Below are positions 1 through 64,000 of a stretch of 64,000 nt of DNA, one piece after another. Origin of the DNA: Ramlibacter ginsenosidimutans (lineage in GTDB: Bacteria > Pseudomonadota > Gammaproteobacteria > Burkholderiales > Burkholderiaceae_C); the NCBI RefSeq assembly GCF_016654015.1, contig NZ_JAEPWM010000001.1:620001-684000 (forward strand), given 5' to 3'. The position numbers and the translations under genes were made by a program. The stretch's first letter is position 1. Every line of letters begins with the position of its first letter. The notes below the pieces were generated by a model. It was not told the DNA's origin. It saw nothing but the letters and a program-made list of their open reading frames with translations, and made no database searches.

Positions 1-57
1 GGGAGGCCGACAGCTTCCACCAGCCTGCGCTCAGTCCACCTTCCCACTGCGCTTGAT

Positions 58-78
58 AGCGGCCTGGATTTGGCCGCT
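58..78. other. Short hairpin 3' of the tRNA
   Basis: Perfect inverted repeat AGCGGCC / GGCCGCT with a 7-base loop, about 28 bases beyond the 3' end of the minus-strand tRNA. It could end or process the tRNA transcript, but there is no T-run on either side, so it is not a classic intrinsic terminator. The remainder of bases 1-105 holds no gene that can be supported. Confidence 0.35.
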
Positions 79-105
79 CTTGTAGCTACCGATCCTTGTC
101 CTTGC

Positions 106-182
106 TGGTAGGCCGTGCTGGACTTGAACCAGCGACCAAGGGATTATGAGTCCCCTGCTCTGACCAACTGAGCTAACGGCCC
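106..182 (-). tRNA. tRNA with CAU anticodon, probably tRNA-Ile2
   Basis: Read on the minus strand, this 77-base segment folds as a cloverleaf: a 7-bp acceptor stem (first pair G-U), a D-arm with AGCTCAG, an anticodon arm with CAT in the loop, a T-arm with GGTTCAA, and an encoded CCA end. The anticodon stem and T-arm resemble bacterial tRNA-Ile2, whose CAU anticodon is converted to lysidine-AU by TilS, more than elongator tRNA-Met. The CAU anticodon is certain. The Ile2 versus Met assignment is an inference and would be settled by an identity-element scan. Confidence 0.85.
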
Positions 183-223
183 GCCTCGGGGCATTGTAGG
201 CGGGCCGCTTCGGCGGCTCCGTG

Positions 224-967
224 TCAGGTCTTCGTGCCGCTGAAGATCACGCTCTGCTTGGTGGCCGCGTTGCGGGCCGCCGCGTAGAGCCGGCCGTTGT
301 CCTGGCGGATGTAGGCGATGCCGGTGAAGCTCAGGTTGGGGATCGCGCAGGGCGCCGGGCCGAAGGCGATGGTGAGGTCGTAGCCGTTGATGTCGGTGCG
401 CGGCGTCGCGGTGCCCGTGATCGCGCAGCCGTTGATGCTGCTGCTGACCGCCCCCGTCGCCGTGACCGTGAAGACGGCCGGGCGCACGCCAAGGGCAAAG
501 CCGGCGTTGCCGTTGTACGCGCCGGCGAGCGGGGCCAGTGTCGCCCCGCCCAGGCTCTTGGTGAAGTCGAAGCGGGTCTGGAAGGACAGCGCGTTGCCGG
601 TGCTGGTGGGCGTGAACGCGCCTTCGAACTTGTCGTACGGATGCAGGGACGCCGCCACGGCGCCCGGCTTCATGCCCGCGCCTTCGACGTTGAAGTCCAG
701 GGCGTCGGACGACGTGAAGTCGCGCGACGAAATCGACGCGGTGCCTTGCACCACGCCACCCACGGTGCTGGCGTCGCCGACCGCCGAATACATCAGGTAG
801 TAGCCGCCATCCGCGAGGACCACCGCCGTCAGGTCGCGGTTGCTGGTGGAGGTGCCCACCCAGCCACCGGTGGACGGGCCGGAGTCATCCCCGCCGCCGC
901 AACCCGCGAGCAGGGCCGCCACGGTGAAGGCGGCAGCGGCGGTGATCAGTTTCGTTCTAGCAAGCAT
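224..967 (-). CDS. Predicted lipoprotein of unknown function
   Basis: A 247-residue protein. The chosen ATG gives Met-Leu-Ala-Arg-Thr-Lys, a hydrophobic stretch, then the lipobox LLAGC with the lipidated Cys at residue 23, followed by a Gly/Asp/Ser-rich spacer, so it should be exported and anchored in a membrane. The open frame extends 21 codons further upstream, but that extension would bury the signal peptide. The rest is rich in Gly, Ala, Thr and Ser with alternating hydrophobic residues, suggesting a beta-rich fold. I recognise no family. It is a single gene on the minus strand, ending 41 bases from the tRNA. The export call is firm; the function is unknown. Confidence 0.75.
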   Translation of the reverse strand: MLARTKLITAAAAFTVAALLAGCGGGDDSGPSTGGWVGTSTSNRDLTAVVLADGGYYLMYSAVGDASTVGGVVQGTASISSRDFTSSDALDFNVEGAGMKPGAVAASLHPYDKFEGAFTPTSTGNALSFQTRFDFTKSLGGATLAPLAGAYNGNAGFALGVRPAVFTVTATGAVSSSINGCAITGTATPRTDINGYDLTIAFGPAPCAIPNLSFTGIAYIRQDNGRLYAAARNAATKQSVIFSGTKT

Positions 968-1053
968 GTGAGTGTTGTTGGTGTGGGATACACATTCAGT
1001 GTCCGTGGCGCCCCCCGGCCCGTCAAGCAAGTTGGCGATGGGCGCGCGCGCAA

Positions 1054-1073
1054 GGCGTCCGATCGCGGACGCC
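1054..1073. other. Hairpin between hrcA and the lipoprotein gene
   Basis: GGCGTCCG / CGGACGCC, an 8-bp perfect stem with a 4-base loop, 18 bases beyond the hrcA stop codon. It lacks a T-run. It may mark the 3' end of the hrcA transcript. Confidence 0.3.
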
Positions 1074-1090
1074 GGCGCGAAAACCGTGGT

Positions 1091-2095
1091 TTATTTGTTA
1101 TGACTGAGCGCGTTGCTCACCAGGCGGGACGTGATGTCCACGATCTGGATCATGCGGTCGTAGGCCATGCGCGTGGGGCCGATCACGCCCAGGGTGCCCA
1201 CCACCTGGCCGTCCACCTCGTAAGGGGCGCTGACCACCGACAGCTCCTCGAAGGGCACGATCTGGCTTTCGCCGCCGATGAAGATGCGCACGCCCTCGGC
1301 CTGGCTGGAGACGTCCAGCAGCCGCATCAGCTGCGTCTTCTGCTCGAACAGCTCGAAGGCGCGCCGCAGGTGCGTCATGTCGCTGGAGAAGTCGCTCACG
1401 GCCAGCAGGTTGCGCTCGCCGGAGATCACGACCTCGTCTTCTTCCTTCATGGCCTCGGAGCTCGCCTCCACCGCCGTCTGCATGAGGGTGACGATCTCGC
1501 CGCGCAGCTGCTCCACCTCGCCCTTCAGCCGCTCGCGGACTTCCTCGATGGTCAGGCCGGAGTAGTGGGCATTGAGGTAGTTGGCGGCCTCGGCCAGCTG
1601 CGCCTGGCTGTAGTCGGCAGCCGTGTGCACCACCCGGTTCTGCACGTCGCCCTCGGGGGACACGATGATGATGAGGAAGCGGCGGTCCGCCAGCCGCAGG
1701 AACTCGATGTGCCGGAACACGGAGCTGCGCCGGGGCGAGACCACCACGCCCACGAACTGCGAGAGGTTCGAGAGCATATGGGCCGCGTTGGCGATCACGC
1801 GCTGCGGCTGGTCCGGCGGCAGCGAAGGCGTGGCGAACTCGTCGCGCCGCGCCGTGAGCATCGTGTCCACGAACAGCCGGTAGCCGCGCGCCGTGGGGAT
1901 GCGGCCCGCCGAGGTGTGCGGGCTCGCGACCAACCCGAGTTCCTCGAGGTCGGACATGACGTTGCGGATGGTGGCCGGCGAAAGCTCCAGGCCGGAGGCC
2001 CGCGACAGGGTGCGCGAGCCGACCGGCTGCCCCTCGGCGATATAGCGCTCGATCAGGGCTTTGAGCAACACCTTGGCGCGGTCGTCGAGCTTCAT
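1091..2095 (-). CDS. hrcA: Heat-inducible transcription repressor HrcA
   Basis: A 334-residue protein, the usual HrcA length. HrcA binds the CIRCE operator and represses chaperone genes. The N-terminal winged helix is visible ([20 protein letters not shown] around residues 31-50, then [11 protein letters not shown] around 58-68, the conserved recognition segment). A GAF-like middle and C-terminal portion follows (for example FIGGESQI). Longer starts are possible, but ATG at 2095 matches the family start [11 protein letters not shown] and has a GGAAAG ribosome site about 6 bases upstream. It stands alone on the minus strand, divergent from a methyltransferase remnant and nadK. A perfect CIRCE site occurs elsewhere in this window, upstream of rpoH (32630-32656), which is the visible target. 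None is seen before hrcA itself, so autoregulation through CIRCE is not evident. Confidence 0.97.
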
Positions 2096-2199
2096 GGGAC
2101 TTTCCGCTGGGATTTTAGTGATCTTGCCCCGGGATGGCAGCCAGCGGGACGGGGAATTCCAGTGCGTCGGGCCCAAGCCACAGGCGATACATTCCGGGC

Positions 2200-2517
2200 A
2201 TGGCTTCCGACGCGAGCGTGCGGTTCTTCGATGCGCAGTTCCAGCGGCAGGTGCGCGAGGGCGGCCTGCGCCTGAACCCGCTCGACGCGAGCCCCGCGGC
2301 CATCCAGCACCTGAGCCAGGCGGCGCAGGCCGCGGCCCTTGCACTCCGCTGGTGCCTGTTCGCGGCCGGCGAGCTGCAGCGGCACTTCGCCGGCCGGGAG
2401 ATTCTGCCTGGGGCAAAGGAGGACTTCCCCGCGCCCGCGGGCCGCGTCAAGCGTTTCGCCACAGTCGTCGCGAGGAAGCTCGCATCGCCTCCTTCCGGCG
2501 AGACCGCTGTGATGTAA
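2200..2517 (+). pseudogene. Internally deleted SAM-dependent methyltransferase remnant
   Basis: A short open frame of 105 residues that reads like three joined pieces of a class I methyltransferase of the small tellurite-resistance-like group. The start ([10 protein letters not shown], then LNP) matches the N-terminus of such enzymes. A middle piece (LDASPAAI) matches the segment just after the SAM-binding loop. The end (HFAGREIL, then [18 protein letters not shown]) matches the C-terminus. The Gly-rich SAM motif (VLDLGCGxG type) and the central fold are missing, so it cannot be an active enzyme. It lies between divergent hrcA and nadK and ends 7 bases before the nadK start. The match to the family is from memory, not from an alignment. 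An alternative is a real small gene of unknown function. Confidence 0.5.
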
Positions 2518-2524
2518 TTTGGCG

Positions 2525-3421
2525 ATGAAATCCATCTTCCGGCAGGTCGCCGTGATCGGCAAGTACCACGCTGCCGTCGCACCGGCCGTGGCGGCCGCCA
2601 CGCGGACCGCGCTGGAAGAAATCTCGCAGTTCCTCGCTTCGCAGGGCTGCCAGGTGGTGCTTGAACGCGATACCGCCGCCGTCATCGGCCTCACCAGCCT
2701 GCCCACGGCGGACGTCGCGGCGATCGGCACGCAGTGCGACCTGGGCCTGGTGGTGGGCGGCGACGGCACGATGCTGGGCATCGGCCGGCAGCTCGCGCGC
2801 CACGGCGTGCCCCTGATCGGCATCAACCAGGGGCGGCTGGGTTTCATCACCGACATTCCCCTCGACCAGTACCGCGCCGTGCTGCCGCCCATGTTGGCCG
2901 GGGAGTACGAGGAGGACCAGCGCACGCTGATGCACGCGCGGGTGGTCCGCGACGGGCAGGTGGTGCTCGAAGCGCTGGCCATGAACGATGTGGTGGTGAA
3001 CCGCGGCGCGACCTCCGGCATGGTGGAACTGCGGGTGGAGGTCGACGGCCATTTCGTGGCCAGCCAGCGGGCTGACGGTTTGATCGTCGCCTCGCCCACG
3101 GGTTCCACCGCGTACGCGCTGTCGGCGGGCGGGCCGCTGCTGCACCCGTCCAACGAGAGCTGGGTGCTGGTGCCGATCGCGCCGCACACGCTGTCCAACC
3201 GGCCGATCGTGCTGCCCAACCAGGGCGAAGTCACCATCGAGCTGGTGGCCGGGCGGGATGCCAGCGCGAATTTCGACATGCAGTCGCTCGCCTCGTTGCT
3301 GCACGGCGACCGCATCAGCGTCCGGCGTTCGCAGCACAAGGTACGATTCCTCCATCCCCGGGGCTGGTCCTACTTCGACACCCTGCGCATGAAACTGCAC
3401 TGGAACGAAGGCGGTTCCTGA
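2525..3421 (+). CDS. nadK: NAD kinase
   Basis: A 298-residue cytoplasmic enzyme that phosphorylates NAD to NADP. The signature GGDGTM is at residues 78-83, followed by NQGRLGF and the Gly-rich [15 protein letters not shown] segment near residue 190; E. coli NadK has 292 residues. A TTG two codons upstream is in frame, but ATG at 2525 gives the family start [14 protein letters not shown]. recN begins 3 bases after its stop codon, so nadK, recN and rapZ are probably co-transcribed. Confidence 0.96.
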
Positions 3422-3424
3422 GCC

Positions 3425-5089
3425 ATGAGCCTCAAACGCATTGCCCTGCGTGACTTCGTGATCGTCCGCGAGCTGGAGCTCGATCTGGGCGACGGCTTCT
3501 CCGTGCTCACCGGCGAGACCGGCGCGGGCAAGTCCATCCTGATCGACGCCGTGCAGCTGGCGCTGGGCGCGCGCGCCGAAGCGTCCGTGGTGCGCGAAGG
3601 CGCCGCCCGCGCGGAGATCAGCGCCGAATTCGACCAGCCGCCGCAGCTCGCGCCTTGGTTGCAGGAAGCCGGCTTCGACGCGGGCGACTCCCTGCTGCTG
3701 CGCCGGACGATCGACAGCCAGGGCAAGAGCCGCGCCTGGATCAATGGAAGCGCCGCCACCGCCGCCCAGCTGCGCGAAGCCGGCGAGCTGCTGGTGGACA
3801 TCCACGGCCAGCATGCGTGGCAAAGCCTCACGCGTCCCGCTTCGGTGCGCGCCTTGCTCGACGGCTACGCTGGCGTGAGCACCGAGCGGCTCCAGCAGCT
3901 GTGGCACGGCTGGCGCGCCGCGCAGAAGCTGCTGGCCGATGCGCGCAGCGCGCAGGACTCGCTGCAGCGCGAACGCGAACGCCTGGCCTGGCAGATCGGC
4001 GAAGTCGACAAGCTCGCGCCGGGCGCGGACGAGTGGGACGAGCTGAACGCCGCGCACACGCGCCTGTCGCACGCGCAAGCCCTGCTCGATGCGGCCGAAG
4101 GTGCGCAGCAACTGCTCGATGGCGACGAAGGTGGCGCGCGGCGCCCGCTCGCCCAGGCGCTGGACACCTTGCGCGGCCAGGAGCACCTCGAGCCGCAGTT
4201 CCGCGAGATCGCCGATGTGCTGGCGTCCAGCCTCGCGCAGCTGGAAGACGCCGCGCATTCGCTGCAGGCCTATCTGCGCAAGACCGATCTCGATCCCGAT
4301 CGCCTCGCCGAACTCGACGAGCGCATGGGCAGCTGGATGTCGCTCGCGCGCCGCTACAAGCGCCAGCCGCAGGAACTGCCGGCGCTGCTCGCCGGCTGGA
4401 AAGAGGAGCTCGCCCGCCTCGATGCGGCGGCCGACCTCGCGGCCCTGGAAGCCGCGGAGAAGAAGGAACACGACGCTTTCCTGAAGGCGGCGCGCGCGGT
4501 CTCCGCCGCCCGCACCAAGGCGGCGCCGCAGCTCGCGAAGGCCGTCACCCTGGCGATGCAAGGCCTGGGCATGCAGGGCGGCCGCTTCGAAGTGGCGCTG
4601 GAGCAGGCGCAGTCGCCCGCGGCTCACGGGCTGGAGGAAGTCGCCTTCCTGGTCGCCGGCCACGCGGGCAGCACGCCGCGGCCGGTGGGCAAGGTCGCCT
4701 CGGGCGGCGAACTCTCGCGCATCGCGCTGGCGATCGCCGTCACCACGAGCCGGCTCGGCGAAGCGCAGACGCTGATCTTCGACGAGGTGGACTCCGGCGT
4801 CGGCGGTGCGGTGGCCGAGACGGTGGGCCGGCTGATGAAGCAGCTCGGGCGCGACCGCCAGGTGCTGGCCGTCACGCACCTGCCGCAGGTGGCTGCCTGC
4901 GCCGACCACCACCTGGTCGTGGCGAAGAAGGCCGAGAAGTCGGGCGTGGCCAGCAGCGTCGCGCCGGTGTCCGGCGAGAAGCGCGTGGCCGAAGTTGCGC
5001 GCATGCTCGGGGGCGAACGCCTGTCCGGCACCACCCTCGCGCATGCAAAGGAAATGCTGGGCGACGGGGCCGCCGCGGCGGGGAGCTGA
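3425..5089 (+). CDS. recN: DNA repair protein RecN
   Basis: A 554-residue SMC-like ATPase of double-strand-break repair. The Walker A box GETGAGKS is at residues 30-37. Long charged, Ala/Leu-rich segments in the middle suit the coiled-coil arms. The ABC signature [12 protein letters not shown] lies near residue 425 and the Walker B box [12 protein letters not shown] near 450. The length is normal for RecN. It starts 3 bases after nadK and ends 7 bases before rapZ, which implies one transcript. No LexA-type operator was recognised upstream, so SOS control cannot be argued from this sequence. Confidence 0.97.
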
Positions 5090-5096
5090 GGCCGCC

Positions 5097-5966
5097 ATGT
5101 CGCTCGAACTCGTCCTCATCACCGGCATGGCGGGCTCGGGCAAGTCGGTGGCGCTGCGGGCGCTGGAAGACGCCGGCTACTTCTGCGTGGACAACCTGCC
5201 GCCCGAGCTGCTGCTGCAGTTCGTGCAGCTGGAAGAGAGCCATGCGCGGCGGCGCGTCGCCATCGCCATGGACGTGCGCAGCGCCAACGCCTTGCCCCAG
5301 GTGCCCGAGCAGCTGGACGAGCTCGTGCAGCGGGGCATCGCCGTGCGGCCGCTGTTCCTCGACGCGACGACCGACACGCTCGTGCGCCGCTTCTCGGAGA
5401 CGCGCCGCCGCCATCCGCTGTCGCGCCCGGACGTCGACGGCGACGAACACCGCGCGCTGGTCGAAGCCATCGAGCTGGAGCGGGAAATGCTGGCCGAGCT
5501 GCGCCAGCGAGCGCACGTGGTCGACACCAGCGTGCTGCGCGCGGCACAGTTGCAGGAGTACGTGAAGTCGCTGCTGGCCGCGCCGCTCGCGCAGCTGACG
5601 CTGGTGTTCCAGTCCTTCTCGTACAAGCGCGGCATCCCGGTGGACGCCGATTACGTGTTCGACGTGCGCATGCTGCCCAACCCGCACTACGAGCCCGAGC
5701 TGCGCGACCTGACGGGCATGGACCTGCCGGTGATCGAGTACCTGCGCCAGCACGAGGAAGTCGAGGACATGTTCGCGGACATCAGCGCATTCCTCGACCA
5801 CTGGCTGCCCGCACTGGCGCGCAACCACCGCAGCTACGTCACGGTGGCGATCGGCTGCACCGGCGGCCAGCACCGCTCGGTCTACCTGGTCGAGCGCCTG
5901 GCGGCGGCCTTCGGCGAAAACTGGACGACGCTCACGCGGCACCGTGAAGTGGGTGGGCGAGGTTAG
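5097..5966 (+). CDS. rapZ: RNase adapter protein RapZ (YvcJ family)
   Basis: A 289-residue protein. The Walker A motif GMAGSGKS is at residues 10-17, [10 protein letters not shown] follows near 30, and the family motif [11 protein letters not shown] sits near residue 252. In enterobacteria RapZ guides RNase E to the sRNA GlmZ and so controls amino-sugar synthesis; in betaproteobacteria only nucleotide binding is a safe prediction. The frame is open 34 codons upstream of the chosen ATG, but those residues overlap the end of recN and are unlike the family. It lies 7 bases after recN. Its stop codon falls inside a short tandem duplication (5964-5998). Confidence 0.94.
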
Positions 5967-5998
5967 GACCTGCGGCTGAGGCTAGGACCTGCGGCTGA
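5964..5998. repeat. Tandem duplication over the rapZ stop codon
   Basis: The 16-base string TAGGACCTGCGGCTGA occurs twice, starting at 5964 and 5983. The first TAG is the rapZ stop codon. It directly precedes the inverted repeat at 6010-6096. Confidence 0.7.
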
Positions 5999-6009
5999 TC
6001 GAAGACGTT

Positions 6010-6096
6010 GAACGCAGAGTGCGCAGAGGTTACGCAGAGGACGCAGAAGGACATCCACTTTCTTGATGGTCTTCTCTGCGTCCTCTGCGTTCTCCT
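6010..6096. repeat. ACGCAGAG-rich inverted repeat, copy 1
   Basis: A left half built from repeated ACGCAGAG/GCGCAGAGG units and a right half built from CTCTGCGT units form an imperfect inverted repeat of about 87 bases, with the loop around CCACTTTCTTGATGG. Two more copies lie at 16733-16831 and 26050-26131. All three are intergenic. Copies 1 and 2 are preceded by a shared GATCGAAGA string. A short open frame reading MNAECAEVTQRTQ crosses copies 1 and 3 and is an artefact of the repeat. Confidence 0.85.
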
Positions 6097-6116
6097 GCCA
6101 GATAGCGAGCTAGCGC

Positions 6117-7217
6117 CTAAACCCGCTCCAGGAACCTGCGCACCGGCGCAGGCAAACCCAGCGCGGGCCACTCGCTCGCGGAGAACCATTTGCCCTCGCC
6201 CGCGCCCCAGTCGCTCGTGACCACCGCCTGCACAGGATGCAGGTGCAGGTCCTTGTGCGTGAGCACGTGCACGAAGGGTTCGATCTCGCGCAGGCGCCGG
6301 CGCGCCGTCGGGGGCAGCGCGTCTTCCAGCGCATCGCGGCTCGCGAACACGGGCAGGCAGTAAAGCCCCGCCCACACGCCGGGCGTCGGCCGTTTCTGCA
6401 GCCACACCGAGCCGTCGCCCGCCTGCGCATGCAGCAGCCAGAGCGACTCCGCGCTGCGTTTGAGCTTGCGCGTCTTCACGGGGAACGCCTCGGGCCGGCC
6501 CTGCCGGGCCGCGGCGCAATCCGGCTGCGCCGGGCAGATCAGGCAGCTCGGGTTGCGCGGCAGGCACACCGTCGCGCCGAGGTCCATCACGCCTTGCGTG
6601 TAGCGCGGCATGTTCTCGTGCAGTTCGTGCGTGGGCAGCAGTTCGCGCGCGTGCTCCCACAGCCTGCGCTCGTTGGCTGCCAGCGCGAGGTCGTCGTCGA
6701 AACCCAGCACGCGCGTGAGCACGCGCTTGACGTTGCCGTCCAGGATGGCGGCGCGTTCACCGAAGCAGAACGAGGAGATCGCCGCCGCCGTCGAAGGGCC
6801 GATTCCCGGGAGCGTCGCCAGCACGGCCGCCGTGCGCGGGAACGCGCCGCCATGCAGGGCCACGACGTCCTGCGCGCAGCGGTGCAGGTTGCGCGCGCGG
6901 CTGTAGTAGCCCAGGCCGCTCCACAGCGCGAGCACGTCGTCCAGGGGCGCCGCGGCGAGCGCCTGCACGTCGGGGAAGCGTTGCAGGAAGCGCTCGTAGT
7001 AGCCCAGGACGGCCGCCACCTGCGTCTGCTGCAGCATGATTTCCGACAGCCACACGCGATAAGGATCGCGCGTGTTCTGCCACGGCAGCGCGTTGCGGCC
7101 ATGCGTGCGCTGCCAGCGCACCACGCGTTCGGAGAAACCGGCCAGGGCAGGAGCAGGACGGGAAGCTGGCGCTGCGCGCCCGGTGGCCTTGGTGCGGCCG
7201 GTCGGCCGCGCGGTCAC
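6117..7217 (-). CDS. mutY: Adenine DNA glycosylase MutY
   Basis: A 366-residue enzyme that removes A mispaired with 8-oxoguanine. SEIMLQQTQV carries the catalytic Glu59, LPGIGPSTAAAI near 136-147 is the helix-hairpin-helix, and ILDGNVKRV holds the catalytic Asp160. Four Cys at 218, 225, 228 and 234 (C-X6-C-X2-C-X5-C) bind the [4Fe-4S] cluster. A C-terminal NUDT1-like domain follows (for example WLQKRPTPGVWAGLYCLP). No ATG is suitable. I chose GTG at 7217, which lies 8 bases after GGAGG inside repeat unit C1; longer starts would translate that repeat. It is last in the minus-strand order mutM, dynamin-like GTPase, mutY. Confidence 0.95.
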   Translation of the reverse strand: MTARPTGRTKATGRAAPASRPAPALAGFSERVVRWQRTHGRNALPWQNTRDPYRVWLSEIMLQQTQVAAVLGYYERFLQRFPDVQALAAAPLDDVLALWSGLGYYSRARNLHRCAQDVVALHGGAFPRTAAVLATLPGIGPSTAAAISSFCFGERAAILDGNVKRVLTRVLGFDDDLALAANERRLWEHARELLPTHELHENMPRYTQGVMDLGATVCLPRNPSCLICPAQPDCAAARQGRPEAFPVKTRKLKRSAESLWLLHAQAGDGSVWLQKRPTPGVWAGLYCLPVFASRDALEDALPPTARRRLREIEPFVHVLTHKDLHLHPVQAVVTSDWGAGEGKWFSASEWPALGLPAPVRRFLERV

Positions 7218-7276
7218 CGGATCGCCTCCGTGCTGCGCACTGCGGTGTTCGCCCTTGGGGCGGCCCGGCGGGCTCA
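7218..7276 (-). repeat. Stop-to-start linker repeat C1 (GTPase gene to mutY)
   Basis: Read on the minus strand it begins with the TGA stop codon of the GTPase gene and continues GCCCGCCGGGCCGCCCCAAG, and so on, ending GGAGGCGATCCG directly before the GTG of mutY. It is nearly identical to the two tandem units at 12005-12122. The repeat therefore supplies the stop codon, the whole spacer, the Shine-Dalgarno sequence and effectively the start context. Confidence 0.85.
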
Positions 7277-9244
7277 CGCGGTCTTCAGCTCGGGCTCGGC
7301 CGCCTCCTGGGCGTCCCGGTTCGACATCGGCGTGCTGGTGAGGTGCGCGGTGAGCTCGGCGAGCTTGGCATCGAGTTCGTCCAGCGCCGCTTCCTGCGAG
7401 CGGATTTCGGCGATGCGGTCGTCCAGCCCTGTCGCGGCCTGCCGGATGCGGTCGATCGCTTCGAGCCGGCGGCCGAAGTTGCGGCGGCGCTCGCGCAGCT
7501 GCGCATCGAGCTGCGCCGCCGCGGACTTGTTCCACAGCTCCACTTCGCCCAGCGCCGACTCGTAGATCACGCGCAGGCGCGTGGCCAGTGCGCGCACCAG
7601 GCGGTCCGCGAACTCGGGCTGCGCCAGCTTGAGCGCATTGCTCACGCCCAGGTACTGGTTGTGGCTGCGCTCCACCAGGTCGAGGTCACGCTCGTAGCGC
7701 GCCAGGTCCGGCTCGCGCGGCGCCTGCAGCGAGAAGCCGTATTCGGCATTGAGCTGCCGGAAGGTGCCCGTGAGCATGGTCTGGATCTCGCCGCTGACCT
7801 TCTCGGCCTGGCGCAGGCCCTCGCGCAGGCGGTCGAAGGTGCGGGCGTAGGCCTTGCGTACACCGAGCTTCAGGCCTGGCGTGCGCAGGGCGCTCGTGAG
7901 CTCCGCCATCTCGGTCTTGAGCGTGCTCGTTCCCAGCAGGCCGAAGACGTCGCGCAGCAGCTTGAGGTGCACGGAGCGCACGGCGTGGATCTTGGCGCCG
8001 CTCGCGTCGAACTCCGCCTGCTCCTGCTCGATGCGCGCACGCATGTGCTTGATGACGGACGTGTTCTTGCCGCGCAGCCCCTTGAGTTCCACCATCTGCT
8101 CGGCGAGGTCGCGCCGGCGGATGCCCAGCACCCGCGTGGCTTCGGTACGCAGCTCGGAGATGTTGCTCGCCACCGAGGCGCGCAGGATCTTCTGGCGCTG
8201 GTCCAGCACCCCGTGCGCGAGCGCCTGCTCCAGCGCCGGCAGGTTGCTCGCGCGCAGCAGTTCGATGTTGCTGTTGACCTTCGCGACCAGGCCCTTCTGG
8301 CCGGACACCGGGATCACCTGCTGCTCCTGCAGCCCCAGGATTTCGGCGGTCGTGCGGCGCTGGCGCTCGATCTGCGCCTGCACCTGCGCCGGCGTGGACA
8401 GCGCGTCCCACATCGTGTCGATCTTGTTCAACACCACCAGGCGCGAATCGGCGTGGGTGTCTTCGGCGATCAGGTGCTCGCGCCAGATGGCGAGGTCCGA
8501 CTTGGTGACACCGGTGTCGGCGGCCAGGATGAACACCACCGCATGGGCCTGCGGGATCAGGTTGACCGTCAGCTCGGGTTCGGCGCCGATCGCGTTGAGG
8601 CCCGGGGTGTCCAGGATCACGAGCCCCTGCTTGAGCAGCGGGTGCGCGATGTTGATCAGGGCATGGCGCCAGTTCGGAACTTCGACCAGGCCGTCGGCGC
8701 CGGGGATCGGGTTGTCCTCCGGCGACTCCTCGTGCCAGAAGCCCAGGGCCCTGGCCTCGGCGATCGTGACGCGGCGCACCTCGGAGACCTTCTCGAAGGC
8801 CTGCGCGAGCTGCGCGGGATCGTTCACGTCCAGGTCCACCCGGTGCCACTTCTCCGGCACCATGCGCCATTCCATCAGCGGCTGCGTCTGCAGGCGCGTC
8901 TCGATCGGCAGCAGCCGCAGGCAGGGCGGCACTTCGGGGTCGTAGCCCAGCTCGGTCGGGCACATCGTCGTGCGCCCGGCGCTCGCCGGCATGATGCGGC
9001 GCTTGTAGCCCGCAAAGAAGATCGCGTTGATCAGCTCCGACTTGCCGCGCGAGAACTCGGCGACGAAGGCGACCATCACCTTGTCGGAGCGCATCTGGCC
9101 CTCGAGGCGACGCAGGCGCTCTTCGACCGCGCTATCGAGGATGTCGTGGTCCTTCAGCCATTCGCCCAGCAGCTTCAGGCGCAGGGCGAACTCACGCCGC
9201 CATACGCCGTGCTGGTCGAATTGCTCATTGAAAGAAGTACCCAC
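7274..9244 (-). CDS. Dynamin-family GTPase
   Basis: A 656-residue large GTPase. G1 is EFSRGKS (residues 63-69), G2 probably the Thr pair in AGRTTMCPTEL near 92-102, G3 LDTPGLN near 209 and G4 NKID near 272. Long helical, charged stretches between about 330 and 530 suit the dynamin stalk, and a Leu/Glu/Ala-rich coiled coil lies in the last 70 residues. No clear membrane-spanning segment is visible. The frame runs 8 codons further upstream, but GTG at 9244 follows a GGGGGC ribosome site. It lies 48 bases after mutM and before mutY, so it is probably co-transcribed with the two repair glycosylases. Bacterial dynamins often remodel membranes. A role linked to oxidative DNA damage would be an inference from position only. 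Confidence 0.85.
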   Translation of the reverse strand: MGTSFNEQFDQHGVWRREFALRLKLLGEWLKDHDILDSAVEERLRRLEGQMRSDKVMVAFVAEFSRGKSELINAIFFAGYKRRIMPASAGRTTMCPTELGYDPEVPPCLRLLPIETRLQTQPLMEWRMVPEKWHRVDLDVNDPAQLAQAFEKVSEVRRVTIAEARALGFWHEESPEDNPIPGADGLVEVPNWRHALINIAHPLLKQGLVILDTPGLNAIGAEPELTVNLIPQAHAVVFILAADTGVTKSDLAIWREHLIAEDTHADSRLVVLNKIDTMWDALSTPAQVQAQIERQRRTTAEILGLQEQQVIPVSGQKGLVAKVNSNIELLRASNLPALEQALAHGVLDQRQKILRASVASNISELRTEATRVLGIRRRDLAEQMVELKGLRGKNTSVIKHMRARIEQEQAEFDASGAKIHAVRSVHLKLLRDVFGLLGTSTLKTEMAELTSALRTPGLKLGVRKAYARTFDRLREGLRQAEKVSGEIQTMLTGTFRQLNAEYGFSLQAPREPDLARYERDLDLVERSHNQYLGVSNALKLAQPEFADRLVRALATRLRVIYESALGEVELWNKSAAAQLDAQLRERRRNFGRRLEAIDRIRQAATGLDDRIAEIRSQEAALDELDAKLAELTAHLTSTPMSNRDAQEAAEPELKTA

Positions 9245-9292
9245 GGAGCCCCCAACTGTGCAAATCACTATAGCATCCGACCCTTTTTTGCC

Positions 9293-10108
9293 TCAGGACT
9301 TCTGGCACACCGGGCAGAAATACGTTGCGCGCGCGCCCTGCCGGATCGTCCGGATGGGGGAGCCGCAGACGCGGCACGGCTCGCCGGCCCGGTCGTAGAC
9401 CATGGCTTCCAGCTGGAAGTAGCCCGATTCGCCGTGGGCGTTGGAAAAGTCACGCAAGGTGCTGCCTCCCTTGGCCACCGCTTTCGCAAGTACTTCACGG
9501 ATGGCGGCCTGCAGGCGCGCCGCGCGCGGCCGGCTGATGCGGTTGGCAGCCAGCGTGGGGCGGATGCCCGCGAGGAACAGCGCCTCGGAAGCGTAGATGT
9601 TGCCGACGCCCACCACCAGGTCGCCCGCGAGCAGCACCTGCTTGATCGGCGCCTTGCGCTTCTTCAGCCCCGCGTGGAAGGCATCCAGGTCGAACTGGCT
9701 GGTGAGCGGCTCCACGCCCAGGGCGCCCAGCAGCTTCTGCGCCGCGGGCGCGTCTTCGCTCTCCGCGTAGACGACCGCACCGAAACGGCGCGGGTCGTTC
9801 AGGCGCAGCACGCCGCGGCTCGTGACCAGGTCGAAGTGGTCGTGCACCTGTGCAGCGGGCACCTCCGCGTCGAAACGCAGGCTGCCGGACATGCCCAGGT
9901 GCAGCAGGAGCAGGCCCCGGTCCAGGTCCACCAGCAGGTACTTGCCGCGCCGGCGCACGCCACGCACGGTGCGACCGATCAGCGCCTCCGGGGCCACGCC
10001 CATCGGCCAGCGCAGGGGCTTGCCCACGCGCACCGCTTCGATGCGCGCACCCGCGATCCGTTCGGCAAAACTGAGGCGAGTGACCTCGACTTCGGGTAGT
10101 TCGGGCAT
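9293..10108 (-). CDS. mutM: Formamidopyrimidine-DNA glycosylase MutM (Fpg)
   Basis: A 271-residue bifunctional glycosylase/lyase that excises 8-oxoguanine and formamidopyrimidines. It starts MPELPEVE, so Pro1 (after Met removal) and Glu2 form the active site, with Lys56 in [11 protein letters not shown] as the conserved DNA-contacting Lys. The C-terminal zinc finger has Cys at 245, 248, 265 and 268 (C-X2-C-X16-C-X2-C). The length is normal. It is divergent from the TPR gene at 10253 across 144 bases, which should contain both promoters, and is first in the mutM, GTPase, mutY unit. Confidence 0.97.
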
Positions 10109-10252
10109 GGACTGGGTTGGCCGCTGGAGGACTCCCGTGCACGAGCGACCCGCGGCACGGAGCTTCATGGGCGCCGGGGACGATTCCCATGCCGCGACCC
10201 TGGTGCAGCGCGGCGCCGGCCTGGGTTCAGGATCGCGGATTATGATGGTTCG

Positions 10253-12007
10253 ATGATGCGATTCCGCCCGGCGGCCCTGGCCGCCGCCCTCTTCGCCGCC
10301 TGCGCCAGCATGGCGCCGGCCCTCGCTCAAACCACCGGCACCGACACCGGCACGACGGTCGCCGCGGCCCCCGCGAACAGCGGACTCGATGCGGAACTCT
10401 TCTACGAGCTGCTGCTGGGCGAACTGAATTCCCGCGGCGCCGACCCCGGCGTCGGCTTCGCGCTGATCCTCGATGCGGCCCGCAAGACCAACGACCCGGC
10501 GCTGTACCAGCGCGCCGTGGAACTCGCCTTCGAAGCGCGCAGCGGCGACGCCGCGCTGCAGGCGGCCCGGGCGTGGAAGCAGGCCTTTCCGCAGTCGCGC
10601 GAGGCGAACCGCTACGTGCTGCAGATCCTGGTCGCACTCAACAAGCTGCCGGAGAGCGTCGAGCCGCTGCGCACCGAGCTGGCCTTGACCGACCCCGGCG
10701 ACCGCCCGGCCGTGATCGCCGCGATCGCCCGCGCCTATGCGCGCGCCGCCGACAAGAAGGAAGCCGCGGCCACGCTGCAGAAGGGCCTCGCCGATTACCT
10801 GGGCAAGCCCGACACCGGCGCTGCAGCATGGAGCGCCGTGGGCCGCCTGCGGCTCGCTGCCGGAGACACCGCGGGCGCGCTCGATGCCGCACGGCGCGGC
10901 CAGGCGGCGAACCCCAAGGCCGAAGGCCCGGTCCTGCTGGCGCTGGAGATCATGGACCCCAAGGTGCCCGAGGCGGAAGCGCTGGTGCGCAACTACCTGC
11001 AGGGCCAGCCGCTGCCGGAGCTGCGCCTGTCCTATGCGCGCGCGTTGCTCGATGCACAGCGCTCGAGCGAAGCATTGCAGCAGCTGGAGGTGGTGACGCG
11101 CGAGCGTCCCGACTTCCCCGAGGCGTGGCTCGCGCAGGGCTCCCTGCAGGTGCAGGACAACCAGCTCGACGCCGCGGAAGCGTCGCTGAAGAAATACCTG
11201 GCGCTCGTGCAGTCGCAGGGCGCCAGTGAGGAACGCAGCCGCGGGATCGCGCAGGCCTACCTGGCGCTGGCGCAGGTCGAGGAGAAGCGGGGCCACTATG
11301 CGCAGGCCAATGCCTGGCTGGACCGCATCGACAGCGCGCAGGACCTGCTGCAGGCGCAGAGCCGGCGCGCGTCCATCCTCGCGCGGCAGGGGAAGATCGA
11401 CGAAGCGCTCAAGCTGATCCGCGCCGTGCCCGAGCGTTCGCCCGCGGACGCGCGGCTCAAGGGACTGGCCGAAGTGCAGCTGCTGCGGGACAACAAGCAG
11501 TACCAGGCCGCCTATGACGTGCTCGGGCAGATGGTCGCGAAGGATCCCGCCGATCCCGACCTGCTGTACGACCAGGCGATGCTGGCCGAGAAGATGGGCC
11601 ACTTCGACGACATGGAGAAACTGCTGCGCGAGCTGATGGTGAAGAAGCCCGACTACCAGCACGCGTACAACGCGCTGGGCTACTCGCTGGCCGAGCGCAA
11701 CGTGCGGCTGCCCGAGGCCAAGCAGCTGATCGAGAAGGCGCTGCAGTTCTCGCCGGGCGATCCCTTCATCAGCGACAGCCTGGCGTGGGTCGAGTACCGC
11801 ATGGGCAACAAGGCCGACGCGCTGCGCATCCTGCAGGCGGCGTACAAGGAGCGGCCCGATCCCGAGATCGCGGCCCACCTGGGCGAAGTGCTGTGGAGCC
11901 TGGGCCAGCGCGACCAGGCGCAGGCCGTGTGGCGCGAAGGCCTGCTGCAAAGCCCCGACAACGAAACCTTGCAGGAGACGCTCAAGCGCCTGCAGGTGAA
12001 GCCATGA
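10253..12007 (+). CDS. Exported tetratricopeptide-repeat protein
   Basis: A 584-residue protein with a signal peptide (Arg-rich start, Ala-rich core, likely cleavage after APALA near residue 26). The remainder is helical and rich in Ala, Leu and Glu. TPR-like units are clear (for example [20 protein letters not shown] near 285 and [20 protein letters not shown] near 465-485), with more, weaker units in between. TPR arrays bind partner proteins; a periplasmic or outer-membrane scaffold role fits the signal peptide and the neighbouring lolB, whose product inserts lipoproteins into the outer membrane. The start could equally be the second Met. It ends inside the linker repeat that leads to lolB, so the two are probably translated from one transcript. 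Confidence 0.85.
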
Positions 12008-12122
12008 GCCCGCCGGGCCGCCCCAAGGGCGAATACCGCAGTGCGCAGCACGAAGGTGCCTCAGTGACCCGCCGGGCCGCCCCAAGGCGAATCCCGCAGT
12101 CCGCAGGACGGAGGGTAATCCC
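12005..12122 (+). repeat. Stop-to-start linker repeats C2 and C3 in tandem (TPR gene to lolB)
   Basis: Two head-to-tail copies of the unit seen at 7218-7276. C2 (12005-12062) starts with the TGA stop codon of the TPR gene. C3 (12065-12122) also starts with TGA and ends GGAGGGTAATCCC before the GTG of lolB. Shared blocks are CGCCGGGCCGCCCCAAG, then GCGAAT-CCGCAGT-CGCAG, then the A/G-rich ribosome site. Short open frames such as [18 protein letters not shown] come from the repeat. Confidence 0.88.
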
Positions 12123-12614
12123 GTGACTGCGCGTGCGCTGGCGCGATGGGGCGCGACGGCGGCTTGCGCCCTGCTGCTGGCCGCGTGCGCGACGCCACCC
12201 ACCGTCGCCCCTGCCGGCGTCCAGCAGTGGAACGGGCGGCTCGCGCTGAACGTGGAGGGCGAGGCCAGTCGCTCCTTCTCCGCGGGCTTCGAACTCAAGG
12301 GCGCGCCCGAGCAAGGGGAGCTGACCCTGTTCAATCCGCTGGGCGGCACGCTCGCCGTGCTGGATTGGGCGCCGGGCACCGCCACGCTGCGGGCCGAGGG
12401 CAAGACCCGCGCGTTCGGCTCGCTGGATGAACTCGCGCAGCAAGCCACCGGTGCGCCGCTGCCCGTGGCCTCGCTGTTCGACTGGCTGCAGGGCAAGGCC
12501 ACGGCCGTCGCCGGCTGGCAGGCCGACGTGAGCCAGGTCCGCGAGGGCCGGCTGCACGCGCGCCGCACGGACCCCCCACCGCTGGCCGACCTGCGCCTGG
12601 TGTTCGAACGTTAA
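12123..12614 (+). CDS. lolB: Outer-membrane lipoprotein LolB
   Basis: A 163-residue lipoprotein that receives lipoproteins from LolA and inserts them into the outer membrane. The signal peptide ends in LLAAC with the lipidated Cys at residue 22. [25 protein letters not shown] and [16 protein letters not shown] match the half-barrel strands of LolB. The GTG start is set by GGAGG 8 bases upstream within repeat unit C3. ispE follows after 3 bases, the usual lolB-ispE arrangement in proteobacteria. Confidence 0.92.
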
Positions 12615-12617
12615 ACG

Positions 12618-13484
12618 ATGCGTTCGCTGCACGACATCCCCGCGCCCGCCAAGCTCAACCTCTTCCTGCACATCACCGGCCGGCGCGCGGACGGCTACCA
12701 CTTGCTGCAGTCGGTGTTCATGCTGCTGGACTGGCATGACACGCTGCATTTCGAACGCCGCCCGGGCGGCCGACTCTCGCGCGAGGACCTGGGCGCCGCC
12801 CTGCCCGCCGACGACCTGGTGCTGCGTGCCGCGCGCGCGCTGCAGCAGGCGACCGGTACGCGCGACGGAGCCCACATCCAGGTCGACAAGCGCTTGCCCG
12901 CCGAGGCCGGCATGGGCGGCGGCTCTTCGGATGCCGCGAGCTGCCTGCTTGCCCTCAACCGGTTGTGGCAGCTCGGGCTGGCCCTGCCGCAACTGGAGCG
13001 CATCGGGCTCACGCTCGGCGCCGACGTGCCCTTCTTCCTGCGCGGGCGCAACGCCTGGGTCGAAGGCGTGGGCGAGCGCATCACGCCGGTGGAGCTTCCG
13101 GCAGGACGCTTCGCGGTGGTCAAGCCGCCCCGCGGCCTGGCCACCCGGGACATCTTCAACCACCCCGGCCTGAAACGGGACAGCGACAGTGCTACAATCT
13201 CGGGCTTTGCTGCAGACCCCTGGGGTTTCGGTCACAACGACCTGGAACCCGTGGCCCGGCAGCTTTGCCCCGAAGTGGGCGAGGCGTGTCAATGGCTGGG
13301 TTCGCAGGGCTTGCAGGCCCGCATGACGGGCTCGGGCAGCGCGGTCTTCGCGCTGCTGTCGCCGGGACAGTCCCTGGGGCAGGCTCCGGCGCACTGGGCT
13401 GGTTCTGGCTGGGTGGTGCGGGAGTGCAGCAAGATGGAGGTCCATCCCCTGGTGGGTTGGGCAGCCAGCGACGATTCGGTTTGA
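12618..13484 (+). CDS. ispE: 4-(cytidine 5'-diphospho)-2-C-methyl-D-erythritol kinase IspE
   Basis: A 288-residue GHMP kinase of the MEP isoprenoid pathway that phosphorylates CDP-methylerythritol. It has PAPAKLNLFLHI at the start (with catalytic Lys12), the ATP-binding loop GMGGGSSDAAS at residues 98-108 and the conserved GADVPFFL near 135, which holds the catalytic Asp. A third GHMP motif, MTGSGSAVFAL, lies near residue 236. The length is as expected. It follows lolB by 3 bases and precedes tRNA-Gln and prs. Confidence 0.97.
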   Translation: MRSLHDIPAPAKLNLFLHITGRRADGYHLLQSVFMLLDWHDTLHFERRPGGRLSREDLGAALPADDLVLRAARALQQATGTRDGAHIQVDKRLPAEAGMGGGSSDAASCLLALNRLWQLGLALPQLERIGLTLGADVPFFLRGRNAWVEGVGERITPVELPAGRFAVVKPPRGLATRDIFNHPGLKRDSDSATISGFAADPWGFGHNDLEPVARQLCPEVGEACQWLGSQGLQARMTGSGSAVFALLSPGQSLGQAPAHWAGSGWVVRECSKMEVHPLVGWAASDDSV

Positions 13485-13510
13485 GGCTGTTCGCAGCGTC
13501 AGACCCGTGT

Positions 13511-13587
13511 AGGGGAGTCGCCAAGTTGGTTAAGGCACTGGATTTTGATTCCAGCATGCGAGGGTTCGAGTCCTTCCTCCCCTGCCA
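13511..13587 (+). tRNA. tRNA-Gln (anticodon TTG)
   Basis: A 77-base cloverleaf with a 7-bp acceptor stem (AGGGGAG with CTCCCCT), TTG in the anticodon loop (GATTTTGATTC), a TTCGAGT T-loop, discriminator G and encoded CCA. It sits between ispE and prs. Confidence 0.97.
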
Positions 13588-13670
13588 AACCGTTTCGTTT
13601 GTCGTTGCGGGACAGATCACGCCGAAGCTGCTCTGTCCCCGACCGATCAGGAAGATCACGTCCTTTCCTC

Positions 13671-14648
13671 ATGCAGGCTGCTCCCACCCCTGACTTCATG
13701 GTTTTCACCGGCAATGCCAACCCGGCATTGGCGGCAGAGATCGCGCACCACCTGGGCATCTCGCTCGGCGCGGCCTCGGTCAGCCGTTTCTCCGACGGCG
13801 AGGTGACCGTGGAGATCAACACCAACGTGCGGGCGCGGGACGTGTTCGTGGTGCAGTCGACCTGCGCCCCGACCAACGAGAACCTGATGGAGCTGCTGAT
13901 CATGGTCGATGCGCTCAAGCGCGCCTCGGCCGAACGGATCACGGCGGTCATCCCCTACTTCGGCTACGCCCGCCAGGACCGCCGCCCGCGCTCGACGCGC
14001 GTGCCGATCTCGGCCAAGGTGGTGGCCAACCTGCTGGAAACGGTGGGCGTGCAGCGCGTGCTGACCATGGACCTGCACGCGGACCAGATCCAGGGCTTCT
14101 TCGACATCCCGGTCGACAACATCTATGCGTCGCCGGTGCTGCTGGGCGACCTGCGCCAGAAGAACTACGACAACCTGATCGTGGTATCGCCCGACGTCGG
14201 CGGCGTCGTGCGCGCACGCGCGCTCGCCAAGCAGCTGAACACCGACCTTGCGATCATCGACAAGCGCCGCCCGAAGGCGAACGTCTCGGAAGTCATGCAC
14301 GTGATCGGCGACATCGACGGCCGCAACTGCGTGATCATGGACGACATGATCGACACGGCCGGCACGCTGGTGAAGGCGGCCGAGGTGCTGAAGGAGCGCG
14401 GCGCAAAGCACGTCTATGCGTACTGCACGCACCCGATCTTCTCGGGTCCCGCCATCGACCGGCTGTCCAAGGGCGGCGCCCTGGACGAGGTGGTGGTGAC
14501 CAATACGATCCCGCTGTCGGATGCGGCACGCGCCTGCGCCAAGATCCGCCAGCTGTCCGTCGGCCCCCTGATCGCTGAAACCATCCAGCGCATCGCCAAG
14601 GGCGAGTCGGTGATGAGTCTGTTCTCGGACCAGGTCAACCTGTTCTGA
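13671..14648 (+). CDS. prs: Ribose-phosphate pyrophosphokinase (PRPP synthetase)
   Basis: A 325-residue enzyme making PRPP from ribose 5-phosphate and ATP for nucleotide, His and Trp synthesis. [14 protein letters not shown] opens the fold, [10 protein letters not shown] and [10 protein letters not shown] are the ATP-loop signatures, [17 protein letters not shown] follows near 178, and the PRPP loop [12 protein letters not shown] is at about 221-232. ATG at 13671 gives a 9-residue extension before MVFTGNANP; the internal ATG at 13698 would give 316 residues, closer to the E. coli length, so the start is uncertain. It follows tRNA-Gln and is followed by two hairpins and rplY. Confidence 0.95.
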
Positions 14649-14654
14649 GACCTT

Positions 14655-14689
14655 CACTTTGAAAAGTCGCTGCGCGACTTTTCAAAGTG
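14655..14689. terminator. Perfect 16-bp hairpin after prs
   Basis: CACTTTGAAAAGTCGC and GCGACTTTTCAAAGTG form a perfect 16-bp stem with a TGC loop, 7 bases after the prs stop codon. There is no T-run after the stem, so intrinsic termination is uncertain. It may act in 3'-end protection. Confidence 0.5.
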
Positions 14690-14773
14690 GCCTGATCAGT
14701 GCGGACAGGCCCGGCAAAGCCGGATCCTGCCCGCAAGTGAAATCGCGCTGCATGTTATTGCGCGCGACTTGGA

Positions 14774-14797
14774 GGACGGCCGAAGGCCGTCCATTTT
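14774..14797 (+). terminator. Hairpin with short T-run in the rplY leader
   Basis: GGACGGCC / GGCCGTCC with a GAA loop is followed by ATTTTG. It lies 49 bases before the rplY start. It may end readthrough from prs, or act as a leader attenuator for the ribosomal protein gene. Confidence 0.45.
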
Positions 14798-14845
14798 GTA
14801 ATGGGATCGCGCTGGTCGCGGTGCATCCCTGATTGGAGAATGTTC

Positions 14846-15550
14846 ATGAAATTCGTCGCTTTCGAGCGCAAGGCGGAAGGTACGGGTGCGAGCCGCCGTC
14901 TCCGCAATATCGGCAAGACCCCCGGCATCGTCTATGGCGGCTCCGGCCAGCCGCAACTGATCGAGCTCGATCACAACGCGCTGTGGCACGCCCTGAAGAA
15001 GGAAGCCTTCCACTCGTCCATCCTGGACATGGAGCTCGCCGGCAACACCGCCAAGGTGCTGCTGCGTGACGTGCAGTACCACCCGTACCGCCAGCAGGTG
15101 CAGCACATCGACTTCCAGCGGGTCGAGGCCAACACCCGCCTGCACATGAAGGTGCCGGTGCACTACAAGAACGCCGAGGAATCGGAAGCCGTGAAGCTGG
15201 AGCACTGCCTGGTGAACCCGGTCGTGACCGAACTGGACATCTCCTGCCTGCCGGCCGACCTGCCCGAGTTCATCGAGATCGACCTGTCCGGCCTGAAGAA
15301 GGGCACGTCGCTGCACCTGAACGACATCACGCTGCCCAAGGGCGTGAAGGCCGTCACGCACGGCAAGCCGAACCCGGTGCTGGTCTCCGTCGTGGTCGCC
15401 GCCGCTGAAGAATCCGCCGCGGACGCCGCTGCGGGCGCCGAAACCGCTGCTGCCGCACCGGCGGCCGACGCCAAGGCCGCGCCCGCTGCCAAGGGTGGCA
15501 AGGAAGCCGCTGCCAAGCCGGCAGCCAAGGCCCCCGCTGCCAAGAAGTAA
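14846..15550 (+). CDS. rplY: Ribosomal protein bL25, long Ctc form
   Basis: A 234-residue protein that binds 5S rRNA in the large subunit. Residues 1-90 form the L25 domain ([47 protein letters not shown]). The next 90 or so are the TL5/Ctc C-terminal beta domain ([33 protein letters not shown]). The last 50 residues are a low-complexity Ala/Lys/Pro tail, common in betaproteobacterial Ctc. The start is set by TTGGAGAA upstream of the ATG. A strong terminator follows 36 bases after the stop codon. Confidence 0.96.
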
Positions 15551-15586
15551 GCATCGCCTTCCCTGCGCGAGCGGGGACGTCGACGG

Positions 15587-15610
15587 AAAGCCCGCGCAAG
15601 CGGGCTTTTT
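15587..15610 (+). terminator. Intrinsic terminator of rplY
   Basis: AAGCCCGC / GCGGGCTT stem with a GCAA loop and a run of five T at the end, 36 bases after the rplY stop codon. It separates rplY from pth. Confidence 0.85.
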
Positions 15611-15680
15611 CGCATCCGGCCCGCGACAATAGTTCCATCGCCGCGCCGCGCAGCGCGGCCTAACCTGAGAGCCGTGAACC

Positions 15681-16295
15681 ATGATCAAGCTGTTCGTCGG
15701 GCTGGGCAACCCCGGACCCGAGTACGAAGCCACCCGCCACAACGCCGGTTTCTGGTGGGTGGACGAGCTTGCGCGCGACCTGAAGGTGAACCTGGTGCAC
15801 GACCGCGGCTACCACGGGCTGGTCGCCCGCGCCAACGTGCATGGCCACACGGTGTGGTTGCTGGAGCCGCAGACCTTCATGAACGTGTCGGGCAAGTCGG
15901 TGGCGGCGCTGGCGCGCTTCTACAAGATCGCGCCGGAGGAGATCCTCGTGGTGCACGACGAACTGGACGTGGTCCCCGGCCAGGCCAAGCTCAAGTTCGG
16001 CGGCAGCCACGCGGGCCACAACGGGCTGCGCGACATCCACGCGCAACTGGGCACGGGCGACTACTGGCGGCTGCGCATCGGCATCGGCCACCCCGGCGTG
16101 AAGTCCGAGGTGGTGAACTGGGTGCTGAAGAAGCCCTCGCCCGAGCAGCGCACCGCCATCGAGGAATGCGTGACACGCACGCTCAAGGCGGTGCCCGCGA
16201 TGCTCGCCGGCGAAATGGACAAGGCCACGCTGATCGTCCACACGCACAAGGCGCCCCGGCCCAAGCCACCGCGGCCCGAGCCCGACCCCACCTGA
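15681..16295 (+). CDS. pth: Peptidyl-tRNA hydrolase
   Basis: A 204-residue cytoplasmic enzyme that frees tRNA from dropped-off peptidyl-tRNA. [20 protein letters not shown] opens the protein, with catalytic His20 and Asn21. [10 protein letters not shown] near 65-74 and VVHDELDV near 92-99 carry the other conserved Asn and Asp, and [13 protein letters not shown] follows. The C-terminus ends in a basic/Pro tail. The start ATG gives the exact family N-terminus. It follows rplY in the usual bacterial order but behind a terminator, so it probably has its own promoter in the 70-base gap. Confidence 0.97.
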
Positions 16296-16314
16296 ACTCC
16301 GCGAGGAGGAGACG

Positions 16315-16700
16315 ATGCCCCTGAAGACACCCCTCCTCCTGGTCCTGGCCCTCGCCGGCGCCGCGGCGTCCGCGCAGACCGTCTACCGCTGCGGCAACAG
16401 CTACGGCACCAAGCCCTGTTCGGGCGGCGCCACGCTGGACGTCAGCGATCCGCAGCGGCCCGCCGATGCGGCCCCCGCGCGAACCAGGCCCGCCAGGAAG
16501 ACTGGAAGCGCGCCGAGGCCATGGAGAAAGCACGCCTGGCGCAGGAGAAGAACGCGCCCAAGGCCCTCGTGATCGGCCCGCAGGAGCCGCCGGCCAAACC
16601 CGAGCCCAAGAAGCACGCCAAGACGGACAAGAAGCACAAGAAAGGCGAGCCGCAGGACCCGGACGTGTTCACCGCGAAGGCTCCGGCCGCGAAGAAGTAG
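16315..16700 (+). pseudogene. DUF4124-type exported protein with a -1 frameshift
   Basis: The first 52 codons encode a signal peptide (cleavage after ASA, residue 20) and a short Cys-containing domain (VYRCGNSYGTKPC) typical of DUF4124 proteins. At the C5 run at 16472-16476 the coding sense moves to another frame, which continues as a charged Lys/Glu/Pro-rich tail (for example QARQEDWKRAEAMEKARLAQ) to TAG at 16698-16700. One base missing from the C run would restore a single frame of about 128 residues. As written the first frame goes on with Arg-rich, unlikely sequence to 16572. This may be a real mutation or a sequencing error in the homopolymer. Function is unknown. It lies 19 bases after pth. 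Confidence 0.75.
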
Positions 16701-16732
16701 CCGGTAGGCAGCCTCGGATCGATCGAAGAATT

Positions 16733-16831
16733 GAACGCAGAGGACGCAGAGATAGCGCAGAGGACGCAGAAAAAACCTTCTTAGTCTTCTCTGCGTCCTC
16801 TGCGTAACCTTTGCGTCCTCTGCGTTCTCCT
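16733..16831. repeat. ACGCAGAG-rich inverted repeat, copy 2
   Basis: The longest copy (99 bases) of the family at 6010-6096 and 26050-26131. The left arm has three ACGCAGAG-type units, the right arm four CTCTGCGT-type units, with a central CCTTCTTAGTCTTC. It lies between the frameshifted DUF4124 gene and the convergent ferredoxin gene. Confidence 0.85.
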
Positions 16832-16883
16832 GACCGATCGGCCCCTCGACAAGAGCCCGGCCCCTCGACAGGAATCCGGCCCC

Positions 16884-18132
<1,249 letters not shown>

Positions 18133-18136
<4 letters not shown>

Positions 18137-19011
18137 GCGCAGTTCTCGACACCGCCCCGCTCGCCCCGCTGCAGGCCCACGGCTTCTGGCGGCGCGCCCG
18201 CCGCAACCCGAGCTTCATGGTCGGTCTGGTCCTGAGCGTGCTGCTGGTGTTGGCGGCGGGCCTGTCCTTCGTGTGGACGCCCTTCAACCCGTACGAAGTG
18301 GACATGGCGCTGAAGCTGCGCGCGCCCGATGCGCAGCACTGGCTGGGCACCGATCCCTATGGACGCGACGTCGTGTCGCAGCTGCTGGTGGGCGCGCGCG
18401 CCTCGATCGTGGTCGGCGTGGTCGCCGTGGGCATCGGACTGGTGATCGGGACGGCCTTCGGCCTGCTCGCCTCCGCGCGCCGGGGCTGGGTGGAGGAGCT
18501 GATCATGCGGGTGTCGGACTTCGCGTTCGCCTTCCCCGCCATCCTCTCCGCGATCATGATGACGGCCGTGTTCGGCCCGGGCATGGTCAACGCGATCATC
18601 GCGATCGGGATCTACAACATCCCGACGTTCGCCCGCATCACGCGCGCCTCGGCCAACGCGGTGTGGGGCCGCGAGTACGTGCTGGCCGCGCGCGCCTGCG
18701 GCAAGGGCCGCGTGAGCATCACGCTGGAGCACGTGCTGCCCAACATCCTGTCGGTGCTGATCGTGCAGGCGACCATCCGCTTCGCCATCGCCATCCTCGC
18801 CGAGGCGGCCCTGTCCTACCTGGGCCTGGGCACGCAACCGCCGCAGCCCTCCTGGGGGCGGATGCTGAGCGAGGCGCAGACCCTGATGTTCCAGGCGCCG
18901 CTGCTCGCGGTCTTCCCGGGCGTCGCCATCGCGCTCGCGGTGATGGGCCTCAACCTCCTCGGCGACGGGCTGCGCGACCTGTTCGATCCGCGCCTCGCGC
19001 GCAAGCGCTGA
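18133..19011 (+). CDS. Peptide ABC transporter permease, DppC type
   Basis: A 292-residue inner-membrane permease, partner of the gene before. HWLGTDPYGRDVVSQLLVGA near 72-92 is the conserved DppC/OppC stretch. The EAA loop YVLAARACGKGRVSITLEHV is near 180-200, and the C-terminus has NLLGDGLRDLFDPRL. It has about six membrane segments. It overlaps DppB by 4 bases and is 5 bases from the ATPase gene, so translation is coupled. Confidence 0.93.
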
Positions 19012-19016
19012 CCGCC

Positions 19017-20054
19017 ATGCCCCTGCTCGAAGTCCGCGACCTGTCCGTGCAACTGCAGACGCAGCGCGGCCCCGCGCTCGCAGTGCGCAACGTGGGCTTC
19101 ACATTGGAGCGCGGCGAGACGCTGGGCATCGTCGGCGAGTCGGGCTGCGGCAAGTCGCTCACGGTCATGGCGCTGATGGGACTGCTGCCCGAGGGTGCGC
19201 GCGTCACGGGCAGCATCGCGTTCGAGGGCAAGGAGCTGGTCGGCCTGCCCGAGCGCGACCTGCAGGCGCTGCGCGGCGACCGCATGGCCATGGTGTTCCA
19301 GGAACCGATGACGGCCTTGAACCCCGTGCACACCGTCGGCGACCAGGTGGCGGAGCCGCTGCGGCTGCATCGTGGCGTGTCGCGCGCCGAGGCGCGCAAG
19401 CAGGCGATCGCGCTGCTGGACCGCGTCGGCATTCCCGATGCGGCGCGGCGCGCGGACGCGTACCCGCACCAGTTCTCCGGTGGGCAGCGGCAACGCATCA
19501 CCATCGCGATGGCGCTCGCCTGCGGGCCGGACCTGCTGGTGGCCGACGAACCGACGACGGCGCTGGACGTCACGATCCAGCGGCAGATCCTGGACCTCGT
19601 GCGCGAGCTGGTCGCCGAGCGCGGCATGGCGCTGGTGCTGATCTCGCACGACCTGGGCGTGATCGCGCAGAGCGTGCGGCGCATGCTCGTGATGTATGGC
19701 GGCAGCGTGGTCGAAAGCGGTGCGACCGCATCGGTGTTCGCGCATCCCGTGCATCCCTACACGCTCGGACTGTTCGCCGCGCGGCCGGGGCTGCGCACGG
19801 CCAAGGGCCAGCGGCTCGCGACGATTCCGGGGACCGTCCCGGAACTGGTGGACCTGCCGGCGGGGTGTCCGTTCGCGGGACGCTGCGGCTTCACGGTTCC
19901 GGAGTGCCACGTCACGGTGCCGCCACCGTACCAGGTGGACCCCGGGCATGTCGCGCGCTGCATCCGGCTGGAGGCGGTGGAAGCCACGAAGGCGGCCGGC
20001 GCCGCTGCCCTGACCGCCACCCTCGCGCACGGGGAGAGGGAGGAACAGCCGTGA
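19017..20054 (+). CDS. Peptide ABC transporter ATPase, DppD type
   Basis: A 345-residue ATPase. Walker A GESGCGKS is at residues 40-47, the signature FSGGQRQRI near 153 and Walker B LLVADEPTTALD near 172-183, with the H-loop LISHDLGV after it. The C-terminal oligopeptide-transporter extension is present (CPFAGRCGFTVPEC). The last 15 residues (ATLAHGEREEQP) come from a repeat that is nearly duplicated in the start of the next gene, see 20018-20109. The stop codon overlaps the GTG start of the next ATPase by 4 bases. Confidence 0.93.
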   Translation: MPLLEVRDLSVQLQTQRGPALAVRNVGFTLERGETLGIVGESGCGKSLTVMALMGLLPEGARVTGSIAFEGKELVGLPERDLQALRGDRMAMVFQEPMTALNPVHTVGDQVAEPLRLHRGVSRAEARKQAIALLDRVGIPDAARRADAYPHQFSGGQRQRITIAMALACGPDLLVADEPTTALDVTIQRQILDLVRELVAERGMALVLISHDLGVIAQSVRRMLVMYGGSVVESGATASVFAHPVHPYTLGLFAARPGLRTAKGQRLATIPGTVPELVDLPAGCPFAGRCGFTVPECHVTVPPPYQVDPGHVARCIRLEAVEATKAAGAAALTATLAHGEREEQP

Positions 20055-20109
20055 CGCGCGTGGATGTCCTCACCCCCACCCTCTCCCAAGGAGCGAGGGA
20101 GGAACAGCC
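20018..20109 (+). repeat. Imperfect direct repeat across the two ATPase genes
   Basis: Two units of about 37 bases start near 20018 and 20073. Both begin with C-rich CCACCCTC and end with the identical GAGGGAGGAACAGCCG. The first ends the DppD-type gene and the second opens the DppF-type gene. The CCCTCTCCC/GGGAGAGGG style resembles a dispersed repeat type common in proteobacteria. Confidence 0.7.
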
Positions 20110-20911
20110 GCTGCTGCAAGTCGAGAACCTCGTCAAGGACTACACCTTGCCGCGCGAGTCGCTGTTCGCGCCGCCGGGCCAGGTGCATGCATTGCGCGGC
20201 GTGAGCTTCCGCATCGCGCCCGGCCGCAGCCTGGGCATCGTCGGCGAGTCGGGCTCCGGCAAGTCCACGCTCGCGCGCCTGGTGATGGCGCTGGACCAGC
20301 CCACGTCCGGCAGCGTGCGCCTGCTGGGGCGCGACCTGCATGCCTTGCCGCGCGAGGAACTGCGGCGCGCCCGGCGCGATTTCCAGATGGTGTTCCAGGA
20401 CCCGTACGGCTCGCTCGACCCGCGCCAGAGCATCGAGCGCATCGTGTGCGAGCCGCTCAGCGCGCAAGGCACGCCGCGCGACGAGCAGCGGCAGCGCGCG
20501 CGCGAAGCCGTGCAGGCCGTGGGCCTGCGCAGCAACGACCTGGGCAAGTATCCGCATGAATTCTCTGGCGGCCAGCGCCAGCGCATCGCGATCGCGCGGG
20601 CGCTGGTCACGCGGCCGCGCCTGATCGTCGCGGACGAACCGGTCAGCGCGCTCGACGTCTCCGTGCAGGCGCAGGTGCTCAACCTGATGCAGGACCTGCA
20701 GGCGGAGTTCGGCGTCACCTACATGCTGATCAGCCATGACCTGGCCGTCGTGCAGCACCTGTGCGACGAGGTCGCCGTGCTGTTCCAGGGCCGCATCGTG
20801 GAGCAGGGAGCGCCGGAGCGCCTGTTCGCGCATCCGGAACACGAGTACACGCGCACCCTGGTGGACGCCGTGCCGCGCGCGGAGCCGCCGCCGCTGCAGG
20901 CCTCCCGCTGA
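20051..20911 (+). CDS. Peptide ABC transporter ATPase, DppF type
   Basis: A 286-residue ATPase, second nucleotide-binding subunit. Walker A GESGSGKS is at residues 65-72, with MVFQDPYGSLDPRQ after it, then FSGGQRQRIAIARAL, RLIVADEPVSALD and LISHDLAVV. I chose GTG at 20051, overlapping the preceding stop codon by 4 bases. The usual family start (LLQVENLVKDY) begins only at residue 21, so the first 20 residues (VTRVDVLTPTLSQGAREEQP) are extra and derive from the direct repeat. It ends soon after HPEHEYTRTLVDAVP and lacks the Cys-containing C-terminal extension seen in its partner. Confidence 0.91.
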   Translation: MTRVDVLTPTLSQGAREEQPLLQVENLVKDYTLPRESLFAPPGQVHALRGVSFRIAPGRSLGIVGESGSGKSTLARLVMALDQPTSGSVRLLGRDLHALPREELRRARRDFQMVFQDPYGSLDPRQSIERIVCEPLSAQGTPRDEQRQRAREAVQAVGLRSNDLGKYPHEFSGGQRQRIAIARALVTRPRLIVADEPVSALDVSVQAQVLNLMQDLQAEFGVTYMLISHDLAVVQHLCDEVAVLFQGRIVEQGAPERLFAHPEHEYTRTLVDAVPRAEPPPLQASR

Positions 20912-21014
20912 CGCCCCCAGTGATCCCCTCTTGCCTCGCGCGCGCAATGTCGGGGATGATCATCGCTCGGCCGCACCGGCCGCCACCAACAACGACCTCC
21001 CTGGAGTTGCACCC

Positions 21015-22505
21015 ATGATGAAACGCCGCAGTGTCCTGACCCACTCCGCCTCGCTCGCCGCCCTGGCCACCCTGCCCGCGGGCGTGCTCGCCCAGGGGCG
21101 CAAGGACGGCATCGTGCTGGGCATGGCCCTGGAGCCGAGCCCCGGCCTCGACCCCACCGGCGGCGCCGCGTCCTCCATCGCGGAGGTCACGCAGTACAAC
21201 ATCTACGAGACGCTCACCAAGATCCATCCCGATGGCTCGGTCACGCCGCTGCTGGCGGAGAGCTGGGAGGTCTCGCCCGACCTCACCACCTACACCTTCA
21301 AGCTGCGCAAGGGCGTCAAGTTCCAGAACGGCGAGCCCTTCAACGCGCAGGCCGTGAAGTTCTCGTTCGACCGCGCCGGCGCCGAGAAGAGCACCAACAA
21401 GGACAAGCGCACCTTCGCGGCGCTCACCACGCGCGCCGTCGACGAGCACACGGTGGTGGTCCTGACCAAGGAGATCGACCCCGACTTCCCCTTCCTGATG
21501 GGACAGGCGACTGCCGTGATCGTGGAGCCGAAGAGCGCCGACACCAACATGACCAAGCCGGTGGGCACCGGTCCGTACATGCTGGAGAACTGGGTGAAGG
21601 GCTCCTCGATCTCGCTGAAGAAGTGGGACGGCTACCGCAACGCGTCCGCGATCAAGCTGCAGCGCGCCAGCTTCCGCTTCATCGCGGACCCGGCGGCGCA
21701 GGTCGCGGCGATGCTGGCCGGCGACATCGACGCGTTCCCGCGCATCACGCCGCGCAGCGTGGAGCAGTTCAAGGGCAACCCGAAGTTCCAGGTCGTGGTG
21801 TCGGGCTCGCGCGCCAAGACCATCATGGCGATCAACGACAAGAAGAAGCCCTTCGACGACGTGCGCGTGCGCCGCGCCATCAACATGGCGATCGACCGCA
21901 AGGCCGTGATCCAGGGCGCGGGCGACGGCTACGGCGTGCCGATCGGCAGCTACTACCCGCCGAGCGCACCGGGCTACATCGACCTCACATCCGTCGATGC
22001 GTACAACCCGGACAAGGCGCGCGCGCTGCTGAAGGAAGCCGGAGTCAGCAACCTGGACGTCACCATCACGCTGCCGCCGCCGCCGTACGCGCGGCAAGGC
22101 GGCGAAGTGATCGCCTCGGAGCTCTCCAAGGTCGGCATCAACGCGAAGCTGCAGAACGTGGAATGGGCGCAGTGGCTCTCCAACGTGTACGGCGCGAAGA
22201 ACTACGACCTGACCATCATCTCGCACGTCGAGCCGTTCGACCTGGGCAACTTCGCCAAGCCGGACTACTACTGGAACTACCACTCGCCGAAGTTCGACGA
22301 GCTGTACACCAAGTACAAGTCCACCGGCAACGCCAAGGACCGCATGAAGCTGCTGGCCGACATCCAGCGCCTGATCGCCGAGGACGCGCCGATGGCCTTC
22401 CTGTACCAGCCGCAGTGGGTGACCGTGGCGAACAAGAACGTGCGCGGCCTCTGGAAGGACATGCCGATCTTCGCGAACGACCTCTCCTCCATGGCCTGGG
22501 CCTGA
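21015..22505 (+). CDS. Periplasmic peptide-binding protein, DppA/OppA type
   Basis: A 496-residue class C solute-binding protein. The signal peptide ends after GVLAQ near residue 26. SBP_bac_5 features are visible (ILxGMALEPSPGLDPTGG near 34, LAESWEVSPDLTTYTFKLRKGVKF near 75-98, DDVRVRRAINMAIDRKAV near 280-297). The ATG follows a CTGGAG ribosome site. The 103-base gap before it is larger than others in the unit, allowing separate processing or a secondary promoter for the abundant binding protein. A specific ligand cannot be read; the neighbouring amidase suggests an amide-bearing compound. Confidence 0.92.
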   Translation: MMKRRSVLTHSASLAALATLPAGVLAQGRKDGIVLGMALEPSPGLDPTGGAASSIAEVTQYNIYETLTKIHPDGSVTPLLAESWEVSPDLTTYTFKLRKGVKFQNGEPFNAQAVKFSFDRAGAEKSTNKDKRTFAALTTRAVDEHTVVVLTKEIDPDFPFLMGQATAVIVEPKSADTNMTKPVGTGPYMLENWVKGSSISLKKWDGYRNASAIKLQRASFRFIADPAAQVAAMLAGDIDAFPRITPRSVEQFKGNPKFQVVVSGSRAKTIMAINDKKKPFDDVRVRRAINMAIDRKAVIQGAGDGYGVPIGSYYPPSAPGYIDLTSVDAYNPDKARALLKEAGVSNLDVTITLPPPPYARQGGEVIASELSKVGINAKLQNVEWAQWLSNVYGAKNYDLTIISHVEPFDLGNFAKPDYYWNYHSPKFDELYTKYKSTGNAKDRMKLLADIQRLIAEDAPMAFLYQPQWVTVANKNVRGLWKDMPIFANDLSSMAWA

Positions 22506-22524
22506 GGTCACAGGAGCAGTACCG

Positions 22525-23949
22525 ATGCCGGAGGCCTTGCACGAACTCTCCGCCCCAGCCCTCGTCGAGCTGTATCGCCGGCGCGAAGTCTCGCCCGTCG
22601 ACGTCGCACGCAGCGTGCTGGGACACGTGGAGCGCTGGGAACACCACTTGCACGCCCTGTTCCTGCTGCGGCCGGAGCAGGTGCTCGAGCAGGCGCGCGC
22701 GAGCGAGGCGCGCTGGCTGAAGGGCCAGCCGCTCGGCCCCATCGACGGCGTGCCGGTCACGCTGAAGGACAACATCGCCACGCGCGGCGACCCGACGCCG
22801 CTGGGCACCGCGGCCACCGAGCTGGTGCCGGCCACGGCCGACGCGCCCCCGGCCGCGCGCATGCGCGAGAGCGGCGGCGTGCTGCTCGCGAAGACCACCA
22901 TGCCCGACTACGGCATGCTGTCCTCGGGCCTCTCCAGCTATCACGCGCTCGCACGCAATCCCTGGGACCGCAGCAGGACGCCGGGCGGCTCCAGCTCGGG
23001 CGCGGGTGCCGCCGCGGCAGCCGGCTACGGACCGCTGCACGTCGGCACCGACATCGGCGGCTCGCTGCGGCTGCCGGCGGGCTGGTGCGGCATCTTCACG
23101 CTCAAGCCGAGCCTGGGGCGCATCCCGATCGATCCGCCCTACACGGGCCGCGCCGCGGGCCCGATGACGCGCACCGTCGCCGACTCGGCCCTCTTCATGG
23201 AGGTGCTCTCGCGCCCCGACGATCGCGACAGCATGAGCCTGCCGCCGCAGCAGATCGCGTGGTCGACCTTCGAGTGCGGTCCCGAGCGCCTGCGCGGCCT
23301 GCGCATCGGCCTGCTGCTCGAAGCGGGCTGCGGGCTGGCCGTCGAACCCGAGGTCCGGGCGGCCGTCGAGCACGCAGCGCGCCTGTTCGAGCGGGCGGGC
23401 GCGGTCGTCGCGCCGATGAAGCCGTTCATGACGCAAGGCATGCTCGATGGCATGGACTACTTCTGGCGCATGCGCTCGCACGTGGACATGCGCGCGCTGC
23501 CGGCGGAGGTGAAGGCGCGCGTGCTGCCCTACATCCAGAAGTGGGCCGATTCGGCCGCGGGCCTGACCGGCGAGGCGACCTTCCGGGCCTCGCACCAGTT
23601 CCACCTCACGCGCGTCGCTGCGGTCAACGCGTGCCGCGCCTTCGACTACGTGATCTCGCCGGTCTCGCCGGTGCCCGCCTTCCCGGCCGAACTGCCCTCG
23701 CCGACCAACGATCCGCTGCGGCCGCTGGAGCACATCGGCTTCACGGTGCCGTTCAACATGTCGGAGCAGCCGGCCGCATCGATCAACTGCGGCTACACGA
23801 GTACCGGCCTGCCGATCGGCCTGCAGATCGCCGGCAAGCGCTTCGACGACCTCGGCGTGCTGCAGGTATCGCGCGCCTTCGAGCAGATCCGCGAGGCGCA
23901 GCGGCCCTGGCCGCAGCCGCCCTCGGAAGCCATGGCGCATGTCGACTGA
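22525..23949 (+). CDS. Amidase signature family hydrolase
   Basis: A 474-residue hydrolase. The Ser-cisSer-Lys triad is complete: Lys81 in VTLKDN, the cis-Ser in GGSSSG (residues 154-159) and the nucleophile Ser180 in TDIGGSLRLPA. No signal peptide is seen, so it should act in the cytoplasm on an imported amide. It lies 19 bases after the binding-protein gene and overlaps the TPR gene by 11 bases. Placement in a peptide-transporter unit suggests that it opens an amide bond of the transported compound. It is not GatA, since gatB and gatC are absent. Confidence 0.92.
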   Translation: MPEALHELSAPALVELYRRREVSPVDVARSVLGHVERWEHHLHALFLLRPEQVLEQARASEARWLKGQPLGPIDGVPVTLKDNIATRGDPTPLGTAATELVPATADAPPAARMRESGGVLLAKTTMPDYGMLSSGLSSYHALARNPWDRSRTPGGSSSGAGAAAAAGYGPLHVGTDIGGSLRLPAGWCGIFTLKPSLGRIPIDPPYTGRAAGPMTRTVADSALFMEVLSRPDDRDSMSLPPQQIAWSTFECGPERLRGLRIGLLLEAGCGLAVEPEVRAAVEHAARLFERAGAVVAPMKPFMTQGMLDGMDYFWRMRSHVDMRALPAEVKARVLPYIQKWADSAAGLTGEATFRASHQFHLTRVAAVNACRAFDYVISPVSPVPAFPAELPSPTNDPLRPLEHIGFTVPFNMSEQPAASINCGYTSTGLPIGLQIAGKRFDDLGVLQVSRAFEQIREAQRPWPQPPSEAMAHVD

Positions 23950-25276
23950 TGCGCTCGGCAACAACATCACGCTGCGCGAGCGTGCCAGCCTCGCCGCGCT
24001 GAACGACTTCGTCGAAGGCTTCATCGCGAGCGAGGCACGCGCCGCCAACATCCTGCAGGCGCAGCAGGATCCGAGCCCGCTGGTGCAGGCGTACTGCGCC
24101 GCGCTGCACATGTTCGCCGAGTCCGCCGACGCAGCGGCAAATGCGCGGCCCTTCCTGCAGCGCGCGCAGGCGGCCGCTGCCGAGGCCGACGAGCGCGAGC
24201 GCCGCTTCATCGCCGCCGTCGCCGCGTGGGTGGACGGCGACCTGCCGCGCGCCATCGCGCTGCACGAGGAGCAGGCGCTGGCCTGTCCGCGCGACCTCGT
24301 ATCCCTGAAACTGGGGCAGTACCACCTGTTCAACCGCGGCGACTCGCCCGGCATGCTGCGCATCGCCCTGCGCGCAGCGCCCGCCGCCGCGGACGTGCCC
24401 TACTTCCACGGCATGCTCGCCTTCGCCTGGGAACAGTGCCACTTCCTCGATCAGGCCGAGGCGAGTGCACGGCAGGCGATCGCCATGCGCCGCAAGGAGC
24501 CGTGGGCGCACCATGCGCTCGCGCACGTGCTGCTCACGCAGGGGCGGCTGCGCGAGGGCCATGCGTTCCTGCAGGAGGTGAGCGCGACGTGGACCGGCCT
24601 CAACTCCTTCATGGTCACGCACAACTGGTGGCACCAGGCCTTGTTCGCGCTGGACCTCGATCGGCCCGAAGAGGTCCTGGCGATCTACGACGGTCACGTC
24701 TGGGGCGAGGTGAAGGCCTACAGCCAGGACCAGGTCAACGCCGTGTCGCTGCTCGCGCGGCTGGAGCTCGCAGGCGTCGACGTGGGCGATCGCTGGGAGG
24801 ACGTGGGCGCGCATCTCGCGCAGCGAGCGCATGACCATGTGCTGCCTTTCCTCGACCTGCATTACCTGTACGGCCTGGCGCGCTCGGGCCACACCGAGCA
24901 GGCGCGCGGCTGGCTAGCGAGCATCGAAACCCACGCCGTGCAGTGCACCGGAGCGCAAGCGCTCGTGTGGCAGCGCGTGTGCGTGCCCGCGGCCCGCGGC
25001 CTGCTGGCCCACGCGTGCGGCGACTGGAAGACGACGGTGGAGGCGCTGGGTCACGCCCTGCCGCGGATGGTGGAGGTCGGCGGCAGCCATGCGCAGCGCG
25101 ACCTGTTCTCGCAGATGCACCTGGACGCCCTGGTGAAAGCCGGCCATCTCGCCGGTGCGCAGAACCTGCTGCAGCCGCAGTTGCGCGCGCAACCCGAATC
25201 GATGCGGTTGCGGCGGCAGGCCGCCGCCCTCTACACCGCCCTGGACTTGCCGTCCTCGCTCACGAACTTGCGCTGA
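23939..25276 (+). CDS. TTC38-like tetratricopeptide protein
   Basis: A 445-residue helical protein. The motif block HHALAHVLLTQGRLREGHAFL near 190-210 and FMVTHNWWHQALFALDLDRPEEVLAIYD near 222-249 matches the tetratricopeptide repeat protein 38 family as I recall it. No signal peptide or membrane segment is seen. The start overlaps the amidase by 11 bases, which argues for coupled translation. The 3' end overlaps the convergent phosphatase gene by 46 bases. The molecular function of this family is not established. Position suggests a part in the same amide-uptake pathway, which is inference. Confidence 0.8.
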   Translation: MSTDALGNNITLRERASLAALNDFVEGFIASEARAANILQAQQDPSPLVQAYCAALHMFAESADAAANARPFLQRAQAAAAEADERERRFIAAVAAWVDGDLPRAIALHEEQALACPRDLVSLKLGQYHLFNRGDSPGMLRIALRAAPAAADVPYFHGMLAFAWEQCHFLDQAEASARQAIAMRRKEPWAHHALAHVLLTQGRLREGHAFLQEVSATWTGLNSFMVTHNWWHQALFALDLDRPEEVLAIYDGHVWGEVKAYSQDQVNAVSLLARLELAGVDVGDRWEDVGAHLAQRAHDHVLPFLDLHYLYGLARSGHTEQARGWLASIETHAVQCTGAQALVWQRVCVPAARGLLAHACGDWKTTVEALGHALPRMVEVGGSHAQRDLFSQMHLDALVKAGHLAGAQNLLQPQLRAQPESMRLRRQAAALYTALDLPSSLTNLR

Positions 25277-25905
25277 TCGTAGACGGGCTGCGGCGGCAGG
25301 TCGGCCAGGTGCCGGGTGTCGGCCCAGGTGATGATCTCCATCGCACCGTCGCGCACGCGGATGCGGTTGAGCCCCGCGTTAGGGATCTCGCTTTGCCGAG
25401 GCCCGCTCAGGCCCAGCGAACGCGCGGTGCGATAGATCATGTCCAGCACGCCGCCGTGCGTGACCACCACGACGGTCTGCTGCGGGTGGGCGGCGACGAG
25501 GCGCTGCAGGAATGCCATCACCCGCGCATGGAAGGCACGCGTGGACTCGCCGTCGGGCATGGCGAAGTCCTCGTCGAAGCGCAGCCAGCCGGCCCACGCC
25601 TGCGGGTGCTCGCGCTGGATGTCTTCCACGCGCATGCCGTCGACGCGCCCGAAAGCCTGCTCGCGCAGCCCGGCGTCGGTGACATAGGGAATGGCGAGTC
25701 CGCCGGAGATCGGCGCCGCAGTCTGGCAGGCCCGCAGCAGGTCGCTCACGACCACTGCATCGGCCGGCTCGCCGGCGAGACGGTCGGCCAGGCGCCGCGC
25801 CTGCGCATGCCCGACCGCGTTGAGGCTCACGTCGACCTGTCCCTGGAAGCGCAGCTCCCGGTTCATGTCCGTCTCCCCGTGGCGGATCAGCACCAGCTCG
25901 GTCAT
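25231..25905 (-). CDS. Histidine phosphatase family protein (GpmB-like)
   Basis: A 224-residue enzyme. LIRHGETDMN carries the phospho-accepting His9, with Arg8 beside it. RACQTAAPI follows near 60-70 and the second catalytic His lies in VVTHGGVLDMIY near 150. This matches cofactor-independent acid phosphatases and broad-specificity phosphoglycerate-mutase-like proteins; the substrate cannot be assigned. The chosen ATG gives MTELVLIRHGET; a longer open frame exists upstream but lacks support. The last 15 codons overlap the convergent TPR gene. Confidence 0.9.
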   Translation of the reverse strand: MTELVLIRHGETDMNRELRFQGQVDVSLNAVGHAQARRLADRLAGEPADAVVVSDLLRACQTAAPISGGLAIPYVTDAGLREQAFGRVDGMRVEDIQREHPQAWAGWLRFDEDFAMPDGESTRAFHARVMAFLQRLVAAHPQQTVVVVTHGGVLDMIYRTARSLGLSGPRQSEIPNAGLNRIRVRDGAMEIITWADTRHLADLPPQPVYDQRKFVSEDGKSRAV

Positions 25906-26049
25906 GAATTGATTATCCGGGCCGTGCCCGTTGCCGGATGCGACCTGGCGCAAGCACCGTGCACTATTGCATCCGGCGGGCTGGCACGTGACGTGTTGCG
26001 GGTTTTGCAGCAACGCGGCGGCGTTGGCGCCGTGACGAAGTAGGCAGGT

Positions 26050-26131
26050 GAACGCAGAGTGCGCAGAGGTTACGCAGAGAACGCAGAGAAGACCTTCAAT
26101 GAATTCTTTTTGCGTCCTCTGCGTTCCTCCT
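26050..26131. repeat. ACGCAGAG-rich inverted repeat, copy 3
   Basis: A shorter, more diverged copy of the family at 6010-6096. The left arm is almost identical to copy 1 over its first 36 bases. The right arm is reduced to two CTCTGCGT-type units. It lies just after coaD and upstream of the phosphatase gene. Confidence 0.8.
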
Positions 26132-26139
26132 ACCCGTTC

Positions 26140-26646
26140 TCAACCCTGCTCTCGACCGAGGCTGCGGACCTTTTCCACCAGCCGCTGCTGCACGCTGGGC
26201 GAGACGAACTGGTGGACCTCGCCGCCCAGCACGGCGATCTCGCGCACGAAGGTGCTGCTGATGAACTGGTACTTGTCGCTGGGCGTGAGGAACACCGTTT
26301 CGACTTCCGGCATCAGGTGCCGGTTCATGCCGGCAAGCTGGAATTCGTAGTCGAAGTCGGTGACCGCGCGCACGCCGCGCACCATGGCCTTGCCGCCGCG
26401 CGCCACGACGAAGTCGCGCACCAGCCCGCTGAAGCCCTCCACGGTCACCTGCGGGTAGGCGGCGAGCGCTTCGCGCGCCATGTCGATGCGCTCCTGCATG
26501 GTGAAGAGCGACTTCTTGTGGTGGCCGGCAGCCACCGCGACGATCAGGCGGTCGAACAGCTGGCAAGCGCGGCGGACCACGTCCTCGTGGCCGAGGGTCA
26601 TGGGATCGAAGGTGCCGGGATAGACGGCGATGACGTTGGTGGCCAT
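26140..26646 (-). CDS. coaD: Phosphopantetheine adenylyltransferase
   Basis: A 168-residue enzyme for the fourth step of coenzyme A synthesis. [12 protein letters not shown] holds the TxGH nucleotidyl-transfer motif (residues 17-20), [20 protein letters not shown] follows near 89-108, and [10 protein letters not shown] near 127-136 is the ISSTxxR motif. The length is standard. It lies 47 bases after rsmD in the common rsmD-coaD order. Confidence 0.97.
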
Positions 26647-26693
26647 GGAGCTCTCCTCATCGCCTGGAATGGCAGGCCGGTGGCTGCGCGCGA

Positions 26694-27281
26694 TTATGCA
26701 ACCGGTCGCAACAGGTGCCCGTGGACGGCACCCGCGCGCATGTGCCGGTGCAATTCGAACCCGTGCCGCGCCAGCATCTCCTCACTCCAGGCGTTCGGCG
26801 CCTCCAGGTAGACGAAGCCCTCGGGCGCGAGCGCGGGCCGCGCCGCAGCGAGCGCCTTGTCGAACAGGCCGGCGTCGAAGGGCGGGTCCAGGAAGACGAG
26901 GTCCATGCTCGCGGGCGCCAGCCCGGCGAGCACCGTGAGCGCGTTGCCCCGCTGCACGCGCACGGTGTCGGCGTCCAGCTTCTTCACGATGGCGCGCAGC
27001 TGGTCGACCAGCACTCCCTCGGCCTCGACGAGCAGCACGTCGGCCGCGCCGCGCGAGGCGGCTTCGAGGCCGAGCGCGCCCGTGCCCGCGAACGCATCCA
27101 CGCAGCGCCAGCCGGCGAGGTCCTGCCCCAGCCAGTTGAACAGCGTTTCGCGCACGCGGTCGGGCGTCGGCCGCAGGCCGGGCCGGTCGGCGACCGGCAG
27201 CGGCGTGCGCTTCCACGCGCCCCCGATGATGCGGACCTGGTGCGGAAGGCTGCGGCGTGCAGGCGGTGCGGTGCGAGGCAT
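26694..27281 (-). CDS. rsmD: 16S rRNA (guanine966-N2)-methyltransferase RsmD
   Basis: A 195-residue SAM methyltransferase. [13 protein letters not shown] near 18-30 and [15 protein letters not shown] near 37-51 are family signatures. Motif [15 protein letters not shown] is at 61-74 and the catalytic DPPF at 132-135. The start has a basic tail and no strong ribosome site. It is first of the rsmD-coaD pair. Confidence 0.95.
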
Positions 27282-27318
27282 GCGGCGAGCTTAACTCTGC
27301 ATGCCGTGACGATGGGCA

Positions 27319-27438
27319 GCGTGCCCCTGCAGGGAAGACCGACGGGGCACGCGTAGGCTGGCGGTGAGCACCGCGAACCCCAGCCAGCCGGCGCAGCGCA
27401 GGATGCTGGGGTTCGCCTGCGGCTCACCACCAGCCTAC
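27319..27438. repeat. Hairpin plus GTAGGCTGG/GAACCCCAGC inverted repeat B1
   Basis: GCGTGCCCC / GGGGCACGC is a 9-bp stem at 27319-27352. It is followed directly by repeat B1 (27353-27438), with arms GTAGGCTGGCGGTGAGC-to-GAACCCCAGC and the inverted GCTGGGGTTCG-to-CCAGCCTAC. Other copies are at 31567-31682, 48714-48799 and 58343-58433, all between genes. Confidence 0.85.
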
Positions 27439-27477
27439 TGTGAACAGGGTGTGATTCCCCGGAAATCGCTGAAGAAC

Positions 27478-27510
27478 AAAAAAAAGGGGTGCGGCCCTGG
27501 GCCGCACCCC
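27478..27510 (-). terminator. Intrinsic terminator of the M16 peptidase operon
   Basis: On the minus strand GGGGTGCGGCC / GGCCGCACCCC forms an 11-bp stem followed by eight T. It lies about 135 bases after the stop codon of the second M16 gene and would end that transcript. Confidence 0.88.
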
Positions 27511-27603
27511 ACACTCTCTCTCCCTGTGAACTCTCTGCTTGCGTGCCTTCGCGTGACAGCGCAAGACCATTGTTCAGGCAGGGAGCCCGCAAACCAAGCC
27601 CGA

Positions 27604-27625
27604 CCCCTGTCAACCTTGACAGGGG
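27604..27625. other. 10-bp hairpin after the M16 gene
   Basis: CCCCTGTCAA / TTGACAGGGG with a 2-base loop, 19 bases beyond the stop codon of the minus-strand M16 gene. It has no T-run and may protect the 3' end or impede transcription. Confidence 0.5.
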
Positions 27626-27644
27626 CCACTCCAAAAGGAGGAAG

Positions 27645-28985
27645 CTACTGTGGGTTCGCGGCGACTGCGCCAACCACGACGGTCACCATGCGGTCCGGCT
27701 GCAGCTTGCGCTCGAACGCCGCCTTGATCTCGGGGGCCGTGACTTTCTCGACCTGCTTCGTCCAGGTGTCCAGGTAATCCAGCGGCAAGTCGTACCAGGC
27801 GATATTGGCCAGGTTGCCCAGGAGCTTGCGGTTGCTGTCGATCAGCAGCGCGAAGCCGCCGACCAGGAAATCCTTGGCCGCCTTGAGCTCCGCCGGCGTC
27901 GGCCCTTCAGCCACGAAGCGCCGCAACACGTCGCGAGAGACCTGCACGGCTTCCTTTGCCTGGTCCGGCCGCGTCTGCAGCCCGATCTGGAAGGCGCCCG
28001 CGTTCATGCCCGGTGAGAAAGCGCTGTAGACGCCGTAGCTCAGCCCGCGCTTCTGGCGCACCTCTTCGGTCAGCCGCGACGCAAAGCCGCCGCCGCCCAG
28101 GATGTAGTTGCCCACCAGCAGCGGGAAGTAATCCGGGTCCGCGCGCCTGTAGCCGGGCTGGCCGATCAGGACCTGCGCCTGCGCGGCCTGGAACGGGATG
28201 TCGCGCTCCGCTGCTTCCGCAAGAGGTGCGACCTGCGGCACGACGGGCAGGGCCTCGCAATGCCCCGCCGGCAGGCGCGACAGCAGCGTCGTCGCGATCT
28301 CGTCGGCCTGGGCGCGGTTCACGGCACCGACCACGCTCACCTTCGCGCGGCACGGCTGCACCACGCGATAGAAGTCGCGCATGTCCTGCACGCTGATCTG
28401 CGAGAGCGTCTCCTCGGTCGCCTCGTAGCCATAGGGATGCGTGCCGAACACCGCCTTGTTGAAGGCGCGCGCGGCGACGGTGCCGGGGCGCGTGTTGGCC
28501 TCGCGGATCGCCGCCACCCAGCGCTGGCGCTCGCGTTGCCACACGTTCTCCGGGAACGAGGGCTCGCCGAGCTGGCGCGCGGCGAGTTGCAGCGCCTTGG
28601 GCAGCAGGTCGGGATAGGTCAGCGAACGCAGGCTGAAGCTCATCCGGTCGCGGCCGGAGCCCGCTTCGAAGCCGGCGCCGAGGTCGGCCCAGGCGTCGCT
28701 CAGCTGGTTCTCGTCCAGCGCGGGCTCCCCGTGGCCGGCAGCGATGCCCTTGGAGGTCATGCTGGCCGTTGCGCTCGACAGGCCGGCCTTCTCCGCCGGG
28801 TCGCGCCGGTCGCCGGCGTCGAAGTCGATTTCGACGTCCACGATCGGCAGGCTCGGGCTTTCGATCAGCCACACCTGCGCGCCGCTCGCCTGCTGCCATT
28901 TCTGGATCGGCAAGGCGGCCCAGGCGGGCAGTGCGCAAGCCAGGGTGAGGACCGAGGCGGCGAGGAATTTCGTCGTGCTCTGCAT
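27645..28985 (-). CDS. M16 family peptidase-like subunit lacking the zinc site
   Basis: A 446-residue exported protein. The signal peptide ends near residue 23 (PAWA). The M16 fold is clear (VDVEIDFDAGDRRDPAEKAGL near 49-69, LTEEVRQKRGLSYGVYSAFSPGM near 330-352), but the place where HxxEH should stand reads LSSATASMTSKG, so no zinc is expected. In two-gene M16 systems such a subunit pairs with a catalytic partner and shapes the substrate chamber. The partner is the gene 14 bases upstream. It is probably periplasmic. Confidence 0.92.
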   Translation of the reverse strand: MQSTTKFLAASVLTLACALPAWAALPIQKWQQASGAQVWLIESPSLPIVDVEIDFDAGDRRDPAEKAGLSSATASMTSKGIAAGHGEPALDENQLSDAWADLGAGFEAGSGRDRMSFSLRSLTYPDLLPKALQLAARQLGEPSFPENVWQRERQRWVAAIREANTRPGTVAARAFNKAVFGTHPYGYEATEETLSQISVQDMRDFYRVVQPCRAKVSVVGAVNRAQADEIATTLLSRLPAGHCEALPVVPQVAPLAEAAERDIPFQAAQAQVLIGQPGYRRADPDYFPLLVGNYILGGGGFASRLTEEVRQKRGLSYGVYSAFSPGMNAGAFQIGLQTRPDQAKEAVQVSRDVLRRFVAEGPTPAELKAAKDFLVGGFALLIDSNRKLLGNLANIAWYDLPLDYLDTWTKQVEKVTAPEIKAAFERKLQPDRMVTVVVGAVAANPQ

Positions 28986-28999
28986 GTTGGCTTGTTCTT

Positions 29000-30424
29000 T
29001 CAGTCGGCGCGCAGGGGCACGGAGGGTTGGCGCGGCTTGCGATTGGGGTCCAGCGGCAGGGGCCGCAGGATGCCGACGGTGAGTTGGTCGTCGCCGAAGT
29101 AGCGGGCAGCGACCGACTTCACCTGGTCGGCCGTCACTTCGCGCAGCCGCGCGATAAGGCGTTCGTCGGCATCGACGGGCATGCCCACCACCCATTCGCT
29201 ACCCAGTTCCTGGGCCTGGCTCATCACCGAGTCGCGCTTGTAGATCTCGCCGGCGATCCAGCGGGTCTTCACGCGCTGCAGCTCCGCTTGCGTCACGCCT
29301 TCGCGCGCGACCCGCGCGACCTGCTCGCGCAGCGCCGCTTCCACCTGCTCGGGCGTCTTGCCGGCGGCGGGTACGCCGGAGAGCGTGAACAGCTGCGGGC
29401 CGCGGCCCCACAGGCCGTTGCCCGCGTCGACGTTGTCGGCAACGCGATCGGGCCCTTGCGTGAGCGCGCGGTCCAGGCGCGCGCCTTCGTAGCCATCGAG
29501 CACTGCTGCGAGCACGGTGAGCGCCAGCGCATCGTCGTTGGCCGGCGTGTGCTCGAACGAATGCAGCTGCGGCACCTTGAAGGCGAGCGTCACGTACGAC
29601 TGGTCGGCGGGCGCCTTCCACTCCAGCCGGCGCGTGCCCTTCTGCACCGGATCTTCGCGCAGCCTGCGCGCGGGCACCGGGCTCGCGGGGATGCTGCCGT
29701 AGTACTTGTCGACCAGCTTGCGCACCTGCGCCGGATCGACGTCACCGGCGATCACCACCGCTGCGTTCGCAGGCACGTACCAGCGCTTGTAGAAATCGCG
29801 CACGTCCTGTGCATTGAGCGCGTCGAGGTCGTTCATCCAGCCCACGACGGGATGGTGGTAGGGCGACTCCTCGTACACCATGGCATTGAGCTGCTCGTAG
29901 AGTTGCGCGCGCGGATTGTCGTCGGTGCGCATGCGGCGCTCCTCCTTCACGACCTCGATCTCCTTCTTGAACTCCGCGTCCGGCCACTGGTTGTGCGCGA
30001 AGCGGTCCGCCCCCAGCCGGATCACGTCCTCGAGCCGGTTGGCCGGAATCTGCTGGTGGTAGCCGGTGGTATCGCGGTTGGTGAAGGCGTTCTCGCGGCC
30101 GCCGAGCGCAGCGACCTGGCGGGAGAACTCGCCCGGGCCGGTGGTGGGCGTGCCCTTGAACATCATGTGTTCCAGGGCGTGGGCGACGCCCGTCTTGCCC
30201 TGCACTTCGTCCATGGAGCCGGCCCGCACCCACAGCATGTGCACCGCCGTCGGTGCACGGTGGTCCGGCTTCACGATGACGGTCATCCCGTTGGCCAAGT
30301 GGTACTCCAGGGCCTGCGCCTCGGCGGGCACGGGGCCGGAGATCTGGGCCGAGGCCGGAGGGATGAGGAGGAGGGGAAGGGAGGCCGCCAGGGCCAGCAG
30401 CGCAGGGCGCAGGATCGGTTTCAT
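29000..30424 (-). CDS. M16 family zinc peptidase, catalytic subunit
   Basis: A 474-residue exported metallopeptidase. The signal peptide ends after PASA near residue 26. The inverted zinc motif HALEH is at residues 82-86 and the third ligand Glu lies in EVVKEERRMR near 160. The C-terminal half has the Arg/Tyr-containing segments of the family. It should degrade peptides in the periplasm together with the next subunit. Only 28 bases separate its start from that of divergent ftsY, so promoter elements of each gene must overlap the other's 5' end. Confidence 0.93.
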   Translation of the reverse strand: MKPILRPALLALAASLPLLLIPPASAQISGPVPAEAQALEYHLANGMTVIVKPDHRAPTAVHMLWVRAGSMDEVQGKTGVAHALEHMMFKGTPTTGPGEFSRQVAALGGRENAFTNRDTTGYHQQIPANRLEDVIRLGADRFAHNQWPDAEFKKEIEVVKEERRMRTDDNPRAQLYEQLNAMVYEESPYHHPVVGWMNDLDALNAQDVRDFYKRWYVPANAAVVIAGDVDPAQVRKLVDKYYGSIPASPVPARRLREDPVQKGTRRLEWKAPADQSYVTLAFKVPQLHSFEHTPANDDALALTVLAAVLDGYEGARLDRALTQGPDRVADNVDAGNGLWGRGPQLFTLSGVPAAGKTPEQVEAALREQVARVAREGVTQAELQRVKTRWIAGEIYKRDSVMSQAQELGSEWVVGMPVDADERLIARLREVTADQVKSVAARYFGDDQLTVGILRPLPLDPNRKPRQPSVPLRAD

Positions 30425-30452
30425 AGAATCCTCTGATTGTAGAAACCCCCTC

Positions 30453-31559
30453 ATGTTCAGCTTCTTTCGGAAAAAGCCGCCGGCCACGCCGGCTCCGGCG
30501 CCCGCCAGCACCCCCGCGCCGCCGCCTGTGGCGGCACCCGTGGCCGCGCCGGTGGCGCCTCCTCCGCGTGCGACCAGCACGCCGGCGGCGGGCGGCGGAC
30601 TGATCGGCAGCGCCCTGGTCGCGCCGCTGGAGATCCCGGTCCCAGCGGAAGTGCCGGTCGAGCGGCAGAGCTGGATGCAGAAGCTGAGCGCCGGACTGCG
30701 CAAGACGGGCTCCAGCATCTCCCAGGTCTTCACCGGTGCGCAGATCGACGACGCGCTCTACGAGGAGCTGGAATCGGCGCTGCTGCTGGCCGACACGGGC
30801 GTCGCCGCGACCCAGTACCTGCTCGACGAGGTGAAGCGCAAGGTCGCATCCAGCGGCGCCACGCGGCCCGTGCAGGCCAAGAACATCCTGGTGGATGCGC
30901 TCACCCAGCTGCTGCGGCCGCTGGAGAAGCCGCTCACCATCGGCGAGCACGTGCCCACCGTGATCATGGTCGCCGGGGTCAATGGCGCCGGCAAGACGAC
31001 CTCCATCGGCAAGCTCACCAAGCACCTGGCCGACGACGGCGAAACGGTGCTGCTCGCCGCGGCCGACACCTTCCGCGCGGCCGCGAAGGAGCAGCTCGCT
31101 GTCTGGGCCGACCGCAACAAGGTGGAGATCGTGAGCCAGGAAGGCGGCGATCCCGCGGCGGTGAGCTTCGACGCGGTGAGCGCGGGCAAGGCCCGCAAGA
31201 AGGACGTGGTGATCGTGGACACGGCGGGCCGCCTGCCCACGCAGCTGCACCTGATGGAGGAACTGCGCAAGATCCGGCGCGTGGTGAACAAGGCGGACGC
31301 GAGCGCACCGCACGAGGTGCTGCTGGTGATCGACGGCAACACGGGCCAGAACGCGCTGGCGCAGGTCAAGGCATTCGACGCCGCCCTGCAGCTCACCGGC
31401 CTGATCGTGACCAAGCTCGATGGCACTGCCAAGGGCGGCGTGCTCGCGGCCATCGCGCAGGAGAAGCCGGTGCCGGTCTATTTCATCGGCGTCGGCGAGA
31501 AGCTCGAGGACCTGGAGACCTTCAGCGCGCGCGAGTTCGCGCTGGCGCTGCTGTCGTAG
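30453..31559 (+). CDS. ftsY: Signal recognition particle receptor FtsY
   Basis: A 368-residue SRP-family GTPase that docks ribosome-SRP complexes at the membrane. It starts MFSFFRKK, followed by a Pro/Ala-rich linker to about residue 70 in place of the long acidic A domain of E. coli. The N domain begins near WMQKLSAGLRKTGSS. G1 GVNGAGKTT is near 174-182, DTAGRLPTQLHLMEEL near 256, and TKLDGTAKGGV near 313. The ATG lies within a very short divergent gap and no clear ribosome site is visible. Confidence 0.96.
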   Translation: MFSFFRKKPPATPAPAPASTPAPPPVAAPVAAPVAPPPRATSTPAAGGGLIGSALVAPLEIPVPAEVPVERQSWMQKLSAGLRKTGSSISQVFTGAQIDDALYEELESALLLADTGVAATQYLLDEVKRKVASSGATRPVQAKNILVDALTQLLRPLEKPLTIGEHVPTVIMVAGVNGAGKTTSIGKLTKHLADDGETVLLAAADTFRAAAKEQLAVWADRNKVEIVSQEGGDPAAVSFDAVSAGKARKKDVVIVDTAGRLPTQLHLMEELRKIRRVVNKADASAPHEVLLVIDGNTGQNALAQVKAFDAALQLTGLIVTKLDGTAKGGVLAAIAQEKPVPVYFIGVGEKLEDLETFSAREFALALLS

Positions 31560-31566
31560 GGGCGAA

Positions 31567-31682
31567 GCTGGGGTTCGCTGGCGCTCACCGCCAGCCTACA
31601 TCCAGCGCGTTCGTGCGGTGACGCGGTGCCGCGCTCGTGCGTTCCTGTAGGCTGGCGGTGAGGCCGCAGGCCGAACCCCAGC
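31567..31682. repeat. GTAGGCTGG/GAACCCCAGC inverted repeat B2
   Basis: Arms GCTGGGGTTCG-to-CCAGCCTAC and GTAGGCTGGCGGTGAG-to-GAACCCCAGC, in the opposite orientation to B1, flank an unrelated centre of about 50 bases. It fills the space between the convergent ftsY and cutA genes, ending 1 base before the cutA stop codon, where it may serve as a bidirectional terminator. Confidence 0.85.
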
Positions 31683-31683
31683 A

Positions 31684-32046
31684 TCACACCGGATCCGGCT
31701 CCCCGCCGGCCGCCGGCGCCCTCACCTCGGCCCGCACCCACGCCAGGTACTCCGCGCTCGCCCGCATCGACGTGCACAGGAACTGCGGCACCTCGTACGG
31801 GTGCTTCTCCAGGAACAGCTCGCCCAGCGCCGCCTCGCAGGCCGGCAGCGTCTTGATCGTGAGCCGCACCTCCGCGTCCTCGCAGTCCTTGCCCTGCCAG
31901 CGGTAGAAAGACGTCAGGCCCTCTTCCACCTGCACGCACGCGGCGAGCCGCCGCTCCAGGATCGCCCGGGCGAGGCGCTCGGCGTCGGCCCGCGAGCCGA
32001 CGGTCGTCGTGATGGCCAGAATGTCGCGATCTTGACGGTCTTCCAT
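31684..32046 (-). CDS. cutA: Divalent-cation tolerance protein CutA
   Basis: A 120-residue ferredoxin-like protein that forms trimers. AITTTVGSRADAERLARAILERRLAACVQV near 11-40, SFYRWQGK near 46 and HPYEVPQFLCTSM near 82-93 are the family hallmarks. CutA binds copper, and an effect on metal tolerance is known for E. coli, although the exact role is debated. It is convergent with ftsY and divergent from the Mpo1-like gene across 47 bases. Confidence 0.94.
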   Translation of the reverse strand: MEDRQDRDILAITTTVGSRADAERLARAILERRLAACVQVEEGLTSFYRWQGKDCEDAEVRLTIKTLPACEAALGELFLEKHPYEVPQFLCTSMRASAEYLAWVRAEVRAPAAGGEPDPV

Positions 32047-32093
32047 GGGCGCGCCCTCCCAGAATGGGAGTATTGTCCGCCCAGGAGCACCGC

Positions 32094-32552
32094 ATGCCCA
32101 CGATGACCGGTTCCGCCACGTCGCCCCTGCGCAAGGTGGACTCGCTGCTCGCGCATTACGAGGAAAGCCACCGCGACCCGCGCAACGAGCGAATCCACTT
32201 CGTGGCCATTCCGCTGATCATGCTGAGCCTGCTGGGCCTGCTGCATGCCATCCACCCGTGGCTGCCGTATGCGCTGGTCCTCGCCAGCCTCGTTTACTAC
32301 GCGCGGCTCTCGGCGGTGTTCCTGGTGACCATGGCGGCGCTCTCCGCGCTGGCTCTGGCGCTGGTCCAGGCGATGGGAGAGTACGTGCTCACCATCTCGG
32401 CAACCCTGTTCGTGGGCGCCTGGATTGCCCAGTTCATCGGTCACCGGTACGAAGGAAAGAAGCCCAGCTTCTTCGAGGACTTGCAATACCTGTGGGTCGG
32501 ACCCATCTTTGTCGTGAGCAAGCTGTTCCTTAAGCTCGGGATCCGCTGGTAG
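32094..32552 (+). CDS. Mpo1-like (DUF962) membrane protein
   Basis: A 152-residue inner-membrane protein. The N-terminal His motif HYEESHRDPRNERIHFVAIP (residues 21-40) is the DUF962/YGL010w signature. About four hydrophobic segments follow (PLIMLSLLGLLHAI, ALVLASLVYYARL, VFLVTMAALSALALALVQAM, ATLFVGAWIAQFIGH). The yeast relative Mpo1 is a dioxygenase of fatty-acid alpha-oxidation that uses iron bound by such His residues; the same activity here is inference. ATG at 32094 follows AGGAG by 6 bases; an ATG 10 codons upstream lacks one. Confidence 0.87.
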   Translation: MPTMTGSATSPLRKVDSLLAHYEESHRDPRNERIHFVAIPLIMLSLLGLLHAIHPWLPYALVLASLVYYARLSAVFLVTMAALSALALALVQAMGEYVLTISATLFVGAWIAQFIGHRYEGKKPSFFEDLQYLWVGPIFVVSKLFLKLGIRW

Positions 32553-32629
32553 CGGTCGCGTTCCGGGGCAGCGTCCCTGGCAGGCTCCGACTACGGCCAG
32601 TTGGCCTGCCTGCCTACGGAACCCTTCCC

Positions 32630-32656
32630 TTAGCACTCTGTCTAACGGAGTGCTAA
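32630..32656 (+). promoter_or_regulatory. Perfect CIRCE operator overlapping the rpoH promoter
   Basis: TTAGCACTC, nine bases, GAGTGCTAA: an exact match to the CIRCE consensus bound by HrcA. It lies 29 bases before the rpoH ATG. A plausible promoter overlaps it (TTAGCA at 32630-32635, 18-base spacer, TAATAT at 32654-32659), so repressor binding would block RNA polymerase. HrcA is encoded in this window at 1091-2095. Confidence 0.95.
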
Positions 32657-32685
32657 TATTTTTACAAGAGAAGGAGATTTCCGGT

Positions 32686-33621
<936 letters not shown>

Positions 33622-33643
33622 TCCCTGAGCGCATTCCTGAAGA

Positions 33644-33667
33644 AGCCCGGCCTGCCGGGCTTTTTTT
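33644..33667 (+). terminator. Intrinsic terminator of rpoH
   Basis: AGCCCGGC / GCCGGGCT with a 2-base loop, followed by a T-run to 33667. Confidence 0.9.
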
Positions 33668-33746
33668 GTTGTATCGGCGCCCTGCGCGACGGAATTCACG
33701 CCAGCGGCAGTGGCAGGTCAACCGTGGGCCTGCAACAATTCCCTGC

Positions 33747-35489
33747 ATGAGCAGGAGTGCACTGGGCGTCTTGTGCGCCATTCTGTTGTGGTGCGCCTCC
33801 TGCTGGAGCGCAACCAGCGCTTCCGCGCCGACGGACTTCGTCCCTCCCGCGCAACCGCGCACGCTCGCGCTCGGGGGCGACGCCCCGTGGGCCTCGCTGA
33901 ACGGCAACGCGGTCTACTGGTTCGATCGGACCGGCGCCGCGACCATCGCGACGGTCGAGGCTGGCAGTTCCACCCTGCCCTGGAAGGTCCGGGTGCGCGA
34001 TCGGCACGATCGCCTACATGGCGGCGCGCTGTGGCTCGCGTTCGACGCCACCGCGCCCGCCGCCGAACACTGGTACCTGGAAGTCGGCGCGTCCTTCTAC
34101 GACCGGGTGCAGATGTACTACCGCGACCGCAACGGCAACTGGGTCGTGCAGGAGTCGGGGACGATCCATTCCGTGTCCGACTGGGCCGTGCCTGGGCGGC
34201 TGCCGACCTTCGCGCTCGCCATCGGCGATCCGCGGCCGGTGCGCTACTGGCTGCGCGTGGAGGACGACCGGGCGGAGTTCTCCGCGCCGACCATCCTGCT
34301 GCGGGAGGAGGCGCTGCAGACCAGCCGCGAGAGGGAGCAGTTCCTGTTCGGCGCCTACTTCGGCCTGTTCGCGCTGGTCACGATCGCGGCGCTGGGCAAC
34401 GGACTGGTGTACCGCGACCGCGGCTTCCTCGCTTTCTCGCTCTACACCTTGCTGCTGGGCGGCGGCCAACTCGCGCGTGCAGGCATTGCAGCACAGCACC
34501 TGTGGCCCAACGGCCCGGTGCTGAACGGGTTGGCGCTCGCCCTGTGGCCCGGCGCGGCCACGGCCGCAGCGCTCTGGTTCGTGAAGGTGATCACCGAGCC
34601 CGTGCGCCTGTCCCGGGCGCTGGACCTGGGCGTCTGGGCCCTCATCGCCGCCGTGCTCGCGGCCGTGGCGCTGGACATCGTGATCGGCACTCGCACCAGC
34701 ATGACCCTGGTGCTGGGGCTCACCGCACTGTCGCTGCTGGCCATCACCAGCATGATCGCGTGGGGCTGGATCGACGGACATGACGCGGAGATGCGGCTGA
34801 TCGCCATCGGCTTCGTCCCCGTGCTCGTCATGGCGCTGTTTCCGCTGGCGCGCGTCCTCGGCCTGGTGCCGAGCAGCACCTTGACGCGCTACGGCCTGTT
34901 CTTCGCGTCGGTCGTCGAAGTGCCCATCCTCTTCTACGCCATGCACCGCCGGCTGATGGCCCGGCGCGAGGCGGAACTGCGCGCCGGCGCGCTGTCGCGC
35001 ACCGACCCGCTCACGGGCCTGCCGCACCGCCAGGGCCTGGTGGAACGCCTCAACTCGAGCCTCGCGCACGCGCGCGGGCAGAAGCAATCCTGCGCGCTGC
35101 TCGGCGTGCGCATCTCGAACCTCGAGGCCGTCGCGGAGGAGTTCGGCAAGGACGCGGCCGACAAGGCGCTGGTCGTGGCGGCCTCGCACCTGCGCCGCAC
35201 GAGCGTGGACTTCGACATGGCCGCACGCGTCGGCGAGCGCGAGTTCGCGGTGCTGATGGAGGCCCCGGTGCTGCCCGAAGCGGTGAGCTCGCGGGCGCAG
35301 CAGGTGGTGGCCAGCGGCTTGCGCCAGGTCGAGGCGCTGCCGCAGGCACTCACGCTCAAGTTCCACGTGACCGCGGCGATCGTCCCCGTGCCGCAGCTCG
35401 ATGCCGAGGCCACGCTGCAATGGGTCATGGACGGACTCGACCAGATGACGCAGGACGCGAAGAAGCTGATCCGCAACCTGAACTTCTGA
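33747..35489 (+). CDS. 7TM sensor protein with a degenerate GGDEF domain
   Basis: A 580-residue membrane protein. A signal peptide (residues 1-21) is followed by a beta-rich periplasmic domain (about 30-185) of the 7TMR-DISM extracellular type, then seven hydrophobic segments (about 200-395), then a cytoplasmic GGDEF-like domain. In that domain DPLTGLPHRQGL is conserved, but the active-site loop reads VGEREF near 494-500 where GGDEF or GGEEF is expected. It is therefore probably unable to make cyclic di-GMP and may act as a sensor or binding partner. It is alone on the plus strand, behind the rpoH terminator. The ligand is unknown. Confidence 0.88.
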   Translation: MSRSALGVLCAILLWCASCWSATSASAPTDFVPPAQPRTLALGGDAPWASLNGNAVYWFDRTGAATIATVEAGSSTLPWKVRVRDRHDRLHGGALWLAFDATAPAAEHWYLEVGASFYDRVQMYYRDRNGNWVVQESGTIHSVSDWAVPGRLPTFALAIGDPRPVRYWLRVEDDRAEFSAPTILLREEALQTSREREQFLFGAYFGLFALVTIAALGNGLVYRDRGFLAFSLYTLLLGGGQLARAGIAAQHLWPNGPVLNGLALALWPGAATAAALWFVKVITEPVRLSRALDLGVWALIAAVLAAVALDIVIGTRTSMTLVLGLTALSLLAITSMIAWGWIDGHDAEMRLIAIGFVPVLVMALFPLARVLGLVPSSTLTRYGLFFASVVEVPILFYAMHRRLMARREAELRAGALSRTDPLTGLPHRQGLVERLNSSLAHARGQKQSCALLGVRISNLEAVAEEFGKDAADKALVVAASHLRRTSVDFDMAARVGEREFAVLMEAPVLPEAVSSRAQQVVASGLRQVEALPQALTLKFHVTAAIVPVPQLDAEATLQWVMDGLDQMTQDAKKLIRNLNF

Positions 35490-35514
35490 GACGCCCGCGG
35501 CAGCGTCCGATGCG

Positions 35515-36357
35515 TCAGGAGGCCAGGCTGCGCTGCGCCCGCTTCAGGATGTACTGCGTGGCCGGCGCCGGGCGCCCGCGGCCCCAGCGCGTGCATACAT
35601 CAACCACCCATTCCGGCTGCGTCTTCGCCGCGTCGTTGAGCCAGTTCGCCACCGAGTTCTGCACGTAGCGGCTGTCGTCCGCGCGCAGCGGCTCGAGCAG
35701 CGGCAAGCCGCGCCAGGGCTCGCGCTTGAGCGTCTCGATCTGCGCGCACCAGACGCCGCGCGGGCGCGTCGCTTCGCTGGCGAACCGGCGGATGTTGGCG
35801 TCCGGGTGCGTCGCCCACGGCTGCAGCAGGCGCACGGCCTCGTCCACGTCGCCGGCGATCTCGTCGCGCACGGCCATCCACGCGAGCTCGCGCACGCCGA
35901 AGTGCGGGTCGGCCGCGAAGCGCCACGCGCTCGCGAGCTTCTGCGCCAGCGGCAGGCTGCTGAAGGAAATCCACTGCGCCGCCCAGCAGCGCGCAACGTC
36001 GCTCGGGTGGCTGGCCAGCGCGTGTGCCACCGCATCGCGATCCGCACGCGGCGCGGCGAGGTCGTAGAGCGCGCGGGCGACATGCGCATGGCGCTTGACC
36101 GGGGGGAACGCGGACAGCATCGCCAGCGTGTCCTGCAGGCGTTCGCTCTGCGGGTCCAATCCGATGTCGCGCGCGACGCAGCGGGTGAGCACGCCCAGGT
36201 CGAGGGCCAGGAACTCGTTGAGGTTGACGGTGGGAATCCGGCCCGTGTTCAGGGCCTGCAGCACCTCGGGCGGGATCAGGGCGATGCGCGCTGCGCCCTT
36301 GCGTCCGAGCAGGTGCTGGACCACCTCAGAAGCTGTGAATGAATTGATCGCGCCCAC
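35515..36357 (-). CDS. DNA alkylation repair-like HEAT-repeat protein
   Basis: About 280 residues, all helical, in units such as DPHFGVRELAWMAVRDEI and HPDANIRRFASEATRPRGVW, ending with DDSRYVQNSVANWLNDAAK, PEWVVDVCTRW and PATQYILKRAQRSL. This matches AlkD/AlkC-like alkylation-repair glycosylases built of HEAT repeats. No catalytic activity can be assigned from motifs alone. The start is uncertain: no ATG is available. GTG at 36357, 36324 or 36417 are all possible, and the first two lie in the arm of a large palindrome (36326-36544) that seems to have replaced the original 5' end. Confidence 0.7.
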   Translation of the reverse strand: MGAINSFTASEVVQHLLGRKGAARIALIPPEVLQALNTGRIPTVNLNEFLALDLGVLTRCVARDIGLDPQSERLQDTLAMLSAFPPVKRHAHVARALYDLAAPRADRDAVAHALASHPSDVARCWAAQWISFSSLPLAQKLASAWRFAADPHFGVRELAWMAVRDEIAGDVDEAVRLLQPWATHPDANIRRFASEATRPRGVWCAQIETLKREPWRGLPLLEPLRADDSRYVQNSVANWLNDAAKTQPEWVVDVCTRWGRGRPAPATQYILKRAQRSLAS

Positions 36358-36544
36358 GACGGCGAGCCTCAGGGCGCAGGCGTAGGCGCGGCCCGCCGTC
36401 CAGGCTGGCCTGGACACGGGCGCAACGCCCGCATGCGCCCTGAGGCGTGCTGGCCCGAAGGGCGAGCCTGGCCGCGAGCGTCGATGAACCCCCTGTCGTC
36501 GAGAAGGCTCGCGTGGGTGTGAGCAATTCGTTCACAGCTTCTCA
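36326..36544. repeat. Nested palindrome of about 220 bp between the HEAT gene and sco
   Basis: Outer arms 36326-36357 and 36513-36544 are inverted copies matching at 27 of 32 positions (core GAAGCTGTGAA). Inside them GGCGAGCCT / AGGCTCGCG pair. Within those CTCAGGGCGCA (36369-36379) pairs with TGCGCCCTGAG (36434-36444), and the centre holds GTCCAGG / CCTGGAC. It covers the start region of the HEAT gene and ends on the sco stop codon. Confidence 0.8.
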
Positions 36545-37129
36545 GGCCTGTTGCAGCAGGAGCTTCAGGTCGTCGGCCAAGGCCTGCGCGCCGCTGCCGT
36601 AGCGGCTGTACAGGCGCAGGCGGCCCTGCGGGTCGTAGATGTAGCAGGCCGCCGTGTGCTCCATGAAGTAGCTGCCCGGCTCCTTGCCGTCCACCCGCTT
36701 GTAGTACACCTTGAAGTCGCGCGCGGTCGCCTCCGTCTGCGCCGCGCTGCCGCGCAGCGCCACCATGTCGGGACCGAAGTTCGCGACGTAGGCCTTCAGC
36801 AGCTCGGGCTTGTCGCGCTCCGGATCGACCGTGATGAACACGCCCTCGACCTTGCTGCCCAGGGGGCCGAGCAGCCTCTTCGCCTCCGCGATCTCGGTCA
36901 GCGTGGTCGGGCACACATCGGGGCACTGCGTGTAGCCGAAGAACACGACCACCGCCTTGCCCGGGAAGTCCTTCAGGCTGCGCATGCGGCCGTCGGTGTC
37001 CGGCAGCGAGAAATCCTTCGCGTAGTCCGCGCCGGTGATGTCCACCGCCTTGAACTGCGGCTTGCCCTGGGGCGCGCAGGCCGCCAGGGCGGCGCTGGCG
37101 AGTGTGAGGAGGACGGTGCGTCGCTGCAT
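36542..37129 (-). CDS. sco: SCO1/SenC copper chaperone
   Basis: A 195-residue thioredoxin-fold protein that delivers copper to the CuA site of cytochrome oxidase. The signal segment ends LAAC with Cys18 as a possible lipidation site. The copper ligands are visible: Cys69 and Cys73 in TQCPDVCP, and His in FMEHTAACYIYD near 158. FFGYTQCPDVCPTTL and VFITVDPERDKP are the family blocks. It lies 1 base after ctaB on the minus strand, in the usual oxidase-assembly order. Confidence 0.95.
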   Translation of the reverse strand: MQRRTVLLTLASAALAACAPQGKPQFKAVDITGADYAKDFSLPDTDGRMRSLKDFPGKAVVVFFGYTQCPDVCPTTLTEIAEAKRLLGPLGSKVEGVFITVDPERDKPELLKAYVANFGPDMVALRGSAAQTEATARDFKVYYKRVDGKEPGSYFMEHTAACYIYDPQGRLRLYSRYGSGAQALADDLKLLLQQA

Positions 37130-37130
37130 G

Positions 37131-38003
37131 TCAGGTGATGAGGTAGTGATCGACGAGCAGCGCGGCGAACAGCACGCTCAGGTGGATCAGCGAGAACCGG
37201 AAGGTCTTGCGCGCGAGTGCATCGGAGTACGAGCGCCACAGCCGGAAGCCGTGCCAGGCGAACCCGGCGCTCAGGACGACCGCGGCGGCCAGGTAGATCC
37301 AGGAGCTCATGCCGTAGGCGAAGGGCATCAGGCAGGCTGCGAACAGCACGATCGTGTACAGCAGGATCTGCAGGCGCGTGAACTCGTTGCCGTGCGTCAC
37401 CGGCAGCATCGGCAGTCCCGACTTGCGATAGTCCTCCACGCGGTACAGCGCCAGCGCCCAGAAGTGCGGCGGCGTCCACAGGAAGATGATCAGGAACAGG
37501 ATCAGCGCCTCGGGCCCGACGTCCCCGCGCAGCGCGGCCCAGCCCAGCACCGGCGGCATGGCGCCGGACGCGCCGCCGATGACGATGTTCTGCGGCGTCA
37601 GCGGCTTGAGGATGACGGTGTAGATCACCGCGTAGCCGATGAAGGTGCCCAGCGTCAGCCACATCGTGAGCGGGTTCACCCACACGTAGAGCAGCCACGA
37701 GCCCAGCGCGCACAGCGCCGCCGAGAACAGCAGCGTCTGCCAGTCGCTCAGCTCGCCCTTGGCGGTCGGGCGCCACGCGGTGCGCCGCATCTTCGCGTCG
37801 ATGCCCTTCTCCACCAGGCAGTTGAAGGCTGCGGCGGCGCCGGCCACCAGCCAGATGCCGAAGCAGGCGATCACGGCGATGCGCACATCGTCCCAGCTCG
37901 GGATGCCGGGCACGGCGAGCACCATGCCGATCAGCGCGCAGAACACGATCAGCTGGATGACGCGCGGCTTCATGAGCGCGTAGAACTGGCGCACGACGTT
38001 CAT
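37131..38003 (-). CDS. ctaB: Protoheme IX farnesyltransferase (heme O synthase)
   Basis: A 290-residue UbiA-family inner-membrane enzyme that attaches farnesyl to heme b, giving heme [20 protein letters not shown] opens the protein. [20 protein letters not shown] near 60-80 holds the N-x3-D-x2-D prenyl-diphosphate motif in its CtaB form, and [27 protein letters not shown] near 175-200 is the heme-O-synthase signature. About eight or nine membrane segments are present. The ATG follows linker unit C4, which joins it to ctaA. Confidence 0.96.
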
Positions 38004-38068
38004 GTTCAGCGCGCCACCCTGCGCAGCGTGCGCGGCAGGGTTCGGTTTCGCGGCGGTGCGGCGGTTCA
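38004..38068 (-). repeat. Stop-to-start linker repeat C4 (ctaA to ctaB)
   Basis: A diverged copy of the unit at 7218-7276. On the minus strand it starts with the TGA stop codon of ctaA, then ACCGCCGCACCGCCGCGAAA, a CGAACCCTGCCGC block and CGCTGCGCAGGGTGGCG, and ends at the ATG of ctaB. In translation it reads [18 protein letters not shown], similar in pattern to the copy at 49705-49781. Confidence 0.65.
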
Positions 38069-39223
38069 CTGCGCGACCCTCCGCACTTCGTGCGCATGCA
38101 TCGCCGGCTGTGGCTGCACGGCCGCGGCGCGGCTCTCGCGCAGCGCCCAGGTGAGCGCGACCACGAGCGCCGCCGCGCCGCCGGTGTGAGAGACCGCGGC
38201 CACGAGGGGCCAGTCCAGCACCACGTTCGACAGGCCGGTCGCGAACTGCCACAGCGCCAGTGCCGCGACGATGCGGCTCGTCGCGTGCAGCGCCGTGCCG
38301 CGCAGGCGCCAGGCCAGCACGCCCAGCACGACGAACAACGCATAAGCCACCAGCCGGTGCGTGTAGTGGATGGCCGTCAGCGCGGGGAAGGCGATCAGGT
38401 CGCCCGCGCCCGTGTGGCCCAGCCCCCGCCACAGCTCGAAGCCTTGCGAAAAGTACATCGTCGGCCACCAGCTGCCCTGGCATTGCGGGAAGGTGCTGCA
38501 CGCGAGCACCGCATAGTTGGTGCTGACCCAGCCGCCCAGCGCGACCTGCAGCCAGAGCAGCGCATATGCGCCCACCAGCCACCGGCGCGCTGGCGCGGGA
38601 ATTTCCGCCGGCCCGGCGCCGCGCTGCGCCTGCCGGTAGGCCACCGCCTGCATCGCGAGCAGCGCCAGCAGCACGAGGCCGCCCAGCAGGTGCATCGTGA
38701 CGATTGCCGGGAACAGCTTCATCGTGACGGTGAGCGCACCGAAGGCGCCCTGCAGGCAGATCCATGCCAGCGTCAGCGCGGGCCAGCGCGGTTGCACGGG
38801 CACGCCCCGCTTGCGCTGCAGCCACGTCGCGAGCGTGAGCGTGGCGATCAGCACGCCCACGCCGGTCGCCAGGTAACGGTGGACCATCTCGACCCAGGCC
38901 TTGCCCTGCGTCACGGGCCCGTTGGGCATGCGCGTCTCCTCCGTGCGGATCTCATGGACGGCGCCGACCGGACTCGCGTTGCCGTAACAGCCCGGCCAGT
39001 CGGGGCAGCCCAGGCCGGAATCGGTGAGGCGCGTGAAGGCGCCGAACAGCACGAGGTCGAAGGTGAGGAACAGCGTCAGGACCGTGAGCGCGCCGAGCCG
39101 CTGGCCGGTGGCGGCCTGCTGGTGCCGCAGCCAGATCCAGGCGAGCGGGCCCGATGCGACCGCGATGCCCAGCAGCGCGACGCGCAGCGCGGGCGCGAGG
39201 TCATACAGCGAAGCGTGGTCCAT
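38066..39223 (-). CDS. ctaA: Heme A synthase CtaA (Cox15)
   Basis: A 385-residue inner-membrane protein that oxidises heme O to heme A. It has about eight hydrophobic segments. [21 protein letters not shown] near 61-81 is the signature, with conserved Cys. [30 protein letters not shown] and SHTGGAAAL carry the four heme-ligand His. [14 protein letters not shown] near 230 is the second Cys loop. It follows the Sco-like gene by 4 bases. Confidence 0.95.
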
Positions 39224-39227
39224 CGCT

Positions 39228-39950
39228 TCAGGAACCCGGGCGCCCGGGCTGGTCCCAGCCGGCGGACGCCCGCATCAGGCGCTCGAGGTCCTTGCGGATC
39301 TTAGCGGCGGATGCCACGTCGTCACCCCGCGGGAAGCGCATCATCCAGTGGCCCATGGGGTCCACCATGTAGAGGTGATTCGCGAGCTGGCCGCCGTGCG
39401 GGGGCGCCAGCCATTGCGCGAGCTGCGCCGGGTCCACGCGCAGCACGATGGCGTCATGCAGCGCCGCCTTCAGCTGCGGGCGCACCGGCGCATCGTCGGT
39501 CACGAGCCAGACCCAGTCGATGCGGTCCTTGTCCTTGCCCAGGCCTTCGCGCAACTGGCGCTGCAGGTACAGGTGGCGTTCGCACTGCGCGTCGCAGGCG
39601 CCACCCGCCACGCTCACCAGCAGCCACTGGCCTTCCAGCGAAGGCAGTGCCACCGACTTGCCGTCGAGGGTGGTCCCGCGGATCGAAGGAATCGGACGCT
39701 GCGGCTCGATCAGCTCGCCGTAGCTGTTGTGGGCGGCAGGCCGCAGCACGTAGTACGCGAGGTAGGACGCGACCACGGGTGCAGCGCACATCACCGCGAC
39801 CAGCAGCATCTTCCAGCGCCCGGTGCGCGTGCGCTGCTCGTCGGCCACGGCGGCCTCCTGCGGCAGCGGCAGCGAATACACCGTGAGCCCGAGGGGCTGG
39901 TCAAGCACGCCGGACTTGGCGGCGGGGGACGACGAGTTGGAACCAGACAT
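39228..39950 (-). CDS. Sco-like membrane-anchored thioredoxin-fold protein of the oxidase cluster
   Basis: A 240-residue protein with one membrane segment (MLLVAVMCAAPVVASYLAYYVL, about 48-69) and a periplasmic domain. The domain has a thioredoxin-like core (LEGQWLLVSVAGGACDAQCERHLYLQRQL near 105-133) with a C-x3-C pair in ACDAQCE that resembles the copper-binding CxxxC of Sco. ANHLYMVDPMGHWMMRFPRG resembles the Sco C-terminus. A role in copper delivery or redox control of oxidase assembly is likely from position and fold. Its start overlaps the end of surf1 by 50 bases, which is unusual but keeps the N-terminus typical of homologues. Confidence 0.82.
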   Translation of the reverse strand: MSGSNSSSPAAKSGVLDQPLGLTVYSLPLPQEAAVADEQRTRTGRWKMLLVAVMCAAPVVASYLAYYVLRPAAHNSYGELIEPQRPIPSIRGTTLDGKSVALPSLEGQWLLVSVAGGACDAQCERHLYLQRQLREGLGKDKDRIDWVWLVTDDAPVRPQLKAALHDAIVLRVDPAQLAQWLAPPHGGQLANHLYMVDPMGHWMMRFPRGDDVASAAKIRKDLERLMRASAGWDQPGRPGS

Positions 39951-40617
39951 AGAGGATGGCGATGAGCCCGGCCATGGCCCACCACTGGAAGGCGTAGCCG
40001 TAATTTCTCTCGGCGCCGCTGCCGGCCTCGGGCCATTGCCGCAGCAGCCCCTCGGAGGGCGCGCCGGTCTGCTGCACCGACAGCGCCAGCAAGGGTAGCC
40101 CCGTTTCCAGCCGGAACGCGCCCAGGTCCAGATTCTGCCGGATCGGGCCCGTCTCTTCCGTGGTGAAGGCGTATAGCTTGGCGGGGGGCGGGGCCAAGAG
40201 GCCGTGCACCTCCACCGTGCCGGTGGGGGTCTGGATGGCGGGCAGGCTGGTGCGCGCCTCGAAGTTGCGCTGCACCCACCCGCGCTGCACCAGCACGACG
40301 GCCTGGCTGCCGGCGATGCGCAGCGGCGTCACCACGTAGAAGCCGGGGACCGCGTTCATCTGGCGGTTGTCGAGGTAGATCGTGCGATCCGGCAGCCATT
40401 CGCCGGTGAGGACCACCGGCCGGTTCACCAGCCGCGTATCGCCGCCGGGCACCGCCAGCAGTTCCCTGGCGCCGACCGTGGCGGAATGCGCCTGCGCTTC
40501 GATCGCCTGGCGCACCGCGGTGCGCTGGTGGCCGCGCTCCCACTGCCAGAAGCCCAGGCTGGCGGTGAGCAGGATGCCTGCGAGCGCGGCGATGGCGATC
40601 AGGAGACGCTTGGACAC
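39901..40617 (-). CDS. SURF1 oxidase assembly protein
   Basis: A 238-residue protein with two membrane segments, one at the start (LLIAIAALAGILLTASLGFWQWERG) and one at the end (WWAMAGLIAILYVWFQLVV). Between them it has RPVVLTGEWLPDRTIYLDNRQMNAVPGFYVVTPLRI and VLVQRGWVQRNF, the SURF1 core. SURF1 helps insert heme a into subunit I. No ATG is available. GTG at 40617 gives the hydrophobic N-terminus directly. It is first gene of the surf1, Sco-like, ctaA, ctaB, sco unit and divergent from a DUF2909 gene across 30 bases. Confidence 0.92.
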   Translation of the reverse strand: MSKRLLIAIAALAGILLTASLGFWQWERGHQRTAVRQAIEAQAHSATVGARELLAVPGGDTRLVNRPVVLTGEWLPDRTIYLDNRQMNAVPGFYVVTPLRIAGSQAVVLVQRGWVQRNFEARTSLPAIQTPTGTVEVHGLLAPPPAKLYAFTTEETGPIRQNLDLGAFRLETGLPLLALSVQQTGAPSEGLLRQWPEAGSGAERNYGYAFQWWAMAGLIAILYVWFQLVVPRRQVRRA

Positions 40618-40647
40618 GGCGTCTTTCGGGCGCAGATAATGGGCGAC

Positions 40648-40866
40648 ATGAAGTATTTCGTCATCCTGGCTTTCCTCGCGATCATCGCCAGCCTGGGCTC
40701 GGCGCTCTTCTTCATGATGCGCGACGGCCAGGACGGCCGGCCCAAGACCAACAACATGGCCCGCGCGCTGGCGTTCCGCGTCGGCTTCTCGGTCCTGCTG
40801 TTCGTGTGCATCCTGGTGGCCTGGAAACTGGGATACATCCAGCCGACGGGAATTCCGCTGAGGTAA
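40648..40866 (+). CDS. DUF2909 small twin-membrane-segment protein
   Basis: A 72-residue protein with two membrane segments (YFVILAFLAIIASLGSALFFMM and VGFSVLLFVCILVAWKLGYI) joined by a short charged loop (RDGQDGRPKTNNMARALAFR). The pattern matches DUF2909 proteins that neighbour oxidase genes in betaproteobacteria; the function is unknown. ATG at 40648 is preferred over ATG three codons upstream. It is the only plus-strand gene within the oxidase region and lies between its two minus-strand units. Confidence 0.85.
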   Translation: MKYFVILAFLAIIASLGSALFFMMRDGQDGRPKTNNMARALAFRVGFSVLLFVCILVAWKLGYIQPTGIPLR

Positions 40867-40896
40867 CAAAAAACAAGGGCCGCGCGAGCGGCCCTT
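40862..40896 (-). terminator. Intrinsic terminator of the ctaC-ctaE operon
   Basis: On the minus strand AAGGGCCGC / GCGGCCCTT with a 4-base loop is followed by GTTTTTTG. It lies 43 bases after the ctaE stop codon. Read on the plus strand the same stem would also end the DUF2909 gene, though the T-run is weaker there. Confidence 0.85.
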
Positions 40897-40938
40897 CTGT
40901 TCGCCGGGGCCGCTGGAGCGGCCACGACGGTGACCGGC

Positions 40939-41817
40939 TCAGAGCCAGTACACCAGCGTGTACAGGAACAGCCAGACCACGTCCACGAAGTGCCAGTACC
41001 AGGCCGCGCCTTCGAAGCCGAAGTGGCGCTCGGGCGTGAAGTGGCCGCGCATCAGGCGGATGGTGATGAAGAACAGCATCAGCATGCCGACGATCACGTG
41101 GAAGCCGTGGAAGCCGGTCAGCATGAAGAAGGTCGAGCCGTAGGCGCCCGAGCTGAGCTTCAGGTTCAGCTCGTGGTAGGCGTGGAAGTACTCGTAGCCC
41201 TGCACGCAGACGAAGCTGAAGCCCAGCAGCACCGTCGCCCACATCCACAGCACGGTCATGCCGCGGTGGTTGGCGCGCAGCGCGTGGTGGGCGATGGTCA
41301 GGGTGACGCCCGACGACAGCAGCAGGGCGGTGTTGATCGTCGGCAGCCAGAACGGCGTCATCGTCTGGAAGGGCTCGATGATGTTCGCCGGCGAAGCGGT
41401 GGCGCCGGGCGCGATGCTCGGCCACACCGCCTTGAAGCCGGGCCACAGCACGGCGTTGTCGACGCTGCCCAGCGCGGGGACCGAATGCGAGCGCATCCAC
41501 CACAGCGCGGTGAAGAACGCGCCGAAGAACATCACCTCCGAGAAGATGAACCAGCTCATGCTCCAGCGGAAGGAGATGTCGATCTTGCGGCCGTACAGGC
41601 CGCCTTCGCTCTCGCGGATCGAGTCGCGGAACCACTGGAACAGCACCCAGAACAGCCACAGGAAGCCGAACAGGACGAGCGCGCGACCCCACGTCACGCC
41701 GTTGATCCAGTTGGCCGCGCCAAAGATGATGGCCAGCAGGCCGAAGGCCGCGAACGCCGGGTGGCGTGACGGCTGGGGCACGTAGTAGTTGGGCGTCCCC
41801 TGTGCGCTCGAGCTCAT
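40939..41817 (-). CDS. ctaE: Cytochrome c oxidase subunit III
   Basis: A 292-residue inner-membrane protein with seven hydrophobic segments. YYVPQPSRHPAFAAFGL, WFIFSEVMFFGAFFTALWW, LLLSSGVTLTIAHHAL and FHGFHVIVGMLMLFFITIRLMRGHFTPERHFGFEGAAWYWHFVDVVWLFLYTLVYW are family blocks, ending in the usual VYWL. It is last gene of the oxidase structural operon, 20 bases after DUF2970. Confidence 0.97.
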   Translation of the reverse strand: MSSSAQGTPNYYVPQPSRHPAFAAFGLLAIIFGAANWINGVTWGRALVLFGFLWLFWVLFQWFRDSIRESEGGLYGRKIDISFRWSMSWFIFSEVMFFGAFFTALWWMRSHSVPALGSVDNAVLWPGFKAVWPSIAPGATASPANIIEPFQTMTPFWLPTINTALLLSSGVTLTIAHHALRANHRGMTVLWMWATVLLGFSFVCVQGYEYFHAYHELNLKLSSGAYGSTFFMLTGFHGFHVIVGMLMLFFITIRLMRGHFTPERHFGFEGAAWYWHFVDVVWLFLYTLVYWL

Positions 41818-41837
41818 TTGCACTCCTATACCTATAC

Positions 41838-42017
41838 CTAGTTCTGCACGACCCAGTGGACCACGGCGATCAGTCCTGCCACGAACAGCGCGACGACGAC
41901 CAGCGCCACCGCGATGATGTGGAAGGGATTGGCCTTGCCCAGGTCCTCCTCGTATTCGCTCTTCTTGCGGATGCCGATGAACGACCACAGCACGGTTTTC
42001 ACCGTACGGAGGTTCAA
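41838..42017 (-). CDS. DUF2970 small membrane protein of the oxidase operon
   Basis: A 59-residue protein, too short to stand out by length. It reads VKTVLWSFIGIRKKSEYEED then GKANPFHIIAVALVVVALFVAGLIAVVHWVV, with one membrane segment. This is the DUF2970 pattern found between ctaG and ctaE in Comamonadaceae. No ATG exists. TTG at 42017 lies 4 bases after GGGGGAGG and is preferred over GTG at 42002. The function is not known, though a structural or assembly role in the oxidase is likely from position. Confidence 0.75.
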   Translation of the reverse strand: MNLRTVKTVLWSFIGIRKKSEYEEDLGKANPFHIIAVALVVVALFVAGLIAVVHWVVQN

Positions 42018-42058
42018 GCAGCCTCCCCCAGGCTAGTCCGCTTCGCGGCCTTCGCCTC

Positions 42059-42096
42059 CCCCCTCCGCAAGCGGAGGGGGCTCGCGCCTTCGGGCG
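42059..42096. other. Two hairpins between ctaG and DUF2970
   Basis: CCCCCTCCGC / GCGGAGGGGG is a 10-bp stem with a 2-base loop (42059-42080). It is followed by CGCC TTCG GGCG, a tetraloop hairpin (42085-42096). They sit directly after the ctaG stop codon inside the operon. They could lower expression of the distal genes or stabilise the upstream mRNA. The segment up to the ctaG TGA may be a further diverged copy of the stop-to-start linker. Confidence 0.55.
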
Positions 42097-42111
42097 GCCG
42101 GGCGGCGCGGC

Positions 42112-42702
42112 TCATCCGACCGTCCCCTTCCCCACCGGCGCCGCAGCCTGCGGCGCGGCCGGCGTCTTGCTGCCCACCTCGAAGAAGGTGTACGACAGCG
42201 TGATCGTCGTCACGTCCTTCGGCAGCTTGGGATCGATCACGAACACCACCGGCCACTGCTTCTTCTCGCCCGGCGCGAGCGTGTACTGGTTGAAGCAGAA
42301 GCACTCGATCTTGTTAAAGTGCGCGGCCGCCTGGCGCGGCGCATAGCTCGGGATCGCCTGCGCCGACATCGTGCGGTCCTGCACGTTCTGGAACTCGTAC
42401 ATCACCGTCGTCAGTTCGCCGGGATGCACCTTCAGCTGGTTCGTCGCGGGCTTAAACGTCCAGGGCCCGTGCGCGTTCGCATCGAACTCCACGGTGATGC
42501 TGCGGCTCGTGTCCACCTGGCTGTTGCCGCGGGCCGTGGAGCCGCCCGGCACTTCCTTCTCGCCGAGCGCGAGGATGTTGATGCCGGTGATTTCGCAGAT
42601 GTGCCGGTACAGCGGAATCATCGCGTAGCCGAAGCTGAACATGCCGGCCGCCACGACGGCCAGCTTGAGCAGCATCTTGCGGTTGTGCGATGCGCGCGCC
42701 AC
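42112..42702 (-). CDS. ctaG: Cytochrome oxidase copper-assembly protein CtaG (Cox11)
   Basis: A 196-residue protein anchored by one N-terminal membrane segment (MLLKLAVVAAGMFSFGYAMIPLY) with a periplasmic immunoglobulin-like domain. The copper motif ECFCFNQYTL near 134-143 is intact. EFDANAHGPWTFKP and YEFQNVQDRTMSAQAIPSYAPRQAAAHF match the Cox11 fold. It delivers copper to the CuB site of subunit I. The start is GTG at 42702, 4 bases after the stop codon of the small assembly peptide. Confidence 0.95.
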   Translation of the reverse strand: MARASHNRKMLLKLAVVAAGMFSFGYAMIPLYRHICEITGINILALGEKEVPGGSTARGNSQVDTSRSITVEFDANAHGPWTFKPATNQLKVHPGELTTVMYEFQNVQDRTMSAQAIPSYAPRQAAAHFNKIECFCFNQYTLAPGEKKQWPVVFVIDPKLPKDVTTITLSYTFFEVGSKTPAAPQAAAPVGKGTVG

Positions 42703-42706
42703 GGCT

Positions 42707-42820
42707 TCAGTGTCCCAGCCAGACCATCTTGGCGATGAAGCCGAGGAAGAACACGGCGGCGATCGACGCCAGGATCAGCGCCAGCCGCAGGTTCTTCCGC
42801 TTCTGTTCGTCGTTCGCCAC
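42707..42820 (-). CDS. 37-residue oxidase small assembly peptide
   Basis: GTG-started frame of 37 residues between ctaD and ctaG. It has a charged start (ANDEQKRKNLR) and one membrane segment (LALILASIAAVFFLGFIAKMVWLG). Small peptides with this pattern are annotated as cytochrome oxidase small assembly protein in Comamonadaceae. Gaps are 18 bases from ctaD and 4 bases to ctaG, so it is in the operon. Its single-segment topology suggests a subunit-I partner; its action is otherwise unknown. Confidence 0.75.
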   Translation of the reverse strand: MANDEQKRKNLRLALILASIAAVFFLGFIAKMVWLGH

Positions 42821-42838
42821 GGACAGGCTCCGTTCCAC

Positions 42839-44527
42839 TCAGTGGCCCGGCTGCACGCGCGCGTCCAGGATGCGCGTCGCGGTCGGGTCCAGCCGCGGGG
42901 GCACTTCGAAGGTATGGAAGGGCGCCGGCGACGGCACTTCCCATTCCAGGCCTTCGGCGCCCTTGCCGTCGGCATCGTTCCAGGGACGCTGGGCAGCGGG
43001 CTCACCCCGGCCGCGCAGCATCGGCAGCACCACCCAGAAGAAGAAGTACACCTGCGACAGGCCGAACCAGAAGGCGCCGATCGAAGCGACCGCGTTGAAG
43101 TCCGCGAACTGCATCGGATAGTCGGCATAGCGGCGGGGCATGCCGGCCAGCCCGAGGAAGTGCATCGGGAAGAAGGCCACGTTGAACGAGATCAGCGAGC
43201 TCCAGAAATGGATCTTGCCGCGCGTCTCGTTGTACATCACGCCGGTCCACTTGGGCGACCAGTAGTAGAAGCCGGCGAACATCGCGAACAGCGAGCCGGC
43301 CACCAGCACGTAGTGGAAGTGCGCCACCACGTAATACGTGTCCTGCAGCAGCAGGTCGATCGGCGCCATCGCCAGGATCAGTCCGGTGAAGCCACCGATC
43401 GTGAACACGAAGATGAAGCCCACGGCGAACAGCATCGGCGTCTCGAAGGTCATCGAGCCCTGCCACATCGTCGCGATCCAGTTGAAGATCTTCACGGCCG
43501 TCGGCACCGCGATCAGCATGGTCGCGTACATGAAGAACAGCTGGCCCGTGACCGGCATGCCGGTGGTGAACATGTGGTGCGCCCACACGATGAAGGACAG
43601 GATGGCGATGGAGCTGGTCGCGTACACCATGGAGGCGTAGCCGAACAGGCGCTTGCGCGCGAAGGCGGGCACGACCTGGCTGACGATGCCGAAGGCCGGC
43701 AGGATCATGATGTAGACCTCGGGGTGGCCGAAGAACCAGAAGATGTGCTGGTACATCACCGGGTCGCCGCCGCCGGCGGGGTTGAAGAAGGTCGTGCCGA
43801 AGTGGCGGTCGGTCAGCGTCATCGTGATGGCGCCGGCCAGCACGGGCATCACGGCGATCAGCAGGTAGGCGGTGATCAGCCAGGTCCAGCAGAACATCGG
43901 CATCTTCATCAGCGTCATGCCGGGGGCGCGCATGTTGAGGATGGTCACGATGATGTTGATCGAGCCCATGATCGAGCTCGCGCCCATGATGTGCATCGCG
44001 AAGATGCCGGCGTCCATCGACGGGCCCATCTGCAGCGTCAGCGGCGCATAGAGCGTCCAGCCCGCGGCGGGGGCGCCGCCCGGCATGAAGAAGGAGCCCA
44101 CCAGCATCAGCGCGGCCGGGATCAGCAGCCAAAAGCTGAAGTTGTTCATGCGCGCGAACGCCATGTCCGGCGCGCCGATCTGCAGCGGCACCATCCAGTT
44201 CGCGAAGCCCACGAAGGCCGGCATGATCGCGCCGAACACCATGATCAGGCCGTGCATGGTGGTGAGCTGGTTGAACAGCTCGGGGTTGAACAGCTGCAGG
44301 CCCGGCTCGAACAGCTCGGCGCGGATGCCCATGGCCAGCAGGCCGCCGATCATGAGCATCGTGAAGGAGAACAGCAGGTACAGCGTGCCGATGTCCTTGT
44401 GGTTGGTCGCGTAGACCCAGCGCCGCCAGCCCGTGGGGGCGTGGTCGTGGTGGTCATCACCGTGGCCGTGCGAACCAGAATGGTCGCCTGCGGCTCCGTG
44501 GCCGTGGGGGTCGAGAACTGCGCTCAT
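42839..44527 (-). CDS. ctaD: Cytochrome c oxidase subunit I
   Basis: A 562-residue heme-copper oxidase core with twelve membrane segments. NHKDIGTLYLLFSF opens the membrane part near 42. FWFFGHPEVYIMILPAFGIVSQV near 268-290 holds a CuB His and the cross-linked Tyr, WAHHMFTTGMPV has two CuB His, and VVAHFHYVLVAG near 407-418 supplies the high-spin and low-spin heme ligands. The first 32 residues are unusually rich in His, Gly and Asp (HGHGAAGDHSGSHGHGDDHH), a possible metal-binding tail. It lies 31 bases after ctaC. Confidence 0.98.
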   Translation of the reverse strand: MSAVLDPHGHGAAGDHSGSHGHGDDHHDHAPTGWRRWVYATNHKDIGTLYLLFSFTMLMIGGLLAMGIRAELFEPGLQLFNPELFNQLTTMHGLIMVFGAIMPAFVGFANWMVPLQIGAPDMAFARMNNFSFWLLIPAALMLVGSFFMPGGAPAAGWTLYAPLTLQMGPSMDAGIFAMHIMGASSIMGSINIIVTILNMRAPGMTLMKMPMFCWTWLITAYLLIAVMPVLAGAITMTLTDRHFGTTFFNPAGGGDPVMYQHIFWFFGHPEVYIMILPAFGIVSQVVPAFARKRLFGYASMVYATSSIAILSFIVWAHHMFTTGMPVTGQLFFMYATMLIAVPTAVKIFNWIATMWQGSMTFETPMLFAVGFIFVFTIGGFTGLILAMAPIDLLLQDTYYVVAHFHYVLVAGSLFAMFAGFYYWSPKWTGVMYNETRGKIHFWSSLISFNVAFFPMHFLGLAGMPRRYADYPMQFADFNAVASIGAFWFGLSQVYFFFWVVLPMLRGRGEPAAQRPWNDADGKGAEGLEWEVPSPAPFHTFEVPPRLDPTATRILDARVQPGH

Positions 44528-44558
44528 GGATGGTTACCTCTATTCCTCTGCCCGATGA

Positions 44559-45722
44559 TCACTTGCCGCGCTGCGCCAGCACTTCCGCGGGCTGCACGAT
44601 CTGGCCGGTGTGGTTGCTCCAGTGGTTCTTCGTGAAGCTGATGACGGCGGCGATGTCGGTGTCGCTCAGGGTGCCCTTCCACGACGGCATCGCGTTGCGG
44701 CCGTTGAGGACGACGTGGATCTGCTTGGTCTTGTCCGGATCGTTGACGATAGGCGAGCCGTCCAGCGGCAGGATCGGGCCGGCGCCCTTGCCGTTCGGCT
44801 GGTGGCAGGCCTGGCAGTTGGCCGTGTAGACCTTCTCGCCGCGCGCCTCGAGGTCAGGCAGCGTCCAGACCTTGGACGGGTCATCCGCCTTGGCGGCCAT
44901 GATCTTCTTCTGGTCGGCGGTCCACTTGGTGAAGTCGTCCTGGCTCACGACCTTCACGTGGATGGGCATGTACGCGTGCTCCTTGCCGCACAGCTCGTAG
45001 CACTGGCCGTAGAAGTCGCCCACCTTCTCGCTGCGGAACCAGGTGTCGCGCACGAAGCCGGGGATCGCGTCCTGCTTCACGCCGAAGGCCGGCACGCCCC
45101 AGGAGTGGATCACGTCGTTGGCCGTCGTGATGATGCGGATCTTCTTGTTGACCGGCACCACCAGCGGGTTGTCGACTTCCAGCAGGTAGTTGTTCGGGAC
45201 GTCGGGGCCGCGGGCGCCCTCGTTGGAAATCTCGCGGTGCGCCGGCAGCAGCGTCGACACGAAGCTCACGCCTTGCGGGTCGCCGTTGAGGTAGTCATAG
45301 CCCCACTTCCACTGGTAGCCGGTGGCCTTGATGGTGAGGTCGGCGTTGGACGTGTCCTTGGAAGCGACCAGCACCTTGGTGGCGGGCAGCGCCATGCCGA
45401 TCACGATGAGGAAGGGGATGATGGTCCAGATCACTTCCACCGTCACCGACTCGTGGAAGTTGGCCGGCTTGTGGCCCACGGACTTGCGGTGCTTCCAGAT
45501 GGAATAGAACATCACCGAGAACACGGCGATGAAGATCACGAGGCAGGTGACCAGCATGAACCAGTGCAGCCAGGACTGCTCCGCCGCGATGCGGGTGGCT
45601 GCCGAGGTGAGGTTCAGCTGCCGGACGCCGGGGCCGCCGGGCAGGTCCTGCACGGCGTGGGCCGTGCCGGCCAGTGCGCCCGCCAACGAAAGCAGCGCCG
45701 CGATCTTCGAAAAACTCTTCAT
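44559..45722 (-). CDS. ctaC: Cytochrome c oxidase subunit II with fused cytochrome c domain
   Basis: A 387-residue protein. The signal peptide ends near residue 23 (GTAHA) and two membrane segments follow. The cupredoxin domain has the CuA motif CYELCGKEHAYM near 241-252, with the aromatic patch YQWKWGY near 135. A C-terminal heme-binding domain carries CQACH near 302-306 and a Met ligand in NAMPSW, making this a caa3-like subunit II. The ATG at 45722 is preferred over a start 19 codons upstream. It lies 53 bases after the DUF2244 gene. Confidence 0.97.
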   Translation of the reverse strand: MKSFSKIAALLSLAGALAGTAHAVQDLPGGPGVRQLNLTSAATRIAAEQSWLHWFMLVTCLVIFIAVFSVMFYSIWKHRKSVGHKPANFHESVTVEVIWTIIPFLIVIGMALPATKVLVASKDTSNADLTIKATGYQWKWGYDYLNGDPQGVSFVSTLLPAHREISNEGARGPDVPNNYLLEVDNPLVVPVNKKIRIITTANDVIHSWGVPAFGVKQDAIPGFVRDTWFRSEKVGDFYGQCYELCGKEHAYMPIHVKVVSQDDFTKWTADQKKIMAAKADDPSKVWTLPDLEARGEKVYTANCQACHQPNGKGAGPILPLDGSPIVNDPDKTKQIHVVLNGRNAMPSWKGTLSDTDIAAVISFTKNHWSNHTGQIVQPAEVLAQRGK

Positions 45723-45775
45723 CGTTTTCAGCCTCAAGCCTTCTATAAACCTGTCCCGCGCCGGCTCCACGGCGC

Positions 45776-46252
45776 TCACGCCTCGCGCAGCGCGCGGCGG
45801 AGTTCCCGCGCCAGCAGCGGCCGCAGTTCCGGCCGCACGTAGCGCCCCACGCTCACCCTCCGGCCCTGCCCCGAGACCTCGATCAGCGATCGGTCGTCTC
45901 CCGCCGGCTCCACGCGCACCCAGTCGCGATGGAATTCGGCCCGCTCCAGGCGCCCGCCGTTCTCCAGTTCCACCACCAGCCGCCGCCCGGAGAGCAGGAT
46001 GTGCTCACGGTCGGCCGCATGCCGCGCGTACGCCAGGAAGGCAATCCCCACGGCCGCGAGCTCGAGCCAGGCGAACGGGAGGACCAGCACTGCCCCGTGC
46101 AGCCAGAACACGCTGCCGATTCCCAGGGTCACCACGCACAGCGAGGCATACAGCCAGCCCAACTGGGCCGGCGTCACCGAGCAGTTGCGCCCCAGGAACC
46201 AGTGAATGGCCTGGCCCTGGACGGTGGCGAAGCGGAATACGAAGTCCGACAC
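45776..46252 (-). CDS. DUF2244 membrane protein
   Basis: A 158-residue protein with two membrane segments near 25-65 (LGWLYASLCVVTLGIGSVFWL and LVLPFAWLELAAVGIAFLAYARHAADRE), followed by a cytoplasmic beta-rich part (VVELENGG, RVEPAGDDRSLIEVSGQGRRVSVGRYV). This is the DUF2244 layout often found next to oxidase genes. The open frame is longer, but GTG at 46252 gives VSDFVFRFATVQG, like the family start. It is first in the oxidase unit. No function is known. Confidence 0.75.
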   Translation of the reverse strand: MSDFVFRFATVQGQAIHWFLGRNCSVTPAQLGWLYASLCVVTLGIGSVFWLHGAVLVLPFAWLELAAVGIAFLAYARHAADREHILLSGRRLVVELENGGRLERAEFHRDWVRVEPAGDDRSLIEVSGQGRRVSVGRYVRPELRPLLARELRRALREA

Positions 46253-46363
46253 GGGCGACGCACGTAAATCAACCGCGGATTGTAGCGGCCCCAGCCGTGC
46301 CACTTTCCGGGGCTTGGACCCTTGACGTTGCGCAAGCGAACCTGCGGGCGGCACTGGCCGCAC

Positions 46364-47254
46364 CTATTTCCGGCCGCCGCGCAGCATGCTGCGCATGTCG
46401 GCGACGGAAACGGCGGTCTGTTCGCCCACCTTGGCCCGCGGCGTCGGCTTGAGCGCGTGCCCGTACACGATCTCGAAGCTGAGGGCCAGCTGGCCATCGG
46501 GCCCGGTGCGCAGATGCGTGTCCAGAGCTCGCAGCAGCGTCTCTTTCCAGCCCGCCCCGCGCAGGGCCGGGAAGCGCGCCGGATGCAGGTTCGCGCCGAG
46601 TTCGCGCAGTTCGGCGAGCAGACGCTCGGGCGTGGCGAACGAGAGGGCGATCCGCTCCATGTCCATGACGGGCTCCGCGAAGCCGGTGTGCACGAGCATG
46701 TCGCCCCAGTCGTGCATGTCCGTGAACTCGTGCGTCGGGGGCGGCCAGCCCAGTTCGGCGTACAGGGTGCGCAGCTCGCGCACGGTGTCCGGCCCGAGGC
46801 AGGAAAACATCAGGAAGCCGTCGACCGCCAGGCTCTGGTGCCACTGCTGCATGAGCGCCTGCGGGTCGGCAACCATGTGCAGGTGCATGTTGGACCAGAG
46901 CATCTGCACGCCGCCTTCGGGCAGCGGTCCGAAGTCCGGCTGGTCGCCCCGGGTGAGGCGCTTCCACCACGAACCCGCGAGGCACTCCTGGGCGACGGCT
47001 TCGAGGCGTGGCTGCGGTTCGACCACGTGCACGCGCGCTTGCGGATACCGGCGCACGATGCGCGCATGCGCCGCGAGCCCGCCGCGCACGGCCTCCCAGT
47101 CCGCCCAATCAGGGGGAGCGCGCTTGATCCACTCCAGCCGCTCCTCCATGCGCCGGCCCACTTCCTCGTGCAGCCACGGCGACGCCGCCGGCGCGGCCTG
47201 CGCCCAGCGGGCAGCAGCGACGGGATCGATGGTGGGCGGACGTTCAGAGGCCAT
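46364..47254 (-). CDS. BioC-like SAM-dependent methyltransferase
   Basis: A 296-residue protein. VAAARWAQAAPAASPWLHEEVGRRMEERLEWI opens it as in BioC-type proteins. Motif I is degenerate (ARVHVVEPQP near 71-80, without the Gly-rich loop); LPEGGVQMLWSNMHLHMVADPQALMQQWHQSLAVDGFLMFSCLGPDTVRELR near 114-165 matches BioC. BioC methylates malonyl-ACP to begin biotin synthesis; with the weak SAM motif that activity is uncertain. No other bio gene is seen here. It is divergent from comF across only 29 bases. Confidence 0.75.
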   Translation of the reverse strand: MASERPPTIDPVAAARWAQAAPAASPWLHEEVGRRMEERLEWIKRAPPDWADWEAVRGGLAAHARIVRRYPQARVHVVEPQPRLEAVAQECLAGSWWKRLTRGDQPDFGPLPEGGVQMLWSNMHLHMVADPQALMQQWHQSLAVDGFLMFSCLGPDTVRELRTLYAELGWPPPTHEFTDMHDWGDMLVHTGFAEPVMDMERIALSFATPERLLAELRELGANLHPARFPALRGAGWKETLLRALDTHLRTGPDGQLALSFEIVYGHALKPTPRAKVGEQTAVSVADMRSMLRGGRK

Positions 47255-47283
47255 GGGCAGGGCTGCGAAGTATATTGTTGAGG

Positions 47284-47991
47284 ATGGCCGACGCCTGGCT
47301 TGCGCGCTGGATGAACGATCTTCCGAGCCGATGCGCGGTGTGCGGCGCATGGCCCGCGCGCCCGGTCTGCGAGCGCTGCGTGCAGCACTTCGGCCAGCCG
47401 CGCCACCGGTGCCGCTCGTGCGCCCTGCCCCTGCCGGACGGCGTCGATGTGTGCGGCGCCTGCGTGCGCGAGCCGCCGCCACTGGATGCCTGCTACGCAG
47501 CCGTGTCGTATTCCTACCCGTGGTCGACCTTGCTCGCCCGCTTCAAGTTCAGCGGCGAGCCGGGCTGGGCCCGGGTGCTGGCCGAGCGCATGCAGGCCGT
47601 GCCGGGCGTGCGCGAGGAGATCGCCCGCGCCGATTGGGTGCTGCCCCTGCCGCTGGCGCCGGGCCGGCTCGCCGAACGCGGATTCAACCAGGCGCTGCTG
47701 CTGGCGCGCGCCCTCGCCCGCGCGAAGGCCGATTCCGGATTGCTGCTGCGCCTGCGCGAGACCGGCTCGCAGACCGCACTCGACCGCAAGCAGCGCCGCG
47801 CGAACGTGCGGGATGCGTTCGGCGTCGAGCCGTTGCGCGCCGACGCCTTGCGTGGGAAGGCCGTGCTGCTGGTCGACGACGTCATGACCAGTGGAGCGTC
47901 GCTGCATGCGGCCGCCGAGGTCGTGCGGTACGCCGGCGCGCACCGGGTGGCCGCGGTCGTGCTCGCCCGCACGGAACAGGACTTCGCGTAG
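47284..47991 (+). CDS. ComF family phosphoribosyltransferase-like protein
   Basis: A 235-residue protein. An N-terminal double zinc finger is visible (CAVCGAW, CERC, CRSCALPLP, CGACV; residues about 17-63), followed by a phosphoribosyltransferase domain (DWVLPLPLAPGRLAERGFNQALLLARALA near 120-148) and the PRPP loop VLLVDDVMTSGAS near 196-208. In competent bacteria ComF takes part in DNA uptake; in Burkholderiales its job is unproven. ATG at 47284 is chosen over a TTG three codons upstream. Confidence 0.9.
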   Translation: MADAWLARWMNDLPSRCAVCGAWPARPVCERCVQHFGQPRHRCRSCALPLPDGVDVCGACVREPPPLDACYAAVSYSYPWSTLLARFKFSGEPGWARVLAERMQAVPGVREEIARADWVLPLPLAPGRLAERGFNQALLLARALARAKADSGLLLRLRETGSQTALDRKQRRANVRDAFGVEPLRADALRGKAVLLVDDVMTSGASLHAAAEVVRYAGAHRVAAVVLARTEQDFA

Positions 47992-48011
47992 CGCGCAGCG
48001 AGAATGCCGGG

Positions 48012-48485
48012 ATGTTCCACATCGTCCTGGTCCACCCGGAGATTCCGCCCAACACCGGCAACGTCATCCGGCTGGCCGCCAACACGGGCTGCGCGCTGCA
48101 CCTGATCGAGCCGCTGGGCTTCTCGATGGAGGACAGGCAGTTGCGCCGGGCCGGGCTGGACTACCACGAGTACGCGCAAGTGCAGCGCCACGCCGACTGG
48201 GACGCCTTCCTGCGCAATGCGGCGCCGGCGCGCGAGCGCCTGTTCGCGCTCAGCACGCGAGGCGCGCGCTCCGTGCATGAGGTCGCGTTCGCACCCGGCG
48301 ACTGGCTGGTGTTCGGATCCGAGACGAGTGGGCTGCCGACGCCACTGCTGGAGAGCTTCGCCGCCGAACAGCGCTTGCGCCTGCCGATGCGCGCCGGCCA
48401 GCGCAGCCTCAACCTCTCCAACGCGGTCGCGGTCACCGTGTTCGAAGCCTGGCGCCAGCAGAACTTCGCCGGCGCCGGCTCGTGA
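48012..48485 (+). CDS. trmL: tRNA (cytidine/uridine-34-2'-O)-methyltransferase TrmL
   Basis: A 157-residue SPOUT methyltransferase. FHIVLVHPEIPPNTGNVIRLAANTGCALHLIEPLGF opens it. LVFGSETSGLP near 98-108 and LRLPMRAGQRSLNLSNAVAVTVFEAWRQ near 123-150 form the trefoil knot that binds SAM. It modifies the wobble base of tRNA-Leu. It lies 20 bases after comF. A terminator lies about 130 bases after the stop codon. Confidence 0.95.
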   Translation: MFHIVLVHPEIPPNTGNVIRLAANTGCALHLIEPLGFSMEDRQLRRAGLDYHEYAQVQRHADWDAFLRNAAPARERLFALSTRGARSVHEVAFAPGDWLVFGSETSGLPTPLLESFAAEQRLRLPMRAGQRSLNLSNAVAVTVFEAWRQQNFAGAGS

Positions 48486-48509
48486 GCACGGACAGCCAGC
48501 GACACACGC

Positions 48510-48640
48510 AAACTTTGGTTGCACCCCGCTCAGTTTGAAAGGCCGGGCAGAGTCCTGCATCTGCGTCTAACCGGCCCGCGAGGGCAGGCCAGGCAACCCA
48601 GACTCCTTTCCTTAGCCCGCTTCGTGCGGGCTTCTTTTTG
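48510..48640 (+). ncRNA. Candidate structured RNA ending in an intrinsic terminator
   Basis: Downstream of trmL, GGTTGC (48517-48522) pairs with GCAACC (48593-48598). Inside, GGCCGG (48541-48546) pairs with CCGGCC (48571-48576), leaving a loop that itself contains GCAG / CTGC. The element ends at a clear terminator (AGCCCGC / GCGGGCT, then TCTTTTTG, 48614-48639). No coding frame is convincing. It may be a separate sRNA, or only the 3' untranslated region of trmL. I recognise no Rfam family. Confidence 0.35.
48614..48639 (+). terminator. Intrinsic terminator downstream of trmL
   Basis: AGCCCGC / GCGGGCT stem with a TTCGT loop, then TCTTTTT. It ends transcription from comF/trmL or from the candidate RNA above. 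Confidence 0.85.
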
Positions 48641-48713
48641 GGATCTTCGCGGGTTCGGGGAGTGTTCTTGGTGCGTTCCCTGGCCAGACGGGGCACAGTG
48701 TTGCGGCCAGCCC

Positions 48714-48799
48714 GTAGGCTGGTGGTGAGCCGCAGGCGAACCCCAGCTCGCTGCGCTACGCTGGAACGCTGGGGTTCGCGGTGCTCACCGCCAGCCTAC
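48714..48799. repeat. GTAGGCTGG/GAACCCCAGC inverted repeat B3
   Basis: Same family and orientation as B1. Left arm GTAGGCTGGTGGTGAGC-to-GAACCCCAGC, right arm GCTGGGGTTCGCG-to-CCAGCCTAC, with a short centre (TCGCTGCGCTACG). Confidence 0.88.
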
Positions 48800-48847
48800 G
48801 AGTACGGAAGGGCCGGGAGTCGTCCCCGCAGGGGCCCGACTGCTCAT

Positions 48848-49124
48848 CGTCGCGGCAGGCGGCGTGCGGTGCAGGCCCGCATCAGGGGCATCGCCTGGAA
48901 GCCGGTCCGGGCGGCGGAGCGCGGCTCGAGAGCGCAGCGTCGAGCCGCGCGTACGTTTCATGCTGACGCGGCACTTGTCCGAGCAGAGAGTTTGACCGCG
49001 CGCGGGCAAACTCTCTGCGAGTTGTGCCGCGCGACGCCGCCCGGACCGGCTTCCAGGGGAGTCGGCGCGCGCAGCCGCCGACCGATGCCCAGCGGGCCTG
49101 CACCGCACGCCGCCTGCCGCGACG
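48848..49124. repeat. Large nested palindrome, 277 bp
   Basis: Outer arms of 33 bases (48848-48880 and 49092-49124) are perfect inverted copies. Inside are GGGCATCG / CGATGCCC, then a perfect 23-base pair of arms (48894-48916 and 49035-49057; core GGAAGCCGGTCC), then GCGGCAC / GTGCCGC, then GCAGAGAGTTTG / CAAACTCTCTGC at the centre. Two side hairpins branch off (48921-48948, 9-bp stem; 49061-49082, 7-bp stem). As RNA or single-stranded DNA this would fold into one long branched hairpin. No protein or known element was recognised in it. Confidence 0.9.
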
Positions 49125-49222
49125 CCCCCGCACTCCGGAGAGTCAACGAGTTCGTGCCCTCGCGCATCGGCAAGCACCAATTTCCTCGCGCGTGGCGCGC
49201 ACCCGTAACCGGATACAGCGCC

Positions 49223-49678
49223 TCAGGCGTAGCGGCGGGTGAGCGATTCGGCGATGCACACCGGCTTGTCGCTGCCTTCCCGTTCCACGGTGACGCTCCA
49301 GGTCATCTGGTAGCCGTTGTCGGGGATGGGCTCGCAGGCGAGCAGGCTCATGCGCGCCCGCAAGCGGCTGCCCACCGGCACCGGCGCCGTGAAGCGGACC
49401 CGGTTCAGGCCGTAGTTCACGCCCATGCGGGTATCGAGCACTTCCAGCGCGGATTCGAAGAACTTCGGCAGCAGCGACAGGGTGAGGAAGCCGTGCGCGA
49501 TTGGTGCGCCGAACGGGCCTCGCTGCGCGCGCTCGACATCGACATGGATCCACTGGTGGTCCCCGGTCGCTTCGGCGAACAGGTTCACCTGCTGCTGCGT
49601 GACGGTGATCCAGTCGCTGACCGCGACCTCCTGGCCCACAAGCGCCGCCAGGTCCGCGAGTTTCTCGAAGGTTCTCAT
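49223..49678 (-). CDS. MaoC-like dehydratase/hydratase
   Basis: A 151-residue hotdog-fold protein. Hydratase-2 features are visible: TVTQQQVNLFAEATGDHQWIHVD near 26-48 with catalytic Asp and His, then GPFGAPIAHGFLTLSLLPKF near 54-73. It resembles (R)-specific enoyl-CoA hydratases and NodN-like proteins. The substrate is probably a CoA thioester, not known in detail. ATG at 49678 is chosen over a TTG three codons upstream. It lies downstream of the ParA-like gene behind linker unit C5. Confidence 0.88.
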   Translation of the reverse strand: MRTFEKLADLAALVGQEVAVSDWITVTQQQVNLFAEATGDHQWIHVDVERAQRGPFGAPIAHGFLTLSLLPKFFESALEVLDTRMGVNYGLNRVRFTAPVPVGSRLRARMSLLACEPIPDNGYQMTWSVTVEREGSDKPVCIAESLTRRYA

Positions 49679-49704
49679 GCCGCGCAATGTAGCGCGGCGG
49701 GCGC

Positions 49705-49781
49705 TGCGCCGGCGTCGCTCAGTGGACTACCCTCCACGCTGCGCGTTGTGGGATTCGCCTTGGCAGCGGCGCGACGGCTCA
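49705..49781 (-). repeat. Stop-to-start linker repeat C5 (parA-like to MaoC-like)
   Basis: A diverged copy of the unit at 7218-7276. On the minus strand it begins with the TGA stop codon of the ParA-like gene, then GCCGTCGCGCCGCTGCCAAG, GCGAATCCCACAACGCGCAG and GTGGAGGGTAGTCC. It is closest to unit C3 (12065-12122). The next start codon lies about 30 bases further on. Confidence 0.7.
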
Positions 49782-50396
49782 GGCGTCCAGCCAGCGCTGG
49801 ATGCCCTGCCACTGCTCCAGGTCGCGCTCGACCTTCGTGGGCGCGAGGTCCGACAGCGTCAGTCCGCGCGCGGCCAGGTACACGTAGTTCTGCGTGGGAC
49901 GCAGGAAGCCCAGCACCGGCAGGCCGAGCGCGTGCGTGAACTCCTGGAGCTTGTCCGCGGCGATGGTGCGCTGGTCCACGCGCGTGCCGACGATGCCCAC
50001 CTGCATGCGGCCGGCCTTGCGGTGCTGGGCCAGTTCGTCCAGGAAGGCGCGGGTCGCGTACATGTCGAAGATGCTGGGCGACAGCGGCACCACCACCTTG
50101 TCGGCGGTGCGCAGGACTTCTTCCATCCACTTGCCGTGCAGGCCGGCCGGGGTGTCCAGCACGACGTGCGTCGTGCCCTTGGGCGGCTTGGCGATCTGGC
50201 CCTTGCTCAGCTCCCAGCTTGCGATGGGCCGCGCCTCCGCGGGGCGCAGCCGCAGCCACAGCAGCGAGGACTGCTGGCGGTCCGCATCGCCCAGCATGAC
50301 CTGGTGGCCCTGGCTGGCGAAATAGCCAGCGATGTTGGTGGCGACCGTCGTCTTGCCCACCCCGCCCTTCGGATTCGCAACCACCACGACCGGCAT
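49779..50396 (-). CDS. Orphan ParA-family ATPase
   Basis: A 205-residue Walker-type ATPase. The deviant Walker A KGGVGKTT is at residues 10-17, GDADRQQSSLLW near 36-47 is the A' region, and VVLDTPAGLHGKW near 77-89 is Walker B. The C-terminus has QVGIVGTRVDQRT near 131. No ParB or centromere-like repeat is nearby, so chromosome partition is unlikely. Small orphan ParA proteins position other cargo such as chemoreceptor arrays or act in cell polarity; the cargo cannot be told. It ends in linker unit C5. Confidence 0.88.
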   Translation of the reverse strand: MPVVVVANPKGGVGKTTVATNIAGYFASQGHQVMLGDADRQQSSLLWLRLRPAEARPIASWELSKGQIAKPPKGTTHVVLDTPAGLHGKWMEEVLRTADKVVVPLSPSIFDMYATRAFLDELAQHRKAGRMQVGIVGTRVDQRTIAADKLQEFTHALGLPVLGFLRPTQNYVYLAARGLTLSDLAPTKVERDLEQWQGIQRWLDA

Positions 50397-50510
50397 GTCG
50401 GTGCTCCTGTGCGCGGCACTCGCCGCCCTGGCCTATTGTTACAGGCCACGGATGAGTCGGCAAACCGGACGTGCAGGGGCCGTGCCGCCGGCCCCCGGAG
50501 CGGCACTCGC

Positions 50511-51053
50511 TCAGCCGACGCGCTTCTTCAGGGTCTGGATGGACACGAGCAGGTCGCCGACGAACTTGGCGGTCGCTTCGTCGGTGAGGTTGCCTGCGGC
50601 ATCGAACTTGCCGGCGCAGTTGGAGATGAACACCTCCGGCTTGTTGACGGTGAAGGCATTCATGAACACCAGCACCTTGCGCAGGTCGTATTGGACGCGG
50701 GCCGTGCCCACCGGGCCCGGGCTCGCGCCCATGATGCCGACCACCTTGCCGTCGAAGGGCGGCTCCGGCGGACGGGACATCCAGTCGAGCGTGTTCTTCA
50801 GCACGCCGGGGATCGAGAAGTTGTATTCCGGCGTGACCAGCAGCACCGCATCCGCAGCACGGATCTGCGCCTTCAGCGCCGCGACCTCGGGCGGCTCGCC
50901 AGCGGCGCGCACGTCATCGTTGTACAGGGGGATGCGGCTGATGTCCGCGATCTCGATGGTCATGCCCTGCGGCGCCAGTTTCTGCGCCGCCCGCAAGGCC
51001 ATGGAGTTGTAGGAGCCCTTGCGCAGGCTGCCGGAGATGCCGAGAACTTTCAT
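50511..51053 (-). CDS. NAD(P)H-dependent FMN reductase
   Basis: A 180-residue flavodoxin-like enzyme. GISGSLRKGSYNSMAL near 5-20 binds the FMN phosphate, LLVTPEYNFSIPGVLKNTLDW near 71-91 is the family signature, and GIMGASPGPVGTARVQ follows near 106-121. It reduces FMN, quinones or azo compounds. It is 44 bases after the NTF2-like gene and may be the last gene of the catabolic unit, supplying reduced flavin, though no flavin-using oxygenase is visible here. Confidence 0.9.
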   Translation of the reverse strand: MKVLGISGSLRKGSYNSMALRAAQKLAPQGMTIEIADISRIPLYNDDVRAAGEPPEVAALKAQIRAADAVLLVTPEYNFSIPGVLKNTLDWMSRPPEPPFDGKVVGIMGASPGPVGTARVQYDLRKVLVFMNAFTVNKPEVFISNCAGKFDAAGNLTDEATAKFVGDLLVSIQTLKKRVG

Positions 51054-51097
51054 GTCGATCTTCTGGGTGGTCTTGGAAGGAGGGGCATCATCGCCGA

Positions 51098-51715
51098 TCA
51101 GCGCTCCAGCGCTGCACCGGCGAGCCAGCGTTCGCCGCGCCGGTACAACTCCTGCACGACGGGCCCCTTCAGCATCGGCATGTCCATCTTGACCCGGTAG
51201 CCGATGCGCGTCTGGATGTAGGCGAGGTGGCGATAGCCCTCGGGCATGCTCGCGAGCAACTGGTCATCGAGCTTCAGCTGCGCGCTCGGGTCCACCGGAT
51301 CGAGGCGGTCCTTCTCGTAGATCGGCTGGCGGTGCAGCACCTTCCACGCGCCTTCGTGCCGGGTGACGAAGTCGTAGAAGCGGCCGGTGCACACCACGTC
51401 GCACAGCACGGGGCCGTCCACGCCTTCCACCATGCCGCGCTGCGAGATGGTCATCTTGGTCTGCGCGATGGCGCGGTCGCCGCGCACCTCGATGGCGGAG
51501 CCGCCCAGGAAGTGCAGGATGCTCACGCCCTTGTCCCAGCCCTCCTGCGTGACGCGGATGAAATCGCGAAACGGGCCCTGGAACCAGGTCGCCATCATCA
51601 CGCCGTCGGGATGCCACACGGTGGCGAAGCGCTCCCAGTCGCCGGCATCGCGCCACACGGCCCAGCGTTCCACCAGCTCGCGGATCAGGAGCTTGTCCTT
51701 CAGTTCGTTGTCCAT
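51098..51715 (-). CDS. SnoaL/NTF2-like protein
   Basis: A 205-residue protein. LIRELVERWAVWRDAGDWERFATVWHPDGVMMATWFQGP near 10-48 is the SnoaL-like start, with the cone-shaped NTF2 fold after it (SILHFLGGSAIEVRGDRAIAQTKMTISQRG near 65-94, VVCTGRFYDFVTRHEGAWKVLHRQPIYEKD near 107-136). Members include isomerases, dehydratases and small dioxygenase subunits; no catalytic residues settle the matter. It follows livF by 89 bases on the same strand. Confidence 0.82.
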   Translation of the reverse strand: MDNELKDKLLIRELVERWAVWRDAGDWERFATVWHPDGVMMATWFQGPFRDFIRVTQEGWDKGVSILHFLGGSAIEVRGDRAIAQTKMTISQRGMVEGVDGPVLCDVVCTGRFYDFVTRHEGAWKVLHRQPIYEKDRLDPVDPSAQLKLDDQLLASMPEGYRHLAYIQTRIGYRVKMDMPMLKGPVVQELYRRGERWLAGAALER

Positions 51716-51804
51716 GCGTGTCCTCGCTTCGACGGAACTCTAACCGCGGGCCAGGTGGGCAGGAATCCGGGCCGGGGCAAATGAGTTTTCCGCGCGCTGC
51801 AAGA

Positions 51805-52518
51805 CTAGTGCGTCTCCAGCCCGAGGTACGCCTTGCGGATCTCGGGCCGGTCCATCAGCTCGCTCGCGAGCCCTTCGGCCACGATGCGCCCCTCTTCCAT
51901 CACATAGGCGCGGCGGGCGATCTCCATCGCCATGACCACGTTCTGTTCGACCAGCAGCACGGAGGTTCCGCCTGCGTTGATGTCGCGGATGGCCTGGAAC
52001 ATGGCCAGCACCACTGCGGGCGCGAGCCCCAGCGACGGTTCGTCCAGCAGCAGCAGGCGCGGCAGGCTCATGAGCGCGCGGCCGATCGCCACCATCTGCT
52101 GCTGGCCGCCGGACAGCGCGCCCGCCGGTGCGTCCAGCTTCTGCTCCAGGGCCGGAAAGAGCGCGAGCACCCGCTGCAGCGACGCGGCGCGGCTGCGGCG
52201 CGCACGCGGCAGGTAGCTGCCCAGCTCCAGGTTGTCGCGCACGCTCATCCCGGTGAACAGCCGTCGCCCCTCCGGCACGATGGCCACTCCGGCGGCGCAG
52301 AAGCGATGGCCCGGCAGGCGCGTGATGTCCTCGCCGGCCAGGCGCAACTGCCCGGCCCGTGCGCGGTGCATGCCGGCGATGACGTTGATCAGCGTGCTCT
52401 TGCCCGCGCCATTGGGCCCGACCACGCACACCAGCTCGCCGTCGCCGACCGTGAGCGAGATGTCCCACAGCGCCGGCGCCGCGCCATAGGCCGCCTGCAG
52501 TTGCGCGACTTCAAGCAT
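51805..52518 (-). CDS. livF: Branched-chain-type ABC transporter ATPase, LivF type
   Basis: A 237-residue ATPase. Walker A GPNGAGKS is at residues 34-41, the signature LSGGQQQMVAIGRAL near 136-150, Walker B LLLLDEPSLGLAP near 155-167 and the H-loop residue is replaced by Glu-Gln (LLVEQNV), as usual for LivF. It overlaps the fused gene before it by 8 bases. The system is placed in the hydrophobic amino-acid family by similarity. The neighbouring catabolic genes suggest that the substrate is an aromatic or dicarboxylic acid. Confidence 0.93.
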   Translation of the reverse strand: MLEVAQLQAAYGAAPALWDISLTVGDGELVCVVGPNGAGKSTLINVIAGMHRARAGQLRLAGEDITRLPGHRFCAAGVAIVPEGRRLFTGMSVRDNLELGSYLPRARRSRAASLQRVLALFPALEQKLDAPAGALSGGQQQMVAIGRALMSLPRLLLLDEPSLGLAPAVVLAMFQAIRDINAGGTSVLLVEQNVVMAMEIARRAYVMEEGRIVAEGLASELMDRPEIRKAYLGLETH

Positions 52519-54259
52519 GGGCCGCCTTGCCCAGGTAGGCGCTCACGACCTGCGCATCGCGCATCACCTCGTTGGCCTGGCCCTGCGCGATCAGCTTGCC
52601 GTGGTGCAGGACGACGATGCGGTCGGTGAGCGCCATCACGGCGCGCATGACGTGTTCGACGAACACGATGGTGGCGCCCTGGTCGCGGATGCGGCGGATC
52701 AGCTCGATGGCTTCCTCGATCTCGCCGGGCGTGAGGCCCGAGAGCACTTCGTCCAGCAACACGAGGCGCGGCCGCGCAGCCAGCGCCCGCGCGAGCTCCA
52801 GGAACTTGCGCTGGTGCAGGTTCAGGTCTTCGGGCAGCGCCTGCGCGCGCGCCTGCAGGCCGGTGAACTCCAGCCACTTCCACGCTTCGCGCTGCGCCGC
52901 CTTCTCGTCCAGGCGGGCGCAGCCGAACATCGCCACCAGGGACACGTTCTGCAGCACCGTCATGTGCGCGAACGGCCGCGGGATCTGGTAGGTGCGCGCG
53001 ATGCCCGCGTGCGCCATGCGGTGCGCCGGCACGCCCGTGAGGTCCTGGCCGTCGAACACGATGCGCCCCGCGCTCAGCGGGTAATGCCCGCTCACCACGT
53101 TGATGAAGGTGGACTTGCCCGAGCCGTTCGGCCCCAGCAGGCCCAGGATCTCGCCTTGCCGCACCTGCACGTCCACGCCATCGAGCGCCTGCACGCCGCT
53201 GAAGGCTTTCGAGAGCCCGCGCACTTCCAGCAGCGGCGCGGCGGTCGGATGCGGTCGCACGGCAGCGATGGCCGGCGCGTGCGGTGCGGGTTGCGCCGGC
53301 GCGGCCGCGGCTGCAGCGCGCGCACGCGCGGCCCGCCGCTTCAGGTACTGCCCCAGGATGCCTTCGGGCAGGAACAGGATCACCAGCACGAGGATCACGC
53401 CCACTGCCGCGCGGCCGGCGATGGCATGGTCGCCCGCGGTGAAGAAGTACAGCAGCCCGGTGATCGCCGTGGCGCCGATCGCGGGGCCGAGCCAGTGGCG
53501 CGTGCCGCCCAGCACGCTCATGAGCACCACGGTCAGCGGCACGGTGATGTTGAAGGTCTCGCCCGAGGTGACGTAGGAGACGAACAGCGCCTGGATGCCG
53601 CCGGCCAGTCCCGCGAGCGCGCAGGACAGCGCGAAGGCGGCGAGCTTGTAGCGGAAGGTCGGCACGCCCATGACCTCGGCCACGTCCTCGTCGTCGTGGA
53701 TGGCAAACAGTCCCGTGCCGAGACGGGACACCTGCACCCGCCAGGCGACCAGCAGGCTTGCCACCGCGACGCCCAGCATCATGAGGAACAGGGAGGACGA
53801 CGGCGAGGGGCCGAGCTGCGGCACCGCCACCGAGTTCAGGTAGATGCCGGGGCCGCCGTCGATGGGCGTGTTGAGGATGATGGTCGCGACGACGAAGGTG
53901 ACCGCCAGCGTGAGCAGCGCGAACAGTTCGCCGCGCACCGCCTTCACGCGGAACACCACGAAGCCGATGGCCAGCCCCAGCAAGGCGGGCACCAGTGCGG
54001 CGAACGGCAGCGTGGCGAGCAAGGGCCAGTCCAGCTTGCCTGCGAGCACCGCCGTCGTGTACATGCCGACGCCGTAGAACGCGCCGTGCCCGAAGGAGAA
54101 GTAGCCCGAGTAGCCGGACAGGATGTTCCACGAGACCGCCAGCACGATCCAGTGGCACACCAGGTACAGGATGGATTCGTAGAACGCGGGAACGTGCAGC
54201 CAGGGCACGAGGGCCAGCAGCACGCCCGCGCCGACGATGGACAGCACGCTGCGGTTCAT
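52511..54259 (-). CDS. Fused ABC transporter permease-ATPase, LivM-LivG type
   Basis: A 582-residue fusion. Residues 1-310 are a LivM-type permease with about nine or ten membrane segments (NILSGYSGYFSFGHGAFYGVGMYTTA near 47-72). An Ala/Pro-rich linker spans about 312-345. The LivG-type ATPase follows: Walker A GPNGSGKS at 376-383, LLDEVLSGLTPGEI near 496-509 and FVEHVMRAVMAL after it. The ABC signature region reads LNLHQRKFLELARAL where LSGGQ or YGQQ is usual, so it is degenerate. Fused LivMG is known in proteobacterial systems for aromatic compounds. It overlaps livF by 8 bases. Confidence 0.93.
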   Translation of the reverse strand: MNRSVLSIVGAGVLLALVPWLHVPAFYESILYLVCHWIVLAVSWNILSGYSGYFSFGHGAFYGVGMYTTAVLAGKLDWPLLATLPFAALVPALLGLAIGFVVFRVKAVRGELFALLTLAVTFVVATIILNTPIDGGPGIYLNSVAVPQLGPSPSSSLFLMMLGVAVASLLVAWRVQVSRLGTGLFAIHDDEDVAEVMGVPTFRYKLAAFALSCALAGLAGGIQALFVSYVTSGETFNITVPLTVVLMSVLGGTRHWLGPAIGATAITGLLYFFTAGDHAIAGRAAVGVILVLVILFLPEGILGQYLKRRAARARAAAAAAPAQPAPHAPAIAAVRPHPTAAPLLEVRGLSKAFSGVQALDGVDVQVRQGEILGLLGPNGSGKSTFINVVSGHYPLSAGRIVFDGQDLTGVPAHRMAHAGIARTYQIPRPFAHMTVLQNVSLVAMFGCARLDEKAAQREAWKWLEFTGLQARAQALPEDLNLHQRKFLELARALAARPRLVLLDEVLSGLTPGEIEEAIELIRRIRDQGATIVFVEHVMRAVMALTDRIVVLHHGKLIAQGQANEVMRDAQVVSAYLGKAAHA

Positions 54260-54263
54260 CGCC

Positions 54264-55121
54264 TCAGGCCCTTTCCGGCCGGAACAGCAGCATCAGGATC
54301 AGCAGCGAGAAGGACACGATGGGCGCCCACGAAGGCGACGCCACCGCCATCGTGATGGCCTCGCTCACGCCGATGACCACACCCGCCGCGAGCGGACCCA
54401 GCGGGCTGCCCAGGCCACCCAGCATCACCGCCGCGAACACCACGCCGACCCAGGCGAAGATCTGCGACGGTGTCAGCGTGAAGGTGAGCGCCAGGCACAC
54501 GCCGGCCACGCCGGCGAGCGCCGCGCAGCCGCCCGCCAGCACGAGCCCGAGGCGCTGCGCGTCGATGCCGAAGGCCGATGCGATCGGCCCGTCCTCCGCC
54601 ATCGCACGCATCGCCTTGCCGAGATCCGTGTAGCGCATCGCGGCCCACACCGCGAGCGCGATCGACAGCGAGAGCACGAAGGTCAGCAGCTCCGGGATCG
54701 GCACGTACAGCGGGCCCACGGTGAACTTCAGGTCGTTGTAGTGCGATTCGAGTCGCCGGTAGTCCGCGGTCCAGATGCCCTGGATCGCACTCTCGATGAC
54801 CACGGTGATGCCGAAGGTGACCAGCAGCGAATTGAACGGCGTGATGGCGAAGCGCGAGAGCACCCACTGCATTCCCACGCCCACCGCGAAAAACAGCGGC
54901 GGCACGATGACGAGCGCCAGCAGCGGGTCCACGTGCCAGCTGGCCGCCATCTGGTAACTGAGGTAGCCGGCCAGGAACACCAGGCCGAAGTGCGCCAGGT
55001 TGATCTGCCGCAGCAGCCCCCAGGTAAGGCCCAGCCCGAGGCCGATCAGCCCGTACAGCGCACCAATGAAGATGCCGGACAGGATGGATTGCAGCAGCAG
55101 GTGCCAGCTGGGCAGGGTCAT
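54264..55121 (-). CDS. livH: Branched-chain-type ABC transporter permease, LivH type
   Basis: A 285-residue permease with about eight membrane segments. SGIFIGALYGLIGLGLGLTWGLLRQINLAHFGLVFLAGYL near 15-55 is the LivH start. RYTDLGKAMRAMAEDGPIASAFGID near 177-200 is the cytoplasmic coupling loop. It lies 4 bases before the fused gene and 12 bases after livK. Confidence 0.93.
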   Translation of the reverse strand: MTLPSWHLLLQSILSGIFIGALYGLIGLGLGLTWGLLRQINLAHFGLVFLAGYLSYQMAASWHVDPLLALVIVPPLFFAVGVGMQWVLSRFAITPFNSLLVTFGITVVIESAIQGIWTADYRRLESHYNDLKFTVGPLYVPIPELLTFVLSLSIALAVWAAMRYTDLGKAMRAMAEDGPIASAFGIDAQRLGLVLAGGCAALAGVAGVCLALTFTLTPSQIFAWVGVVFAAVMLGGLGSPLGPLAAGVVIGVSEAITMAVASPSWAPIVSFSLLILMLLFRPERA

Positions 55122-55133
55122 CGCGCGGCGGCG

Positions 55134-56330
55134 TCAGGGCATCTGCAGGGTGGCCCCCGGCGCCGCGAAGGACGTGGGCCACACCACCTTCCAGGTGCCG
55201 CCCTGCACCTGCTTGATCTTCATCAGGTCGTCGCCGTAGTTGCCCGGGCCGTCGAAACGCAGGCGCCCCTCGATCGTGTCGACCTTGTTCTTGCGCAGCC
55301 AGTCGGCGATCTTCCGGTCGTCCAGGCTGTTGGTCGCGCGCACGCCCGCCTCGAGGATCTGCCAGGCCGTGTACGAGGCCGCGGCCTGCACCTCCACGTG
55401 CGTGTCGGGCAGGTTGGCCGCGGCGGCGCGCTCGTTGAAGACCCGCACGAAGTTGGCGGCGACGCCGGAGTTGGTGAAGGGCGGATGCTCCTCGAAGATG
55501 GTGAGGGCGAGCGCCTTGTCGCCGTCGGCGCTCTTGGTCATCGGCCCCGGCGCCGGATAGATGTGGAAGTGCAGCGGCGGCGTGTAGTCGATCTTCTTCA
55601 TCGCGTCGAGCAGCTGGTTGCCTTCGAGGCCGATGTCGCCGATCCACACCAGGTCCGCATTGGCGTCCTTCACGCGGGCGGCAATGGGACCGAAGTCGCG
55701 GTTGCCGAATTCCCACTCGAGATACAGCACCTCCTTCAGGCCGCGCTGCTTCGCCACCTCCCGGCCGCCCACGGACATGAAGTGCACCGAGGGGAACTTG
55801 CTCGTGACGATGGCGATGGTCTTGGGCGGCTTGCGCGACTGGGCGAGCATGTCGAACAAGGTGTTGGGCACGGTCTTCTCGGGCGTCGGCCCCAGCGCCC
55901 AGGCCGGGAACTGCATGTCGTACTTGGCCAGCGAGGGAATGCCGAACGTGTGGTGCACCAGCACCTTGTTGTAGCGCTGCGCGACCCCCATCGCGGAGAG
56001 GATCGCGCCGGTCGCATACGGCCCCATCAGCAGGTCGACCTTGTCGCTCGTGACCAGCTGCTCGTACAGCGTGCGGGCGACGTCCGGCTTGGACTGGTCG
56101 TCCTTGACGATCCACTGCACGGGCCGCCCCAGCAGGCCACCCCGCTGGTTCAACTGCTCGACGTAGATCTCGCCCACCAGCTTGTGCGTGAGCGCCGTGG
56201 CCGACAGCGGGCCGGTGAGCGCGAGCGTGCTGCCGATGCGGATCGGCTGGCCAGCTGGCGCCTGCGCCAGCACGGGGGCGGCCAGCGAGGCGCCGGCGGC
56301 GGCGAGGATGCGACGGCGAGAGAAGGTCAT
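55134..56330 (-). CDS. Periplasmic binding protein, LivK type
   Basis: A 398-residue binding protein. It has a twin-Arg-like start (MTFSRRRILAAAGAS) with cleavage near residue 23 (PVLAQA). IRIGSTLALTGPLSATALTHKLVGEIYVEQLNQRGGLLGRPVQWIVKDDQSKPDVARTLYEQLV covers the first lobe, LLMGPYATGAILSAMGVAQRYNKVLVHHT the ligand-site region. It overlaps the CoA-transferase by 4 bases and probably binds the compound degraded by the neighbouring enzymes. The ligand is not predicted. Confidence 0.92.
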   Translation of the reverse strand: MTFSRRRILAAAGASLAAPVLAQAPAGQPIRIGSTLALTGPLSATALTHKLVGEIYVEQLNQRGGLLGRPVQWIVKDDQSKPDVARTLYEQLVTSDKVDLLMGPYATGAILSAMGVAQRYNKVLVHHTFGIPSLAKYDMQFPAWALGPTPEKTVPNTLFDMLAQSRKPPKTIAIVTSKFPSVHFMSVGGREVAKQRGLKEVLYLEWEFGNRDFGPIAARVKDANADLVWIGDIGLEGNQLLDAMKKIDYTPPLHFHIYPAPGPMTKSADGDKALALTIFEEHPPFTNSGVAANFVRVFNERAAAANLPDTHVEVQAAASYTAWQILEAGVRATNSLDDRKIADWLRKNKVDTIEGRLRFDGPGNYGDDLMKIKQVQGGTWKVVWPTSFAAPGATLQMP

Positions 56331-57520
56331 GTCAGGTCTCCTGGTTCTAGGTGGGACTGCATCAACGCGATCGCGGGGGCTGCGGCGCGCGGCTTCCAGC
56401 CGCGCGCCAGTTCCTCGTTGTGTTCGCCGAGCAGCGGCGGCGCCGTCACTTCCAGCGGCCGCTCGCCGTCGAAGGACACCGGCGAGCGCACGGTGCGGAA
56501 GGTGCCGACCACGGGGTGCTCCGTCTCGACGAACAGCTGCAGGTGCTTCGCCTGGGGATCGTCCGGAACTTCCTCGGTCGTGTACATAGGGGAATGCGGC
56601 ACGTCCCTGGCCTCCAGCCGGCGACACCATTCGGCACGCTCCTGCCCGAGGAAGATGGGACGCAGCACCTCGATCAGCTCCTCCTGGTGGTCGATGCGGC
56701 CTTGCCGGCTGGCGAAGCGCGGGTCCCGGAAGATGTCGGGACGCTCCATCGCGTCGGCCAGGCCCTGCCAGAACTTCTCGGGCGAGGACATGTGCAGCGC
56801 GATCCACAGGCCGTCCCGGCACTCCAGCACATACGACTGCGAGACGCTCGGCCGGCTGAACGGACCCATCACCTCATTCGCCGAGAACAGGTGCTGGAAC
56901 GCATCGAGGTTGAAGTGCGTCATGGCCTCGAACATCGACAGTTCCACTTTGCGCGCCGTGCCCCGCTTCTCGCGCTCGTAGAGCGCACCGAGGATGCCGT
57001 ACGCGGCGTAGAAGCCCGTGACGAGGTCGGCGATCGCGGGACCGGTGACGCGCGGGTTGCCGGGGTTCACCAGCAGGCCCAGGAAGCCCGACGCTGCCTG
57101 CGCCACGCTGTCGTAGGCCGGCCGCTGCGCCGCCGGGCCGGTGGCGCCGAAGCCGCTGATGGCGCAGTAGATCAGGCGCGGGTTCAGCGCGTGCAGGCGG
57201 TCGAAGCCGGCGCCGATCTGCTCCGCGAACGCGGGACGGAAGTTCTGGATGTAGACGTCGGCGTCCTTCACCAGCGCATCGAACTTCGCCAGGTCGGCCG
57301 GCTGCTTCGTGTTCAGCGTGACGCTGCGCTTGTTGCGGTTGACGGTCTGGTAGTGCGGCGAGTACAGGCCGCCCTTGAACGCGCGAAAGGGATCTCCCGT
57401 TCCCGGCAGTTCCACCTTCACCACGTCGGCGCCCAGGTCCGCCAGCAGCATGGACGCGGCGGGGCCGGTGATGAAGGTGCCGTGCTCCAGCACGCGGACG
57501 CCGTCCAGGACCTTGATCAC
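56327..57520 (-). CDS. Class III CoA-transferase (CaiB/BaiF family)
   Basis: A 397-residue enzyme. LDGVRVLEHGTFITGPAASMLLADLGADVVKVELPGTGDPFR near 5-46 is the family start. NRNKRSVTLNTKQPADLAKFDALVKDADVYIQNFRP follows near 61-96. The catalytic Asp lies in GPAIADLVTGFYAAYGILGAL near 165. It moves CoA between carboxylic acids, here probably onto the pathway intermediate. Its start overlaps the gene before by 4 bases and its end overlaps livK by 4 bases, so expression is tightly coupled. Confidence 0.93.
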   Translation of the reverse strand: MIKVLDGVRVLEHGTFITGPAASMLLADLGADVVKVELPGTGDPFRAFKGGLYSPHYQTVNRNKRSVTLNTKQPADLAKFDALVKDADVYIQNFRPAFAEQIGAGFDRLHALNPRLIYCAISGFGATGPAAQRPAYDSVAQAASGFLGLLVNPGNPRVTGPAIADLVTGFYAAYGILGALYEREKRGTARKVELSMFEAMTHFNLDAFQHLFSANEVMGPFSRPSVSQSYVLECRDGLWIALHMSSPEKFWQGLADAMERPDIFRDPRFASRQGRIDHQEELIEVLRPIFLGQERAEWCRRLEARDVPHSPMYTTEEVPDDPQAKHLQLFVETEHPVVGTFRTVRSPVSFDGERPLEVTAPPLLGEHNEELARGWKPRAAAPAIALMQSHLEPGDLT

Positions 57521-58317
57521 GCCTTTTGCTCCGGCTGGGCGCCCGTGTACTCGAACTCGCGCGTGGCCTGGTAGGACAGTGCGAAGCCGATCGGGTCGTT
57601 CAGTTCCTCGGTGAGGTGCGCGATGAGGCTCGCGGTGCGCGCGAGCATCGGCACGCCTTTCAGCGCGGCGACCGGGAAGCCCACGCCCAGCAGCACCGCG
57701 GGGATCGCGCCGGACACGTTCAGCTTGAGGTCCTTGCCGACCACCTCGGGGATGACCTGCTCCACCACCTTGGCGATCTCGACGAAGCGCTGGCCGCCGC
57801 CCGCCTTGCGGGAGACGGCGAAGAGCGCGTCGACGCGCGGATCGCGCCGCTTGTGTTCGGGATGGCCGTAGCCGGCGATGGCCTGCTTGCGTTCGCGGCG
57901 CGCTGCGACGACGGCGCGTGCGGCCGCGGCGATGTCACCGTCGCGCCGCTGCGCTTCCTCGTCGATCTCCACGTACAGCCGGCCCGCGGTTTCCGATGCG
58001 CCCAGGATCACCGAGCCCGATCCCAGGATGCCCGCGGCGACGGCGCCCTGCATCGCGTCGGGGGCCGCGGCGAGCGTCATGCGCGCGGCCTGCACGCTGG
58101 GCACGAGCCCGTGCTCCGCGATCGCGACCAGCGTCGCGTTGAGCACCGCGCTGGCCGCCGCATCCGGCCGCTGGCCAGTGAGCAGCAGGAAGAAGTAGTC
58201 GCCGAAATTGACCTGCCCGATCAGGTCGCGGGCGAGGTCGTTGCCCCGCACGACGATGGTGTCCTCGTTGGACGTGCAGATGCCCGAGCGGGGCAGCGTG
58301 GCCTTGCCGATCTTCAA
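57517..58317 (-). CDS. Citryl-CoA lyase-like protein (citrate synthase family)
   Basis: A 266-residue protein, about two-thirds of citrate-synthase length. It lacks the N-terminal domain and shows GSGSVILGASE near 99-109, AIAGYGHPEHKRRDPRVDALF near 145-165 (catalytic-type His and Arg) and ELNDPIGFALSYQATREFEYTG at the end. Short members cleave citryl-CoA-like substrates into acetyl-CoA and an oxoacid. Next to a CoA-transferase this suggests a pair: activate a dicarboxylate with CoA, then cleave it. The exact substrate is unknown. It overlaps the CoA-transferase by 4 bases. Confidence 0.88.
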   Translation of the reverse strand: MKIGKATLPRSGICTSNEDTIVVRGNDLARDLIGQVNFGDYFFLLLTGQRPDAAASAVLNATLVAIAEHGLVPSVQAARMTLAAAPDAMQGAVAAGILGSGSVILGASETAGRLYVEIDEEAQRRDGDIAAAARAVVAARRERKQAIAGYGHPEHKRRDPRVDALFAVSRKAGGGQRFVEIAKVVEQVIPEVVGKDLKLNVSGAIPAVLLGVGFPVAALKGVPMLARTASLIAHLTEELNDPIGFALSYQATREFEYTGAQPEQKA

Positions 58318-58342
58318 TTCAGTCTCCCGGTTGCTGGGGGAT

Positions 58343-58433
58343 GCTGGGGTTCGCTGCGCTCACCGCCAGCCTACGAGGGTCAGCGGACTTGGCGGAGTGC
58401 GTACGCTGGCGGTGAGCGAAAGCGAACCCCAGC
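58343..58433. repeat. GTAGGCTGG/GAACCCCAGC inverted repeat B4
   Basis: Same orientation as B2: GCTGGGGTTCG-to-CCAGCCTAC, centre, then GTACGCTGGCGGTGAGC-to-GAACCCCAGC, with one base changed in the right arm. It fills the 128-base gap between the dioxygenase and the citryl-CoA-lyase-like gene, inside an otherwise tightly packed unit. Confidence 0.85.
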
Positions 58434-58445
58434 GCGTTGCCAAGC

Positions 58446-59330
58446 TCACCCCGCCTTCGGCACCAGGCGGAAGTCGTACTTCGCGGTGTAGAAAGGCTTG
58501 TCCATCGTGCGCCCGTCCGGCGCCTTGCCGGGCGGGTGCTTGGGAAAGTCCACCACCAGGCTGTTGCGCACGCCGAAGACTGCGTCCGAGTCGAGGTAAG
58601 GGCTGTCCTTGACGAAGATGTGCGTCACGAGCTTCTGGTGGCCCGGCGCCTCCAGCATCATGTGCATGTGCCCGGGCCGGTTCAGGTGCCGCCCCATCTT
58701 GTCCAGCATGCGGCCGACGGGCCCGTCGCCCGGCACCGGGTAGTAGGTCGGCTTGATGGACCAGAAGCGGTAATTGCCTTCCTTGTCCGTGCGGAACTGC
58801 GCCCGCAGGCTCATCTCGTGGCCCTTCTGCATGTCGTACAGGCCGCCCTCGTCGCCGGACCATACGTCCAGCACGCAGTCGGCCACCGCTTTTCCGAAGG
58901 TGTCCGTCACGCGCCCGTGGTACAGCGTGGGCTCGCCGAAGCCTTCGCCGATGTCGGCGCCCAGCTCCTTCTTCGGCGCGCCGGGCCAGAAGAACGGACC
59001 TTGCACGGTCGCTTCGGTCGGTCTCTCGCCCGGCCGGTCCGCCAGCGCCCGGGCGCCGCGAGCCTGGTCCAGCGCGACCACCAGCATCGAGATGCCGAGC
59101 GTGTCCGACAGCAGGATGAACTCCTGGCGCTTCTCGTCGCACTTCTTCCCGGTCTCGGTGAGGAACTGGATGCCGGCCATCCACTCTTCGGGCGTGAGGT
59201 CCACCTCGCGCATGAAGGCGTGGGCGTGCTTCACGAGTGCGCTCATGACCTGCTTGAAGCGCGCGTCCTTGCACTCGCCCATGCGTTCGATCACGGCCTG
59301 CGCGAAATCGGTGACTTCCAGTTGCGCCAT
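58446..59330 (-). CDS. Intradiol ring-cleavage dioxygenase (hydroxyquinol/catechol type)
   Basis: A 294-residue non-heme Fe(III) dioxygenase. The N-terminal dimerisation domain is present (RFKQVMSALVKHAHAFMREVDLTPEEWMAGIQFLTETGKKCDEKRQEFILLSDTLGISMLVVAL near 24-87), so it belongs with catechol/hydroxyquinol 1,2-dioxygenases, not protocatechuate enzymes. Candidate iron ligands are Tyr in PTLYHGRVTD near 134, Tyr in PTYYPVPGDGP near 195 and two His in GHMHMML near 220. No maleylacetate reductase is nearby. It is divergent from a LysR gene, with possible operator sequences between them. Confidence 0.9.
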   Translation of the reverse strand: MAQLEVTDFAQAVIERMGECKDARFKQVMSALVKHAHAFMREVDLTPEEWMAGIQFLTETGKKCDEKRQEFILLSDTLGISMLVVALDQARGARALADRPGERPTEATVQGPFFWPGAPKKELGADIGEGFGEPTLYHGRVTDTFGKAVADCVLDVWSGDEGGLYDMQKGHEMSLRAQFRTDKEGNYRFWSIKPTYYPVPGDGPVGRMLDKMGRHLNRPGHMHMMLEAPGHQKLVTHIFVKDSPYLDSDAVFGVRNSLVVDFPKHPPGKAPDGRTMDKPFYTAKYDFRLVPKAG

Positions 59331-59377
59331 GCTTGCTCCTTGGTGACGGGCGCAGTCTAGGAGCCGTCCGGCCGGGT

Positions 59378-59421
59378 TGGAAAGTGATGAATTTCCACGG
59401 TTATGATCGATGCCATCGATC
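59378..59421 (+). promoter_or_regulatory. Inverted repeats between the dioxygenase and LysR genes
   Basis: Two dyads lie in the 109-base divergent gap: TGGAAA-N8-TTTCCA (59378-59397) and GATCGATG-C-CATCGATC (59405-59421, perfect). Either could be the binding site of the adjacent LysR regulator; LysR sites are usually short dyads in such gaps. Confidence 0.5.
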
Positions 59422-59439
59422 GCAATCCGGGCGGACCCT

Positions 59440-60324
59440 ATGGAACTGCGCCACCTGCGCTACTTCGACGCCGTCGCCGAAACGCTGAACTTCACGCGGG
59501 CCGCCGAACGACTGCACGTCACGCAGTCCACGCTGTCGCACCAGATCAAGCAGCTGGAAGAGGAACTGGGTGCGGCGCTGTTCGACCGCGGCGGCAAGCA
59601 TGTACGGATGACCGAGGCGGGCGAGATCCTGCGCAGCCACATGACGCCCGCGCTGGAGCAGATCGACCTCGGCCTGCAGGCCTTGCGCACGCCCGCCGTG
59701 GCGATCACGGGCAGCATCCGCCTGGGCACCACGCCCAGCTTCAACACGCGCATGGTCCCGCAGTGCGTGGCGACGCTACTCAACCAGTATCCCGGCATGG
59801 CCGTCACCGTGGAGGAACTCGCGGCGGGGCAGATCCTCAAGCGGCTGCGCTCGGGCCACCTGGACATCGCGGTGTCGTACCCGCCCGGCGACGGCGGCGA
59901 CCTCTGGTTCGAGCCCCTCTACAACGAGGAGCTGCGCCTGGTGGTCGGCATCCACCATCCGCTGGCGAAGCGCCGCCGCGTGCGCATGGTGGAACTGCAC
60001 GGCGTGCGCATGGCGCTGCTGCATCCGCAGTTCCTCACGCGCAAGCTGCTCGACGACTGCTTCCACCAGGCCGGCGCGAAGCCCATCGTGGTGGCGCAGA
60101 TGAATTCCGTCGCGCCCATGATCGCGCTGATCCGGCAGACCGATCTCGCCGGGATCATCACCGAGACGGCGGTGGCGCCGTCGGCGGACCTGCGCGTGAT
60201 CCCGCTGGAAGACCCGACCCCGATCCGCACGCCCGGCCTGCTGTGGCCGAAGGGCGCGACGCGTTCGCCGGTGCTGAAGCACTTCGCCGAGATCATCCGC
60301 CGCGCGGCGGGGACCGGCGCCTGA
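59440..60324 (+). CDS. LysR-type transcriptional regulator
   Basis: A 294-residue regulator. The helix-turn-helix spans residues 1-60 (MELRHLRYFDAVAETLNFTRAAERLHVTQSTLSHQIKQLEEELGAALFDR). An effector domain follows (GSIRLGTTPSFNTRMVPQ near 90, LRSGHLDIAVSYPPGDGGDLWFEPLYNEELRLVVGIHHPLA near 130-175). It resembles the CynR/GltC branch. Being divergent from the dioxygenase across 109 bases, it probably controls that catabolic unit in response to a pathway compound. The chosen ATG gives the family start; 10 further upstream codons are open. Confidence 0.92.
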   Translation: MELRHLRYFDAVAETLNFTRAAERLHVTQSTLSHQIKQLEEELGAALFDRGGKHVRMTEAGEILRSHMTPALEQIDLGLQALRTPAVAITGSIRLGTTPSFNTRMVPQCVATLLNQYPGMAVTVEELAAGQILKRLRSGHLDIAVSYPPGDGGDLWFEPLYNEELRLVVGIHHPLAKRRRVRMVELHGVRMALLHPQFLTRKLLDDCFHQAGAKPIVVAQMNSVAPMIALIRQTDLAGIITETAVAPSADLRVIPLEDPTPIRTPGLLWPKGATRSPVLKHFAEIIRRAAGTGA

Positions 60325-60350
60325 ACGGCCCGCGCCGGGCCGTCCGCACC

Positions 60351-61295
60351 ATGTCCTTTCGCGAAGCCGAACTCGCCGCCCTCGCCGCGCGCATGGGCGA
60401 ACAGCTGCTGCGGCAGCGGCTCGCGCGCGAACGCGACGCCCACCTCGCACCCGCGCTTCCGGTGGGCGAGGTGCTGGCCGCGCACCACCTGCGCGGCTCC
60501 GGCCGCGCCATCCACCTGGTCCTCACGCTGTGCGGGCTGCGCGGCGTCGGCCGGCGCAACGCGCATGCGATCGAGCTGCGCCAGCATGCGCTGAAGCTGC
60601 CGCGGCTACCCGCTGCCTTCGAAGGATTCACGCTGCTGCACCTGAGCGACCTGCACATCGACGCGGGCGAGCGCTACCTGCAGGCCCTCGTGGAACGCGT
60701 GCAGGGCGTCTCCTGCGACGCCTGCGTGCTCACGGGCGACTTCCGCTTCGGCACGCGCGGATCCTCGGCCCCGGCCATCGCCGCCCTCGCCCGCCTGCTG
60801 CCCGCGCTGCCCGCGACCACCTTCGCGGTGCTGGGCAACCACGACGACCTCGCCCTGGGACTCGGCCTCGAAGCGCTGGGCGTACGGGTCCTGATGAACG
60901 AGGCCGAGGCGCTGCAGCGCGGCGGAGAAAGCATGCACATCGCCGGCATCGACGACGCGCACTACTTCCGCACGCACGACCTCGCGCGCGCCCGGGCGGG
61001 CGTGCCGCCCGATGGCTGCGCCCTGCTGCTGTCGCACACGCCGCAGCCGTATCGCGAGGCGGCGGCGCACGGTTTCGCGGGCATGCTGTGCGGCCACACG
61101 CACGGCGGCCAGATCTGCCTGCCGGGAGGCATTCCCCTGCTGACGGAGGCCCGGGCGCCACGCCGGCTCGCGCGCGGCAGCTGGCGCTTCGGCACGATGG
61201 CCGGCTACACGTCGGTGGGTTGCGGTTGCTCGATCGTGGACGCGCGCTTCTTCTGCCCGCCCGAGGTCACTGTGCACACGCTGCAGCGGGCCTGA
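60351..61295 (+). CDS. Calcineurin-like metallophosphoesterase
   Basis: A 314-residue hydrolase. All metal motifs are visible: LSDLHID near 98, LTGDFRFG near 127, GNHDDLA near 164, LLSHTPQ near 228 and GHTHGGQICLPGG near 247. The first 90 residues form a separate N-terminal extension (for example LRGVGRRNAHAIELRQHALKLPRLP). It resembles YkuE-like enzymes acting on membrane phospholipid derivatives; the substrate is not known. It begins 26 bases after the LysR gene and is probably co-transcribed with it. Confidence 0.88.
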   Translation: MSFREAELAALAARMGEQLLRQRLARERDAHLAPALPVGEVLAAHHLRGSGRAIHLVLTLCGLRGVGRRNAHAIELRQHALKLPRLPAAFEGFTLLHLSDLHIDAGERYLQALVERVQGVSCDACVLTGDFRFGTRGSSAPAIAALARLLPALPATTFAVLGNHDDLALGLGLEALGVRVLMNEAEALQRGGESMHIAGIDDAHYFRTHDLARARAGVPPDGCALLLSHTPQPYREAAAHGFAGMLCGHTHGGQICLPGGIPLLTEARAPRRLARGSWRFGTMAGYTSVGCGCSIVDARFFCPPEVTVHTLQRA

Positions 61296-61315
61296 GCGGC
61301 CACACGCGCCAAGCC

Positions 61316-61573
61316 TCAGCCGTGAGCCGCGGTGCGCGCGGCGCAGTCGTTGAAATGCCGCACCAGTTCCAGGAAGGCACCGCGCGTGTGCACCACGCCG
61401 TCCAGCACCACCACCGCGTTGGCGCGCTGGAGGGCGCGATTGCGGAAGCGGCGCAGGGCCGAGGGGAACTCCGACGGCGCCACTCGCTCGGACGCGACCA
61501 CCTCGCCATACGGCGTGGCCAGGCTGATGGTGCGCGTGCCGGGCGCGTCGGGTTCGTCGTGCTGCAGGTCCAT
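61316..61573 (-). CDS. Small hypothetical protein
   Basis: An 85-residue frame ending 20 bases past the end of the phosphoesterase gene, on the opposite strand. The sequence (ISLATPYGEVVASERVAPSEFPSALRRFRNRALQRANAVVVLDGVV) has normal-looking hydrophobic spacing and no bias of an antisense artefact, but I recognise no family, signal peptide or membrane segment. An overlapping frame of 123 residues is Arg/Ser-rich and less likely. The 215 bases that follow, to 61788, show no gene. Confidence 0.45.
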   Translation of the reverse strand: MDLQHDEPDAPGTRTISLATPYGEVVASERVAPSEFPSALRRFRNRALQRANAVVVLDGVVHTRGAFLELVRHFNDCAARTAAHG

Positions 61574-61788
61574 GCACGCACTTTGCTCCGCTCGCGCGCC
61601 ACGCAGGGTAGGACCGGCCGGGAATTCTTGCAGGACACCTGCCTACGCCCGGTCGGGCTGGGTCACTGGCTGAGTTTCACCTGTAGGTCACGGCCACCTG
61701 CGCGGTCGCGGCAAGGGATCCGCCCGCATGCGTCGGCCGCCCGAGGCCGCCAGGCCGCCCCGCGTCGCGTGCTTGAGCCGCAGCCCCA

Positions 61789-62049
61789 TCAGGCCGTGTC
61801 GCGGCCCTGTTTTTCGAGGCTGGCGGATTTCTTCAGGCCGCGCACGTTCATGGCCGCGAGGATCAGTTGCAGCGTGATGAGTGCATAGGCCTGCGTGTGC
61901 CAGCCCCAGGCCACCCACAGGGCGTTGCTGGCCATGAAGACCCAGAAGCCGATCTTGCGCCGGTCGGCGTGCGCGGACGCGACCAGCCACGCGGCGAGCA
62001 CGCTGGCCACCATGGCGGGCCACTGAAGGAGGTCGAGGAGGTTGTCCAT
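61789..62049 (-). CDS. Small three-segment membrane protein
   Basis: An 86-residue inner-membrane protein with three hydrophobic stretches (QWPAMVASVLAAWLVAS, GFWVFMASNALWVAWGWH and AYALITLQLILAAMNVRG) and a charged C-terminus (LKKSASLEKQGRD). The pattern resembles small SemiSWEET/PQ-loop-like proteins often called hypothetical. It starts 7 bases after the stop codon of the amidohydrolase gene, so it is probably in the same transcript. Function is unknown. Confidence 0.7.
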   Translation of the reverse strand: MDNLLDLLQWPAMVASVLAAWLVASAHADRRKIGFWVFMASNALWVAWGWHTQAYALITLQLILAAMNVRGLKKSASLEKQGRDTA

Positions 62050-62056
62050 GCGGCGC

Positions 62057-63400
62057 TCAGTGGACCAGGCCCATGGCGCGCGTGATCTTCTCGCCCGAAG
62101 CGCACAGCCGGGCCAAGTCCGCCGACAGGTCGCCGGCCAGCAGCCGGCCCGCGCGCTTGCGCCAGCGACCGGCCACCATGACGCTGTCGATGTTGGCCAG
62201 CGAGGTCTGGAACACGACGCTGCTCACCGCGTCGTGCACCGGCTGCATGTTGAGGTCGCTGGCGCGGATGACGACCAGGTCGGCCTGCTTGCCCGGCGCC
62301 AGCGTGCCGATGCGATCGAGCTGCTGCAGCATGCGCGCGCCCTCCACCGTCACCCAGGACAGCGCTTCGCGCGCGGTGATCGTGGAGGTCGGCGGGATCG
62401 TGCCGTGCGTCTCGCGGTAAGCGACGTTGTCCAGGCTGCGCTGCATGCCGAGCGCGACCCGCGCCTGCGTGAGCATGTCGCCCGAGAGGACGCTCTCGAG
62501 GTCGACGCCGAGCGAAGGCGCACGGCCGAAGCGCCGCAGCCGGCCGGTGATCGGATGGCCGTGGCCTTGCGACATCTCGCTCTCCGCTGCCGCGGAAAAA
62601 CTCATGCCGAGTTCGCAGAAGCGTTGCAGCTGCCCGTCCGAAAGCGCGTGGCCATGCACGATGTTGATGTTGGGTCCGAGCAGGCCCGCGGCCTCCAGCC
62701 GCTCCCAGCCGTCCGGCGTGCGGGCCACGCCGCCGCCCTGGTGCAGCGAGGCGATCAGTCCCAGCTCGCGCGCCATCCGGAAGTCCTGCATCGCGACCTC
62801 CAGCGTGGCGTAGTGCGGCCCGAGCACCGCGGCCTGGATCGACAGCAGCGACTGCCCCTGATGCGCCTTCAGCAGGCGCTCGATCTCCGCGCGCGGATGC
62901 GGCACCTCCCAGAACGGAACCTGCCCCGGCTTGGGATCGGGCTTGGGCGTGCCGTGGAAGAAGGCCGCGCGAATGCCGGTGGACAGCAGGCCCTCGATCG
63001 CCGCGTCGTTGTGCGCAGGCGTGGGATTGTTGTGGCACCAGTCGGCCAGCGTGGTCGTGCCGCAATTGAGCTGGTTCAACGCGCCCATGCGCGTGGCGAT
63101 GAACAGGTCGTCCGGCTGGAAGGCCGTGGCAAGCCCCGCATGCATCTTCTGGAAGTACTCCAGCAGCGTCCAGTTCGCGGCCACGCCGCGCAGCGCCGTC
63201 TGCCAGGTGTGCATGTGCGCATTGACCAGGCCGGGGATGACGATGCAGCCGCTGGCGTCGACCACATCGGCGTCGCCGGCTTCGATGCGGGGCGCGATCG
63301 CAGCGATGCGCTCGCCCTGGACCAGCAGGTCGCCTTGCGGCAGCTCGCCTTGCTGGTCCATCGTGACGATGGTCGCGCCGCGCAGGAGGGTGTTGGGCAT
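62057..63400 (-). CDS. Amidohydrolase family metal-dependent hydrolase
   Basis: A 447-residue enzyme of the cytosine-deaminase-like group. GLVNAHMHTWQTAL near 56-69 holds the first metal His pair, ASLHQGGGVART near 215 the third His, INIVHGHALSDGQL near 240 the fourth and SLGVDLESVLSGDMLTQ near 294 the catalytic-site Asp. PGKQADLVVI near 384 is the usual C-terminal strand. It probably deaminates or opens an N-heterocycle; the substrate is not predicted. The ATG at 63400 is chosen over a start 14 codons upstream. It lies between the Dabb gene and a small membrane-protein gene. Confidence 0.88.
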   Translation of the reverse strand: MPNTLLRGATIVTMDQQGELPQGDLLVQGERIAAIAPRIEAGDADVVDASGCIVIPGLVNAHMHTWQTALRGVAANWTLLEYFQKMHAGLATAFQPDDLFIATRMGALNQLNCGTTTLADWCHNNPTPAHNDAAIEGLLSTGIRAAFFHGTPKPDPKPGQVPFWEVPHPRAEIERLLKAHQGQSLLSIQAAVLGPHYATLEVAMQDFRMARELGLIASLHQGGGVARTPDGWERLEAAGLLGPNINIVHGHALSDGQLQRFCELGMSFSAAAESEMSQGHGHPITGRLRRFGRAPSLGVDLESVLSGDMLTQARVALGMQRSLDNVAYRETHGTIPPTSTITAREALSWVTVEGARMLQQLDRIGTLAPGKQADLVVIRASDLNMQPVHDAVSSVVFQTSLANIDSVMVAGRWRKRAGRLLAGDLSADLARLCASGEKITRAMGLVH

Positions 63401-63446
63401 GGAATCTCCAGGATCGGGCCAGGCGCACTGCGCACCCGGCACCGCT

Positions 63447-63752
63447 TCATTCGCTGACGGTGTAGTCCACCTGGTGGCGATGCGTGCGCATGGCGCCGAG
63501 TTCCTGCTTCACGCGCAGGTGCTCGGGATGGGTGGCGTAGGCATCGAGCGCCGCCTGGGAACTGAAGTCGCTGACCAGCACCACGTCGCACGCATAGTCC
63601 ACGCCGCTGCTGTCCACCCCGATCTCCAGGTGCAGCAGGCCGGGAATGCGACCGCGCAGGCCGAGGAAACTCGCCTTGAGCTGCTCGATGTTGGCCAGCT
63701 TCTCGTCGCGGGTCGCCCCGCGCACGTTCCACATGACGACGTGGCGGATCAA
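63447..63752 (-). CDS. Dabb (stress-responsive A/B barrel) family protein
   Basis: A 101-residue ferredoxin-like barrel. MIRHVVMWNVRG opens it, IPGLLHLEIGVDSS near 36-49 and CDVVLVSDFSSQAALDAYATHPEHLRVKQEL near 55-85 are typical Dabb blocks. Some Dabb proteins are cyclases or decarboxylases, for example of aromatic polyketides. It overlaps the dioxygenase before it by 4 bases, so it belongs to that enzyme's pathway. Confidence 0.9.
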   Translation of the reverse strand: MIRHVVMWNVRGATRDEKLANIEQLKASFLGLRGRIPGLLHLEIGVDSSGVDYACDVVLVSDFSSQAALDAYATHPEHLRVKQELGAMRTHRHQVDYTVSE

Positions 63753-64000
63753 GCCGCGGCCTCCATCTTGCGCGGCAGCACGAAGTCGTACTCGACGAGG
63801 TAGCTGCCGTCCGGCTGCTTCACCCAGTCGGCGATCAGCGACTGGCGCACGCCGAACACGGCATCGGAGTCCAGGTACGGGTCGCCATTGCGGAACACGT
63901 GGGTGATCAGCCGCTCGTAGCCCGGCGCCGTGATCATGAAATGCAGGTGCGCCGGCCGCCAGGGATGGCGTTTGGTCGCGCGCAGCATCTCGCCGACCGG
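63749..64000 (-). CDS. Intradiol dioxygenase, C-terminal part (runs off the window)
   Basis: At least 83 residues of the C-terminus; the 5' end lies beyond base 64000. RPAHLHFMITAPGY holds two iron-ligand-type His, and DPYLDSDAVFGVRQSLI matches the same block in the dioxygenase at 58446-59330 (PYLDSDAVFGVRNSLV), so the two are paralogues. It ends in VEYDFVLPRKMEAAA. The stop overlaps the Dabb gene start by 4 bases. Confidence 0.9.
   Translation of the reverse strand, partial: PVGEMLRATKRHPWRPAHLHFMITAPGYERLITHVFRNGDPYLDSDAVFGVRQSLIADWVKQPDGSYLVEYDFVLPRKMEAAA

Follow-up and report, generated by a model that had tools for sequence, protein, structure and literature searches.

The window, that is, the whole 64-kb stretch of Ramlibacter DNA that was analysed, contains copies of a short repeat at four gene junctions (Table 1). 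A first-pass annotation had placed nearly identical units at 7218-7276 (minus strand) and 12005-12122 (plus strand, two in tandem), each running from the TGA of an upstream gene to the GTG of mutY or lolB; this layout was confirmed, with bounds now at 7218-7277 and 12004-12122. The upstream genes that supply the TGA encode a dynamin-like GTPase (mutY junction) and a TPR protein (lolB junction). The mutY copy and the first lolB unit are 89% identical, and the own GTG of unit 1 (7275-7277) shares the reading frame of mutY. The TGA with which the unit was said to start is indeed a stop codon, but the preceding base also belongs to the unit; 150 of the 166 stop-anchored copies (see below) have A there. 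The copy proposed at 49705-49781 is a sound family member, though the MaoC start does not lie at its end, while the one proposed at 38004-38068, between ctaA and ctaB, is a weak match that is nevertheless placed like the others. Two of the four window loci have no downstream start at the end of the unit.

Table 1. Repeat units and adjoining genes in the window.
Feature	Coordinates	Strand	Remarks
mutY (MutY-type), downstream of unit 1	6117..7217	-	Pfam HhH-GPD and NUDIX_4
Unit 1, 60-nt class	7218..7277	-	TGA 7274-7276 is the upstream stop; 3' end adjoins mutY GTG 7215-7217
Dynamin_N GTPase gene, upstream of unit 1	7274..9268	-	Pfam; ORF as listed, start not settled
TPR protein gene, upstream of unit 2a	10253..12007	+	Pfam
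Unit 2a, 60-nt class	12004..12063	+	TGA 12005-12007 is the TPR gene stop
Relay ORF, 40 codons, spanning units 2a and 2b	12004..12126	+	Translation; its TGA overlaps lolB GTG by 4 nt
Unit 2b, 59-nt class, in tandem with 2a	12064..12122	+	Ends at lolB GTG
lolB	12123..12614	+	Pfam LolB
Weak diverged unit, ctaA-ctaB	38002..38071	-	25.3 bits, E 0.0032; reading frame of its GTG continues into CtaB
35-codon frame from the ParA-like/MaoC unit (CTG replaces ATG)	49675..49782	-	Stop overlaps MaoC ATG 49676-49678 by 4 nt
Diverged unit	49715..49784	-	76.4 bits; TGA 49779-49781 is the ParA-like gene stop

The repeat noted in the first pass is real and occurs genome-wide. When the first lolB unit was used as a 65-mer query, 22 matches were obtained in the genome at E <= 2e-6, every one of them at least 47 bases long, and a covariance model identified 39 copies in the host genome at 25 bits or more, all at E <= 0.0032; chance similarity was rejected on these values. 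Covariance searches, which covered Pseudomonadota, revealed a repeat of about 60 bases (mostly 59-63 nt) scattered across Burkholderiales genomes, and 243 distinct copies were compiled. Exact matches to a 27-base motif were present in at least 81 stretches of genome contigs, with none titled Mycobacterium among the matches listed. The unit was also found in three plasmid records, while phage carriage was rejected, the phage collection being without a match at E <= 0.01. A known RNA family was likewise rejected: Rfam at the gathering threshold matches just two tRNAs in the window. Neither a description of the repeat nor its literal 16-base core, on either strand, was found by searches of PMC full text, to which the literature survey was confined.

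The placement of the unit relative to genes is highly regular. Its TGA serves as the stop codon of the upstream gene (stop-anchored copies) in 34 of the 39 host-genome copies and in 166 of the 243 distinct ones; a further 29 of the latter directly follow another unit. The 3' end coincides with the start codon of the next gene in 171 copies and leads into another unit in 35, and none of the 243 is located inside a called gene. For stop-anchored copies with a start codon at the unit end (n = 120), the start tetranucleotide is NTGA in 117 cases. Tandem copies share the NTGA, and their arrays provide 49 adjacent spacings in 14 genomes. Insertion is directional. Among the 243 copies, however, 14 are followed by a convergent gene and 11 are preceded by a gene on the opposite strand; coupling is impossible on that side, which counts against the relay reading given below. 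The concern that a TGA in the model had brought about the anchoring was rejected, since a core-only model, with the TGA ends removed, gave no new places (34 own-genome matches at E <= 0.05, every one already listed). Random placement, named beforehand as the refuting outcome, was not observed; the genome-wide counts and the orthologous sites that are free of the unit support both its portability and its exact placement.

Three junctions (lolB, mutY, and a third junction) were compared with 30 orthologous loci each. Judged by alignment score, a unit or relic is present at one lolB locus, at nine mutY loci (plus a marginal one), and at one locus of the third junction, and occupancy differs between orthologous sites. 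Locus L326 was rejected as a unit by this score and L316 was graded marginal, while L295, L296, L299, and L301 were classed as relics, not as -4 overlaps; in four mutY orthologues, relics keep the NTG frame open for at least 60 codons. A 4-base NTGA stop/start overlap occupies the position of the unit at 58 of the 78 orthologous loci without it (lolB, 27/29; mutY, 16/20; third junction, 15/29); for comparison, 50 same-strand neighbours were examined in the window, and 8 of them have a -4 overlap. We therefore conclude that the unit inserts at that point. Our best reading is that it is a short mobile element of Burkholderiales, inserted directionally at the NTGA start codon of a gene. The earlier description of a portable translational coupler holds as regards portability; however, since it adds spacing to gene pairs most of which already overlapped by 4 bases, a mobile element that spares coupling is a better reading of the unit than a device that brings coupling about.

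The frame opened by the NTG of the unit reaches the next gene either via a new -4 overlap or by running into it in frame. Where a stop-anchored copy has a start at its end (n = 120), the relay phase accounts for 101 cases and the in-frame phase for 19, while the third phase is absent; these counts do not represent independent events, since length classes are inherited. An earlier stop is absent from 96 of the 101 relay-phase copies and present in five, and no internal stop occurs in any of the 19 in-frame copies. Of the 51 non-anchored copies whose end coincides with a start, 10 are in the third phase, versus 0 of 120 anchored ones (Fisher p 2.8e-6). Five of these ten look like one orthologous Variovorax locus. 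Tandem spacings are similarly skewed, 48 of 49 being 0 or 2 modulo 3. By a looser count, limited to 120 units followed within 250 nt by a complete gene, the NTG frame joins that gene (in frame, -4, or -1) in 109, versus 68 of 112 ordinary gene pairs; we think that this control is inflated by start misplacement by the gene caller and set it aside, but it is still no help to the relay case. The phases correspond to length classes, with units of 59 or 62 nt forming the relay class and those of 60 or 63 nt the in-frame class, which would add an N-terminal extension. The annotated start of PhnK on a Variovorax plasmid is the NTG of a unit.

Two hairpins within the unit covary (71 double-changed cells, versus 15.5 when shuffled and 28 at best when slid), and one of them carries a Shine-Dalgarno sequence in its 3' strand. 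When five copies were folded singly, their energies did not stand out from those of shuffled sequences (z -0.01 to -0.92), and folding energy was therefore not used as evidence. Of 166 copies, 46 have a Shine-Dalgarno match of at least five bases ahead of the unit's NTG, a share similar to that of native -4 overlaps (29.7% of 101) and unlike that of other gene ends (19/274). At the downstream starts (n = 120), matches of at least four bases were found in 95% and of at least five bases in 79%.

The explanation we favour, and consider probable, is a short, NTGA-directed mobile element from whose layout we infer that translational coupling is kept by a ribosome-relay mini-ORF. In most cases, its target is an NTGA that doubles as the stop of the upstream gene (a 4-nt overlap). 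A ribosome finishing the upstream gene would restart on the overlapping NTG of the unit and translate a mini-ORF of about 20 codons, thereby opening the hairpin that has the Shine-Dalgarno sequence as its 3' strand. In the relay class, it would end on a second NTGA overlap and restart on the downstream gene, while in the 60/63-nt class it would continue in frame into the downstream gene. Coupling may thus survive an insertion that otherwise puts about 60 nt between stop and start. In published reporters, a spacing of about 22 nt eliminated reinitiation in Haloferax, and one of 38 nt lowered it by 80-100% in E. coli (PMC10666635); genes separated by a bare spacer of 59 nt should therefore be uncoupled. 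Against this, one study cited in a review saw no effect of spacings from -4 to +25 nt, and in another study from the same review, coupling is weaker where structure directly follows the stop codon.

An unlikely alternative is that the repeat is MITE-like and purely selfish: its insertion machinery would recognise NTGA or translation-initiation sites, and it would bring its own Shine-Dalgarno sequence, with an independent downstream start and no relay. Mobility, orientation, and the frequent Shine-Dalgarno matches at downstream starts would all be explained; however, such a repeat predicts neither the absence of the third phase from anchored copies and its rarity in tandem spacings, nor the 19 of 19 stop-free in-frame units. 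It is highly improbable that the unit is an RNA switch or structural attenuator, in which the Shine-Dalgarno hairpin gates the downstream gene on a signal and the mini-ORF is incidental: the covarying hairpin fits, but the five named downstream genes (MutY, LolB, CtaB, MaoC, and PhnK) have no common function, presence at orthologous sites is patchy, and the Rfam result speaks against it. A coding module selected for its N-terminal peptide extension is scarcely credible in spite of the PhnK annotation and the open frames of the mutY relics, since identical bases are read in one frame by the 59/62-nt class and in another by the 60/63-nt class, yielding different peptides, so that one conserved peptide was rejected, and the relay class is not joined to the downstream protein.

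Returning to the ribosome-relay element, it is quite possible, though we hold this only tentatively, that such cassettes of Burkholderiales evolved independently of the mycobacterial MIRUs, that selection holds insertions and tandem copies in the two phases from which a translating ribosome can get to the next gene, and that the covarying hairpin keeps the Shine-Dalgarno sequence closed until a ribosome passes. If true, such cassettes would represent a general kind of insertion able to escape polarity in operons. In a large bacterial group, the units enter overlapping gene pairs yet apparently keep their coupling. Natural pairs with and without the unit at the same junction make the roles of reinitiation and RNA unfolding in coupling testable in nature. 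In-frame units may also have led to wrong start codons in the annotation of downstream genes, PhnK possibly being a case.

Among known systems, native -4 (ATGA/GTGA) overlaps show the same layout as most unit-free sites and both unit ends, but are neither repeats nor mobile; termination-reinitiation coupling requires overlap or very short spacing (PMC10666635). REP/BIME repeats with RAYT transposases are likewise short, structured, extragenic, present in many copies, and sometimes arrayed. Examples from the REP table of PMC2817692 begin with or near GTAG or GTGG, a foot that precedes the palindrome, whereas our unit begins ATGAGCC without such a foot (GTAG is internal in some copies) and is tied to stop and start codons and to gene direction.

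The first-pass statement that no named family fits must be qualified, since the MIRU, as described in PMC12548453, is a named precedent with the same logic, albeit in a different phylum: short, apparently mobile repeats are inserted at start codons, and an internal ORF, spaced at -4 from the gene, is coupled to it. MIRU copies of 77 and 53 bp lie in tandem between senX3 and regX3 (PMC4213456). In layout, each of these features recurs in our unit: insertion at a start or overlapping stop-start (166/243 anchored, NTGA in 117/120, overlap at 58/78 unit-free sites), an internal ORF at -4 to the gene (96/120, with 19/120 in-frame fusions and five early stops), tandem arrays, and differing occupancy of orthologous sites as a sign of mobility. 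The MIRU target was reportedly given by Supply in 1997 as DTGA, with overlap at both ends. The Burkholderiales unit, of about 59-63 nt, is thus likened to MIRU by layout, not by sequence; unlike MIRU, it has two covarying hairpins with the Shine-Dalgarno sequence in a 3' strand, and it combines two solutions, relay and in-frame fusion. Our best reading is a MIRU-type logic in another phylum, with a sequence unmatched in the literature searched.

Searches of the R. ginsenosidimutans genome (5.33 Mb, 26 contigs) used first a single copy of the unit and afterwards a covariance model derived from 23 copies. Out of 39 matches scoring at least 25 bits, 34 carry a TGA that is the stop codon of a co-directed upstream gene, as the first-pass annotation had proposed from the window; two are second units of tandems, and three are exceptions. 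The companion claim, that the unit ends at the next start codon, held for the 27 matches that end on a start codon read in the same frame as the next gene; it failed for six matches where the start lies elsewhere and for four that face a convergent gene, and two lead into another unit.

Copies from this genome, its relatives, other genera and named contigs were pooled into a set of 243 distinct copies, many of which are not independent. For 81 named stretches, retrieved with a TGA-containing motif, the TGA itself was preselected, but not its role as a gene stop. Genes were called by codon usage, with a script whose training set was the window; its starts are approximate. On the upstream side, 166 copies are stop-anchored, 29 follow another unit, 21 lie 1-120 nt past the end of a co-directed gene, and the rest have such a gene farther away (9), no called gene (7) or a gene on the opposite strand (11). 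On the downstream side, a start codon lies at the unit end in 171 and another unit in 35; the others precede a co-directed gene starting elsewhere (21), a convergent gene (14) or none (2). No copy among the 243 lies within a called gene. We conclude that the unit is mostly placed between the stop of one gene and the start of the next; the path of the ribosome through it is inferred below.

The frame opened by the unit's NTG was followed in the 120 copies that are stop-anchored and also meet a start codon at the unit end. It is in phase to close on a second NTGA, the proposed relay, in 101 (96 without an earlier stop) and runs in frame into the downstream gene in 19, the third phase being absent; these counts, weakened, like the tandem spacings below, by shared descent, show a skewed reading phase. 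Under a looser criterion, setting units against ordinary gene pairs gave no clean contrast (109/120 units versus 68/112 controls). The third phase occurs in 10 of 51 copies that have a start at the unit end but no stop anchor. Five Variovorax copies in this phase (L094, L101, L103, L109 and L149), with the start at +54, are probably orthologous, and their nearest called upstream gene is ca. 1.9 kb off, or there is none. Among the tandem-array spacings listed, 48 of 49 equal 59, 60, 62, 63 or 65, and the odd one is 67 by the 5' end and 62 by the other; those listed for one genome, G007, are 62 (ten times), 63 (seven) and 60 (once), never 61 or 64. In the window, mutY and ctaB are in frame, lolB is reached via a 40-codon ORF spanning both units, and MaoC via a 35-codon frame beginning with CTG and stopping on MaoC's ATG; all four loci fit the scheme. 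On a Variovorax plasmid, the annotated start of PhnK (L353:1502-2335) is the NTG of the unit itself, which may be a start misannotation or a genuine extension.

The two near-identical sites reported earlier are present in the window as described. The unit reads [A]TGAGCC(C)GCCGGGCCGCYCCAAGG(G)CGAAT..CCGCA, then stem-loop-stem, CGGAGG, a few bases and NTGA. Two length classes are set apart by a single base on either side of stem 1 (GCCC..GGGC versus GCC..GGC), and further units are 62-63 nt long. In 23 own copies, pairing is kept in 97.8% of cells, with 23 double-sided changes versus 7.7 in shuffles. In a structure-blind MAFFT alignment of 86 units of the 59-nt class, drawn from many genomes, pairing is kept in 95.8% of cells, and double-sided changes number 71 cells, versus 15.5 shuffled and at most 28 with partners slid. 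The pair in which the final base of the Shine-Dalgarno strand joins the outer stem contributes 33 of the 71 and is broken in 10 sequences. Single-copy folding of five copies was no better than shuffles, so the structural evidence for the unit is the covariation.

Comparison with orthologous loci lacking the unit, suggested by the first-pass annotation, mostly revealed an NTGA overlap at the unit's position. Three upstream proteins were traced by their C-terminal pieces in 60 genomes of the genus (matches in 59, 54 and 60), and junctions were compared at the best 30 loci per protein. The window genome alone has the unit at the TPR-lolB junction; of the 29 other loci, 27 show NTGA at that point, as a 4-nt overlap. 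The mutY junction has four full units (the window's and three more), five relics and one marginal locus, with NTGA in 16 of the remaining 20. The third junction joins a PLD-domain gene to one that lacks a Pfam match (nicknamed exo); the own genome's copy is the sole unit there, with NTGA in 15 of the other 29 loci and a TAG stop in eight of the rest. The lolB site reads ccGTGA in the best-matching relatives versus ccATGAGCC...CCCGTGA where occupied; the insert supplies its own ATGA as the upstream stop, the old GTG staying as the downstream start. This agrees with the A preceding TGA in 150 of 166 stop-anchored copies beside mixed downstream starts (ATGA 65/120, GTGA 50/120, where a start lies at the unit end). 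The eroded units at the dynamin-mutY junction (L294, L295, L296, L299 and L301) may turn into coding N-termini, since the NTG frame is open for at least 60 codons in all but L294.

Within the genus, the threshold of E <= 0.001 is passed by 22 of 25 genomes, in one case (G012) only weakly, through a copy resembling another repeat; none of 16 genomes from other families of the order matches at that threshold. At 1e-5, the family has matches in 92 of 200 genomes and in 73 of 141 genera. Larger samples gave 14 of 300 genomes for the order (eight outside the family, spread over five families) and 5 of 299 for the phylum, all within the family; copies per genome in these large searches are lower bounds, few candidates having been scored. 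Named matches come mainly from Ramlibacter and Variovorax, others from Caenimonas, Polaromonas and Rhodoferax, and a weak one from Hydrogenophaga; plasmid copies occur in Variovorax and Diaphorobacter. One copy (L139) lies in a MAG titled Pseudoxanthomonas (CAN_BIN34), of the same series as the many-copy Ramlibacter MAG CAN_BIN32, and is possibly binning contamination. A different repeat has the 18-mer CGCCGGGCCGCCCCAAGG, or a near-identical one, in common with the unit but joined to the terminator-like CCCCCTCGGGGGG; three of its four own-genome copies are intergenic among called genes, and L026 is inside one.

Copies of the second repeat sharing the 18-mer
Copy	Genome	Contig	Position
L023	own	C20	201721
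L024	own	C23	41670
L025	own	C10	37044
L026	own	C6	48323
L081	G012		

According to published reporter assays (PMC10666635), reinitiation is abolished at ca. 22 nt from stop to start in Haloferax, and in E. coli a 38-nt gap lowers it by 80-100%; another study, as cited in a review, found spacing without effect up to +25 nt (PMC12548453). Given the losses at 22 and 38 nt, a bare 59-nt spacer should uncouple a gene pair. The unit sets an NTG in the first overlap and an NTGA at its own end. A Shine-Dalgarno match of at least 5 bases lies 5' of its NTG in 46 of 166 copies, a frequency like that of native -4 overlaps (29.7%, n=101) and unlike that of other gene ends (19/274), so gene 2's old ribosome site could now serve the mini-ORF. 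For these reasons, we favour a translational relay, in which ribosomes would restart on the unit's NTG, translate ca. 20 codons of mini-ORF, open the hairpin, and restart again on the downstream gene.

Related literature includes PMC2817692, PMC4128351, PMC3635867 and PMC4213456. The likeness is to the published description of MIRUs, and we call the unit MIRU-like rather than a MIRU. As outlined in a 2025 review (PMC12548453), MIRUs are apparently mobile, insert at start codons and contain an ORF set at -4 relative to the gene; this is also the logic of the unit, in another phylum.
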